Part shown: positions 1-64,000 of the stretch, piece by piece
Position numbering within the stretch: the stretch's first letter is position 1
Layout: every line of letters begins with the position of its first letter
Source: Utricularia gibba
Taxonomy: Eukaryota > Streptophyta > Magnoliopsida > Lamiales > Lentibulariaceae
Reading direction: 5' to 3'
Assembly: GCA_002189035.1 (NCBI GenBank)
Contig: CM007990.1
Span: forward strand, 1,178,001-1,242,000
DNA: 64,000 nt
The notes under the pieces: model-generated
The model's input: only the letters and a program-made list of their open reading frames with translations
The model's database searches: none
Told to the model about the DNA's origin: nothing
Program-made: the position numbers and the translations under genes

Positions 1-225
1 CTAACAGCATCAATCACGTCCACCGTCCAGTTACGTTCAATCAAATTAACGTAATCAACAAAAACGCAAATCACCCATTGTGACCGAAAGTCAAAGCAAT
101 ACAAGAAACACACTTTATCCGGTCAAACGCCATCCCACATCAAAACAAGCCCTATTACATCAGAGATCACGCAACCCAAGAAAAAATCAGAACAAACGAC
201 GAGCATAACATAAACTTTGACAAAC

Positions 226-381
226 CAGATTGCTGTTGCAGCGATCGAGATCCAAGCACTTAACAGCTACCACTTCATTGTATGGCAAATAAATCGCCCT
301 GTAAACTGTAGCGCTTGCACCGTATCCCACCTCCTCCATCAGCTTGTATTCAGCTGGATTCGCGTCGTATGTCTTCCCCAT
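226..381 (-). CDS. STE20/SPAK-type Ser/Thr kinase, first exon only (partial)
   Basis: Seen: an open segment starts MGKTYDANPAEYKLMEEVGY and carries the glycine-rich loop GYGASATVYRA and the ATP-lysine motif VVAVKCLDL. It ends after DRCNSNL at a GT donor (225-224) in phase 0. These are kinase subdomains I-II of the plant SPAK/OSR1-like STE20 group, the group of Arabidopsis At1g70430 and BLUS1. The rest of the gene lies beyond the left edge; positions 1-225 are then intron 1. The frame stays open upstream to 552, but family members start at or near MGK, so I chose the ATG at 381. The substrate cannot be told from this exon. It is divergent from the EMB8-like gene at 905, with a shared spacer of about 520 bp. 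Confidence 0.8.
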
Positions 382-677
382 CCCCTTCTCTTTCAACGAA
401 TCAGTCAACAAACCATCAATCTGAAGAACAAACTTCGATAACTGAATCAAATCGCCACTGTGCGATTCGCCTGCTTGATTATCGTCAATAAATTCACAGA
501 CCCACCACTCTGCAAACCCACGGACAAGGACCGTGCTTCTTCCACTCTGCACAACTTCTCAGATTATTGGTATTTTTTTCTGCATAAATAATTTTATTAT
601 CAAAAAGAGAAAAATGCGGCGATTTTTATAATCATGTGCTGTGTGTACTTTTACGGGTACTTTCCTGTCAAAACTTT

Positions 678-753
678 TTCACATAATGGTAATAAAATTG
701 TGCTTATTTATATATATATATTCACATAATGGTAATAAAATTGTGCTTATTTA
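678..753. repeat. 43-bp tandem duplication in a divergent promoter region
   Basis: A 33-bp segment (TTCACATAATGG... to ...GCTTATTTA) at 678-710 recurs exactly at 721-753. The copies are separated by a TA dinucleotide run, and a longer TA run (about 754-772) follows the second copy. It lies in the spacer between the kinase and the EMB8-like gene. Slippage or unequal exchange at the TA runs is a likely origin (inference). Confidence 0.85.
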
Positions 754-904
754 ATATATATATATATATATAATTTCGAATTTACTCCAAAAAAAGGCAT
801 ATTCTTTTGTAAAATTACGTCCCATTGCCATTGGGATAAAATGAAAACCGGGGCTTTGATGTCATTTCTCCCGCCGGTCGCCGCCAATCGCCAATCGCCA
901 TTCA

Positions 905-3393
905 ATGGCGAGAGCTTCCCTCTGCCCCGCCACCTCCTTCGCCGCCGGTTTCGGCCGCCGTGCGCCGGTTATGGCATCTCCAGATGCCTTCGCAGTCCGT
1001 GCCTCTTCCGTAAAAGGAAGGCCTGAAACTGGCAGGCTAGTTCACTCTTCCATTGAGGTAACAGGTGGAGGCGCAGAGTCATTTCTTCCCGCCTTCCAAA
1101 GCCTTCATCTCCCCTACGTGGCTTATCCCCTGGTTGGTTGGAATCGTCACGTGGAAACTATATTCGCCGCATTTTTTCGGTCTCTCCCTGATGTCAGATT
1201 CTGGCGTGAGTGTCTCCGAACTAGGGACGACGGCGCGGTCGCTCTCGATTGGGTGGCCGGCGATGACCGAAGCTTGCCTGTGGATTCCCCAATTCTAGTG
1301 TTACTGGTGGGTTTTTTGATACAATGATTGAATTTCCATGAATATGACATCGGCTTCAATTTCTTGATATGGCTAAGGCTAGGATGTTAAACCGTCATTT
1401 CCTTCTCTGAATTAGAAGATCATAGAAAGATGCAGCCTTTCTTCTATATTCCTTGTTAATTTGGTCAGTAACTATGATATGCAAAAGGAATTGAACAGGA
1501 GATGCCAAACCTATTGGCCATTAATTGGTTTTCTTCCTACCTTCGTGTAATTATGTGAAAAAACTGTTTACAGCCAGGTCTTACTGGTGGTAGTCAGGAC
1601 ACATATGTAAGGCATATGCTATTGATAGCTAGAAGCAAAAAGTGGCGTGTGGTGGTGTTCAACAGCAGAGGTTGTGGTGGTAGTCCAGTGACTACAGCTC
1701 AGGTACATACCTTCTAGTACTTGGAACGTGTCGCATGGCTTATACCGATAGCGAGCCATGTGGCTTTCGAATCTAGAGGCACAATGAATTTGAATAAGAG
1801 TGGTACTAAGCTACTTGTGCTTGACGTTCTACTGGCATTTTGGCTTTTCCAGGGCTCAACTTAAGGAAGGAGAGCTTTAAGCTCCACAAAAAAAAAAAAA
1901 CACTTGAAATTGTGTTTTTAGTTTCAACATTGGGTAATCTTTTGCAGTTCTATTCAGCTTCATTTCTAGGAGATATATCTGAGGTGGTGGAGCATGTTGG
2001 GAACCGTTACCCGAAGGCAAATTTGTATGCTGTAGGATGGTCCCTTGGGGCTAATATTCTTGTTAGATATGTAGGACAGGTAACACAACAGTGATCTCTG
2101 TGTCCCATTTTTTGCAATCTTGATGTATTGTTCATGTACAGCTTCTTGCATTCCATTTGATACTTGAGAGAATTCTGTGAACATACTTCTTTAGTTTATT
2201 GCACAGAACGAGAGTCTAGGAGGGACCCCTTGTAGAATTTGCCCACTTCTATCTAGAAAAGACTTGTAGCATTACAAATTCTAGGGTGCTGTATTCTTCA
2301 TTGCCCTTGCGCATCAGAGATAAAACCAGTTACTTTTTCTTTTCCGACTTTGAACCAGTTGTTTTCTTCTGCAAGTAAATTATTTTGGCTCTATATGTGG
2401 TGTTTTTACTGAATGCTGTAACTTTTTACCTGATTCTCATACATTTTTGCATCACAGGAATCCGTTTCTTGCCCTCTTTCTGGTGCAGTATCCTTATGCA
2501 ATCCTTTCAACTTGGTGATCGCAGATGAAGACTTTCGAAAAGGTTTTAACATAGTTTATGACAAGGCGCTTGCAAATTCTTTACGCAAGATTTTCATAAG
2601 GTAGATGGGGTTAACTTTGTCAACAAAAATCTGCTGAAGTGCACCTCATGACTATGAAAGACTTATGTAGACATGCTCTCCTGTTTGAGGACATTGGAGG
2701 TGATTTCAATATCCCAATGGCTGCAAATGCGGAATCTGTTAGAGGATTTGATGAGGGGCTTACACGAGGTATCTATGGACTAGAACCTTCATCACCTGAA
2801 CTTAACATTGTAATCCTTTTATGCGGTCTCTGGAGCCTGATTCCATTTTTGGTTTCCTCAGTGTCATTTGGATTCAAATCAGTAGATGATTACTACTCCA
2901 ATTCTAGCAGCTCTGATTCTATAAAGAGTGTCTCCATACCTTTGCTCTGCATCCAGGCAAGTGCCTCAACTCTGCATCATCATGATATCTTTGTGCTGAT
3001 CAGCTTATCATGTCAAATGATTCTCAGGCCGAAAATGATCCAATTGCGCCATCTCGCGGGATCCCTCGTGAAGCCATACAGGTCTAGAGAAAGACTCGAT
3101 TGCTCGGCAATTAACCACTGTGAAGCAATCAACACATGATCTGATACTTTCTCTTCTTGTATTTTCAGAAAAATCCAAACTGCATGCTGATAGTTACACC
3201 TAAAGGTGGGCATTTGGGTTGGGTTGCAGGCAGCAAAGCTCCATGGGGAGCTCCTTGGACAGACTCTATAGTGATGGATTTTTTGCAGCACTTGCAGCTG
3301 AATAGATTTTCAGCTCCTGTGTCTTCTAGCAGCCCTGCCGAAACTACCAAGGGGTCTGGCGATGCACACGGCCTTCACCATATTCAGGTGTAG
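905..3393 (+). CDS. EMB8-like alpha/beta-hydrolase (YheT family), probably plastid
   Basis: Eight exons: 905-1306, 1574-1702, 1948-2079, 2458-2600, 2671-2768, 2862-2956, 3028-3081 and 3169-3393. The joins stay in frame and give 425 residues. The family is the embryogenesis-associated EMB8/YheT alpha/beta-hydrolases. Seen: PGLTGGSQDTYVRH after exon 1, the nucleophile elbow GWSLGAN in exon 3 (Ser of GxSxG), AENDPIAP (acid region) in exon 7 and GGHLGWV (catalytic His) in exon 8, so the Ser-Asp-His triad looks complete. The first ~60 residues are rich in Ala, Arg and Ser and fit a transit peptide (inference). Intron 6 has a GC donor (CAG|GCAAGT at 2957); the nearby GT would break the frame. The physiological substrate is unknown. 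The gene is convergent with DCI1, 152 bp between stops. Confidence 0.88.
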
Positions 3394-3545
3394 GAATTAG
3401 AAGCACATGCTGAACATTATTTGGAACAAACCTGCTTTACAGAACAATTATTAAACACTGATTATACAACCAAATCAGTTTTACCAATTCTCCTTCATAA
3501 TGCTTGAATCAGGCATTTATGTTGCAGTAACATTTGTTTGTGCGA

Positions 3546-4887
3546 TCATAGCTTTGAGTACAACGCCTTTCTCTTTTGAAGTTGAGCAGAAACTGCTTCT
3601 TTCAAGTCATCTGTCTGTAGCAATCCGGAGTTCAGTGTAGCCACGTAATCCAGACCTTGATGCAATGTCAGGTCCCTGCTCTGCAAAATCACCCGCTTCG
3701 TCCCCATAACAGCAAGTGGTGACATCGAACAGATATCTGCAAAAAAGGCATACAATCAAAATTCACTCAATATCCAGAACTTGACCTCAGACTGAATTCC
3801 AGTATAAGGAACTCCCATCCAACTTCAACTAGCGTTTTACATGCCACTGCGCTAAGTATTCTTATTGCCCTAAAACACTTTCTGTAGTTGAAAGGATTCA
3901 ACTTTACATTCGCTTCACAACTTTCAAGAGAATGAGCTTAATGAAACCAAAGCCTTATTCACATTCGCTTCACAGCTTCAAAGACTTATGTTTCATCACT
4001 TGAACTGTAGGGATACAGAGTCCCTACATGTGAAGAGATCTACATGACTTGGGATTAGATGCTTTTAACTTGATTTATCATCTTTCTCACATTCCCAGGT
4101 CCCAAAACTAGCTTTCAATCAGCACCGGCTAGCCACGGTAGGAAGGACGAGAAATTATCACTTAGAAAACGATTCCCAAAAACAATTCTGGAATGGGAAA
4201 AAGGCTGCTGCAAAATGGAACAATCAAATAGTAAAGGAAAAAGCTTACGCTCTGCGATTTCCTCAACACCATTTTCCAAGGCTTCCTTATCTGCAAAGAT
4301 CCTGGACACTAATCCCAGTTCCTTCGCCTGTAGAGCAGAGAATTTCCGAGCCGTCAAAGCGAGTTCCATGGCATTACCGAGCCCGACAATAGCAGGAAGC
4401 CTCTGCAACGTTCCCAAATCAGCCGCGATCCCCAATTCAACTTCCTTCACCGAGAAGAAGGCGCTTTCTGTAGCATACCTCAGATCGCACGCAGTAATCA
4501 AATCGATACCTCCCCCAATGCAAGCCCATGTATAGCGGCAATCACAGGCTTCCGGCACTCCTCAATCGCCGTCAACGCTCGCTGCATTAACAAAATCTCA
4601 CGACGTATTTTCTCCGCCTTCCTCCCGGAGTCCAAACCCTGCTTCTCCTGGAAGTTGGAAACCAGCGTCTGGAGGTTGATTCCGGAGCAGAAGTGCTTTC
4701 CTACGCCATATATTACAATCACACCCGCTTCAGTCCCGTGATCGAGCTCCCTAAGTGCTTCAGGAAATTCAGCGAAGAACTCATTCGAAAGGGCGTTCCC
4801 AAAAGCCGGCTGATTCAACAATAGGCGAAAAACTCGAGATTCCGGCGACCTCCGCACGATTTTCAATGTCTTGTACCTGTCGTCCAT
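3546..4887 (-). CDS. DCI1: Peroxisomal delta3,5-delta2,4-dienoyl-CoA isomerase, one-base frameshift
   Basis: Two exons on the minus strand, 4887-4249 and 3736-3546. The protein is a crotonase-fold enoyl-CoA hydratase/isomerase matching plant DCI1, which isomerises 3,5-dienoyl-CoA during beta-oxidation of unsaturated fatty acids. Seen: GKHFCSGINL (oxyanion-hole segment), then CIGGGIDLITACDLRY, KEVELG and AADLGT, which hold the family's catalytic Asp and Glu residues. The C terminus is SKL, a perfect PTS1 peroxisome signal. Start chosen at MDDRYKTLK (4887), the usual family start; the frame is open upstream. Break: near 4524-4528 (GGG on the minus strand) the frame slips. AAIHG and ACIGGGID are contiguous with no intron but in different frames. 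One missing G (GGGG to GGG) explains it, and adding it makes the intron phase consistent. Either an assembly error or a recent null allele. Confidence 0.85.
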
Positions 4888-5942
4888 CTGCCCTAGCGGC
4901 TCCCCGCCGCGGCCATCGCATTTCCCGATAGAGAAAAGCCCTTGGGCCTGATCCTGGGCCCACATCCAGGGACAATTAGTCACGTGATCAACGCGTGGTT
5001 TGACATCTTTTTCTTCTTTTTCAGGGGAAGAGATAAGGATCTTATTTATTTCCTTTTATAGAAAGAGATAGGGCTATTACTAGAGGTCACCCTAGGTTGA
5101 AAGACTGTAAGAAAATATTTATGATTTATTTAAGTAAATAACTCCTTTTTGTCTCATAATGATTAAAATAAAACTAAAAAAAAGGATTAATTCTAACATC
5201 AAATATGTTTTAAAAATGAATACAATTAATTTAAGGATTAAAAGAATCACAACCATCATTTCAAATGTTGTAGTTTAAATTATTTAAAATAAAAAATGAG
5301 ATAAATTAAATGTTAGTTATCAAAATTATTGAAGAATGTATATTTTATGAATTATGAATAATTATAAATATAATTTATTAATATATTAAATGATTTAAAT
5401 TGATAAGACATTATAAATTGTGTATTCATTGTTTTGAATAATTATATAAAATGAATGCTATTAAATATTTTTATCGTAAAAACATAATAAAAATGTTTTT
5501 TTATCAAAAGAATTTATTTTTCTCAAAAAAAGCAGGGCGCGTGAGGGTAACATTCCTCCGGTAACCGTCCAGGTGGCGTGCACACAACACAATAGGGACT
5601 TCAAAAAGCACAAAGAATCGCTGATCTCGCGGCCGCCGCTAGCCATTTCCTATCATCTCCGACGCCGGAAGTTATACCGGAATGGATTCGGCGATTTCCG
5701 TCGAATCTCTATCATGCCTCGGCCGTGAAACCGTGGTGGCATTTTGCACGCGCTTCCACGATTTGATAAGCTTTTTTTGTGTTATCCAGTTCGCTCGTCA
5801 TCGTCTGGGATTCTGAAGCGCCACGCGTGCTACCTACCCTGCCGTTCACTATTTCTAAAATGTGAGGATCTAGAAATCCGGCTGCCATAAATGAGCCTCT
5901 TCCATCTTCTCTTTCTCGCGAAATCTCGAGATCTCGGGAGAA
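4888..5942. other. Spacer between DCI1 and FLC-A (divergent promoters)
   Basis: No gene seen. Roughly 5040-5520 is very AT-rich and contains a copy of a dispersed repeat (separate entry). From about 5530 the base composition rises to the GC-richer 5' flank and leader of FLC-A, with no convincing ORF. Confidence 0.6.
5284..5480. repeat. Dispersed AT-rich repeat, copy I
   Basis: Resembles segments near 19245-19420 and 39290-39470. Shared blocks include ATTATTGAAGAA, TATGAATTAT, TTAAATGATTTAAATTGAT and TTTTGAATAATTATAT, in the same order. Similarity was judged by eye; no terminal inverted repeats were defined, so the element class is unknown. Confidence 0.45.
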
Positions 5943-7526
5943 ATGGGGAGAAGAAGGCTTGAGATAAAGCGAATCGAGGACAAGAGCGCTAGGCAAGTAA
6001 CATTCTCGAAGCGGAGGAATGGCTTGCTGAAGAAAGCCAGAGAACTGTCGGTTCTCTGCGGCGCCGATGTCGCCGTTGTTATTTTTTCCAGTAGCGGAAA
6101 GCCCTACAATTACTGCAGCAACAACAGGTTGGTTTCTTTGTATTTCATGCGTTATTTAGAACGAGATTCTAATCTTGATCTTCATCCAGCTTGGCCAAAA
6201 CGCTGAGAAGGTATTATAATCATGTTGAACCAGAATCAAGTCACCCCAGTGGCGTTTCTGATGACAAGGTACATGAATCTTTACATGAAAAAGGGTTATC
6301 CTTGGTGGATGATTTACCAGAAAAGGTTCAGAATTCATTCTACCTTTGAAAGTAGTAGAAGAAACATATTTTCAAATCCAGGGTTTGTGTTGCATTTGGA
6401 TGAGATATTGCATTCCATATTTGTGTCGTCAAGGCTCTCATTTGATGTTATGATTTTAGCTGGTTTTGAGGTTATGGATCCTGGATTGAATCTGTTGGCT
6501 GTTTTAGATGTAATGCTTTGGTTGGGGAGCAGAATGTTATTCACGTATGCTCTACATTTCTACATCAGGCTTGCAACTTTAAAGATCCAGAATACATCAC
6601 AAGAGAGGAGCTTCTTCAAGTTGTGGAAAGGCAATCATGAGTTTTGTTAATCCTCCGAATGAGTGACTGTGCTTTTAAAATATCACATTTGACACAGGGA
6701 ACTCGAGGAGCTGGATGGTGACCAGCGCAGCGATGTTGAACTTGTTCTTCTTGAAGACCAACTGCAGAATGCATTAGTGCAAACTAAAAAGGCGAAGGTT
6801 CCTTCTTTAAACCCCTCTCCAACTCTCGAAAAATGCATCTTATCAACGGCAGTTTTCTTGCATATCCCTAGGCCTTTGATGAAGTTTTACTCTGTTTTCT
6901 TGTTCATCGACGCGGTTGTCTTGACTACCAGCGATATGCTTTTTCTGATCCCTGTTTTTCCACACAAAGAAAGCCTGATTCAATTACTGTGCAGACGGAT
7001 TGGCTATTGAATGTCATCTCCAACCTGCAAGACGTGGTAAGAATTTAATATTCTCTATTGCCCTGCATACCAACTGTGGCAGCATATCGGTTTACCTTAT
7101 CACTCAGAAGTTCTTGATAGTAGATGAAATGGGGGCCTTTTCCATGCCCCTGTTCATCTTTGGAGTGTATCAAAAAAGAGAGAAATGCACTGGAACTATT
7201 CTGAGAACTAAACCACTGACTGTAACAAGAACAAAAGTCTTTGAACTCATACACCATACACAGATGCTCAAGTGATTCCTTTTTGCTACCAGGAAACCGC
7301 ACTATTGGATCAGAACAATTTCCTTGAGGACAAGGTAATCTACACGCCCTCTGACCATTACCAGCATTTGAGCATGCAGATTTGCTATCAAACACCAATG
7401 CTACATTCCATAATTAAGTTGGGATGCTGTTAAAGTGATCACAATTTGCAGATCAGCAGGAGCACTGTGAAGAATGCTGCTGCCCTGGATCTGAATGCGG
7501 TTCCTGATGGCTACCAGAGTTCATAG
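5943..7526 (+). CDS. FLC-type MADS-box transcription factor (FLC-A)
   Basis: Seven exons: 5943-6127, 6190-6268, 6569-6630, 6698-6797, 6995-7036, 7293-7334 and 7452-7526, in frame, 194 residues (Arabidopsis FLC has 196). Exon 1 (185 bp) encodes the MADS domain [20 protein letters not shown]..., residues 1-61, which binds CArG boxes as a dimer. The I region and a K-box coiled coil follow; exon 4 reads [20 protein letters not shown], the pattern typical of the FLC/MAF clade. The last exon encodes [14 protein letters not shown] with a DLNxxP EAR-type motif. Odd: intron 1 is only 62 bp, against 866-1205 bp in the other three. Intron 3 has a GC donor (GAAAG|GCAATC at 6631); reading through reaches TGA three codons later, so a GT alternative is blocked. 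Expected role: repressor in flowering-time control (inference from clade). Confidence 0.85.
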
Positions 7527-10073
7527 GTTCAAGTAATCGTGCCATGTGATGGATGAGTAGAAGATTGGCATCTTTGCCAATCAGCCATTTACAGGTGGTT
7601 TTTGAAGAATGATCATCCATACTTTTGTGCATCTGAAAAATGATCCTTCACTAGTTCTGTTTTGTTTTGTTCATATTTGTGTAAGAAAACAAGATCCATG
7701 GTTATTTTTCAAAAGCAAGTACCATTTATTCACTCATACAGTAGCGCTTCACTGCAGAACCTCCTCTTTGCTGCATTTACTTCATTCTGTAACCTCCTTT
7801 GTACTGCATTTCTTGGATCTGATGTGTTATGGAGTCATTAATGTAATTACTATATATGAAAAATTTGATTAAAAAAAGTCACTTAAATGGAATTAATTGT
7901 TTTTAATAGAAAATTATTGTAATAAAAATTATACAAAAAATTATCAAAATAACATTTTCACTATAAAAGATGTAGCCAAATCTTTTTTGTCATAAATTTG
8001 GAAGAAATTGTAGTACATTTTGATGCATAGGTTAGAAAAACTTTTTGGAATCATTTGTTAGCTGTGTTTAGACATTTAAACAAAGTACATTGTAAAAGTG
8101 ACAATCATAAATTAAATGTGTAATAAAAATGATCATCATTTTAATGCGTAAGATAGAAAGAATAAAGATATCTAGATTTTTAAATGATACTCTAAAATGT
8201 ATGTTTTATATAACACGTGTTTCATATAATTGTTAAATAATATAGGTGATTTTTTTTAAATAATATGGGATCATTTTTTTTATATTTATCTTTTATTTTT
8301 ATTTTTGAATTAGATCAAATTTTTATTTATCAAAACTCATGAGTAAAAGTTATGAAAATGTAATATATACTTAATGGTTACTATTAATTATTATAAACTA
8401 TACTATTCATCTGAATAATTAACTTAAACACATGAACTATTAAATTATGCTGTCAAACATTCTCTTTATATGTTAAAAATAATACTCCAGTGTTAAATAA
8501 TACATCTATCAAAATATTTAATCCATATTATTATATATTAATTACCATCAACCTTATAGTTAATAAGTTATTTAGTTTTTTGTTAGGAACAAAAACTACT
8601 TTTGAAAATGGATTTGAAAAGTATTTTTTTATCCAATACAAATGATTTTTATTTTAAAAAACTAAAAAGTTTAAATTTTTTATTATTTTAAAACAAGCTG
8701 AAGAACCTTTCTATTATTAGAATTAATTTTAAAATTTTTTTTTAGAATCTTAACATTTGATATTCTACCAAATATATCCTGATTAATTCCTTACAAACTA
8801 TCTTACATTTGTGGGGATGAACAATATTGTTATGACATGTTTTTAAGGCATGTCATTCCCTATGTTTTTAAGTGTAGATGATTGAAAATTCAAAAAAAAT
8901 ATTAATATATTAAATGTTACAATTCATATTATTCTTATATGATATTGTTCGATTTAAATAATTAACCTTACAATTTATGTTCTTCACTTCCAAAAAAAAG
9001 ATTTTGTTTAAAATTATAGTAATCCATCTAGTTAAACATGTCTTCTTTCATATTGTTAACTAATATGTGATATTATTACTAGATTTACAACCTTACATTT
9101 TCTCTCATTTAGTTATTGAGTGTTCTCACTAAATAACTTGTCCCATCATTGAAACATGTATGTGTTTTGCAATGATACCAAATGTCATGATCTATATTAT
9201 TATTGTACTATTTTCCATTTAGATCACATACTTTTCCATGATTATACATTTTCTTTTTTTAAAAAAATATTCTTGAAAAAAATTAGAAAAATCTTTTTAT
9301 TTAAACATATTCTCTCATTTGTACATAACCAACGTCGTTACAATACCCTTGGTCTTAAAATAAAAATACAACTTATTTCAAAGTTTGAACGAACATCTTA
9401 AACTATTTAACAAGTAATTACATTCATTTTTTGTAGCATTTGACATCATTACATAGTTTTTCATGCAAGTTTTTTGTTTTGGCTTTGAATCCACATACTT
9501 ATAATTACATTTTACATTATTTAAATGAGAATTTAGAAACATTTTTGAACGACTTTTTCATAGAATTTCATTCTAATTTATTTAATTGAAAATTATGAAT
9601 GTTTTTTTTAAATAATTCTTTCGCATTTATAACGCTTCCCACATTCATGGCTCAACACAATTATCAAGAGAAACCCAACTTGTCGACGTGCCAAGCGCGC
9701 ATTGGATGTGTCACTTGTAAAACACAAGTGTTCTCACGTCGGGGTTGAACTCCCAAAACGACAGGATTGAATCGAATGGATTCGGATAAGGATGACGCCG
9801 GCGACGATTTTCTCGTTTCCCCCACCAGCCGACGTCGACGAACGGCGATCGACGATTTCGAACCAGATTCGGGTAACGCTGCCCCCACCATTCTCGCTTT
9901 CTCCATCAGCTTTCTGTGTTGTTCTTCTATTGTATCACGGTGCTTCCTCGACTGCACCTTGTCTGGAAGTGGAGCGCTCGAAAAAGCCAACTTTTCTGGA
10001 AATCGGAAAGGCTCTTACTCTTCTTCTCTATTTCTTTTTCGGCTACGACGCTAGAGATTTTGAGTTGGGGGAA
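7527..10073. other. Spacer between FLC-A and FLC-B
   Basis: No gene seen. 7527-7870 is the 3' flank of FLC-A. About 7870-9650 is strongly AT-rich with many short homopolymers. From about 9660 to 10073 the sequence turns GC-richer and is the likely promoter and leader of FLC-B. ORFs there (for example 9767-10054) lack any recognisable domain. Confidence 0.6.
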
Positions 10074-12119
10074 ATGGGGAAGAGGAAGCTGGAGATTAAG
10101 CGGATCGAGAACAAAAGCGCTCGGGAAGTGACTTTCTCGAAGCGGAGGAGTGGTTTCCTGAAGAAGGCCGGGGAGCTGTCAGTCTTGTGCGACGCGGAAG
10201 TCGCCGTGATTATATTTTCCAGCACCGGAAGGCTGTACGAGTACTGCAGCCCTAACAGGTTCATTAACGTATTTCAGATCTCCTGTCTCTTTATATCTTC
10301 CAGCACCAGTATTAATCGTTTATTGGGGCGAGGCTGATGCTTTAGATGTTGACAAGTTTCCATCTTTTGACGACCTCATGAAAGAAATAGCTGTAATAAT
10401 GCCCTAGTTTTGCTTGTATCGAATTGTATGTGCCGATATCTTTTAACATGTTTCTGCACATGGTTTATTCATCCATTTGGTAGTTGATACACAGTTTGCT
10501 TTACATGCGTACAAATTTCTTTGTTCCCATCTTATGCTCATGAGCATTTTGATGTCCATGATCCACTACAGCACGATAAATTTCACAGTAAATGTTATCT
10601 TTAACACCATCAGGAGTACCCAAGCCCACTTTTCTCCTGTGATTTCTCTTCATCGCCAGTTATGACATGAGCATTGCCTAGAACCTTTGGTTCCTTCTTA
10701 TTATGATTTACTAACTGATAAGAAGTCCATATAGTGGTGCACTGAGAGATAGCGGGTTCATTCTCTTCACAATAAAATGCAAGCGATTGGCAAAAGCAAG
10801 AGTATGCTTTTGGTAGTGTATCAAACACGCTCTGGTGTGGTGGATATTGTTCTACAGGTTATAGTATTCATCTCTTCCCTTCACTATGATTTTTCAGAAG
10901 CCGTGTTATGATATTCACTATGTAAAAATGGGATATTTACCACTCTGAAACCTTTGTTATAATCAAGTGTTTAGATGATACCGAGTATAGTGAGGTAATG
11001 GGTTCATGATATCATATGTAAGAACTGATTTTCTTTCTGTTACTGCATATGTGGAAGTTAGAGATGAAATCATGTCGATTTTTTTAGAGAATACCAGAGA
11101 GAGAATTTCAAAAATCATGTGTAGAGAAGCAACATACGGTTTCCTTCATCGGTGTTTCAGGTTTAGAAGTTGCAGCTCATTTCATGTGGATGGCAGGTTG
11201 GATACGTAGGTTAGATGCTTAGAAACTGCAAGACGTCAAGATACTTCTTGGAAACATCATTATATATGAATTGAGAGAACACTGTAAACTCATGCGTTAA
11301 CTGAAGTATCAACCAGGGTGAAAGGAAAAAATGCTGATATCTAGGCATACTTGCCTTTTTTTCATGTTCTCATTATTGACTGTTAGTTTGTCTTTTCTTT
11401 CCTGTTTTCACTATCAAATTACAGCACTTTAACCTTGGATACACATTGTTTGACTATCACTAGCTTGGCCACAACCCTACGACGTTATTACAATTATGTG
11501 GGAACAAAAGCAAGCACACACACTGGAGATCCTGAGCAAAGGCAAATGAATTCCTATAATTTGTTCCTCAGTGCTTACTCTTCCTGGTCTTCCAGACGAA
11601 AGTCTGATGTTGCTTTTCCCTTTTTCTTTTACAGGGAACTTGAGGAGCCCTTTGATGCACAGCGCAGTGTGGCCAACCTTGCTCTTCTTGAAAATCAACT
11701 CAAAACCGCATTAATGGAAATAGAACGAGAGAAGGTTTCCTATCTAGTTTCCACCCGACTATTTTCTCATTCACTTCTCAAACATGCACCCACCGACATG
11801 TTTCGCAGCAGTTAGCATACAATGTAGTTTCTTTGTTGCATCTCTCAATACCTGTAATATGAATGGCTTTTCTGGTTTTCTCTACGTTGCTAACCCCTCC
11901 TTTCTCCTGTCCCCTTTGCAGCAGAATGCACTGGCAGAAGAACAGAGCCTCCCCGAGCTAGACAAGGTGATCATATACTTGTCCCAGATCATACTGAAAC
12001 GAGCTGCCTGAGCGAACGCTGATCAGTCTCCGCTCAACCTGCAGAGTGGCCGCAGCCACGAGAAGAACGCATCTATAGATCTCAATCTCCTCCCCGCCGA
12101 CGACGACAACCAAGACTAG
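10074..12119 (+). CDS. FLC-type MADS-box gene lacking exons 3 and 5 (FLC-B)
   Basis: Five exons: 10074-10258, 11464-11541, 11635-11734, 11922-11966 and 12045-12119, in frame, 160 residues. Exon 1 gives the MADS domain [20 protein letters not shown]. Exon 2 ([17 protein letters not shown]...) joins directly to the exon-4 equivalent ([19 protein letters not shown]...). The 62-bp exon 3 of its sisters (the ...[14 protein letters not shown] segment) is missing, as is the 42-bp exon 5. Exon 2 is 78 bp where the sisters have 79, ends in CAAAG, and uses a GC donor (GCAAAT at 11542). That one-base change is what keeps the frame after loss of exon 3. The intron that follows resembles intron 3 of FLC-C (AATTTGTTC...CTTCC). 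The C terminus [15 protein letters not shown] keeps DLNxxP. It may be a working short variant or an early pseudogene. Confidence 0.7.
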
Positions 12120-13097
12120 AACAATGAGAACGGCTCCCGCAGTTTGCTGCATCTGAACCTTTGAAGAACCATGTCGATGGCCGTACTGTTTCATGGCCCA
12201 TGTAGCTGACGTATTCCACCCTCTGAATTTTTTTTCATCTTATTTTTGTTAAATTTAATATTGTGCTGTTTGATTTCATGAGTACGAAGAAAATTGACTA
12301 CTTGCCATTATCAAGTTTCGAGTGGGCCCCGTGGATCTGTACGGACACTCCCCCGGTCGCATGGCGGTTTACTGTACGGACGAGCCGACTTTTGGGGTAT
12401 CTGGGCCTTGTCTCAAGGTCAAGTTGTCGGCCCAATTGTTTTTTTTTTTTTTTTGCAAATTTGGTGATATTTTTATTACCTCCTTTTTTATGAAAAAACG
12501 GTGATTAAAATGTATTTAAATACGTAAAATTGTAATATTACGATTTATCGAGGGCAAAAATGTCACGGAATGATGGAATTTGTGTTTATTAATTAATGTG
12601 ATTTATTTTTTTTGTGTGAGAAGCTATTGACTACGTGAAGGCGCCATGGCTTTGACGTGGACAGCTGTCCGCTGGCCCCATTGCCTTTTACGAGAAAAAA
12701 GTAGAAAACCCCAATTGTCACGTCAAAATCGAACCGTAATTGAGGGCGATCGGGAGCTACCGCCGGCGAGTGTCTTCACCTCCGCCTTCCAGGCGACACA
12801 ATCGAATGGCCGACGAGGCTTCCCCGGCGGATTCTTTCACGTTTCCGCCGTAGTAGGCCCCACGCGTGGAGAGGATTCTGTTCCTATGCAACTTGCATGT
12901 GTTTTTTTTTCTTTTTTACAGTGGAATCTCGTCCATTCGTTTTGTGGAGCCTTCAAGACCTTACTGGATTACCTCCTGACAAGCTCTAGTTCTCCGGATT
13001 TTACTGGATTACCTCCTGACAAGCTCTAGTTCTCCGGATTTGGTGTTTCCCATACTTTCTCTTTGTCCGTACCCTAAATTTTGGGATTTCAGTACGA
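12120..13097. other. Spacer between FLC-B and FLC-C
   Basis: No gene seen. At about 12338-12386 the word CTGTACGG occurs twice, a core shared with the minisatellite at 15714. 12640-13097 is the likely promoter and leader of FLC-C and contains an exact 40-bp tandem duplication (separate entry). The ORF at 12646-13029 has no recognisable domain. Confidence 0.55.
12961..13040. repeat. Exact 40-bp tandem duplication upstream of FLC-C
   Basis: The 40 bases at 12961-13000 (beginning TTACTGGATTACCTCCTGAC, ending TTCTCCGGATT) are repeated without a mismatch at 13001-13040. The array ends 57 bp before the FLC-C start codon, so it probably lies in the 5' leader or core promoter. Perfect identity implies a recent duplication or an assembly artefact. 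Confidence 0.95.
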
Positions 13098-15430
13098 ATG
13101 GGGAGGAGAAGGCTGGAACTGAAGCGAATCGAAGATAAAAGTGCTAGGCAAGTTACCTTCTCAAAGCGTAGAGCTGGCCTGCTGAAGAAAGCACATGAAC
13201 TCTCGATTCTTTGCGCCGCCGATGTCGGCGTAATCATCTATTCCAGCACCGGGAAGCTATACCAGTTCTGCAGCGGCAACAGGTGCACTTCGCTTATGTT
13301 TTGAAGTTGAAGTCCGTACATATGATGATATTGCTCCATTGATGATGTCGGTGACTAGTTATGGTTTTGTTTCTTCCACATGGTTTCCATGGTTGATCAT
13401 TTCATTAGCACATATCAAGCTGATGCAATTTGCTGAGGATTCTCAGTTTCTTAAGACTTATAATCCATCATTTTCTTCGCATGTTATGGAATTCTCGGAG
13501 CATATCGGGATACTGGTGACAAGATATAACTTGCTTCCTGCTAGGAGTAAAAAGGGACCACTTGTTAATAGGTCTCTTTTGTCACCAATCATGCAAAGGC
13601 ACCACCTTCGATCACAAAAATTCAAAATGCAAAGTCGTCATTTGTAATCACACGCGAAAAATACATCAAAAAAAGACTACACTGTCAAGAGAAATGAAAA
13701 AAAAAAAAACTTAATGGTGACGCGTTGAGATTATTTTTTGGTTGACACCCTTGGTTGTGTTGAAGGAACCTGTAGTCGATACATAGGTTGAGTTAGTTTG
13801 TGAAATGTGTCGTTCTATGCCATCTGTTCATTACTTTCATTCTAGGCTCATTCTCTCCATCTTTGCCTTTAGTTTTTATGTTTTGGGGATTCCAATGTTA
13901 AAATCTTGCTTGGATGTTCTTTTCTTTGACTGTGCTAATTGTGTTATTGTCTCGGGCAGCGTGGTAGATTCTGAGTTCAACTATTCTCTCATTTTGCTGT
14001 ATCACGGCTTTATATTCTCTACCATAGAGCATCATTTGCTCTTCCAATGATTTCTTGATGTTGTATTAGATTTACTCCCCTCCCCTCTTGCAGATGCAAC
14101 TGCAGCCTTCAGATTTGAAATTCTATATTCGTGTATGGATTCTCAATGAACTATTTGATTATCTTCCAGCTTGTCAAGAACCTTATGGCGGTATTACAAC
14201 TATGTTGGGTCTGAAGCAAGCCCCGCCAATGGAGAGCGTAAGGAAAAGGTAAAAAATGAACCTCTAAAACATTAGTCTCCTTTCCTGTGGAAATGTGACG
14301 CTGATACATGTTCAAGTCTTTTTCTCCCTTTCTGTGGTTGTGGATGAATTGCTAGAAGAGTTTTCGCAGTGCAGTTTATAGCATGTATGAGTAAATATAT
14401 TATAGATAGCGTAATGCAAATAAAAATGTGTTTCTTTGATTTCAACTTGTCTTGATACAAATCTATGCCCTTCGTGTTCAGCGGTCATAAAGACAAACAA
14501 GTATTTTTCTGAGAGACAATAGATTGATAGTCAATTTTTAGTGTCGAAAGCATGCTCATATTGATAAACAATCACGGATAGCATGCTTTGGATAAACACA
14601 TGGAAGTAAGTTTTTGAGAGGTTCTCTTTCTTTTACATGTTCAGGCTGATTACTCCAAATATTCAGAATACATTACCAGCGAGGAACTCCTTCAAATGGT
14701 GGAGAGGTACTCAATTTGTTCATTCATGTTTACTTCTTGGCCTTCCAAATGAGCGGCTTTAGAGTCAAAATTTTGCATTTGTACAGCCAACTTTCGGAGC
14801 CCTGTGATGACCATGACAGCTTGGTCGACCTTGTTGTTCTTGAAAATCAGCTCGAAACTGCGTTATTGCAGATAAAAACAGCGAAGGTTTTCTTTGAATA
14901 CTTTCATGTTTTCTCAAATCTGTACGCTTGTTGCCTGGCATCTGCAGTCTTGCTTAGTCTCTGCAAATATTATTATCGACTAATCATCATTTTCTGTGTA
15001 TCCAAGATCATCATCGTTCAGCTCCTATGGTACATATATTTCATTCTTGATGATACTCACCATAAAATGCCAATTTTCTGCAGACCCATCTGCTACTCAA
15101 TACCATATCAGCCATGGAAGACAAGGTATATGAAGCATTCAAATTATGGATCTTGTATAAAAATCCATGGGGGGGAGGTGGGGATACTTTGCTTACACGA
15201 TTCCTTTTTCTGGCAGGAGAAGGCGCTGACCGAGGAAATGATTCTCCTTGAGGGCAAAAAGGTGACCACTCTCTGAATCTGAAGAGTAACTTAGCTTCAG
15301 GTACAATAGCGTTTCGTACATCAACGATGATCACAATTGACTCAACTTGCAGAATGTCCAAAAGAACGTGAATGTGAAGGAAGCAACTCTAGATCTCAAT
15401 ATGGCTCCTGATGACGAAAATGATGACTAG
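13098..15430 (+). CDS. FLC-type MADS-box transcription factor (FLC-C)
   Basis: Seven exons: 13098-13282, 14170-14248, 14645-14706, 14787-14886, 15084-15125, 15217-15261 and 15353-15430. All introns are GT-AG and the CDS gives 196 residues, the same length as Arabidopsis FLC. The MADS domain is [20 protein letters not shown]...; the K-box region reads [20 protein letters not shown] and then [19 protein letters not shown]. The C terminus [15 protein letters not shown] carries DLNxxP followed by an acidic tail. Intron 1 is 887 bp; in FLC the first intron holds cold-response elements, but I see no specific element here. With FLC-D it is the most regular copy. Expected role: DNA-binding repressor, probably of floral integrator genes (inference from family). 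Confidence 0.9.
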
Positions 15431-15713
15431 AACTTGGGGTGTTCGAGGACGGGTCTGTTCGCTACTGTAATTTGCTACTGCATGCATCTGTTGGTTTCAA
15501 CTTCCATCTGTTGCCCCCGATGAACTTGAAGCTCTCCTCTCGAGGAGACAATAACTTTGATAGTCTGATTTGGTATGCAGTGGGGTTCTAAATCTGTTGT
15601 TTTCCTTTAGAATGATGTGCATTCGTGTCGTGGACGATGAATTTCAGCACACGCAGACAAGAGAATCGTGCATGGAAAACTAAAAAGAAACCACCTTTAT
15701 GTCATAAGACATG

Positions 15714-15995
15714 TGTACGGTCAGGGGGTATTACTGTACTGGTGCAATTGGGACTGACTGTACGGTCAGGGCATTATTGACACACGCTGGGGGGAATGGG
15801 GGTGGGGTAAGGGTATTCCGGACAAACGACTTCTGTACGGTCGGGGTATTACTGTACCGGTGGGGGGCGGGGGGACGAACTGTACGGTCAGGGCACTGTT
15901 GGCACACGTTCGTGGTAAGGGTTGCTCTGGACAAACGAGATCTGTACGGTCAGGGTATTAATGTAATAGCACAACGGAACTGTACGGTCAAGTGG
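15714..15995. repeat. GC-rich minisatellite with TGTACGGTCAGGG core
   Basis: The core TGTACGGTC(A/G)GGG occurs at 15714, 15759, 15834, 15881 and 15943, with a last shorter copy at 15981. Spacings (45, 75, 47, 62, 38) show a two-core higher-order unit of about 110-120 bp: 15714-15833, 15834-15942 and a partial third. Each full unit also has ACTGTAC(T/C)GG, CACACG, GGTAAGGGT and GGACAAACGA blocks. It lies between FLC-C and FLC-D, about 370 bp before the FLC-D ATG. Confidence 0.85.
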
Positions 15996-16362
15996 CCATT
16001 ATTGAGGAGAACGAGTGGCCAGTAGCATGGGTTTTTGTGGACCCGATTCAGTGGGGCCCTATGCTAAGTGGGCCCCGTTTCGGTCGGCAAGCGAAGAGCA
16101 GGAGGTTATGGGCAGCTCAGCTCATCCAATAATTACCTTCTTTTCATCTCCGGAGAAGACGTTTGCTCATGTCGTTTGTTGCTTGAAAACGACGGTGAAT
16201 GCATATGAAAAGCTTTGACCTCTGGAGTTGAGTTCGCCGCCGCGAATGTGCTGCCCGTAGAGGACGACGCGAAGTAAGGTCCTCAAACGTTGGAAAATTT
16301 TGTGAGTCGTCTACTGCCGTTCCTCTTCCCTTGGAACAAGAAATTTCTGGATTTGAGTTGAG

Positions 16363-18887
16363 ATGGGGAGGAGAAGGCTGGAGATGAAGCGGATCGAGGA
16401 TAAAAGCGCTAGGCAGGTGACGTTCTCGAAGCGGAGAAAGGGACTACTGAAGAAGGCCAGGGAACTCTCGGTTCTTTGTGGTGCCGATATCGGCGTGGTT
16501 ATCTACTCCGGTACAGGAAAGCTGTACGAGTACAGCAGCACTAACAGGTAATTGCCTTTCAACCTTGTGCGTGTCTCCGATTGCCGAGGTACTCTCCAGT
16601 TCTTCACTTTCTAATTCCGAGACCGTACATGTGATAATGCCCCAAGGTTGATAATTTGGCTTGGGGAGCTTTCCTCCTTGAAATAAGCATCTTGTCAGTG
16701 TTCAACCTTTGTTTTTGGTTCACTTGGAAATTTGCAATTCTCTTACGAAGATATTCATTTTGTCATGCAAGTTTCTAAGGAATCTGCTGTTTTAGTGTAC
16801 AAAAGCCCTTTCATGGAAGATATACATAAGTTCATGAGATGGGAAATTTGTGAGTTTCATGCAAATAGTTCTAGGTCTATTAAACACATGAAACCGTGTT
16901 AAAAGCATTGACCTTTTTTCTCTTTAAGCATGATGATTCTGTGTTCAAATATCCATTTTTTTGAAGAAGGTAAAAGTCCAGAAACCCAACCCTACCCCTA
17001 AATGCCTTGATTAAGTTTTTTGGGAAGTGTGGTTTGCTTACAAATTTGTATTTGTACATTCTTCCCGGCCCACTCGATCTTATATGCAGTAGTACAATAT
17101 TGATCTCCATTGTCCTACCATTTAAGGAAGTCTTGACGCGGGTCATGGTACTTCATATTCCTCCATGTCATGCCCCACTTTTTTGGTTGTATTGGCTGGC
17201 CATTCATGATTCCTCCTACGTTTTGTTGGAACATGGTTTTAGTTTCTCATTTGAAAACCTGTCAAAAGCACCAAGCCTGGTGTAAATACCAATGATAAAG
17301 CATAAAGATGAGCTTCATGTTGTCAACTGTAGAGCACTATCTCCTCTCACAGCAATTTCTCGATGTTTTCAATATATGTGTCTGAATTCTTGCTGAACCT
17401 TGAAATTATCCAGCCTGACAAGAACCATATGGCGGTACTACAATTATGTTGAATCTGAAACCAGCCTGGCCACTGGAGATCCAAAGGAAAAGGTAAAAAA
17501 TGAACTATTTTTATCTTCTTGTTCATTTACAGCACCCATGTCGTCCGCTGAGAATCCCTTGATAGCTTACCGACATTTTCTTCCTATTTGTGAGAGCTAA
17601 TGGATGATCAGCAGATTTCGTGCACTAGCCAACACTGCTATATTGTTGTATGAGTGAATAGGGGTATAAATATTTTCATGCAGGTTAAAGTTAAAAAGTC
17701 ATTCTTATTTTTAACCAGCAATATTAATTCTAACAAAGCTAGTGATAAAGTGAGCTTATTTATCAGAGATGCACATGGCAGCATGTGAGATTATCTGCAG
17801 GTCCCTGCCATTTTACAGAAGCAACAATATTTTGAGAGGCTCTCTCTCTGTGTTTCTTATCAGGCTGATTACACCAAGCATTCAGAATACATCACAAAAG
17901 AGGAACTCCTCCAAGTTGTGGAAAGGTGCCCCCAACTTTTATTCCTGCATGTTTCTTACTTTCTTGCCACTCTGAATGAGAGAATATACATACTCTCAGA
18001 ATTGTTCATTTTCACAGAGAACTTGGGGAGCCCTCCAATGACCAGCGTAGCGCTGTCGACCTTGTTCTTCTTGAAAATCAACTTGAAACAGCTTTACTAC
18101 AGATCAGGAAAGCAAAGGTTTCCCTTCCCTTTCAACCACACTTTTGCTGTTGTATCCATCACTTGCCTCTGAGATCTCCACGCACCCTCTGGGACCAGCT
18201 AGAGAGTTTTTTTTCTCCCTTCTTAAATCAACTGTCTTGTCCCTGACCTCATTATTGTCACTTCTTTTTCAGACGCATTTGCTCCTCAATACAATATCAA
18301 GTCTGCAGCATGAGGTACAAAGCCACCCAAATAAACTACATAAAACAAGAGAAGCTAGCTAGCACGTGATGCTCACCTGATTCCTTTTGCTGGCAGAAGG
18401 ACCTGCTGTCAGAGGAAAACAGCCTCCTCGAGACAAAAAAGGTGATCACTCTCTCAAAATGAAGACCAATTACATAATTCTAAACTCCATGAGAACGAGT
18501 TTTGAGAACAAAACTCCACACAATGAATGCTTCATTTCACTTCACTGAGTTTTTTTTTTTTTTCAAAATCATGTAAAATGGGATGTTATAGAATTTTAGT
18601 TGTATGATTTAAAATAAAAATAGATTTCATGATATTAAATTCAGTTATGTAGAAAATAGTTTTGAAGCTTTTAGAAGGTTTAAATTATTCCTTTGAAATA
18701 AAACTTACTACTAAACACTACCTTAGAGTTTCGGGTTTGATTACCCTTTAAAATAGTATCTTATACATTAAAAAAACATGAAAATTTTTTAATTTTTTTT
18801 AGACTAATGTTGCAGGTTGGCACAAGGAAGATGGAGGTGAAGAAAATAGCCCTAGATCTCAATGTGGTTCCTGATGACCAAATCTGA
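16363..18887 (+). CDS. FLC-type MADS-box transcription factor (FLC-D)
   Basis: Seven exons: 16363-16547, 17414-17492, 17864-17925, 18018-18117, 18273-18314, 18397-18441 and 18816-18887. All introns are GT-AG; 194 residues. The MADS domain is [20 protein letters not shown]...; the I/K region reads [20 protein letters not shown], then [19 protein letters not shown] and [14 protein letters not shown], which fit a coiled coil. The last exon ends [13 protein letters not shown], with DLNxxP. Exon sizes 185/79/62/100/42/45 match FLC-C exactly, so C and D are close sister copies. Upstream are the minisatellite at 15714 and a GGGCCC-containing segment near 16051-16076 (palindromic GGGGCCC and GGGCCCC). 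Expected role as for the other copies: DNA-binding repressor of flowering (inference). Confidence 0.9.
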
Positions 18888-20863
18888 AAATTACAATGTA
18901 TCATGAAATTGGTTGTCATCTATTTTTTTTCGTATTAAATAATATCATAATTTCAAATATATTTTTACATATTTAATCGTATTTCAAAATTTTTAAAAAC
19001 TTGTATCGTATGAATAACATTGATCAATAACATATAACAATGTTCAATTTTCTTGCTTTTTATTTTACAATGTTTCTCATATAATACAAAAATATTATAC
19101 ATTTTTTTTGGAATTTTATGGGAGGATGGCATGGTAAAAAAAGTTGATATTGATAGATCACATTTTCTTGCATAGTAAGTGTCACCAAAACTTAAAAGAG
19201 TCATGAAAATAGTTTCATATGTTGTATTTTGGATTATTTAGACTTGAAAAACTATAAAATAATTTAAATAAATTGAATGATAATTATAAAAATTATTGAA
19301 AAGGATGTAATTTATGAATTATTAAAGACAATGAATTAGCTAAAAAATGAATGATAGTTTATACATTCAATCTTTTGAATAATTGTATGTTAGAATTTAA
19401 TATTTTAAATCCTTTTTAATGTTGAAAAATAAAAAATATCTATTTATTGATAAAAAAAACGTAAGAGAGAACAAAATTTTGACATATTTTTGTAAATATC
19501 TAATGTGTTTTCATATTAACACACATAAGTTATATTAAATTAAAAAATAATATTAAATTAACAATTATATATGCTATTAAGTGTGGGCCTGGGCTGGGGC
19601 CCATGTCCACATCCACTACTTAACAGTCATTCTCATTGAATTTGATTTAACAGGGGCACTTTTGGAATTTTGTGAACAATTTTATTTTAAGAATCATTTA
19701 TACATGTTTGAAAGTAAAAATGATTATTAAAATAAAAATAATTTTTTCATGAAGAAAAACTAGTTTTCATATCCTATCAATCAAATTCAGTTAGAGTATT
19801 AACATTTCTATTTTTTAAATATGTATTGAAAAAAAGATTTTCAAATATTTCATAATTTTATTATATGAACAATGAATTTTGAGAATTAGTATAATTCTAT
19901 TAAAAGTTTGAGATGTTAATTTGTATTAAAATTGATTTTTAAGAATAAATTCTAAAATTTAAATTTATAATTATATTCATATTTTTATAATAAGTACAAT
20001 CATTTGTTTTTTAAAAATAAATTTAATTTTATAATATTTTTTAAATAAATATTGAAATATTTAAAAATTATTATAGTAATGTAAAATATAATATTTTAAA
20101 ATATAATACTTTATAAACTTTATTTTTTTACTTATAAAAATCACTTATTATTATTATTTTCACTCTAAATATAAATAAATTTTATAATAATTATTTTTAA
20201 AAATACATTCTAGCAAAATTTTAAATTTTATTTGGACTAATATTTTAAAACCTAATTTTAATTTATTTGAATTTAAATAAAAATAATCTAAAATTAAGTC
20301 TTTACATAATATTCAATTAATATTAAAACATTTGAAATTAAATAAAAAAAATATAAGAATATCACTACCTTCATATAATAAACAAAACTCTCTCTATCTC
20401 GAATTTATTTAAATATACGAAATAAATACAATATAATTTACAATACTTATATTAAACCCTTGCAATCCCATGAATCAAACACACATGGCGCAGGAGATTC
20501 TCCAGGTGGAGAACTCAAACTCAGGCCTTCCTTCTTCTTGTGTCATGGCCAAAGTACACACAGACAGCGCGTGGATCACCGTCGCCGGCCATGTCCGGCG
20601 ACCGCCATTGTCGTCACTTGTTGTGCTGAGAACACTATACAGTTTGGGACAGCTACTCTACTTCCTATACGGTGCAAGAGAAGCCTGCCTGCGATGCCTT
20701 TCCACAAAGAATCTTCTTCTACAGGTGGCTGTGGATGCACCTGCTGTGGAAGAAGAAGCCACCGGAAGATGCCCATGAGGGTGATTCTGTGGGAAACGAG
20801 GCGGAGATAGATGGATGTGGTGGACTCACAGTTGTGGAAGGATTCTGAGAAGTTTTCTAGCTG
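18888..20863. other. AT-rich spacer between FLC-D and AHK3
   Basis: No gene seen. 18888-20460 is extremely AT-rich and includes a dispersed repeat copy. A short GC island near 19584-19613 (GGGCCTGGGCTGGGGCCC) stands alone, with no adjacent ORF. 20460-20863 is GC-richer and is probably the 3' flank of AHK3; plus-strand ORFs there have no recognisable domain. Confidence 0.55.
19245..19420. repeat. Dispersed AT-rich repeat, copy II
   Basis: Matches copy I (5284) and copy III (39290) in block order: AAATTGAATGATAATTATAA, ATTATTGAAAAGG, TTTATGAATTATTAAAGA, TTTTGAATAATTGTATG. Judged by eye; boundaries approximate. Confidence 0.45.
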
Positions 20864-23800
20864 CTACTGATTCTCGTCTGAGGTTTGAAAGAATCTTGAG
20901 ACTTCCCAGTAGAGTTGCTCGGCCTCGAACGGCTTCGAGACGTAGCCATCCATTCCGAATTTCGAGCACTTCTCGTTCGTCGCCTGGATCACGTCTGCTG
21001 TCATTGCAAGAATGGGCACGCGCCAGCTTTTCTCGTTGTCCTGTTGGGAGAGTTCTCCGGTTTGGACGCCATTGGTGAAGCTAGTTTCCACTTCCCTTAT
21101 TCTCCTTGCAGCTTGGAACCTGCATCATGACCAAGGTGATTGGTTGGCTGGGAATGAGGTTCTTTGCTATGGATTTGGGGTGATGTGGTTACCCGTCCAT
21201 TTCCGGCATCTGTATGTCCATGAAACAGGCATCGAAGCGATGGGGAGGTGTCAGCAAGGAGATTGCATCTTTCCCACTCTCTGCAACGGCGACTTCAGCT
21301 CCGTACTTTTTCAGAGCACCGGCAGCAACTTTCAGGTTCACTGGATTGTCATCCACGACCAGAATCCTTCTCCCTGAAAGGAGGCTACCGAGGGGCTGTG
21401 TCTTCAGCTCGCTGTTTCCCCGATGCCCAACACCCATTGCTCGATGGAGGGAAGAAGCAAGCATCCCGGCGCGCAGCGGTTTCATGACCACAAACAAGGG
21501 ATACCCATCGGAGGTAGCCCTGATGGAGCTTCCGGCGGCATTGGAGAGGACGGCTATCTTAGGCTCCACTCTCTGATTCTTTCTCAACTCCTGCAGTAGC
21601 ATGGGAAGGAAGCAAGAATCCTTGTCCAAGGCTTCTTCTTCCATGAAAACAATGTCCACATCTGTGCTCCGGGAGCTCAAATCTTGGAGTTCTTCGACTT
21701 TGATGCCAAGCCGTTCAATGTGATACTTGGACACCTTGCGACGGATGGGATTGGAATCCAGAAGCAAGGCCGTCAACCCACAAAACTCTGGAAAACTTGA
21801 GTATGATTGATCTCCGGCGTCGTGGCTCGCCTCAGAAGAACACCCCTTTGTGAAAACAGCAGTGAAAGTAAACGTGGAACCGACTCCCGGCGAACTTGCC
21901 AGCCCAATCTCCCCTTTCATCAGCTGGACTAAGCATTTGCTGATGCTTAAACCAATCCCAGTTCCACCATGGGTTCTGGTGATCGATGGCTCCCCTTGCA
22001 TGAAGGGGTTGAAGACCTTCGACTGAGCTTCTAAGGGTATCCCTTGGCCTGTGTCCTCAACTGAAACAATTATGTTCACGTGATCGCCCAAGGACTGCAA
22101 TGAGGAAGAAGATGATGATGCAGACACTGCTGCTTCTTGATTGAAAACTCTGAATCCTGCCCAGCTTTTCCTTCTGTCAACTACAGGGTGACCACTTAAG
22201 GATCTCGTTGAGCAGAATTCTGGTTCTGTTTCCTCTACTTCTTCACAGAGATGCACCGTCACAAAGACATGCCCTTTTTCAGTGAACTGCAAGCACAGGT
22301 TCACATGAACTTGTTATCTCAGATCGACCTGAAGAAAGGAAAATGAAACTTACTTTAATGGAGTTCCCAACTAGATTCATTACTATCTGTCGAAACCGGC
22401 CAGGATCACCAACTAGTGTGGCAGGGACTTTGTTGGAGACATACACTGCCATCTGTAATTGCAAAAGGAAAAAAAAGCATCTTGATTCAGAGAATGAAGA
22501 CTATACAGGAGGCCAAAGGTCTTCCTTTAACAAAGAGGTTCAAAGCAGAGTAGGTAAATGCAACTCCCAGTTTGCTCTCAGAACCAGTTTACAGTAAGCT
22601 CTATCTTACCTCAACATTACTGCCTTGATACTTTCCAGAAAATAGAGACAAGACATCATCAAGGATTGACCTCAGGTCAAAGCTGACAGCTTCTAGCTCA
22701 AGTTTACCAGATTCGATCTTTGCCTGGTCCAAAACTTCATTTATGAGTGAAACCAAAGCTTTACCGCTCTCTCTAGCGGTTCTGACATAGTCCTCTTGAG
22801 TCTCATCCAGGTTTGTATCTCTAAGCATTTGCAGCATTCCTAAGGACACAAAGTTAAAATACATCCCTCAGATTTGAACTTTGATTTGTGTAATGAGCAT
22901 CGAATTTTGGAGATGGAAAGGGAAATATTCTGTCCACTGACCTAAAACACCATTCATGGGAGTTCTGATTTCATGAGAAACAGTGGCAAGGAACTGGAGA
23001 AAAAGGGTCTCAGTTAGATGCTTAGAACTTGGTGCTAAGCAAACAACAAAGTCAAAAGACCTGTGATTTGGCTATGTCAGCATCCTCAGCACGTCTCTTA
23101 AGCTCCATCATCTGTTGGTAATCATCTTCTACTTTTGCAATCCTGTTCATGGTGGCATGGAATATATGCCCTATGAGCATAACAATTATGAGACCACCAA
23201 CTGAAGTAGTTATTGCAACCCATGGCCATGGTGGTTTTTGCTGGAACCTGCATCATAAGTACTTCCCCATGAGCAAACTACTTCTTTATCAGAGCCAACA
23301 TAACATATGTTTCAGACAAAGTAGTGTCTTCCACCATGGAATAAGGTAGAAGAAAGAAAAAAGAAGGGAGTACCTGCAATGCATTTCATGCTTTCGGAAC
23401 GGATCTCCGAAGTTAAGACTGCTAACATGATGTAATCCATTTCGAAAAGTGTTTGAGCCATACATACTAATGGGGTTGAAGGAATCAGTAGTGTCATAGA
23501 CATTCACAAGTATGGCCTGTTTGCTAGCAAGCTGGTGAAGTAGTTTCTCTACAAGTGATTCAATGTCAAAGATCCCACCAAGATACCTATTTGAAGAAGA
23601 ATCAAAACCCATCACTATCACTCAAGATCATGCCACAGACAGAGAAAAAAAAATTCAAACTTGAGCCAGTTGAGAGGGCAAACTTTGTATTTTCAAGGCA
23701 ATTTTCATACCCTGCAGTAGCTTGGATCCTTTCAGCAACAGTTGGATTGGTGGGAAGATCCCATTTGTAAATAGCAAAAGTCAGTATAACTCCGAGTCTA

Positions 23801-24901
23801 TTAGTTTTCAGCAACCTGAAAGGAGCTGTAAGGACCCCTTTCCCTGATTCTCTTGCTCGCACTACATTTTCACGGTCTTCCTGTAAGTACAGTGGATCCA
23901 AGGGAATATATTCAGGAGATCAAAGAAAATCTTGATTCACAAGTGGGTATCAGAACAAGATACCTTTCCAGAGAGAACATCAAAGGAAATAACATGTCCA
24001 ACAGTGTCTTGAGCAAAAATAACAGGAGCATATTCTTCTTGCACAGTAGAAGTCTCAAGGTTTTCTAGATCATGCTCATCTTCATGAACAGGAGTTTGTT
24101 CAAACTTATCCATTCTCTTTATACTCCATCCTTGGTCAGCCTCAAATCGCTCTCTATCACCATGTAGAACCCTGACCGCATAGGCTACACCGCTTGTGAG
24201 AGGTCTTTCAAAGGATGTTTCCTCTGTGTACTTGGCGAAAGTTCTCTACAAGAGATAGTCACAGTGCATCCAACACAGGAGATTAACAATGTTTGCATGG
24301 AAAAGGGTGGATTTTAAACACAGGAAATCAATGCAGCCTCAGTGAAACATGTGCATATTCAGTAAACTGTAGCAAGAATCAACCTCAAAGACACAGTTAC
24401 AAGAGTTTGACAATAGACCCTTTATACCTGATCAATGGCAGAAGGATTCTTCCTATGGTGAAAGATTGAAATCATGACAGACATTGCCTGAATGTGGTTC
24501 ATGCTGACATTAAACTGATCCTGCAACATCCTTGTCCTCTCATCACACATACTTGCAAGTATCTCCCTCCTTTTCTCTGAGGCCAGAGAGCTCATGAACC
24601 AAAAACATGAAACTGAAGCCATGAAACCGAATAGTAACCATGCAATCAAAGCAATTCTCCACCAGTTCATCCTCACTCTGACTGACCCAATATACTGGAA
24701 AGAGTTATTATGAATCCTAGAAGCAATATCTATAATCTGATCCGATACTTGTAACCACATTTTCCGTTCTCCCCCCTTCATGTTCAAGACCCCTCCATGA
24801 TTCAACCAAGCCAATAGAATCAATGAGAAAAACCGGTAACACAGCGAGATAAAGAGACTGGCCACCTTCGGTCCAAAGCAAATTACATGAAGTAAACTCA
24901 T
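20864..24901 (-). CDS. AHK3: Cytokinin receptor histidine kinase (AHK3 type)
   Basis: Ten exons on the minus strand: 24901-24428, 24245-23964, 23880-23711, 23586-23374, 23247-23061, 22993-22942, 22839-22610, 22452-22354, 22286-21193 and 21119-20864; 1018 residues (Arabidopsis AHK3 has 1036). Domains in order: N-terminal hydrophobic segment; membrane span ~82-105; CHASE cytokinin-binding domain ~115-380; second span ~385-407; HisKA with [10 protein letters not shown], phospho-acceptor His449; HATPase with [21 protein letters not shown] and GGTGIGLS; a receiver-like region without a clear Asp; and a true receiver with VVDDN and [11 protein letters not shown], phospho-acceptor Asp926. The start [10 protein letters not shown] matches the AHK3 start. 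It senses cytokinin in the ER or plasma membrane and passes phosphate to HPt proteins (family knowledge). No broken motif seen. Confidence 0.94.
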
Positions 24902-27532
24902 TTAAACCAAGAAGGAACTTCTGTAACTCCACCACAAGCTTTCAGTTGCTTGCTATATATTGGAGTTTACTGCTACAAACTCTACAGTAGCCTTGCAGCT
25001 GAAACTCCGCCCATTTCCCAGTTGCTTTAGGTTTCGGAAACCCGGACAATAATGCCGTTGCCCGAGTAAAATTGCTTCAGACTCACGTCTGGGTGACCAA
25101 GGAACGTGGGCGCGCAGAACAATTTCTCAAACAACGAGAGAGAAAGAAAACAAAGGGCTTCAAGATTCCAACATTTTTTTGAAACAAGGGAGAACAATAT
25201 GATAAAACTAGGAGACAAATGCGCTCCAAAAGCAACTAAACACCATTCTCGGCAACAGCATGAAGAATCAGCATCCCCTCCAAAGAACGAATCTGCAGCA
25301 AACACTGTACTTGAAACAGCGTTTCAAGTTCAAATTCCTCAAAATAAGCAGGAAATATGAAATGGGATTACTGAGAGGGACACTTCAGACATGGGACAAC
25401 TCGTACCCAGACGTGAGTTAAGTAACTAGACTCGAAAGATTGATCGCAACAGTTGATAAAGTAGCTACCAAGAGGGCTAAAAAAAAGTAGCTTGGGAATA
25501 AAAATATAAACTTGGGATTCATATGGACGCTATACAACAAGAATCAGGGAAAGCAAGACGATAGGAATACGGTGGTGGTGACAAAAGGTCTGCACCCCCC
25601 TGCCCCTGCTCTGCCACCATTATCTCTGACTAACGCATTTCATCCATTCACCAATTCTATCTATCTTCAATCTCTATCTCCTACACAAAGATCTGCACAA
25701 TTGAGGAAACAGTGCAGTTTGTTTCTACTATCCCAACTCCTTTAGTAACTTCATTGACAAACAAGCATCATACTGGTAGAAAAACAGGATCAATAATTCT
25801 TGCTGAGAGCGCAAAAAAGGTATATTCCCCCACCAACACTCCGATAAAATCACACCACTGGCTTTCCTCTGATGGGGTTGCTCCCCACGTCCTCCACCTC
25901 AATAATCACAACTTTTTGGTTATCCTTTTGAGTTACCACCCATTGGTTAAAAGCTAGATCTCTGAGTCAGCCACCGTTAAGTTTCAGTGCAAGTTCAAGT
26001 ACTGTTATCATTTTCAGTTCGGGAGACACGTTACTATGCACAACAACACAAAGCTTTCTTTTTTATTTCCTTGTGTGTGTAGGTGTCTCCTGAAAACATG
26101 CTTACTGTTCACAGAAAATGCACACCACCATCAAAGATTATGCCTTTTGCATGATGGCATTTAGTGTAAGCATCCAACAAACCAGCTTCATCTCTCCTGT
26201 GATTGGTGCAGTAGGGCCAACTGCCATAATCTTGTCTACGACTCCTTCAAAGCTTACTTATGTGCGACCAGGTGTAACCCATTCATAATCCTTGCTCAAA
26301 TACAACCTTTTTGGAGCTGGTTTCGCAAAAAAACATGTGCAAAGCTAACGCCATCACTGCTTACACAAAAATGCGCAGATGGGTTGTAAGCCTTACTTTA
26401 TCTTTTTCTTTATACCAAGAAACACAGAAAATGCATATTTGATGTCCGCAAAGACCACCGACGATGGCAAATGAGATATTATCCTCTCCTCTAGGGTATA
26501 ACCGTCGGAAAAATGTTAATGGACGACGGATGGCCTCTGCAAAGGTGACAGCCCATGAATCCGTGGCATCTTCATACGTCGTTTCCTGTTCTGGAAAACT
26601 CACGATCATCGTTGTACTCTGCTTTTTTTTTGTATGGAGTGGTTCATTGGGAATTTCTGTGTAGATAAATTTAATTATTTATAAATGTCAAAATCCATTT
26701 TATTTTATAATATTATATATTATAAAAATTTTACGATTTTACATTATTCTATTTTAAGAAAATGGGATGAATACATAGAGTTTTAATCAGGATTTTCTGA
26801 GAATAAAATCATTTGATAGTGTTTGAATTAATAATATTTAAAGTAAAAATTATAATTATACCATGTTTATTTCATAAATTTAAATAAGATCGATATTAAT
26901 AATTTTATTTAAAATCATATTTATCCTTTATTTTACATAAAACGAATTGTTTCATATAAAAATCTAAGTCTAATCCCACTAACTAATACAATATATAAAA
27001 AAAACGAATATCTTTACATCATCTTTATTTAAATCCAACAAAATTAAATTATCTTAATTTCGTCAATCAAACACTATTTTAATGATTGGATTGATGGTAA
27101 CATCATCTAAAGGGAATGAGGAATCTTGAAATTTGGTATTAAATCCAAATCAAGGGCACCAATCTTAGTGGCATGATTTTTAATAAATATTCATACAAAA
27201 TGCATGATTAACTTGTGTGAAATTGCAACTTTATAACTATGCCTATAATTGAATTGTTTAAGATATGCTTAATACAAATTTAAGAAATAATTCCAAATAA
27301 ATAATTCCTAAATATTCATAATTTAGAAGTGCTTTAAAAAGCCTTGAAGCTAATGACATTATACTTCAAAAAAAGAACATTTCAAAATTGTTGATTTTTT
27401 TTGAAGTGTTTTTCACATACATATATATATATATATATTTATTTATTTATTTATAATATAAAAAATATTTTTATAGATTTTTTAGAAATGTATACCACCC
27501 ATCAAACTTTAAAAAACAAAGAGGAACCCCAT
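24902..27532. other. AHK3 upstream region and AT-rich spacer
   Basis: No gene seen. 24902 to about 26650 has mixed composition and probably holds the AHK3 5' UTR and promoter. ORFs of up to 84 codons (for example 26361-26609 minus) have no recognisable domain. 26660-27530 is AT-rich. At 27362-27409 lies an imperfect hairpin (ACTTCAAAAAAAG against TTTTTTTTGAAGTG), followed by a TA dinucleotide run at about 27421-27440. Confidence 0.5.
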
Positions 27533-28510
27533 GCTAATATTTGCGTTATAGTGATAACCAAGTGATGAATTCAAATGTATGGGACATTTGAACTAAAGTA
27601 ATAAACTATGGTAATCAATCCATATTTTGATTATTTCAAACGTGAACATGAACTTATGTCAAATTAGTTTGTATTATATTGGGACAACTAATTGATAACC
27701 AAGTGATGAATTCAAATGTATGGGACATTTGAACTAAAGTAATGAACTATGGTAACCAATCCATATTTTGATTATTTCAAACGTGAACATGAACTTATGT
27801 AGAGCAAGTTTGCATTATATTGGGATAATTAAGTGATAACCAAGTGATAAATTCAAAATGAATGGTACATTTGAACTAAAGGAATGAGGTATGGTAATCA
27901 ATATATATTTTGATTATTTCAAACTCGAGCACGAATTTATGTAAAACTAGTTTGCATTATATTGGGACAACTAATTGATAACCAAGTGATGAATTCAAAT
28001 GTATGTAACATTTGAACTAAAGAAATGAACTATGGTAATCAATCTATATTTTGATTATTTCAAACTCGAGCACGAACTTATGTCAAATTAGTTTGTATTA
28101 TATTGGGACAACTATTTGATAACCAAGTGATGAATTCAAATGTATGCAACATTTGAACTAAAGAAATGAGCTATAGTAATCAATATATATTTTGATTATT
28201 TCAAACTCGATCACGAATTTATGTAGAGCTAGTTTGCATTATTTTGGGATAATCAAGTGATAAATTCAAAATGAATGGTACATTTGAACTAAAGGAATGA
28301 GATGCTGCAATCAATCCATATTTTGATTATTTTGAACTCGAGTATGAATTTATATCGAGCTAATTTGTATTATAGGACAATCAAGTGATAAGCAAGTGAC
28401 AAATTCAAATGAATGGGACATTTGAACTAAAGAAATAAGGTACTTCAACCAATCCATATTTCAATAATTTCGAACTTGAGCAGTAACTTATGTGGAGCTA
28501 ATTTGCAGCC
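27533..28510. repeat. Satellite-like array, 141-bp monomer, about seven copies
   Basis: The word GATAACCAAGTGAT or a close variant starts copies at 27553, 27694, 27835, 27977 and 28118. A copy missing its first bases begins near 28248 and a last one at 28387. Spacing is 141-142 bp until the sixth copy. Each monomer has a TTTGAACTAAAG block, a TATTTTGATTATTTCAAAC block and, in the best copies, a short inverted repeat (CAAATG, 7-nt loop, CATTTG). Copies 1-3 resemble copies 4-6 in order, so a trimer of about 424 bp is a higher-order unit. No ORF or transposase signal was seen. Confidence 0.93.
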
Positions 28511-29906
28511 CTAATTTGGAACCATGTTTAACGTTCCATTATTAGCCGACTTCAAACTTGCGTGTCCATGAAAGGGGAGCGAGAGAGAGTGGGCGGGCCA
28601 AGACGTGGCCCAAAGCCCACACAAAATCCAGATATTTGGAATCTTGATTGGATGGCCGGTGAAGAAGGGGAAGCTTCTCCGACCGCCGGAACCAAGTTCA
28701 GTTTTGTTGGTACGTTACGAAAGATCCATTTCAACAGAAAAAATATTCCTTTTGCTGGAAAAGAACGCTTTGTGTAGCTTGTAAGTATGTGGCCTCTTGA
28801 TTGGTCAGGGATGCCGTTCATGTTGCTTGTCTTAAAAGTCCATGGGGATCGATCGTACACGACAGATCCATTGCTTTTGTGGGTTTTCTGGAAACCAATC
28901 ATGTTATCCTGGAAATGGAGAGAAAAAAACACGTTCTTGGAGTCTTTGAGTACAAGCATTTCATCGGTTGAAACAAGCAGTCCCCTCCACCCATCTGCTC
29001 TTGATTAGACGACGACACTCCACAATCACTTCTCCTAGTAAAAGCTTGAATACGACATTGGCTTACTGTATTCAATGGTAAATACATAATCCAGACGGAT
29101 TTTCCGGACACTAGCAATTGAGTGGCGGGCTGCTGTCTGTCTTCCCTGACCCAATTCTCCGTACATCCATCCATCCTCAATAATGGAACGAACCCATCTT
29201 TCCTTGTCGTATTCCTCTTGACGCCGATGGGGTACATTTTCCCCGCTTGACTTGACTGTGAGCTGTAGATAATTCAGACGTTTCACCATTCTTCATAGCT
29301 CACAAGTTTCGCAGAGTGAACCACAACAAACATCGTTTCAGCAATAACTTCATCGTGGGTGAAGGCATTTGCTTCACTACTTTGACGAATGGCTCGAGCT
29401 TGCTTTTGCTTTCGTTGTACATTTTCTCTTTGAAAAATGTGTCTCTCCTTCTGGGGTGTGTGGACCCTATACAGACACTCCGCTACTCACGTCGTTTTCT
29501 CATAAATCTCCCTTAACTTCCCCATCCCCTTTGTGTGTGGATTGTGGTTCTCACTTCAGACGAGTGACAGCTTTACAAGGAGAAGGCTGTTAGTTTTTGA
29601 AATCCACTCACATCATCTTCAGCAGCAGATGGGTTTTTGTGATTGAGGATTGTAATGTATGGAATGGCTTTCTTGGTTCACTGCCCAAAGGGTGGTTGAT
29701 TTTGTATCGTTTGGAAAAGATTCTGTACTTGTGCCTTCTGCTGCTGCTGTTTTTTTTTTTTTTATTCTGTGTTAGATGTATCTTGGTAATGTCTTTTTCC
29801 TCCACCTAGAGCTTCTTTTTACTGATGGAAGTGTTGTTCCTCAAAGACGCCTTTTTGAAACCTCCAATGGCGTACTTTTGATTACATTTGTCTGTTTGCC
29901 GAGGAA
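28511..29906. other. Spacer upstream of the LRR receptor-like kinase
   Basis: No supported gene. A plus-strand ORF beginning MAGEEGEASPTAGTK (ATG near 28651) looks like a plant first exon but stops after about 40 codons with no recognisable continuation. The minus ORF 29035-29289 has no known domain. 29300-29906 is pyrimidine-rich with a T-run near 29752-29763, and is probably the promoter and leader of the kinase gene. Confidence 0.45.
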
Positions 29907-32139
29907 ATGTGGCTGCCTTTTGTGGTCTTTCTTGAGCTGGGCTTACTTCTGGCGAGTTCTGTGACTTGTTTAACTATAGATGGACTCTCATTACTCTCCC
30001 TGAAATCTGCCGTAGACGGCGGTTCCGCTGCCATCTCTGCTTTCTCCAATTGGAACGACGGTGATGAGACGCCGTGTAATTGGTCGGGGATAGAGTGTTC
30101 GAATATTCCCGGGTTAGATGAACCCCGTGTCGTGAGGGTATCGGTGGCCGGAAGAAACCTTCGAGGGTACATTCCATCGGAGCTAGGCGAGCTTTCATAT
30201 CTCCGGCAACTGAACTTACATGGGAATAACTTCTATGGTTCTATCCCTGCTCAGCTTTTCAATGCTTCCTCACTGCACACTCTTTTCCTCAATAGTAATA
30301 ATCTCTCTGGTCCATTACCACCTTCTTTGTGCACTCATGTTCGCGTCGAAAATGTCGATTTTAGTAACAATTCGCTTTCCGGCCCATTGCCGGAGTTCCT
30401 CCGCAACTGCACCGAGCTGAGGAGGCTGATTCTCGCCAGAAACAAGTTTTCCGGCGAGATTGCAGATAATATTTTCCCTGGTTTGGCTAACTTAGAGCAG
30501 CTTGATTTATCTGTAAATATGTTCAGTGGCCCAATCCCTGTTGATATTGGAGAGCTGAAATCAATTACAGGGACACTGAATCTGTCTTTCAATCATTTCA
30601 CCGGAAATATCCCAGAAACCTTGACCAACTTGCCACTTACAGCGAGGTTTGATCTCAGGAACAACGATCTGAAAGGTGAGATACCAAGATCAGGATCTTT
30701 TGCAAACCAGGGTCCATCTGCATTCTTGAACAACCCTGACCTTTGTGGCTTTCCCCTGCAAACTAGATGTAAGAATGATTCGGATTTCAAATCAACCACA
30801 CCAGATGCCTCGGGAAACAATGGTGTTCATCGGAAGAAAGGGATGAATCCGGGCTTGATAATACTGATCACAGTTGCTGATGCTGCAGCAGTGGCATTTG
30901 TAGGAATGGTGATAGTTTATGTCTACTGGAAGAAGAAGGATTCTCATGGATGTAGCTGCACTAGGACGGCAAGGCTGGGAGGGTCGGGGAAGGTTCACAA
31001 TGGATGTGTATTCCCATGTATGAGTACTCATTCCTTCAACGATTCTGAGATGGAAATGGAGATGGAGTCCGAGAAAAGCGGAGGCTGTACCAGCCGGGGT
31101 ACTAGCTGTGGAGAAGGGGAACTTGTTGCTGTTGATAAAGGTTTCAGCTTTGAGTTGGATGAGTTACTTAGAGCATCAGCTTATGTTTTGGGAAAGAGTG
31201 GAATCGGCATAGTGTACAAGGTGGTGCTTGGAAATGGAGTTCCGGTGGCTGTGAGGCGTCTCGGAGAAGGTGGCCAACAGAGGTATAAAGACTTTGTTTC
31301 AGAGATTCAGGTCATCGCACGAGTGAAGCATCCAAACATTGTGAAGCTTAGAGCTTACTACTGGGCGCCAGATGAAAAGCTTCTGATCAGTGATTACATC
31401 TCTAATGGGAATTTGGCTTCAGCTCTTCGTGGTGAGTAGATAGTTTTCTTCGTTTATGTCTCACCAAGATTGCTGCTTTCTGAATTGAAAAGGTGATCGT
31501 GTGTTTGTGAGTACAGGTAACGAAAACCAGATGTTGTCATGGAGAACAAGGCTGAAGATTGCGAAGGGAGTGGCACGGGGATTGGTTTACCTCCATGAAT
31601 GGAGCTCTCACAAGTTCATCCATGGAGATATAAAGCCCACCAACATTCTCCTTGATGATGAATTCCGGCCATATATCTCCGATTTCGGCCTCAAACGCCT
31701 CGTAAACATCACCGGAAATAATCCTTCTCCCGGTGGGCTACTACCGTATGTCAAAACATCGCAACCGGAGAAACCGAATCACTACCGTGCGCCAGAAGCG
31801 ATGATTTCTGGAGCTCGGCCTACGCAGAAATGGGACGTATACTCATTTGGAGTGGTTCTGCTTGAAATGTTGACCGGGAAGTCGCCGGAGCTTTCACCGC
31901 CGACAACCTCCACCGCAACGGAGGTACGCGATCTCGTGGGGTGGGTCAAGAGAGGTTTTACACAAGAAAGCCCCCTGTCCGAAATGGTTGATCCTCTACT
32001 GCTACAGGAAGTTTATGCAAAGAAAGAAATTCTTTCCGTGTTTCACATAGCGTTGGCTTGCACAGAAACGGATCCTGAAATCAGACCAAGGATAAGGATT
32101 GTATCTGAAAATCTTGATAGAGTTGGCATGCAGAGCTAG
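29907..32139 (+). CDS. LRR receptor-like kinase, ZAR1-like, atypical catalytic motifs
   Basis: Two exons, 29907-31431 and 31517-32139, in frame, 715 residues. Domains: signal peptide 1-21 (MWLPFVVFLELGLLLASSVT); LRR N-cap with WxxxxxxPCNWSGIEC ~49-64; about seven LRRs ~75-262; membrane span ~315-341; kinase ~427-712. The family is plant LRR-III/ZAR1-type receptor kinases (At2g01210, At1g25320 and At1g67510 are comparable). Seen: VLGKSGIGIVYKVV (P-loop region), VAVRRL where most kinases have VAxK (Arg450), HGDIKPTN where most have HRDLKxxN (residues 544-551), and SDFG (563-566). HGD is usual in this subgroup, and the Lys-to-Arg change is also known there, so weak or no catalysis with a scaffold role is possible. 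The ligand is unknown. A PPR gene begins 112 bp after the stop. Confidence 0.9.
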
Positions 32140-32251
32140 AGCTATTCGAGAGACTCCGCCATGGATGAAACTTGTATTGTCCTCTGTTATCATATAAACT
32201 GGTGTCTTGTTCGTTCTTGAACTCATTTCGATAAAACTAACCAAAAGTTGA

Positions 32252-33877
32252 ATGCTTTCGTCTTCAGCAAGCGTCCACAACCGAGTACTTGCGATCATCG
32301 ACAAATGTTTCACCGTGGAACATCTGAAACAGCTACACGCGAATCTCGTAACGTTGGGTTTGGGGAACACCCATTTCTTTGTCTTCAAGCTGATTCGTTG
32401 TTGCACCGTTCGTCTCGGCAGCATTGAACATGCACGCCATCTGTTCGATAAATTTACAGATCCCAATGTTTATATGTATCACGCGGTAATATCTTGGTAT
32501 GCGAAGGTTTCTGATTACGAATCTGCTGTGGTTCTTTACCGTGATATGGTTCGTGAAAATCGTGCAAAGCCGAATCAGTTTATCTTCTCTATTGTTTTGA
32601 AGGCGTGGCCTGAACTTTTGAGGAGTTATGGTGCAGATTTGGTGCATGCGCAGATAGTGAAGATGGGTTACGGTGGAGATCAAGCCGTGCAAACGGCCAT
32701 TTTGGATGCCTATTCAAGGTACGTGGCTGATGTTAGTGTAGCACGGAAGGTGTTCGATGAAATGCCCAATAGAAGTGTACGATTATGGACAGCCATGATA
32801 TCGGGGTACGCGAGAACTGGGCAATTGGAAAATGCAGTCTTGTTGTTTGATGAAATGCCTAAGGATATTAGAGATACGCCGTCGTGGAATAGTATTATTT
32901 CAGGATGTGCCCAAAATGGATTGTTTTCGGAGGCTGTTGAGTTTTTCAGGAGAATGGTGGTTGACGAAAGAATAGGGACAGGAAATAGGCCTAATCAAGG
33001 TACATTTGTGAGTGTTCTTTCTGCCTTGGGGAATTCAGGAATGTTAGCTTTAGGTAAGAGCATTCACGGTTATGTATACAGAAACGGAATCAGCTTCGAT
33101 TTATTTGTGTTAAATGGTTTGATTGATATGTATGGAAAATGTGGAAATTTTGAGTATTCAAGAACCGTTTTTGATACATGCCTAGTGAAAAATGAAACAA
33201 CTTGGAATTCCTTGATTAATTGTTATGCACTACATGGTAGAACTCGTGAAGCCATCGCTTGTTTTCAAGATATGCAGAAAGAGGGTGAAGTGAGGCCTGA
33301 TACAGTGACTTTTATTGGTCTGCTGAGTGCTTGTGTTCATGGTGAACATCTTACTGAGGGTTGTGGTTATTTTGATGTGATGACTAAGGAATATGGAATT
33401 GAGCCAGAGATTGAACACTATGGGTGTTTGATAGACATGCTTTGCCGTTCAGGACGTTTTCAGGAAGCGATGGAGATTCTCACGGTGATGAGAAGTTCAC
33501 CTGATGAAGTTATATGGGGTTCTTTGCTTCATGGGTGTAAGATGCATAGAGGCACAGGGTTGGCTAAATTGGCTGTTGAGAAGCTGATTGAGATCAATCC
33601 CAGGAATGGTGGGTATAAAGCGATACTGGCCAATTTGTATGGGGAAATGGGAAGTTGGGAGTGCGTGCAAAAGATAAGAGTGGCAATGTCTGAAGGGAAT
33701 GACTACAAAGCTCTTGGTTGTAGCTGGATAGAAGTTGAAAGCCAAGTTCATAGGTTTCATTCTGTGGATAAATCGCACAGTAGAGCTTACGATATATACG
33801 CCATTTTGGAGTCCCTTGTTGACACTTGCAAGCTGCAGTATGCCTCATTCCATGCAGTAGAACTCTTGGCAGTGTGA
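32252..33877 (+). CDS. PLS-class pentatricopeptide repeat protein with E domain
   Basis: One intronless frame of 541 residues. Repeated PPR motifs are clear, for example ARHLFDKFTDPNVYMYHAVI, ARKVFDEMPNRSVRLWTAMI, AVEFFRRM...NQGTFVSVLSA and LIDMYGKCGNFEYSRTVFD. The C terminus GCSWIEVESQVHRFHSVDKS is an E/E+ domain; no DYW deaminase domain follows. Such proteins bind organelle RNA and serve C-to-U editing or processing, often with a DYW partner (family knowledge). The N terminus could be a weak mitochondrial presequence but I see no strong signal. The ATG at 32252 is the first of the frame and puts the first repeat directly after a short leader. Confidence 0.9.
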   Translation: MLSSSASVHNRVLAIIDKCFTVEHLKQLHANLVTLGLGNTHFFVFKLIRCCTVRLGSIEHARHLFDKFTDPNVYMYHAVISWYAKVSDYESAVVLYRDMVRENRAKPNQFIFSIVLKAWPELLRSYGADLVHAQIVKMGYGGDQAVQTAILDAYSRYVADVSVARKVFDEMPNRSVRLWTAMISGYARTGQLENAVLLFDEMPKDIRDTPSWNSIISGCAQNGLFSEAVEFFRRMVVDERIGTGNRPNQGTFVSVLSALGNSGMLALGKSIHGYVYRNGISFDLFVLNGLIDMYGKCGNFEYSRTVFDTCLVKNETTWNSLINCYALHGRTREAIACFQDMQKEGEVRPDTVTFIGLLSACVHGEHLTEGCGYFDVMTKEYGIEPEIEHYGCLIDMLCRSGRFQEAMEILTVMRSSPDEVIWGSLLHGCKMHRGTGLAKLAVEKLIEINPRNGGYKAILANLYGEMGSWECVQKIRVAMSEGNDYKALGCSWIEVESQVHRFHSVDKSHSRAYDIYAILESLVDTCKLQYASFHAVELLAV

Positions 33878-34048
33878 TCTTTCTGCGGTTTTTACGAGTT
33901 ACAAAGCATCATCAATCATCGGGTGCTACTTTTTAACTGGGGTATTAAGAGAAGAAAACTAAAATGATCAGCTCAATTAGGAGGGTTTTGACATTATCTT
34001 GAAGTTAGAATACCCTTACATTTGTAGAACCAAGGAAGAAAAGCATGC

Positions 34049-35997
34049 TCATTTCACTGCAAGAAGATGATGATCCTGGACCTGCTCTTTCGGGGAGTTT
34101 CTGGCGGCAAGTCCTCTGGCTCCGAAGCACATATACGCATTCATCAACCTCTGGTTGAAAGAAGCATGTCTGGACTTGAGCTTTTCCAGGTTAGTGCTGA
34201 ATCTACTCGGTCTATAGGAAACTACAACTGCGTCACAATTTGGAGTCTCTCTGGCTTCATGAATTGGTACAAGGGATGACCAAGAAGACTCGGAACAGGA
34301 GCTGGGACCTCTAACATGTCTGTTTATACTGCAGGGGTTTAGGATGGTGCGTTCCTGCAATGACACTGCTCTTTTGCTTCTTGAGAACTGTTGCCGGAGG
34401 GGAACAGGGCTGCAATATGACAAGCTTCGATGATGACTGTGTGTCAAACTGCGAATAATCTTGAGTCCCATGTCTCTCAATTTGGATGAGTACTTCTGCA
34501 TTTCGGTTGGGGTATTGCCTGCTTCTAGATCATCAGAGAAACAATAATCTGTGCTTGAGAATTCATCTTCCTCAACTCCACTGTGGAAAAGTATTTCTGC
34601 ATCAGGGACTCCGAAGGAAGTCCCTGGGACACTTCCAATTCCACCTCTTCGGTTACAGAAAACAGGAGCATTCCGGGGTTCCCCACCGGAGATCCCTCCG
34701 GCTGCTCTGATCTTCGTAATCAAAATCCTTGATGAAGGTGATATTGGCTGCTGGTTCAGTAGATCAAGTGCAGTGTTTCCATCAGAATCACAGGCATTCA
34801 AATCTATGTAAGGGACTGAAAGAATCAGCTCCACAAGCTCAGTCTGAATATTCTCCAGTATAGCACAGTGAAGAGGTGTTCTCCCCTCATTGTTCTGGAC
34901 ATTGATCATGTCTTGAACTCGGAAAACACTACCAGAAACAAGGCGTTTCATAAAATCAATCTGCCGATCCATGAATCTAAAGCTTTGAGATCTGAATCCA
35001 GAGATGGCCATGTGAAGAAAAGTGTCGCCATTGTTGTTGGTTGCTGATGCAGGAAGAGAAACAGATACAAGAAACTCTAAAACTGATAGTTGCCCATGAA
35101 ATGCTGCTATGTGCATAGCTGTGTTTCCCAGATCATCCACACAGTTTACAGTCTCGAAAGATGAGACTAACTTCTTAACGACCTGCGTTCATATTCCAAG
35201 ATCAGTGCATCATATCTCAGAAACATTCTCAAAAACTCAGGTAAAGAGAAGTAGCATGTGTTCATCTCTCATTGGCAGATTGGAGCTAGAAGATGAATCA
35301 CCTCGACTCGTCCGGCGGCGGCGGCGGCGGTGTGGAGCACGGTGGATCCCTGAGCATCTCTGTAGTCCGACAAATCAGAGCTATCATCACTGCCCAAAAT
35401 CGCCATCAGAATCTCCCAACAGCCGCCTCTCGCCGCGGCGTGAACCGCCCTGTTCACCATTTCACGCCGGAAAACCGGTGAAGCCTCCTCCTGCTGCTTC
35501 TTCCCCTTGACCGATACGGCGGAATCGAACAGTAACCGGAAAACCCCACAATCCTTGCTTCTGGCCGCTGCGTACAAGATATCGGTAACCCCATATTCCC
35601 CTCCACCGAACACCAAAAGGGAGTCCCTACCCAACAACTCCCTCACAAAACACGCATCGCCGGCGGAAGCGGCGCAGTATAAAAGCCAGCCGCCGTACCC
35701 CGCCCGGATCAGAGAATTATACCCTCTATCCCTATCGCATTCCCGCATAAGTCTCTCCGCCACGAGGGATCTGCATTTGGAAACTCTGCTATCGAATCCA
35801 GATTCCTCGTCCCACGCCGCCTCCAGTCGCCGGATCCTCGCGAGAGATGTCAGTTTGATGAGGAGATGATTGTCCAGAAGAATGAGGTATTTCACCAACT
35901 CATAATGCCCATTCGAGGACGCACAATCGATCGGAGAAGCGAACCACCATTGTTCTCCGGTAGTCTCCCATCTCAAACGGAAAAACCCAGAATCCAT
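34049..35997 (-). CDS. Ankyrin-repeat protein of unknown function
   Basis: Two exons on the minus strand, 35997-35302 and 35182-34049, in frame, 609 residues. Start chosen at MDSGFFRLRWETTGEQWWFA because this R-W-E-x-T-G-x-Q-WW block is the conserved start of the plant family; the frame is open further upstream to 36111. Ankyrin repeats: ASPIDCASSNGHYELVKYLI, GGWLLYCAASAGDACFVREL, YGVTDILYAAARSKDCGVFR, DAQGSTVLHTAAAAAGRVEV, DLGNTAMHIAAFHGQLSVLE, NNGDTFLHMAISG, NEGRTPLHCAI and DGNTALDLLNQQP. The second half is Ser-rich and ends with a conserved ASFNQRLMNAYMCFGARGLA block. No membrane span or catalytic domain, so a scaffold is likely (inference). Convergent with the PPR gene (171 bp between stops). 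Confidence 0.88.
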
Positions 35998-37316
35998 CCG
36001 GATCGACGTTGAATCAACAAAATCAGCGCTGACGACGGGGGGCTGCTGGATCAAGGAATGTGGGGCAAAAGTCCACCGATGAGGACAATGACGTGGACGG
36101 CGACCCAGCAATTCCCTCGAATGAGGAAGCGGTTACCCACCGCCCTGAGAATGGCTCCAGGGACATGTGAATTGTTGTGCAACAAAAGTTAAGCAAGTGC
36201 ATGATTCCAGGAACACAGAGAATCATTCAACTGACAATAACATCATCGACGCGTGAAGACCACGTCTATTGGGCTCCCAAAAGCCCATTAACGTGCCTGA
36301 ACCAGGCCTACAACATGGGCTGGGATGAATAAATTGCTCCAATGAGCCCAATCACCTCTTCGGGATCAATAAATTTCAACAAGTTTATAAATAGAAAATG
36401 AAAAATTATTTTATTCCATCTTGATTTATTCAATGTAACGACATATTTTATTCTTGTATGATATTTTTACTTTCGAACATTCAAGCCTCATGATTTTTCA
36501 TTCTTTTTTTTTCCAAAAATAACGATCTCACAAAATTAGAAAAAATTCATTTATATAAAATATTCTTGCATCACATCTATAACTAATGTGGTATTCTCTA
36601 GTAACCTTTCACTTTTCCTTGGACTAGATCCTTAACTCCATCAAAATAATCTTTTTTCTATAATTTAGATCAAAATCACTTTGAAAAATCATAAACTATA
36701 TTTTACTTCTAAAATATTAAAAGTACTTAAAAACATAGAAAAATATAAATACAACATATATAAAATGATTTTAAAAAGTTATTAAAAATCATAAATATCA
36801 TTGATAGAAAATCAATTATCATATAGTTAAATACAAATCAATTTTCTACACGAATTTAGATAACCCAATCATATAACATTAAATTTTAATTTATGTTAAA
36901 TAATATATGATAATATTTGATTTTATGATAAATATTATTTAACATTGCAAATTAGCTATAAATATATTTTTTAGTTATTCATTATTTCATGGTAAGATAC
37001 AAATTCATGTTCTAGATGAATTTAGTTAATACTATGATGTGAAAATATAATATTATCCCTCCAACTATAAATTTTATTCTCTTTTTTAATAAACAAATTC
37101 AATGCTAGCATTTAATATTTAATAAAAAAAGTTTCTTATTGATTAATAAAATTTTAGAAACTATGCATTAAAATAAAATACCCAACACATCATAAAAATT
37201 ACATTTGATTTTAATTAAATCATATTTTAAGAATCACACATTAAACTATCTTACCTACCAAACATGCTCTTATCTTTTCAACTACGTATGAAATGCAAAT
37301 TGTAACCAAATTCAAA
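35998..37316. other. Ankyrin gene promoter and AT-rich spacer
   Basis: No gene seen. 35998-36360 is the likely leader and promoter of the ankyrin gene (minus strand); it includes a cluster of site II-like elements (separate entry). 36370-37316 is AT-rich without recognisable content. Confidence 0.55.
36270..36350 (-). promoter_or_regulatory. Site II-like (TGGGCY) cluster upstream of the ankyrin gene
   Basis: TGGGCT at 36270-36275 and 36316-36321, and its complement AGCCCA at 36282-36287 and 36345-36350: four elements in 81 bp, 270-350 bp upstream of the ankyrin ATG. Such elements are bound by TCP factors and are common in promoters of growth-related genes (established); function here is inferred. 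Confidence 0.5.
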
Positions 37317-38982
37317 TTAAATTGCACCGAGAAATTCCTTCAACTCGGGATCCTGTGCCAATTTCTCCATATCACGTGCCGTCAAATTGATCCACGCTTC
37401 GATCCCGTCGCCGTCATGTGCGTCCATGAACGTGACCAAATTCTTGTACTTCAACCGGGCCGCCCCGATCCGAACCGGTTTGCCCCACCCGAAATCCGTT
37501 TCCCGAACCGGCATCCTGCACAAGCTCGTGAAGCTACACGAAACCATCTCCCCTCTCTGAGCCATCCCCATTCTGTCCTTCAGTGCCTTCACATGGCCGC
37601 CGCCGTTTCGGAGATCGGAGAGGTATTCGTTGTTAATCGCTTTGATCGAGTGCCGAATCGTCGGCAGGATCTCGTTGATTTCTCCGGCTTTCCCCGCCGC
37701 CGGTACGGCGATCGCCGCCCTGCTTAAGTTCCCGAAGTGATTCTCCGCTATAGGCGGGTCGAATCGGGTTCTCAGGTTCACAGCTTGGACAATTGTGTAG
37801 AGTTTTGTCGGGCCGGGTTTGGATTCGGTGGCGGATAAGAGGCGGGTCCAGATATAGCAGGATAGGGCTTCGACTCGAGAAGGGCGTCGTGGGGGAGGAT
37901 CGGCCCCGGTTCCGGTGACGGCAGCCCAGTATTCTTCTTGAAGGGCGGCGATTTGGGAGGCGGGGAACGTGAATATCTTGGAGACGAGCTCTTCTTTTAC
38001 GATACCAATACGAGGGTCAAATCCGAAGGCGCCTCGGGGTGGGAAAAGTGCCGCGGAGTCGAACTTCGGGCGGCGGAGGTCCTTCACAAAGCCGCCGCCA
38101 CGGGCGACGGCGGCCCAACTGTTGGTGAAGGAGAAGAAGGACACCGCGTCGGCAATCTTGTGGGACATCAGAATCCCAACTGAAATTCCACCGCCTTGAA
38201 AGTACGTAACCTGCATGTTACAGTGGTAAATAATTAATTTTAATAAAAGAATAATCAATTTTATTCCATAGACTTTTGACCTTGGTTTACCAAAATCATT
38301 TTGACCATCAATTTCTAATAATAAATTTAAAAATTAATTAAAAATCATAAAAAACATTCACATTCAAATATCTAACCCTCAAGTTTTTACGTTTTAACTG
38401 ATATGAAATTTACCTAAGTTTCTTACATCATTTCTTTGGCCAGTTACACAAATGATTCCATCACGATTGAAATATTTATGTCTTTTTTTGTAAAATAACA
38501 AAAAAATAAAGTGATTAATTCAAAAAAGAATTGCTGTAATGAAATATTATGAAACAAAGAAGACTTGCTGTAATAACCTGAACAGCCATGGCGAAGTCAT
38601 GAGGCTCGTCGAGCTCAAACGGGAGCAACTTGTTCATGTTTTCAGGGACCAGACCGGCGACGACGTCATCTACAGAAGCGTTCGCTTTGGCCTCGAAAAA
38701 CGGCACGCCGTCGTCGCTACAGTCCAAGTACCCGCCGCCGACGAATCGGCCGGCGAGAGGGTAGTACAGGGATAAGGTTTCCGACAGGGACTTCTTGAGA
38801 TGGATTGACCTATCCTCGCCGGAGACGAAACCCTCGTCGTTCCGGTAGAAGTAGACCATGGGCATGAATATGTGGGGGGAAACTTGGTCGAGAAAGGAGA
38901 GGAGATACTTCCGGCGAGGCCCCGGCGTCGAGCGCGACGGCTTGATCAACTCCAAGGAGATGAGCTGGATCTTGAGCTCCAT
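37317..38982 (-). CDS. BAHD-family acyltransferase (vinorine synthase-like clade)
   Basis: Two exons on the minus strand, 38982-38578 and 38210-37317, in frame, 432 residues, a normal BAHD length. Seen: the catalytic motif HKIAD (HxxxD) at 152-156 with His as general base, and the structural motif DFGWG at 374-378. The N terminus LIKPSRSTPGPRRKYLLSFL and LSLYYPLAGRF are family hallmarks. BAHD enzymes move an acyl group from acyl-CoA to an alcohol or amine in the cytosol. The start resembles clade III members (vinorine synthase-like), which acetylate alkaloids, terpenoids or other alcohols; the acceptor cannot be told from sequence. Codons are GC-rich compared with flanks. No other biosynthetic gene is adjacent, so no metabolic cluster is suggested. 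Confidence 0.92.
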
Positions 38983-39289
38983 TCTTCTCCGGCAGCTCTG
39001 AGCTGGTTTCTTCCTTAGTGTGAAGAAGCTGGCGCTTCAGCCTCCCTAATTTATACACACAGCCTTGCCGCAATTTCTTTTATCAGTTATTTTATTATTC
39101 ACACGGTTTGATTTTCTTAATTTTTTTAATCCTGTATTTATTATATTTAATACTTTTTTTTGTCTAAATCACAGGGGCATTTATGTCCAATTTTGATGGA
39201 ATGTTATCCACAAATAGAGTCAATGACGTTTTTTGAATAGTGTAAAGTTGGTTTCATATATTTTGCGTTATTTAGGATCGAAGAAACGT

Positions 39290-39470
39290 AATACGCTTTC
39301 AAATAATTTGAATATTGATCATTGGAATTACTAAAAAAGGTATAATTTATGAGTTATCACTAATTACAGATGAGAAATAATTTGATGATTTAAATTAATA
39401 GAAACGAATAATTTGCGTATTAAATATTAACAATAATTATATAATGCTAAATAGTTTAAGTATTTATAAT
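39290..39470. repeat. Dispersed AT-rich repeat, copy III
   Basis: Blocks TATAATTTATGAGTTAT, TTTGATGATTTAAATTAAT and AATAATTATATAATGCTAAA align by eye with copies I (5284) and II (19245). Boundaries approximate. Confidence 0.4.
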
Positions 39471-39914
39471 TTTTTTAAGTCAAAAAATAAAAAAATAGTA
39501 CCATTTCAATGTGTGAATAGGGTTTAGATAGTATTTGACAGTCATTTTAATAGATTTTTAATTTTAATAAAAATATTTTTTAATTAATTTTATATACAAT
39601 AAGTCAAATCTGACCCTAAATAAAAAAACCCTAAACAACTAATCCGTTTATTTATGATTTATTAATCAATAAGCATAGTATTTATCATATAACCACTTGT
39701 TCTATATGTTATGTTTGTAATTACCAGTTTTTGACCGAATTGGTTGAGCATCAATTCAATTAGACCACTGAGTTTTATTTTTTCAAATTTACAGTTGTCG
39801 AGAGCTTATCCTTACCATCTATATTCATCTTTTATGGTATTATTCAATTCAAATATTTTACTTATAATTTTACGTTTTTTTTTCGAATAAAATGATGGTA
39901 CATACGTAAAAACG

Positions 39915-39939
39915 AAACCCTAAACCCTAAACCCTAAAA
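39915..39939. repeat. Short interstitial telomere-like repeat
   Basis: Three consecutive plant telomere-type units (AAACCCT) followed by AAA. It is too short to be a true telomere remnant; telo boxes of this kind also occur near plant promoters and bind telobox-binding proteins. No gene starts within 900 bp. Confidence 0.7.
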
Positions 39940-40359
39940 CAAAATCCTGAACCTTACACTATTGTTAGTACGAGTAGAATTGAAGGTGACCTATCACACC
40001 CAAAGCGATGGATGTGTAAATTTAAATGGATGTATGATTGGCTTTAAAATCATGGTGTGAATGCAATACCATCATGTGTGAACCATCCATCTCAGACAAA
40101 TAAGATATTATATTTATAAAAAAAGGTCGTAATTATTTGCTGGTGGGGCCCATTGCGGGTCCCCATTAATTTACAATTTTCTGGTGTAATTTTCCTGCAT
40201 TCCTACGCTTTAGTCGTTCTAATTCCACGTTACAGCTGCTATACGCTTCGAGTGTTGAAAGTCAACCAATCTAGTTTGGTGTAACCGCAAAGTCAACAGC
40301 AGCATAGTTGGTCTTCGGACAAGTTGTGTTACTATGGATTATGTGATATGTAATTTAAA

Positions 40360-40591
40360 CATTGTTTTGAAAAAAATTTTAAACTTGTTTTTACTTTTTA
40401 AAATTATTTTTAAAAAGTATAAATAAATAGTAAAAATAACAAATTCATTACTTTTTCGAAAATAAATTTTATACTTATAATTTTAAAAGTATTTTTGCTA
40501 AAAGTATTTTTACAATTAAAAGTATTACAAAATAAAATTATTTTTACTTTTGAAAAATATAAATATATTTTAAAAATTTTCCAGAACACTG
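40360..40591. mobile_element. Candidate MITE, about 232 bp
   Basis: The left end (40360, CATTGTTTTGAAAAAAATTT) and the reverse complement of the right end (40591, CAGTGTTCTGGAAAATTTTT) form imperfect terminal inverted repeats of about 24 bp. The interior is AT-rich and without coding capacity. I could not define a convincing target-site duplication, so the superfamily is open. Confidence 0.35.
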
Positions 40592-41666
40592 TTTTATATT
40601 TCTCGCATCTTAGTTCCACTTGTATTCATACACATTGTTAATCATTTGCAATCTTTTATTTTGTATTTGTAACGTACATTTGCATTTATATATATTATTT
40701 AAAAATGAATGAAAATCTGAAGAACATTGAAAAAAATGTTCAAGAAAATAGTTAAAAATGAATGGTTTTTTAGTATTGTAAATAGTAAATATTTGTAAAA
40801 ATTCTGAAATATCTGCAAGTGTTTTGAAAAAAAAATATTGAATCTTTCGATGATATTTAATTAATAATAAAAGAATACATTGGAATCTAGAAGTCAAACC
40901 TGCGTTATCCTCTCCAGAAAAGCCGTGGGTTAACTGGACATCGACAGCTCATTCATTACACGTAGTCCGATGTCGGCTGAAACTACTAGAAAAGAAATAT
41001 TAATTTTGAAAATAATAAAAAACAGTTCTATTTATTTACAATTTAATTTAAATATTCTAAAAAGACGCGCGTTTATTGTCAAAATTCCTCAAACGCGGGA
41101 TGGTAAATCTAGAACTAAAGTTGCGTCTGATATTCTTTATCATAAAAGTATTTTCCGATAATTATTTGTAAAAAACATATCCTATTAAAAATAATATTTT
41201 TTTTAAAATAAAAATCATCATATTGAATAATAGAAAATATTTTTAAAATTACTCTCAAGAAATAGAATTTATTTCAAAGAGGATATAAAAACTTATTATC
41301 ATAAAAAAAACATTAACATCTGGTTTTTGTTATACCCATTTTTAAAATTTGATGAAATATTAAAGCAATTTACCATTTTACCCTCAAATTTACTTTAATT
41401 TGTAATCATATATTTTAACATGAAAACACAATATATGAATTAAATTTGAAATACATTTATTAGATTAAAAAATAATATAAAATTTTGACACCCTGAAGCA
41501 TGATCTCCATGATCAATAAGAAAAAGCACCATGGAGTAGAAGAATGCAGTTACAGATCATCAAAAGTACACATTTCTCAAGCCACTACCAGACCCAAGTT
41601 AAGCATTCATGAGATGGAATGAATCATCACCAGGAGATCAAGAACTCAGAAATGTGAATCACAAGA

Positions 41667-44112
41667 TCAATACTCAGATGGGGAGATAACATCATCGATC
41701 TTGAGAATCATCTTCACTACCTGAGTTGCTAGCAGAATCTGCTGCTGTTTGCCGATCAGTGTTTCGAAAACGTTTTGCTCGCGCATGTCGTTCGTGCCGA
41801 TGTCGTTGCAGTCGATGCCGCAGCAGTTGTTTTTCTCCTGCAAGAAAGAGTTTAGCAGACCATACACAAGTGATTTGGAGGAGGCATCAGGGGGCTGCTA
41901 AAGAACCTTGATTTGCTGAGCTTTGACAGCAGAGAGTGTTTCGATCGGCTGCAGGCCGCTGTTCTCTGCAAGAGCCATGGGGATGGCATCCAGAGCTTCT
42001 CCGAATGCTCTGATTGCATACTGGGAAAGAAAGCCAGCACTCAGGTTTATGTTTTGGGTGTAATGAAACCATTTTGTACAGAATAATGGGATGCTTTTAC
42101 CTGCTCAACTCCGGGATACTTATCAGCAGCGGCTTCTACTGCAACCGAGCAAGAGATTTCGGCTGAGCCCCCACCGTATACAATGGAGTTGTTGCGGATA
42201 AGGTTCCGGGCAACACACAAAGCATCATGAATGCTGCGCTTTGTTTCCTCTATCATCATTTTGTTACCTTAAAAAGTTTGCCATTTGATGCATTTAGTGA
42301 AGCTGAGGCCTTTAGCTCAGGGACCAATTAAAAGCAGGAAGAACCAAAAACACCTACCACCACGTATGAATATGGTGACAGCCCTTGAATTTGCACAATG
42401 CTCAATGTAGATCATTCTGTCCTTTGTAGTTCCGAAACTTTTTTCTCGAACAAGACCAGCCTGGAATTTCAATGCATGTGAAATTACACTATCAGGAGTT
42501 GAAGCTGAGTATCGGTGGAAAAGGTGGTGCAACTTACGCTGCCAAGTTTCTCTGGGGTCAACTCCTGAAACCTCGGTACAATTCTCCCACCTTTAATAAG
42601 ATAGATAGAAGATCAAAGAAGCGCAGTACTCAAAAGCTCAAAAAGAAATGCAGCAGAAAAGGATTGACAAACAAATTGGCAAGTATAAACCTGTTGCTAT
42701 TGCTATAAGCTCTAACTCTACACCTCCAACCCATCTAACAGCAGGCAAGCTTCTGTTCATCAATAAGTGGTTGGCCTCATCATCGAAACCCCATTGGCAG
42801 ATAACCAAAGTAGCTCCCACATCCTGAGATCAAGTGAAGTGGTTGCGTTACGATAAAATAAGACATAATAACGGACATTCTATTGAACAACATAGTGAGC
42901 CTCACTTGCAAAAATACAGAGATTAAAAACAGAGTAAGGATAGTAGAAAATACAGAGGACCAACCTTGCATTTTTGGACCATGTCATCAAAGTATTGCTG
43001 TTCTTGCTGACGCAGCTTCTGGAACTTTTCCACTGTGTCAATGTCAACCTTATGCTTAGTCTTGGGCTTTGGGGGTTCAAATGGGCAAGTTAATATGGCA
43101 ATTTTTGCATCTTCGATATGCTTCGGCATCTGAGGATGGCTCATATCCTTGTCGATGATAATCCCATAGATCAGTTCTGTATCCTCAAGCTTTCCCCCAA
43201 CTTTTCCCTCTACTTTAATCAAGTCTAAATTAACATCCCTCCTTTCTAAGTCGGCAACAGCCAGCACTGCTTTAACCGCAATCTCTGCCAGGCTGCGCTT
43301 GCATCTATTCACACTGCAAAAAAGAAAGAACAATTGTGAATACAACTTGTAAATTTAACAATCCGCAAATAAAATAAAAAAAAACTTCTTACATCTTGGA
43401 AGATAATGTAGTCATACAAGTGCGAATCAAAGACTCATAATTTTCAGCATCGAATTCAAATTTATGTGCTATTTTTTCCAAATGATCAACCGCAATCCTA
43501 GAACCCATTTCATATCCTTCTGCAATGCGAATGGGATGAATCCCACGCTCCAGCAGTTTCTCAGCTTGTTCAAGAAGCGCACCCGCCATAACCACAACGC
43601 CAGTTGTTCCATCACCGATTTCATAATCCTGACTCCGTGACAATTCAACCATAAGCTTAGCAATCTGGTTGTCAACATCCATCTGCTCCAGGATAGTCGC
43701 ACCATCATTCGCTGAAAGCAGAGAAAGAACAATAAAAAAAGCATACACATGCCAAACCAAAAAGCAAAATATCACATAACCCAACTCGGTTCCTACCACC
43801 GCATCATAAAAAAAAAAAAGAGACTCATAGAAAGCATCCTAAGTCACGACAATACACGAGAGAATAAATGACACGAAAGCATATAATGAAGTAAACTCTA
43901 CTCGGGGGCTTACTTATGGTGACATCCCCATCTGGGCTTTGGAGCATTTTATCCATTCCTTTCGGTCCGAGAGAAGTCCGGAGAATCCGAGCCACCGCTT
44001 TACCGGCGGCAATATTCGCCTTTTGAGCATCAATTCCACGCAGTCTCGTCTTCGTCTCCTGCTCCCTGAGTATAATGTAAGGACGACCGAAATCGTCGAA
44101 TGCTAACGCCAT
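41667..44112 (-). CDS. CCT5: Chaperonin CCT (TRiC) subunit epsilon
   Basis: Nine exons on the minus strand: 44112-43914, 43711-43393, 43313-42965, 42823-42691, 42590-42538, 42460-42358, 42267-42101, 42020-41907 and 41837-41667; 535 residues, the same as Arabidopsis CCT5. Seen: [23 protein letters not shown] (recreated across intron 1), [19 protein letters not shown] (ATP site), [26 protein letters not shown] and [11 protein letters not shown]. The start [19 protein letters not shown] is typical. It forms one of the eight positions of the cytosolic CCT ring that folds actin, tubulin and other proteins. All junctions are GT-AG. The last exon ends [17 protein letters not shown], a normal end for the subunit. 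Confidence 0.96.
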
Positions 44113-44936
44113 ATCTCTGCACAACAAGACCTCGAGATTCGGCCTCCCTGCTTAACCTCAGAGAGATGGAAAGGGAAGCGAGTTTGAACGATTTCAAGGC
44201 TTCTACGAGAATGCCCTACTGGCTAGCGTCACCAGATGCGGCGTCGTTTTATCACGGCCCACCCTTTCGATGGGCTCCTTTTGACCAATAATTGGCCATG
44301 CCCGTCCGGCCCACTATCATAATTTCTTTTTACGAAAAGGCCTATATTTTATGTGTATAATATTAATAATTTTATAATTTATGTAAGAAACGTAGGGACA
44401 CGGGCATCGGTGTCTAGACACCCGTATCAGAATTGCTTTTGAAATTTATGTTTTTCAAAATTATCTTTATAAATTCAATATAATAATCTTTCATTCAAAA
44501 TACCAGAAAAAATGGAATCATGTAAATAAAAATAATTTATTAATTAATAAAAAAAACACATAGTGGACGTGTACGAAATTTTCGATTTTATATCAATTAT
44601 ATTATAAGAAAATGGTTCATAATAATTAAAAAATATATAAATAAGATAATTAGGGCTGGCCTCTGAAACTCGTATATATTATATTTATGCCGGAAATTTC
44701 TGCGCTGCTGAGTCACAGACACGAGACACGGATCGCCGACCCATGGCTGGTGCCTGAATCCAATCGCTCCTTGGCATCGGAGGAGTAGAAAATATGAACT
44801 GTCTTTTCGGCTTCGATGTGCTGTCCAGAATGCGAATAAATGCGGAGACTCGGCGTTCGATTCTATCTCCTCCTCCAGGTCTCTGCATCCCCCACGCGAA
44901 TCGGAGTTAACGGCCACCGCCACCGCCGTTGAGAAG
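44113..44936. promoter_or_regulatory. Spacer between divergent CCT5 and SUFE2
   Basis: No gene seen. Near CCT5 there are site II-like words: GGCCCA at 44256-44261, TGGGCT at 44271-44276 and GGCCCA at 44308-44313, the pattern expected for a strongly expressed growth gene. 44330-44670 is AT-rich. 44680-44936 is GC-richer and probably holds the SUFE2 leader and promoter. Confidence 0.5.
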
Positions 44937-45548
44937 ATGGTGGTTTTCGCCACAAAATTGATGTGTCTGCCTTCTCCTATACGCTTGCCCCCGAAAGTTA
45001 TTGTACCCAATTCCTCATCTCCGATTTCGGTCCGTCTCCCCAGTCAAAACCCACCACGGATTCCGCCTTGCCGCTTCACTGTAACCGAATTCCCGGCCGT
45101 GGCGAAGCCCCCAACCGTGGCGGAGAAATTGAAAACCCTGAATTGTGAATTCAGATCGTTACCAGAGCCAATCGAGAGGGTGAAACGATTGCTGCAGTAC
45201 GCTGCCCTTCTCCCCCAGTTCGACGACTCGTTGAGGAAAAAGGATCTCAGAGTGATGGGCTGCACGATGGGGGTTTGGTTGGACGTGAAATTGGAAGGCG
45301 ATCGGGTTGTGAGATTCAAAATGGATACCGATTCCGAGATCACGAAAGGGTTCTGCTACTGCTTGCTGTGGTTGCTCGACGGGGCGAAAGTGGAGGAAGT
45401 GCTGAGCGTGACAACCGATGATCTGATGGAAATCAACGTCGGGTTGTCGCCGATCAGAGGGAATTCACGGCTCAACACTTGGAGCAATGTGTTGTTCACC
45501 TTGCAGAGAAGAACAGAGTCGCTAGCAAAGCAAAGCCAGTTTCTTTAA
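44937..45548 (+). CDS. SUFE2: SufE-like protein 2, chloroplast
   Basis: One intronless frame of 203 residues. The N-terminal ~60 residues are rich in Ser, Pro and Arg and acid-poor, fitting a chloroplast transit peptide. The SufE fold follows: TVAEKLKTLNCEFRSLPEPI, RLLQYAALLPQFDDSLRKKD, then VMGCTMGVWLDVKLEGDRV with the sulfur-accepting Cys in MGC. FKMDTDSEITKGFCYCLLWL and LSPIRGNSRLNTWSNVLFTL complete it. SufE proteins take persulfide from the cysteine desulfurase NFS2 and stimulate plastid Fe-S cluster building. The absence of a BolA or NadA domain separates it from SUFE1 and SUFE3. An earlier in-frame ATG is not seen. Convergent with the serine-rich-type gene (206 bp). Confidence 0.88.
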   Translation: MVVFATKLMCLPSPIRLPPKVIVPNSSSPISVRLPSQNPPRIPPCRFTVTEFPAVAKPPTVAEKLKTLNCEFRSLPEPIERVKRLLQYAALLPQFDDSLRKKDLRVMGCTMGVWLDVKLEGDRVVRFKMDTDSEITKGFCYCLLWLLDGAKVEEVLSVTTDDLMEINVGLSPIRGNSRLNTWSNVLFTLQRRTESLAKQSQFL

Positions 45549-45754
45549 ACAGAGAGACTGCTTCAAGTGCATGTAGGAACTTTAGTGTAGCCTGGGTTTT
45601 CAAATAAAGTGAAGAACTGTAGTGGTTTAGATTTACATGTGTACCTCCAGTGGAGCAATTATTGCAGTATCGATGTTTTGGGTGCATCCAGGATGATTCA
45701 CAAAGACACAGAGAACAGGCAAGACAACCTTGTGTTGTCTGATATGATCTCCGG

Positions 45755-45982
45755 CTAGGTGCCCTTGGCCGGTGATTCCTCTCCGCCGGATGGAGCCTCT
45801 GGTGTGGTACTCTTCGACCTCGTCCTGTGAAGCCTACATCGGAAGGAGCCAACATGGGTGGTAGGAGAACAGAGACAGTTATGTTTTGGAGCTCTTCCCT
45901 GCCTTGGAGGTCCGCTACCAGCAGCAGCAGGAGGGGGAATTTCAACCTTCACTTGTTTGGTAACCATGGCTTCAGTCCCCAT
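45755..45982 (-). CDS. Small serine-rich-type plant protein (CSPTTHxGSFRCRLHR family)
   Basis: A 75-residue frame, MGTEAMVTKQVKVEIPPP..., contains CLCSPTTHVGSFRCRLHRTR. The block C-x-CSPTxHPGSFRCRLHR is the hallmark of a plant-specific family of 70-120-residue proteins (At1g67910 and At1g24577 are remembered examples). No catalytic domain is known; function is unknown. Start chosen at 45982 because the family begins shortly before the basic/Pro segment; the frame is open upstream and a second ATG follows at codon 6. An acceptor-like AG lies just before the ATG, so an upstream non-coding exon is possible. Confidence 0.65.
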   Translation of the reverse strand: MGTEAMVTKQVKVEIPPPAAAGSGPPRQGRAPKHNCLCSPTTHVGSFRCRLHRTRSKSTTPEAPSGGEESPAKGT

Positions 45983-47223
45983 CACTGGCAAAAATGAAAA
46001 GCAACAGGATGAAAACAGGGAACTATTGTGCAGGAAAACAGGGAAGAGTTGTGATGGCTGGGAATTAAAAATTTGCGATTTTGGTTGAAAGAAGATAAGA
46101 TAGAGATACCCTGAGGCATTATCTTGATTCATCATCCCCTCCACAGTGATCTGAAAAAAAAGCCACAAGATACCAAGTATGTCATTATCGAATCATAAAG
46201 CCATGCCCCATCATAATACTTCTTCTACTTCGAACAATGAATCCAAAAATCACATATTTCGTGGACGAGGATGAAGAGGAAACGATGGCGCAGCATCTTC
46301 TATCCAAGAGTGACAGTCAGCCTTCTGCCTTCTCTTAACATGATCCAGTTTCCTAATGGTTAAATCACTCAGTTTTATCTGCACATCGAAAAGAACTACA
46401 CGAATGACAACACAACATGGGAATCTTCTTCTTTGAGGTTCTTTTCTAAAGACCATGTTGTACTCACATGCACACACGAAGGTGGTCCCAGATTTCATCC
46501 ATGATGTCACCTTGCCTGGAGACTGGGGTCAGGTCTCAATGCTGCAAGGGCGAAATTATTAGCAGAAATCTAGCATCTAACACGTTGGCCATCTGATGGG
46601 GGACAAAGGAATAGAAATATAGAATAACATCCGAATGCGGAGGAAGAGGTGAACCTGGGACAGTTGCAGCAGAGCCCTTAAGCTTCAGATACCCTCCGAT
46701 AATCACTGCCTCCTCTCCAGCTTCCTTCCCTCGCCTCCATTGTACCTTCAAAGATTGTGTTCATCAATCCAACCCATAAATTCGCCAAATTTTGTCTCCT
46801 GGACTAGGAATCGGTCTACGATCCGGCGGCGCGAACTCCAACATTGCCGCCCCGGCGCCATTTCTGTGCTTTTAATCCTGCGTAACCGTGGATCACGGTA
46901 TTCAACAGAAATGGGGATCATGATCATTTGTGACCGTTCGCACGTGGTTGATCACTATCATATACTTCCCACCGTGGGGAGGTATGTGTTTTGCCCATCA
47001 TCTTCCTCCGCCTCGGAGGAAGACTACAACTCGTCGGAATGGGAGCCCGGAGTGGAGGAGGTACCTGGGGCGGACTCGATCCGGATTCCAATGGGACTCC
47101 ATGAGTGAATTTTATGCAACGTGTTATATTGGAGTCTTGGGTTGGAAAATTGGATATATTTAATGAAGATACACATGGGATTTGAAGCCGAGACCTGGCA
47201 CATCCGGCACAAACAAGGAGATG
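45983..47223. other. Unassigned segment with splice-like signals
   Basis: No gene recognised. On the minus strand there are stretches that look like exons flanked by AG and GT: 46736-46651 (EAGEEAVIIGGYLKLKGSAA), 46544-46514 (ALRPDPSLQA), 46389-46256 (IKLSDLTIRKLDHVKRRQKA) and 46150-46106 (ITVEGMMNQDNAS). The reading frame cannot be kept through all of them, and none matches a family I know. A plus-strand ORF of 122 codons (46740-47108) overlaps. Possibilities: spliced 5' UTR of the small gene at 45755, a non-coding RNA, or a decayed gene. Confidence 0.35.
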
Positions 47224-48705
47224 CTACTGAGTGGCTACCAAATTTCCCATTAGCCCAGAAGCAATTTCGTAGTGCTTTGCGACTGAGAAGCCAGCTTCCA
47301 GGGCTAGCTTCTCCAACTCATCCCCTGCATCATATGCGAAGTGAAAATCTGTTCCAAAAGTAGAAGAAAACACTGTCTGGTTGGGAGTAGTTTACCAGTC
47401 TTGTAATTCCTGATTGAGCTCTTCAAGTAGTGATACTCCCCTGCTAGGCCATACGTGCTTGCCACTGGAACAACAACGTTATCGATCATCCACTCCTGCA
47501 AAACAGACGGATAGGAAAATAGGGGTAGTAACTTTCAATACTATAGGCAGAAACACCAAGCCAAACACATTGAAAGTTTATGAGTTACAAATTGGCATAC
47601 AGGAATGGCAAACCTGTATAGAAGCGGTTAAAGGGTCGTTGCTTTTGTTGAAGTCCAGAATGGAAACTTTTGAACGAGGTTTTAGCACTCTGTGCATCTC
47701 CTCGAGAGCTTTCCTCCGATTAACTATGTTTCTTAATCCATAACCAATGGTCGCTGCATCGAAAAAGAACTTGGGGAATGGCAAATCAGTTGCATCTCCT
47801 TCAATCCATCTATTCAAGTATGCATCATAACATGAGACATCTATACCCGGGTAACAGTTTAAACGAAATTCAATCATCTCAAGGAAATTTGCTTTCTAAT
47901 GTAAATGATGATTCACAATAAACATTCTTACTCAATGTTCTTATAGCATGGTTTTGTTCGATCGTGTTGGCGTATGGCCGCAAGGTTCAGGAGCTCCTTT
48001 GAGAAATCCAGGCCAAACACCTATCCCACAGACAAACAAGTGCAAATGAAAAGAAAAAAAAAACAATACCAATCTTTAAGGCAAACATCTTCACATAATA
48101 CACCACCATATTGCGAATTGTTGAACAGTATCAGTAATAGCACACACCTTGCCCCGGATGCCAACTTTCTCTGATAGCAGAAATGTCAAATCCCCACTTC
48201 CACAGCACACATCCAGCACTGTGTCCCCTCTTTAGCCCTGTCCAAAGGATTCAATTACTTGCACTTCTTAGAACAATTACTGCAATACAAAAACTCTTTT
48301 ACCACATTATGATGAAGCTCATTACAAATTCCTAAACAACTAATATTCAATCAAGATAACTAACAGGAGACAAAACTGAGGTTACCCACTCCACGAGACA
48401 CTCATCCTCTTCCATATCCTATGGCCACCCAAGCTCAATATGTCATTCAACTGAAGCAACAAAAAAACACAAACAGCATCGAATCACAGATACTCGAAAA
48501 GCGATACATCATCGCGAAACAGTTCCGGAAACGAAGCATTCGAGAAATTCAAAACGCTCACATTATCGTAAACTGGAGCAATGCGATCAAAAATTTGTTG
48601 GCGTTCAGACGTGCACCTCACAACCGGTCGCCATCTGAAATCCGGCGCCGGGAAACACCCCCGCCTTGCGGGTGAGGCAGTTAAAGATAACTGGAGTATC
48701 GCCAT
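47224..48705 (-). CDS. MENG: 2-phytyl-1,4-naphthoquinone methyltransferase, chloroplast, one-base frameshift
   Basis: Seven exons on the minus strand: 48705-48562, 48450-48386, 48237-48148, 48020-47932, 47809-47614, 47495-47396 and 47324-47224. With one base restored the product is 261 residues, the same as Arabidopsis MENG (At1g23360). It catalyses the last methylation of phylloquinone (vitamin K1) for photosystem I. Seen: an Arg/Pro-rich transit peptide, QQIFDRIAPVYDN, SAM motif I VLDVCCGSGD, FGLDFS, GDATDLPFP, GYGLRNI and VLKPRSKVSILDFNKS (UbiE/COQ5 family). Break: exon 3 reads ...GAGGGGACAC..., one G short of what A-K-E-G-D-T needs (C-run at 48225-48228). An alternative acceptor 8 nt downstream (AAAG before 48229) would restore frame and drop three residues. 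Divergent from the PPR gene at 48893. Confidence 0.88.
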
Positions 48706-48892
48706 TGTGAATGCACTCCTGCCGAAATCGGAACACGTTTAACCGCTTCTCGAAACTTAATGGGCCGGCCCGTTTAAGAAACTCAGACCCAAGTGAAAAG
48801 CCTAATAATAGTATAAGAAGAATTCTGTTGTTATCTGATAGGCCCAATAAACTAAAAAGGAAAGGCCCATGATATATGAATGAGGCCCGGTA
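48706..48892. promoter_or_regulatory. Compact bidirectional promoter, MENG / PPR
   Basis: Only 187 bp separate the start codons of two divergent genes for organelle proteins. TGGGCC at 48761-48766 (within TGGGCCGGCCCG) and GGCCCA at 48841-48846 and 48864-48869 are site II-type TCP-binding words, typical of genes for organelle proteins. No TATA-like element is obvious. Confidence 0.65.
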
Positions 48893-50914
48893 ATGCCCCA
48901 TGTCGGTTCAAACGTCTCTCTGCCCATTCGCAGTTTGATGAAAAGAGAAGGCGTACGGAGTTTGTTGCTGTCACTAAGCTTCAAGTTGAACAGAAAGCAT
49001 GCTTTTCTCGGCATCTCTTCTCATTCGCTGCACACGCTGCCGGAGACTAGGTATGCTGCCGGCTCAAGTATATACAGAGCTAACAGGTATGTTGATTGCT
49101 TGATGAAAGCGGGAAACTTGGATTCAGCCGTCTCGGTGTTCGATGAAATGCTCGAGCGAGATGCGATCACTTGGAACATTATGATTTCAGGGTTTTGTCG
49201 ATATGGGTATAAGAGAGAAGCTTTGGGTTTGTACAATAGAATGATTTATGAAGGTTTCGTGGAGAATCCATCTACTTTTTCAGTAGTTTTGAGTGTAAGC
49301 AGCGTGGAGGGGTTATTTAGAGAAGGGATTGTTCTGCATTGCAGATCCATTGTTCTTGGATACCATGCGAACGTTTACATTCGTTCCGCTCTGGTTGATC
49401 TTTATTTCCAAATGGGACTCGATGATGTTGGTTTCAGATTGCTTAGAACGTCAGAAAACAGAAACTTGGCTACCTGGAATATCGTTTTGCGTAATTTTTC
49501 AGAGTTGGGTCGGTCGCAAGAGCTTCTCAGATTGTACAGTGACATGAGATTGGATGGAGTGGAGCCTAATGGGCTTACTTTCTGCTACGTAATTCGTGGT
49601 TGTGGATGTGAGAAGTTGATTGATGAAGGAACACAGTTGCATTGCTGCGCTATCAAGAAAGGACACACTGATTCCAACTTGTTTGTAGTCAACGCGCTGG
49701 TTGATTTTTACTCCGCCTGTGGGAATTTAACTGAAGCCTTGAAATCGTTCGAGGACATCCCACCTATGGATGTGATTTCATGGAACTCAATGGTTTCGGT
49801 TTTCGCTGCTAGTGGTTTTGCTGTAGATGCTCTTGAATGCTACCGCGCAATGCATCTTTGGGAGAAAAAGCCATCACTTTGCTCATTTGTTGCACTTTTG
49901 AAGTTATCTGGTTCAATCATGGATATACGACTTGGGATGCAAATCCACTGTTGCATTATGAAGCTTTGTTTCAAAAATCCTATCGTCGAATCTGCTCTTA
50001 TCGACATGTATGGCAACTGTGGGGATATTGAAACTTCGTTTAGTATTTTCAACATGAACAATCAAAGAAATATCATTTGCTGTAACGCTCTCATGGCTTC
50101 TCTTTTAAGAGCTGGACTTTCAGGGGACGTAATTGAGCTTTTTGGTCTAATGGTCGATCAGAACATAGGATATAATGAAGTTAGCCTCTCCTTGACATTA
50201 AAAGCACTCTCAGTTGCTGGTACTTCTTCGTGTACAATTCTCCATTGTTGTGCCATAAAGTCTGGTTTTGATTCCGACATTGCGGTGGCCTCTTCAATGA
50301 TTGATGCATACTCAAAAATCGGCGAAGTTGATCATTCGTCACGGATCTTCAATGAACTTCCTTCCCCAAATGTAATCTGCAGCACATCGTTAATCAGTGC
50401 ATTTGCTAGGAATGGACAGGGAAGGAAATGCCTTGAGCTGCTGAATTCAATGACGGAAAATGGCTTAAGACCTGATGAAGTAACATACTTGAATGTTCTC
50501 GCAGGATGCAGTCATTGTGGAATGGTGGAAGAGGGTAGATCAGTCTTCCAACAGATGCATAGGCAGCATGATTTGAAGCTGGATAGGCGCCATTATTCGT
50601 GCGTGATTGACCTTCTCGGTCGGGCCGGTTTAGTCGTTGAAGCACTAGACTTGGTAAATGAATGCCCATTTGGGAATGACGCAATGATTTTGAGCTCTAT
50701 ATTGAGGAGCTGTAAAGTTCATCAGATGGAGGAAATTGGAAGGAGGGTGGCACAAAAACTGGTTGATCTTCAACCTGAGAGTTCTCATGTTTGGCTCCAA
50801 GCTTCTGGATTTTATGCAGCTGTGGGTGACACGGACACTGCGGCACATTGTAGGGAAATTGCATTAGCAAGAGAGATTGCTCTGGATATTGGTCACAGTT
50901 TGATACATGTTTAA
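48893..50914 (+). CDS. PLS-class pentatricopeptide repeat protein
   Basis: One intronless frame of 673 residues. Repeats include NRYVDCLMKAGNLDSAVSVF, RDAITWNIMISGFCRYGYKR, LVDLYFQMGLDDVGFRLL, NLATWNIVLRNFSELGRSQE, DVISWNSMVSVFAASGFAVD and PNVICSTSLISAFARNGQGR. The C-terminal E-like part (DAMILSSILRSCKVHQ...) is short and there is no DYW domain. The N terminus MPHVGSNVSLPIRSLMKREG... is basic and Ser/Leu-rich, fitting a mitochondrial or plastid presequence; Met16 is a second possible start. Expected role: binding of organelle RNA (family). It shares a 187-bp promoter with plastid MENG, which weakly favours a plastid role (inference). Confidence 0.9.
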   Translation: MPHVGSNVSLPIRSLMKREGVRSLLLSLSFKLNRKHAFLGISSHSLHTLPETRYAAGSSIYRANRYVDCLMKAGNLDSAVSVFDEMLERDAITWNIMISGFCRYGYKREALGLYNRMIYEGFVENPSTFSVVLSVSSVEGLFREGIVLHCRSIVLGYHANVYIRSALVDLYFQMGLDDVGFRLLRTSENRNLATWNIVLRNFSELGRSQELLRLYSDMRLDGVEPNGLTFCYVIRGCGCEKLIDEGTQLHCCAIKKGHTDSNLFVVNALVDFYSACGNLTEALKSFEDIPPMDVISWNSMVSVFAASGFAVDALECYRAMHLWEKKPSLCSFVALLKLSGSIMDIRLGMQIHCCIMKLCFKNPIVESALIDMYGNCGDIETSFSIFNMNNQRNIICCNALMASLLRAGLSGDVIELFGLMVDQNIGYNEVSLSLTLKALSVAGTSSCTILHCCAIKSGFDSDIAVASSMIDAYSKIGEVDHSSRIFNELPSPNVICSTSLISAFARNGQGRKCLELLNSMTENGLRPDEVTYLNVLAGCSHCGMVEEGRSVFQQMHRQHDLKLDRRHYSCVIDLLGRAGLVVEALDLVNECPFGNDAMILSSILRSCKVHQMEEIGRRVAQKLVDLQPESSHVWLQASGFYAAVGDTDTAAHCREIALAREIALDIGHSLIHV

Positions 50915-51435
50915 CACGAATGGTTAGTGTTGATATATGCTCTAGAAAAGGTAGCCCCAATGATCGTGCCATCATCGAATCAAACCCGATTTCGATTTTC
51001 AGGATCGCACAGTTTGAAAGGCAAAAACCATGATCATGATATTGAGATCCACCGGTTTTTACCAGGCTGCAAGTCGGAGAACTCCTAGAAGATGCAACCC
51101 AAATCAATCAGAGGTATTAAATTCCTCTCCATCTTTTGGTTCGTTGTTACCTGCTACTCTATTCCGCACGCCAGCTGAGAAGCATTGATTGGTTTGTTGG
51201 TGTAAAATATATTCTGCACTTTTGGGTTATCCAGAAACAGTGACGGGGCGTTTAAAATTAACATTTTGGGAGACGAATTGGTTGACCGTGGTACGCGTTG
51301 CCATTAATGATTGCAGCAGACCCTTGTTGTTCAAAAGACAGTTTTTCATCAATTCCATATGGATTGACGAAGCTTTCTGGCAGAACTGGGACAAGGGAAA
51401 GGGGGGATTAGAGCGATCGAAGCTACAAGGAGGAA
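50915..51435. other. Spacer between PPR gene and PANK1
   Basis: No gene seen. It holds the PPR 3' flank and the PANK1 promoter and leader. A minus-strand ORF (50697-51107) is a shadow of the PPR gene running into this spacer. Confidence 0.6.
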
Positions 51436-53670
51436 ATGGAAGGAGATGAGCTGGAAACGGACAAGGCGATTGAAACCGACTCAGCTCCTCGGCTAGCTAT
51501 CGACATCGGAGGTAATCCAACCTGTTCATTTCATCTTCGTGCTTCCTGGAGATATCTGAGTTCTGGGCGTGATGCATGCCGGTGTTTAAAAGTTTCTTTG
51601 CTTGAGAAAATGGGTTGGTTTTTTTTTTTTTTTTTTAATTCTATTGCAGGACCGGAAGTCTTGAAATCATCAAGTTTCTCTTTTGCTACTGTCTTATTGT
51701 ACAAAATTGATTTTAGACAATTCAACCCAATGATATTTCTGTAACTTTAAATTTCAGGTTCACTAGTTAAAATTGTATACTTTTCAAGCGATGCTAGCGA
51801 GAGCAATTTTTGTTCCACGAGTGACAGGGTCACCGGTATTCTGGAGGATGGATCACCAGCTCCCGTTGGTGGTCTTCACCAAAGTTTCTCTAATGGGAGG
51901 CTACATTTCTTCAAGTTCGAGACAGGGAAGATCAGTGAATGCTTAGAATTCATATCCTCGGTTCTGCTTCCGAATACTGGTATGTGCTTATGTAGCAAGT
52001 GATCTCTTCGATTTCATGAATGATGTGTCATTTTTCTTTGATTATTTATATGCTTGGAATTATTTCTGCTTGCCATGTTTTCGTTGTACATTGTGAAAGG
52101 CTGGTCTTTAGATTCTAAATTCTGCAAGTGAAGGGAATGCTTGTAGTTCTATTTCCAGCAGTGAAACTTTGATGTGGGCTACTTGTAGTTCATGTTTATT
52201 GTTCTCCTTTTAGAGCCATATTATGGATTTAGGTTCACGGAATAACGATGCTACTTTCAGCAGGAAAAGTATCATTAAGGTACTTTTTTTCTTACATATT
52301 TGCAAATACGTGATTAAATCTATTTTTGGACAAAGACAACTTTTTTTTGTCGTGATGAAGGCGACTGGTGGTGGGGCATTCAAATTTGCGGATGTTTTCA
52401 AGGAAAAACTTGGTATTACTCTTGACAAGGTTGACGAAATGGATTGCCTGGTGGCTGGAGTTAATTTTTTGTTAAGGGTGAGAATTTTAGTACTTGCATG
52501 TTCCTAGTTATCATTGTACATGGTTGTTGGAGTATGCTTTCTATGCTGTAGGCATGGAATCATGAAGCATTTACATATGTCGATGGTCAAAGGGAGAACA
52601 TTCAGATTGACCACAATGATTTGTATCCTTATCTTCTTGTTAATATAGGCTCTGGGGTGAGCATGATCAAGGTAGCTGCATCAAATCTTCTAGTAATCAT
52701 ACAAGGTTTTTGATATCAATATCTAAAATTTCTATCTGTTGGCTGTCTTAGGTTGATAGTGATGACAAATACCAGCGTGTTAGTGGAACAAGCATTGGAG
52801 GTGGCACCTTCTGGGGCTTAGGAAAACTTTTAACCAAGTGCAAAAGGTTCCTCTTTTCATGGATTTTTTCTTTATCTTGAGATGGCTCTTTTCGAAGGCA
52901 AGATTATATTTGGTTGATTCTTTCACTTATGACTACATTTCTCTTTCTTTCTCTTTCACATTACCTTAGTTTTAACGAGTTATTGGAGATGAGCCATCAA
53001 GGAAACAACAGACTAGTGGACATGCTTGTGGGTGAAATCTATGGTGGAATGGATTATGCAAAGGTGGATTTACCGCTTCTTGCTGTGTATTATGCATGCA
53101 TTCTTCAAAGTTTAATTCAAGTGGAAAACTTTTCCAGATTGGCCTTACTTCAACAGCAATTGCTTCCAGTTTCGGAAAGCCAGTGTCTCAAAAGAAGGAG
53201 CTTGAAGACTACCAACCTGAAGACATGGCTCGATCTCTACTCAGGATGATCTCCAATAACGTTGCACAGGTAACAAACATCCCACACCATCAGATCCTAT
53301 TAAATCCCCTCCTGCCCCTTCCCTTTCCTCATCTCCTCTGTCACATATCCCAGATAGCTTACCTGAATGCCCTCCACTTCAAACTGAAACGAATATTTTT
53401 TGGAGGATTCTTCATCTGTGGCCATCCCTACACGATGGACACAATCTCAGTGGGAGTCAACTACTGGTAATCTACCACCTTCCTACTACTACTTCCGAGT
53501 CGCGGTGCGACATTTGATTTCAATGTTGTTACCATTGAAGGTCAAATGGTGAAGCTAAAGCCATGTTTCTGGGGCATGAAGGATTCCTTGGCGCTCTGGG
53601 AGCCTTTCTGAGTTACAGTAAAAATGGCCTTGCAGATTCTGCACATCAGCTCTCCAAGGAGTCCCATTGA
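51436..53670 (+). CDS. PANK1: Pantothenate kinase, type II (PANK1-like)
   Basis: Ten exons: 51436-51511, 51758-51960, 52214-52279, 52361-52477, 52552-52671, 52752-52846, 52970-53063, 53138-53269, 53354-53466 and 53541-53670; 381 residues (Arabidopsis PANK1 has 383). It phosphorylates pantothenate, the first step of coenzyme A synthesis. Seen: [16 protein letters not shown] (phosphate-binding, rebuilt across intron 1), [87 protein letters not shown] and [14 protein letters not shown]. The protein stops soon after this, so it lacks the C-terminal DUF89 phosphatase domain of PANK2. The exon 2 donor was set at TCCTCG|GTTCTG because the apparent later GT cannot be joined in frame; the intron-3 acceptor is AAG. 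Confidence 0.9.
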
Positions 53671-54332
53671 TCTTTATGGTGCTCTTCTGCTTTGCGTAAA
53701 CTATTGAATGGTAGAAATGGATCCTTGAGGAAGGCAAAGTGTACTGCCGGAAAAGACATCCTGCTTGGGGACGACGGCCGACTTCTGTAACTGGTTTTTA
53801 AAAAGTTAAAGATAGAATGTATTCTTATTTAAGCCTTTTTGTTAAATATTTTTTTGAGTAAAATGCATCAAAAATCACAATGTTTAATATTTTGATAAAA
53901 TTAGTTTTTAATTTTTAATATTTTTAAAATCTTACGTACCATACATAATTCATTTTCAAATTTTTATATTTTAAATATTTTTAATTTTTCACAATTGAAT
54001 ACCGAGTATAATTAATTTTATCACTTATTTCAAATATTAAAAATTAATTATGTGAAAATATGGAATATTAAATCATTAGGAATTATTTTCTAAATGGTTG
54101 AAATACATTATTTTGAAAGAATAAAAATTAATAAAATCAAAGTTTTAAACAATATGAATAATATTAAAATAGTATGACTATTTTTATAAATTTCATAAAC
54201 ATGGGTATCACATTCTTATAATAAAAATAATCAAATTATCTAGGTGGAAAATAATACTACCAATAACATTAATAATAAGAATAAAAATAGTAATAATAAT
54301 AATAAACTTTTGCATGGATCCTTCTTGGAGGC
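53671..54332. other. AT-rich spacer
   Basis: No gene seen. 53671-53810 is the PANK1 3' flank; 53830-54300 is AT-rich and ends in an AAT-type trinucleotide-rich stretch (about 54244-54305). Confidence 0.6.
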
Positions 54333-54743
54333 TCACGCAGCACCAGCACGTCTAGCGCGCGATCTTGGTATAATGTTCTGCTGCTGCTCCTCCTCCTGTG
54401 GAGCCTCCGCCGGCGCCGGCGCGGCCGCATCACCTCCAGCATTGCCGGCGGCGTCCCTCTCTGCGCCGGATTCCAAATCTTCTGTCACATTCGCGACCGG
54501 TTCCTGCGGCGGGTTCCCTTCCTCCGCAGCTGCCTCCTGACTCGGCTGAGACTCTCCCCCAGCTCCAGCCTCCTCGTCGCCGGGGCAGCAGTGGCGACAC
54601 ATGCGGCTTAAAGCACACGACACCACCGAGATGACGGCGATCGCAAAGAGGACGATCACAACGGGCCCGTACGGTCCAAACATGCGGGAAGGAGGCTGTG
54701 GTACGAGGAGGGGCTCCGGTGTAAGAATTGCTGGCTGAGACAT
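54333..54743 (-). CDS. Small single-pass membrane protein, Ala/Glu/Pro-rich tail
   Basis: An intronless frame of 136 residues. Seen: a proline-rich N terminus (MSQPAILTPEPLLVPQPPSR); MFGPYGPVVIVLFAIAVISV, which starts one hydrophobic span (~24-46); a Cys-rich juxtamembrane block (SCALSRMCRHCCPGD); and a long acidic Ala/Glu/Pro tail ending in RSRARRAGAA. The GPYGPVVIVL... plus Cys pattern resembles a loosely defined plant family of small uncharacterised membrane proteins. High GC in AT-rich surroundings and the intact frame argue for a real gene. The juxtamembrane cysteines could be palmitoylated (inference). Function unknown. Confidence 0.6.
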   Translation of the reverse strand: MSQPAILTPEPLLVPQPPSRMFGPYGPVVIVLFAIAVISVVSCALSRMCRHCCPGDEEAGAGGESQPSQEAAAEEGNPPQEPVANVTEDLESGAERDAAGNAGGDAAAPAPAEAPQEEEQQQNIIPRSRARRAGAA

Positions 54744-57700
54744 ACTTCAAGGGCAAGAAACAAGTGTACTGTAGTTGCATGCAAGAGAAGAGGGATTTTT
54801 GGGTTCTAATTTATAGAGAAATTTTTGAATAATTTTTTTTTAATTTCCATATTAATTTCAACTTTAAAATAGTGGAGATACTCATATTATGGAAATAGAG
54901 AAAGCCAATACTAAAAATATCACATCACTGTTAAAATAGAATTATTAAAAACAAATATCCCGATTAAAATAGAAATGTTTCCATATTTATACTTCACGGT
55001 AATAGAACATATGGAAATAGAAGAAAACATTAAAAAATACTAAATTTTTATTAATGGTTAAAAAAATACTAATGCTTAATGAAACTAAGAATACATAGAA
55101 TTGGAATGTGTCATCCCATTCTTATGTGTCATCATAAGAATGGAAGATGTATTTAAAAATTTATGTACTAATAACAATGTATGTTTAGCAAATCGATTTA
55201 ATAGTCCGAAAAACTCCAAATTAAGAATTTTTATATGAATTTTATTAAACAAATCAAGTTATAAACTATTTATTCTAAATGTATCTATTGAACATAATAT
55301 TATTTTAATTATATATATTCAAAAATGATATATAAAAAATTAATTTTAATCATATAACACGTGTCTATCTAAATATAAATAATTCAAATACAATTTTAAT
55401 TAAAACATCCTACCAAACAGACCCTAACTGGTGAAAAATTATTAAAATTGGAGTGAACCAAAATTCTCCACCTTTCATGTCAATTATTAGGGTTTGTGTT
55501 CTATGCATGGAATAGATGAGATAATCTAATAATTGAGTTATATAATTACTATTTATGTGCACATGGTATGCTCAAGACATCAATTATGTTACTGTGTTTG
55601 TCTCCATTTATGTTTGCCAAAAAAAAATATTAAGTATAAATTAATTATATTGTAAAAAATATAAATTTATTTTTTGTTCAATTTTTAAGTTGGATTTATT
55701 TTAAATTGATAACGTATGGTCATGTACGTTATTTTTATTTTTTTTTTCTGAAAATTATATTATATTATTAATTCAACTTTGATATATTTAGAATTTACCA
55801 GCACCTACCCTACTATCATAGACCATGGGCACAGCGGATCCAAATTATTTTATACCACGCGCGCACTTGTGGTCCATTTCTCCATTTTATTATTAATTTA
55901 ATAATAATAGTAAAAAGAAACCGCCTAAATTATAGACAGCTACGCGGTGTGCGGCGTACAACACTGCACTGCACACCTCACACCAATATTTTTAATTTTA
56001 GAAAAAAATTCATTAAAATTTCCCCAAATTTCGAAATATTTTCTTAATTTTACTAAAAATCTGAAATTTTTTCGAATTTTGAATATAATTTTTAAATGTG
56101 AGAGAAATTAAAAAAAATGCGGGATCCATCTACACCCATTATTAACTCCCACGTGGCCCGTCTCTGTCCTCCAGCTCCGGCACCGAGAAACCTGGCGCAA
56201 TCGCAACCGTACATCTAGATCGACGGTTCACCGGCCTCGAGCACGCACCTATGCCAGTGTTTTCGATGACTTGTATCCGTATGAGGGTGGACGGTTCGGT
56301 TTATGATACAGTTATTAGTTTTGACCCACAAATTATTTAATTTAATTTTCGGATTTAATTATCATATCTCAATAAATTATTTCTATATGCATTAACGATT
56401 TTCATCCTAATTATCTACTACATCGATCCATTTTGTAGTTATTGATTTGATTATAATATTTGTATACTTTAATACTTTATATGTTAAGTTAGGAGGTATA
56501 TGAAAAGTGGATATATAATAATATAATTTTATCCCAATTATTTCTCTTCCTTTATTTCATTCCATATTCATGTTTTAGCATATTTCGATTATAATTTATC
56601 TCATCTACCAAATATCATATTTTTTCCTATTTAATTATTCTTCTTTATATTTTCTATCAAACACATTTTATATAGAGCATTTAGAAATAATTATTCTGAA
56701 TTTCTCTTGTACACTATGATAAATTATATATATATATAAGATGATCATTTTTACCACATACTTAAGGGAAGTTGATCACTTTTTTAATACATACCCTCAG
56801 AAATTGCAAACCTCCTTTGGTGTAAGGGGGCCACTTGGGGGTGGCTAGGCCCCCACACCCCCAAAGTAGCAATTAAACGTGGGATCATTTTTCCAGGGGG
56901 GCGACCGCCGGTCGTAATTAGCATCTAATTAATTAATGCTTGGGCTTCCCCCAATTGGATATGGATGGGCATGCACCACCCACCACCTACCTACACACTC
57001 TACTCCTCATGACTGTGTGTTTGTTTCACACCCAATTATAATAATTTTTTTAAGTATTTATTGAATTTAAGCAACCTCCAATAGCACCTACCTTTAAGTA
57101 ATTAATATTTTAAAATAATTTTTTCATCAAATACAAAAAAAACATCAATCTAAAAGCATTTTGATTTTTAATAGAAATTGATGTTGAAATTTTTAAGAAT
57201 AATTTGAAAAATAAATTTACAAAGAATGCTTAATAAATTAGAAATTGAAATTTTATCATTTTTTTAAAGAATTCTTGATTTATATTCTTCATTATAGCAT
57301 TGATAATCAAAGTAATTATAAATTTTTTGTGAATTATAAATTTATTACAAAGAAACCCTAATTTTTTTACCATATGAATTATGGAAAGAAGCCAATTTAA
57401 TGCAGAAGTAGGGGACTGATTGGCCAAGGGAGAATTTTAAGTACACCTGTTATTATTACAAAGTCAAATTGAATAGAAAGAAAAAAAATTAATATAATAC
57501 CTTAATTTTTGCAAAATCTCAAACACCTGTTAATGATGCTATGCCCAAAGGAAACCCTAGACATGGGAAATTTGGCATCCAAATTGTGTGCATTAGTCTT
57601 GATTTTTTAATGAAATTATTGTGTTTTTAACCCATGGTGGGGATTGAGGCACAAAATGAAAAAAAAAAAATCAAACATGAAGATATTTCAAAATGATATT

Positions 57701-58959
57701 AATATAATAATATGTATAAAATGATTATAATTTTTAAATTTAATTTTAACTCAATCATAATTTAAAATAAATGTGGATAATATTTAATATTGCAAAACTA
57801 TATTTTATTTATTTATGGATGCTTCACATGTAGTAGTGTGAAAATTAGGGATCAAGATGTGATGTCCTACCGTGAAAGCACAGAAATGGTTTAGGAGAAT
57901 CTCATATTGAATACAAATACATAAAAGTATGAGATTAATTAAAATGATTATGTAAATTTTACACGAGATCTTTTTTGAATACGATAAAGAGTTTTTGATG
58001 AAAACTCCAAAGTTAAGTGTACTTGGATTGCAATAAAATGTGAATGAATAATCTTTGAAAATGTAGGTTAAAAATGAAAAAAAAAACATATAATTATAAA
58101 AATTGGATGAACGAAATTGATAATATCGTGTAAAACATGTATGGATATTTACATCAAGAATCTAAGTCACATCATATTTAATTATTTTTTAGGGAATAAA
58201 ACATGTTTAATAATACTAAATGTCATTATTTGTTTATGAATTTTGTTTTGTTTTTTTGTAGTAGAGCATGAATATTATTTATTTGTTGTTTAAAGGAAAA
58301 TGAGATCATTTATGGAATTTTTTGCTGAATTTCAGCTGCAAGTCATCTTCTCACATGACTTTTCTTTGCAGCGGACACGCATCGCACACCTCTAAAGAAG
58401 ACCGGAGACGCATCGGGGTTGTCCACGTGTTGTTGAACCCTCTCACGCAAAATGAAGAACTGTCTTTGGAGGTTGAGAAGAGGTGGGCACGTAAGGGGTG
58501 AGTGAAGAAAATTTAAAGAACTGGTTTTGAGAAAAAAAAGAGCCTAATGGAACACCCATTTCGCTCTCATAAAGAAAATATTCGGTAGACTTTATGCTGT
58601 GATTCCAAATTCCCACCTTTTTCTGTAGTGTATGTATTTCAGTTTGTGGGATTTTTTTGTTGTTGTTATCACCTGCTCTTATCTGGGGTAGTGCTGCTTT
58701 TCTTCCTTTTTCTTTTTCATTTTTTTTCCAGTGTTGTTTCTTGGTTCTTTGAGTTTCTTTCAACTGCTCGTATGCGGCATTTTAGTTACGGTCTGTACCG
58801 ATAAAGTATCCGATTTTTAGGTAGACAACCTTTTTTTCCCTCTGGCCGCCGTCACTGTGCTTTTTTGGTGAAAGTTCTTTATTTTGCGGGTGGGTTTGAG
58901 AAATGGGTCACTGTTGAAATTCTTCGATTTGCAGTTGAGATGGTTTCAGTGCCTTGAAG
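54744..58959. other. Long AT-rich gene desert
   Basis: No gene seen in 4.2 kb. Most is AT-rich with frequent homopolymers. Non-AT islands: 56140-56300 (GC-rich, no ORF), 56820-56970 with an inverted-repeat cluster (separate entry), and 58330-58959, probably the promoter and leader of the KUP gene. Minus ORFs 57805-58089 and 58443-58763 have no recognisable domain. Confidence 0.55.
56826..56864. repeat. Overlapping GC inverted repeats in AT-rich DNA
   Basis: GGGGGCC at 56826-56832 pairs with GGCCCCC at 56848-56854. TTGGGGGTG at 56835-56843 pairs with CACCCCCAA at 56856-56864. The two hairpins are mutually exclusive. Function unknown. Confidence 0.75.
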
Positions 58960-61900
58960 ATGGATTTTGAGAGTGGGACTCATCGGAGTCAACTAAAGGT
59001 GGGTTTCTGTTATCTTGAAGTTGTTGACTGGTTCATTGTGTCTGGTTGCTCAAGATTATCATTTTCAGAGGGAGTCTTGGAGAACAATCTTTTCATTGGC
59101 TTATCAGAGTTTGGGAGTTGTTTATGGAGATTTGAGTACTTCCCCGTTATATGTTTACAAGAGCACCTTCGCTGAAGATATCGTGCACTCCGATACAAAT
59201 GAAGAAATCTATGGTGTTCTGTCACTTGTCTTTTGGACACTAACTTTGATTCCTCTGCTGAAGTATGTCTTTATTGTCCTAAAAGCCGATGATGATGGCG
59301 AAGGCGGCACCTTCGCCTTGTATACACTGCTGTGTCGGCATGCCAAGCTTAATTCTCTTCCTAGTTGTCAATCGGCAGATGAAGAGTTATCTTCGTATAA
59401 AAAGAATTTAACTAGTCCTTCTCCGTCCTCCTTCCGGGCACGGCTGAAATCAACCCTTGAACGACACAAAAGCTTGCAAAGAGTTCTGCTGGTGCTGGCC
59501 CTTCTTGGTGCTTGTATGGTGATTGGAGATGGAATACTGACTCCCGCGCTATCAGGTATTGCTCTTTTGTTTTTTTAAATTCCCATGTCGAGTTAGCTTG
59601 TTTGCATACTTTAGATCAATAATTTGTTTGTTGCCCTTTTCCAGTGTTCTCTGCAGTTTCCGGTGTGGAGCTTGCTATGGAAAAGCATCATCACAAGTGT
59701 AAGACTCTGAAGCCCTGCTTTGTGACTTGCTTTGATTCATCGATCATCATCATCTTTGCTAGTCCCCATGTTCGAAATTTCCTGCTAATCTTGATACTTA
59801 TGGATGCTAAGTAGAAAGTCAACTCATTTATGACAAAGGACTCCAGGGTTATGTGAACTTTCTTCATTGGGTTGAAATGAGGATCCTATTTTGTGACTAT
59901 GGTATACAATGGATTAATGCTAAATGACAGGATTTTGAGCTCTACCATGTTCAAGTTTCTTCCTAAGCATCTCCTTCCAGGACTAATGCTTTGTCGTCGT
60001 ATCGATAGTTTGCGTTGTTACTTTGGAATGTTCTGAAGTTTAGTCATCTCTGCAGATGTGGAACTTCCAGTCGCTTGCATCATACTGATAGCACTGTTTG
60101 CCCTTCAACATTATGGAACCCACAGGGTGGGATTCCTCTTTGCACCTGTTGTCATTACTTGGCTTCTTTGTATGGGATCCATTGGTGTCTACAACATTTT
60201 CTACTGGAATGTTCATGTTTACAAAGCTCTATCACCATACTATATCTACATATTTTTGAAGAAAACTCGAAGACAAGGTTGGATGTCCTTGGGAGGAATT
60301 TTGCTCTGCATAACAGGTGAGTCAAGTTCATCTTCCTTCTCGAGATGCTTCCATTACAGGTTTTTGACATGTTCCACTTCAAATGCCCCAGGTTCGGAAG
60401 CAATGTTTGCTGATCTTGGTCACTTTTCACAGCTATCTGTTAAGGTCTGAGATCTCCTTCTCTTCCTGGATACACAACCATCGTTTAAGCTGACCTTCTG
60501 GTTCTTTTTCTGGCTTCCAGATTGCCTTCACAACTTTCGTCTACCCGTCTCTTGTGCTTGCATACATGGGCCAAGCTGCATATCTCTCCCAGCATCACGA
60601 CATGGAAAACGACTATTCGGTCGGATTCTACGTCTCGGTACCCGGTAATAATCTTCATAGCAATGCAGATACAGAAACAATGTGATCATCATGGTAACTG
60701 TATTCACAAGCTGTGCTGCTACTTGTGCCTCAGAGACTCTCCGGTGGCCGGTTTTGGTGATTGCTATTTTAGCTGCAGTTGTGGGCAGCCAAGCTGTTAT
60801 TACCGGGACATTCTCGATCATAAAGCAGTGCACAGCTTTAGGCTGCTTTCCAAGAGTAACAATAGTCCACACATCCTCAAAGATTCATGGCCAGATTTAT
60901 ATCCCTGAGATCAACTGGATTCTGATGAGCCTGTGCCTCGCGGTAACGATCGGATTCCGAGACACCCGCCGGATGGGAAATGCTTCAGGTAAAATCAGTT
61001 TGCTGTTCTATGGACATGAAGGGGTTTTGAAGGTAACAGGGTGTTCTTGTTCTCTGTTTCCATGCTCAGGGTTGGCTGTGATCACTGTGATGCTTGTGAC
61101 GACGTACTTGATGTCGCTTGTCATCGTGCTATGTTGGCACCGGAGCGTCATCGTAGCGACGGCGTTCGTCGTGTTTTTCGGGACGATAGAAGCTCTCTAC
61201 TTCTCAGCCTCCCTGATCAAGTTCACGGAAGGAGCTTGGGTTCCCATTGTGATATCCTGTTTCTTTATGGCTGTGATGTGTGTGTGGCACTACGGCATCC
61301 GTAAAACTTACGAGTTCGATGTCCAGAACAAGGTCTCCGTCGACTGGCTCCTCGGACTCGGTCCCAGCTTGGGAATCGTTCGTGTTCGCGGCATCGGTCT
61401 CATCCACACGGAGCTGGTGTCAGGGATTCCGGCCATCTTCTCCCACTTCGTCACCAATCTCCCGGCCTTCCATCAAGTCCTGATCGTCCTCTGTGTGAAG
61501 TCCGTCCCCATCCCACACGTCCAGCCGAACGAGCGGTTTCTGGTCGGCCGCATCGGCCCGAGAAAGCACCGTATCTACCGATGCATCGTCCGGTATGGTT
61601 ACCGTGATGCTCACAGAGATGATCTCCAGTTCGAGAACGACCTCGTCTTCAGCATAGCGGAGTTCATCCGCACCGGCAAACCCACACTACCGGAAGAAAA
61701 CGAGGCCGATGATCCCTCCCAGGGAATGGTGGTGGTCGGCACCCCCTCCACCCACCCCGACGGGATCAAACTCTGTGAGGACGACGGAGAGCAGCCAGCG
61801 GATGAGAACACCTCACAGACGACGCCGGGTCCCTCCCAGGACCGCGAAATACAGTCACCCCGGCCCGTGCCCGTAAAACGGGTGAGGTTCATCGTCCCGG

Positions 61901-62145
61901 AGAGCCACAAGATCGATAAGGCGGCAAGGGACGAGCTCCGGGAGCTGATGGAGGCGCGGGAGGCCGGCGTGGCGTACATTCTGGGACACTCGTACGTGAG
62001 AGCGAAGCAGGGATCGAGCCTGGTGAGAAGGATAGTGATCAACGTGGGGTATGATTTCCTGAGACGAAACTCAAGGTCTTCGACGTATGCGCTCAGCCTG
62101 CCGCAGACTTCCACCTTAGAAGTAGGAATGGTATACCAAATATGA
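58960..62145 (+). CDS. KUP6: KUP/HAK/KT potassium transporter, KUP6 type
   Basis: Eight exons: 58960-58998, 59069-59555, 59645-59698, 60056-60316, 60392-60444, 60521-60644, 60734-60988 and 61070-62145; 782 residues, the same as Arabidopsis KUP6. It is a K+/H+ symporter-family membrane protein with about 12 spans in the first ~500 residues and a cytosolic C-terminal region. Seen: the signature [106 protein letters not shown] and [18 protein letters not shown] at 58960 ([13 protein letters not shown]) gives the usual short first exon. KUP6/KUP8-type members act in K+ efflux and water-stress or ABA responses (family). The C-terminal linker is acidic and GC-rich. Confidence 0.93.
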
Positions 62146-62591
62146 CGACAACAACGCAGATATGCAAATCTTTTTCCCTGTTCTTTGTAGGAATCCCAAT
62201 CAAAAGTTCCGATCTTGAATGTTAAACATAAAGATTTCTAGCTTTTTCAGACAGGTTATTATCTCCAAAAGGACTCTGACCAGTGGATTCTGTAAATTGT
62301 CAACCAGGAGAAAGAGGCATCTACCTGCCTTTGCCTGAAAGAATACACGAAAAGGAAGGTGAAGATGGGGGGGAGCTAACTCTGGAGAATGAAATGGTGT
62401 TGAATTCACACTACTAAAAGAACTGGAAAAAAGAGAGAGAGCGAGAGAGAGAGGGAGATGTTGGACCACAGCCATGTTTTGGAAATGGAGAAGCTTTGAT
62501 CGATGGCCCCCCAGTGTGTATGCATCCACATCAGGATGTTGTGGGTATGGTCGTCTCCGGTGAGATTCCGGGGTTGCTCAGCTTCTCCCTT
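62146..62591. other. Spacer between convergent KUP6 and ATL genes
   Basis: No gene seen; presumably the two 3' UTRs. A GA-rich run occurs at about 62431-62459. Confidence 0.6.
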
Positions 62592-63613
62592 TCATGGCGA
62601 ATTGGCATTGACGGCATCGGAAAAATGACTGGAGCTTGGGGATCTTTTGCCTTCCTTGGACCACAGCCATATCTTGGAAACGGAGAAGCTCTCACCTTTG
62701 GCCCCGATCTTGATCCTCTTTCCATCTGCTTCAGCATTACTCTCGTCTGCGTCTAGATTCCGGATTTGCCCACTTCTCACTTTCACAGGCCTCACATCAC
62801 TGACCCCATCCACATTTTCTAGATCTCCTCCACCTCTTCTACTACTCGGGCAAAACGCGACCTGCAGGTCCAAATCATCCACCACATACTGAAATGATCC
62901 CATTGAGTAGCACCTTCTGGCGTCCAAATCGCTGCTGCTGCTCCCCCTGCTTCGCTTTCTCTAATCTGGTTGCTGTTGGAAGTGTTCGTGCTCCGGAACT
63001 TGCCCAGTCTCACTGAAAACACCCTTTTCTCGCTGATAGCAGCACCGTTCTCCTCCTCCTCACGCCTAGGCACGCAGGGGATCCTGAAGGAGCTGGCAGC
63101 ACTTCTGAAGCTCCCATCCTCGTTCTCCTTGGCATCTTGCGCAAGGAAAAGGGGATTCTCGAAAGAGAACTCCGGCGAGAAAATGACCCCCCTGCAGAGA
63201 GGACATGTTGAATTGGAAAGCAGCCATGTGTCGATGCAATCGATGTGGAAGGCGTGGCTGCAAAGGGGAAGCAACCTCAGCTTATCCATTTCTGCGAATT
63301 CACACAAACAGACCGCACAATCGAAAGGCTCCTTGGAACCCACAATATCCTTGTACATAAACACTGGGAGTGCATCAATATAGGCCTGATCTAAACCAGA
63401 ATCATGAAGGTGAAAAAGCTGCTGCAACTGCCTTTGAAAAGGACCGGAAGACATCTCCGGGAAGCGATGAGACTGCATAGATCTCTGCTTCAGAAGCAGT
63501 CGTATGAGCAAATGCATAAGGGCGACCACAAAAAGCAAAACCGCAGAAAGCACAATCACAAACAGAATCACGGGACTGACTCTGCTCCCAAATATCGACT
63601 GAATCCACGACAT
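62592..63613 (-). CDS. ATL-type RING-H2 E3 ubiquitin ligase (ATL46/47-like), one-base frameshift
   Basis: Intronless minus-strand gene. With one base restored the product is about 340 residues. Seen: a membrane span ~13-40 (SPVILFVIVLSAVLLFVVAL), the GLD motif (SGLDQAYIDALPVF, 72-85), and a complete RING-H2 (Cys99, Cys102, Cys118, His120, His123, Cys126, Cys137, Cys140) with the ATL-type spacing. It recruits an E2 and ubiquitinates membrane-near targets. The C-terminal part SMGSFQYVVDDLDLQVAF and SFSVSKIWLWSKEGK is conserved in ATL46/47-type proteins, but it lies in another frame. The shift falls in a C-run at 62943-62947 (plus strand), at about residue 223; six C instead of five would restore it. 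Without correction the protein ends at 62819 with an unrelated tail of about 40 residues. Confidence 0.85.
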
Positions 63614-64000
63614 GATCCCTTCAACTTCACTCCCAATTCAAACCCACCCACCAAAACCCAGATGGGAAATCAGCTCCCTCACCTGAAATTACCCCGATCG
63701 GGCTGAAACAAGCATTGATTCCGAAGTGGGGTGAACCAGATTTCCTCCACACCATATCCCCTGTACCAGAATCAAGCAATTCAAGAAACTAAAGCGGGCT
63801 TGGGCGCCGCACGACTTGATTTTCAGGGTCCCCTAAAAAAGGGTACGTGGAGTAAAACCCCAGACTGTAAAAGGGAATTTGGACAGTGAAGCTGAAAGAA
63901 AGAAAAAAGCAGGAGATCTGGTGTAAGAGTTAAGAGCGTACACCTGCTGCCATTACACTGAATCCCGGAAATTAAAAATCCCCACCATCCCACAGTGTTT
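63614..64000. other. Leader and promoter side of the ATL gene
   Basis: No further gene seen up to the right edge. Probably the 5' UTR and promoter of the minus-strand ATL gene. Confidence 0.55.

Follow-up and report, generated by a model that had tools for sequence, protein, structure and literature searches.

Tandem clusters of FLC-clade MADS-box genes are already known from the Brassicaceae (MAF2-MAF5) and from Mimulus guttatus, and the stretch of Utricularia gibba DNA analysed here, 64,000 nucleotides long and hereafter called the window (G000:C2:1178001-1242000), raises the question of whether its own run of MADS-box genes belongs to that clade, how old it is and whether its members are still maintained. 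No work on the FLC genes of Utricularia was found in the literature searched. The locus was described through the structure of its genes, their clade and relative ages, the synteny around them and selective constraint, the genome searched comprising 100.09 Mb in 516 contigs.

Four MADS-box genes (A to D) are present in the window, all on the plus strand and placed head to tail between positions 5943 and 18887, which confirms the arrangement given in the original prediction. The models were read by hand and their splice signals were then checked, a check in which the terminal exons of A and D were cut one base too early (Table 1). All four reading frames are open, with no stop or frameshift, each encodes a type II MADS domain (88-96 bits against a cut-off of 26; 95.9 in gene A), and each MADS exon gave E < 1e-23 in the whole-genome search, so that a chance match is excluded. 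The K-box scores 34.8 bits in D, 30.1 in C and 26.6 in A against a cut-off of 30, with no match in B. Introns are GT-AG throughout, save for one GC-AG intron each in A (intron 3) and B (donor at 11542); intron 1 of A is just 62 nt long. Core-eudicot FLC-like genes have been described as having seven exons and no eighth, sizes of 185, 100, 42 and 42 nt being conserved among them, and 185/79/68/100/42/42/105 has been proposed as the ancestral plan (PMC4852290). This published plan fits A, C and D, exon 6 being 45 nt in C and D, and B is a five-exon derivative; the exon sizes said to be common to all four genes therefore hold for three of them and not for B, which is without exons 3 and 5.

Table 1. 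Coordinates of the genes and gene remnants discussed; positions without a contig name are those of the window.
Feature	Position	Strand	Description	Basis
Gene A	5943-7526	+	FLC-like; 7 exons, 194 aa	MADS domain, FLC clade
Gene A exons	5943-6127, 6190-6268, 6569-6630, 6698-6797, 6995-7036, 7293-7334, 7452-7526	+	185/79/62/100/42/42/75 nt	splice sites
Gene B	10074-12119	+	FLC-like; 5 exons, 160 aa	gene model
Gene B exons	10074-10258, 11464-11541, 11635-11734, 11922-11966, 12045-12119	+	185/78/100/45/75 nt	gene model
Gene C	13098-15430	+	FLC-like; 7 exons, 196 aa	gene model, tree
Gene C exons	13098-13282, 14170-14248, 14645-14706, 14787-14886, 15084-15125, 15217-15261, 15353-15430	+	185/79/62/100/42/45/78 nt	
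Gene D	16363-18887	+	FLC-like; 7 exons, 194 aa	gene model, FLC clade
Gene D exons	16363-16547, 17414-17492, 17864-17925, 18018-18117, 18273-18314, 18397-18441, 18816-18887	+	185/79/62/100/42/45/72 nt	
CCT-type chaperonin gene	41659-44276	-	collinear marker	name read from translated sequence
Chaperonin copy	C451:2870351-2872978		~15 kb from E; 81% (DNA, over 2.6 kb), 94% (protein)	
Gene E	C451:2853076-2855686		FLC-like	model and tree
Gene F	C451:82497-84228		FLC-like	model and tree
Gene G	C2:4743813-4745642		FLC-like; after SEP3-like gene C2:4740883	
FLC relic	C451:668655 (L044 2655-2790)		truncated MADS exon; after SEP3-like gene C451:666269	
SVP-like array	C505:603659-617053 (603.7-617 kb)		five MADS genes, one model poor	
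SVP-like array	C402:1168867-1178299 (1168.9-1178 kb)		three MADS genes and a fragment	

The clade was assigned with a maximum-likelihood tree of A-D, 49 other MADS genes of the genome and 15 Arabidopsis anchors, AtFLC and FLM, though not MAF2-5, among them. The fetchable type-II-like MADS loci were modelled with a custom spliced protein-to-DNA aligner, a few loci being left out. Outside the array, three further FLC-like genes (E, F and G) and one relic are present in the genome, and A-D form a single clade with E, F, G and AtFLC/FLM (100/99 in the large tree, 98/95 in a smaller set) that is separate in the large tree from SVP, SOC1, SEP, AP1/FUL, AGL6 and AG. The predicted FLC-clade placement is thus borne out by the tree, and membership of the SVP/AGL24 or SOC1 groups, considered as a candidate, is ruled out by it, both being distinct clades. 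None of the modelled MADS genes, from which a few loci were left out, grouped with the AGL17 and AGL12 anchors; these two clades are linked to roots, and such a gap would fit a rootless plant. The seven FLC-like genes of the genome group apart from AtFLC/FLM (99/96 and 98/96), and moving AtFLC/FLM to the array lineage or to the F/G lineage gives a borderline result (p-AU 0.052 both ways).

Within this clade the closest relative of C is gene E on contig C451 (protein tree 100/96, codon tree 99/98), and not D, with which C had been expected to form the closest pair; that pairing fell once E entered the tree, the constrained C+D topology being rejected with p-AU values of 0.006 for codons and 0.024 for protein. 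The branching order among A, B and D is not settled by the trees. Synonymous divergence (dS) is 0.37-0.46 for C/E and 0.56-0.87 for C/D, and in 196 of 200 bootstraps C/E was lower than both C/D and D/E; pairs involving A or B within the array lineage lie at ~0.66-1.4, F/G at ~1.0-1.2, and the array lineage against F/G is near saturation. Other likely homoeologous MADS pairs show dS of 0.28-0.49 (two SEP3 pairs, a SEP1-like and an SVP pair) or 0.39-0.60 (FUL). Some MADS pairs are older, and the dating is rough, since a SOC1-like C2/C451 pair is higher (0.73-0.75) and a chaperonin exon compared between the window and C451 is lower (0.24-0.25). The relative orientation of chaperonin gene and FLC-like genes is alike in the two regions, on C451 with E and in the window with the array; the homoeology of the two regions rests on these two collinear genes only, no partner of the upstream neighbours of the array having been found on C451. 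Utricularia gibba has reportedly passed through three genome duplications after the eudicot triplication, the most recent of them via allopolyploidy (PMC6982007). Because the C/E divergence is like that of homoeologous pairs and the chaperonin gene is collinear, the array was most likely already present before the last of these duplications. It would have arisen through local duplication, presumably by unequal crossing-over; after the genome was doubled, the C2 homoeologue would have kept A, B, C and D, and the partner region on C451 probably shrank to E alone, the counterpart of C.

Several repeats lie in and around these loci. A perfect 40-bp direct tandem duplication is found at 12961-13041, just upstream of the start codon of gene C, and degenerate direct repeats around CTGTACGGTCAGGG occur between C and D at 15708-16005, with similar words also present after gene B, near 12330-12400. 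A copy of a dispersed repeat of ~240 bp is located at 40355-40586; the genome has dozens of such copies, 82-87% identical, one of them 1.8 kb upstream of E, and the repeat is perhaps a MITE, as it is partly self-complementary. The 232-bp match between 40355-40586 and the region near E was rejected as synteny, being a high-copy repeat, and the similarity between the flanks of the array (5238-5358 and 19192-19325) was rejected as a duplication boundary, since it overlaps a dispersed repeat.

Of the claim that the array is a separate, lineage-specific expansion, the separation from Arabidopsis FLC and FLM stands; "lineage-specific" is not established, given the probable origin of the array before the last genome duplication and the large FLC/MAF cluster of Mimulus (PMC4856076). 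It is a serious possibility, though one we would put somewhat below even odds, that the array descends from an old Lamiales-wide cluster orthologous to the Mimulus guttatus one and is not lineage-specific at all. In that member of the Lamiales, 13 FLC/MAF-like genes have been reported, 12 of them within one QTL on LG11 and belonging to two clades (PMC4856076), and the large distance of A and B from C and D (dS ~0.7-1.4) would agree with such an ancient origin; however, tandem FLC genes often duplicate and vanish, which makes a parallel expansion equally easy, and the trees here covered this genome and Arabidopsis.

Among MIKC genes, those of the FLC clade undergo loss or duplication more often than most, and the remaining FLC-like loci of the genome bear on how the array relates to the rest of the family. 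A tandem of SEP3 and FLC is the documented ancestral position of FLC (PMC10338227). Both gene G and the relic follow a SEP3-like gene of the same strand, with 2.4-2.9 kb between the two starts (2.4 kb for the relic), and the relic, whose similarity is lost after ~45 codons, occupies on C451 the place held on C2 by the intact G. No SEP3-like gene was found near the array in the whole-genome MADS search, and the array is a separate FLC locus, not the ancestral SEP3-linked one. It would represent a second FLC lineage, alongside the SEP3-linked one of G and the relic. The presence of two well-separated lineages, just one of which adjoins SEP3, may also be read as evidence that the array lineage is AS-MADS, the sister lineage to FLC within the SEP3/FLC/AS-MADS group, and not FLC proper. 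AS-MADS, which includes lettuce LsMADS16, has been described outside the Asteraceae in coriander, kiwi and grape (PMC10338227); however, all seven genes stand together apart from AtFLC/FLM (98/96), and, with the borderline placement of AtFLC/FLM mentioned above, the tree assigns neither lineage to FLC, so that we consider an AS-MADS identity doubtful.

It also seems improbable that the array expanded recently, in this species alone and after the last genome duplication, with E a later transposed copy of C. A clade of A-D excluding E is not firmly rejected (p-AU 0.07 for codons, 0.18 for protein), no relic of A, B or D was found beside E, over ~8 kb on its upstream side and 3 kb on its downstream side, and transposed MAF copies are known in the Brassicaceae (PMC10536770). 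Against this, the C/D distance and all distances involving A and B exceed that of C/E, the C+E grouping is well supported, the similarity of E to C extends through promoter and introns, and the chaperonin gene is collinear. Taken together, these data favour a tandem FLC-clade array that predates the last genome duplication, whose partner region on C451 retains only E, and which exists beside a SEP3-linked lineage and would act in floral repression; we give this reading a probability of about 0.8. One genome then displays the ancestral SEP3-linked locus, an old, tandem-expanded second lineage and a partner region cut to one copy, so that birth and loss of FLC genes can be read directly from it.

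Whether the copies are maintained was approached with a custom codon branch model, run from several starts on three topologies. Omega was ~0.25 for A, ~0.43 for B, ~0.32 for C, ~0.24 for D, ~0.20 for F, ~0.25 for G and ~0.80 for E; the values fall in the published range for FLC and MAF genes of the Brassicaceae, 0.21-0.41 (PMC10536770). In all four array genes omega is below 1 (2dlnL 26-30 for A and 5.8-6.8 for B over the three topologies, 5.8-7.4 for B over all fits), whereas that of E is above the rest (2dlnL 8.4, or 5.3 without the C-terminal part) and indistinguishable from 1; on these estimates the apparently relaxed copy is the lone E, not B. Gene B had been singled out as the most degraded member. 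It is indeed the shortest, but the loss of its two exons, the second of which is 42 nt in its neighbours, keeps the frame in both cases. Its 78-nt second exon ends in the same phase as exon 3 of the neighbours, and its 93-nt intron aligns with their intron after exon 3; the simplest reading would be one deletion that began close to the 3' end of exon 2, took in the whole of exon 3 and preserved the phase, leaving the GC donor. This 93-nt intron is open in frame, so that a translatable message would result whether or not it is spliced; an open frame in a single short intron is no surprise on its own. Judged from its codons, B is pared down in structure and, on average over its branch, not neutrally decaying; a pseudogene reading of B is rejected on the open frame and omega < 1. 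That most of the array is in decay, A and B being pseudogenes in the making, is unlikely, since the missing exons and K-box match of B and the GC donor and sub-threshold K-box of A are accompanied by uninterrupted frames, in-frame exon losses and omega below 1 in both.

What A-D do, with which partners, on which targets and in response to which temperatures can be proposed by analogy. Cold-induced silencing and repression of flowering have been demonstrated for Arabidopsis FLC, though not for every member of the FLC subfamily, and the FLC-SVP partnership is a known floral repressor dimer. Proteins of the FLC family bind CArG boxes as dimers and repress FT and SOC1 (summarised in PMC4856076). 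Each of the A-D proteins would thus bind CArG boxes as a dimer through its MADS domain, probably with SVP-type partners, and repress floral integrators of the FT/SOC1 type, and flowering would be adjusted to temperature or season through the number of copies and the expression of each; by this analogy, A-D may be seasonal or temperature-responsive floral repressors. A scan of the FLC-like copies for RY and CArG motifs, as expected of an FLC-like silencing element, gave no firm signal; a few RY motifs above expectation in D and E are not conserved between copies. Elsewhere in the genome two SVP-like arrays are present (Table 1), with C505:603659 and C505:608672 nearly identical (dS < 0.1), so that both halves of the known repressor pair occur in tandem clusters. 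These two arrays fit the SVP expansion reported for U. gibba (PMC4350169). Caution is called for by Mimulus guttatus, where two FLC/MAF-like genes were downregulated by cold but did not follow the vernalization differences between populations, whereas SVP-like genes did (PMC4856076). The two SVP-like arrays and the FLC array are candidates for the timing of flowering in this compact-genome bladderwort. Having lost the first part of the K domain as well as one of the later K-region exons, the B protein could still bind DNA and dimerise, and would make higher-order complexes poorly; a more speculative proposal, to which we attach little confidence, is that selection maintains B, its K domain cut twice in frame, to modulate its neighbours as a dimer-only protein, the FLC and SVP genes of this genome both forming arrays.

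Three known systems invite comparison. The ancestral SEP3-FLC tandem is present in this genome, intact at G and reduced to the relic on C451, and the window array differs from it in having no adjoining SEP3-like gene. Arabidopsis thaliana MAF2-MAF5 resemble the array in being head-to-tail FLC-clade genes under similar purifying selection (0.21-0.41 in the Brassicaceae, PMC10536770); unlike them, the array is probably older than a genome duplication, and it is independent in a tree where AtFLC and FLM are the sole FLC-clade anchors. The Mimulus guttatus cluster on LG11, also from the Lamiales, likewise gathers many FLC-like genes in one region, with tandem SVP-like copies elsewhere in the genome (PMC4856076), but it counts twelve genes where the bladderwort array has four.
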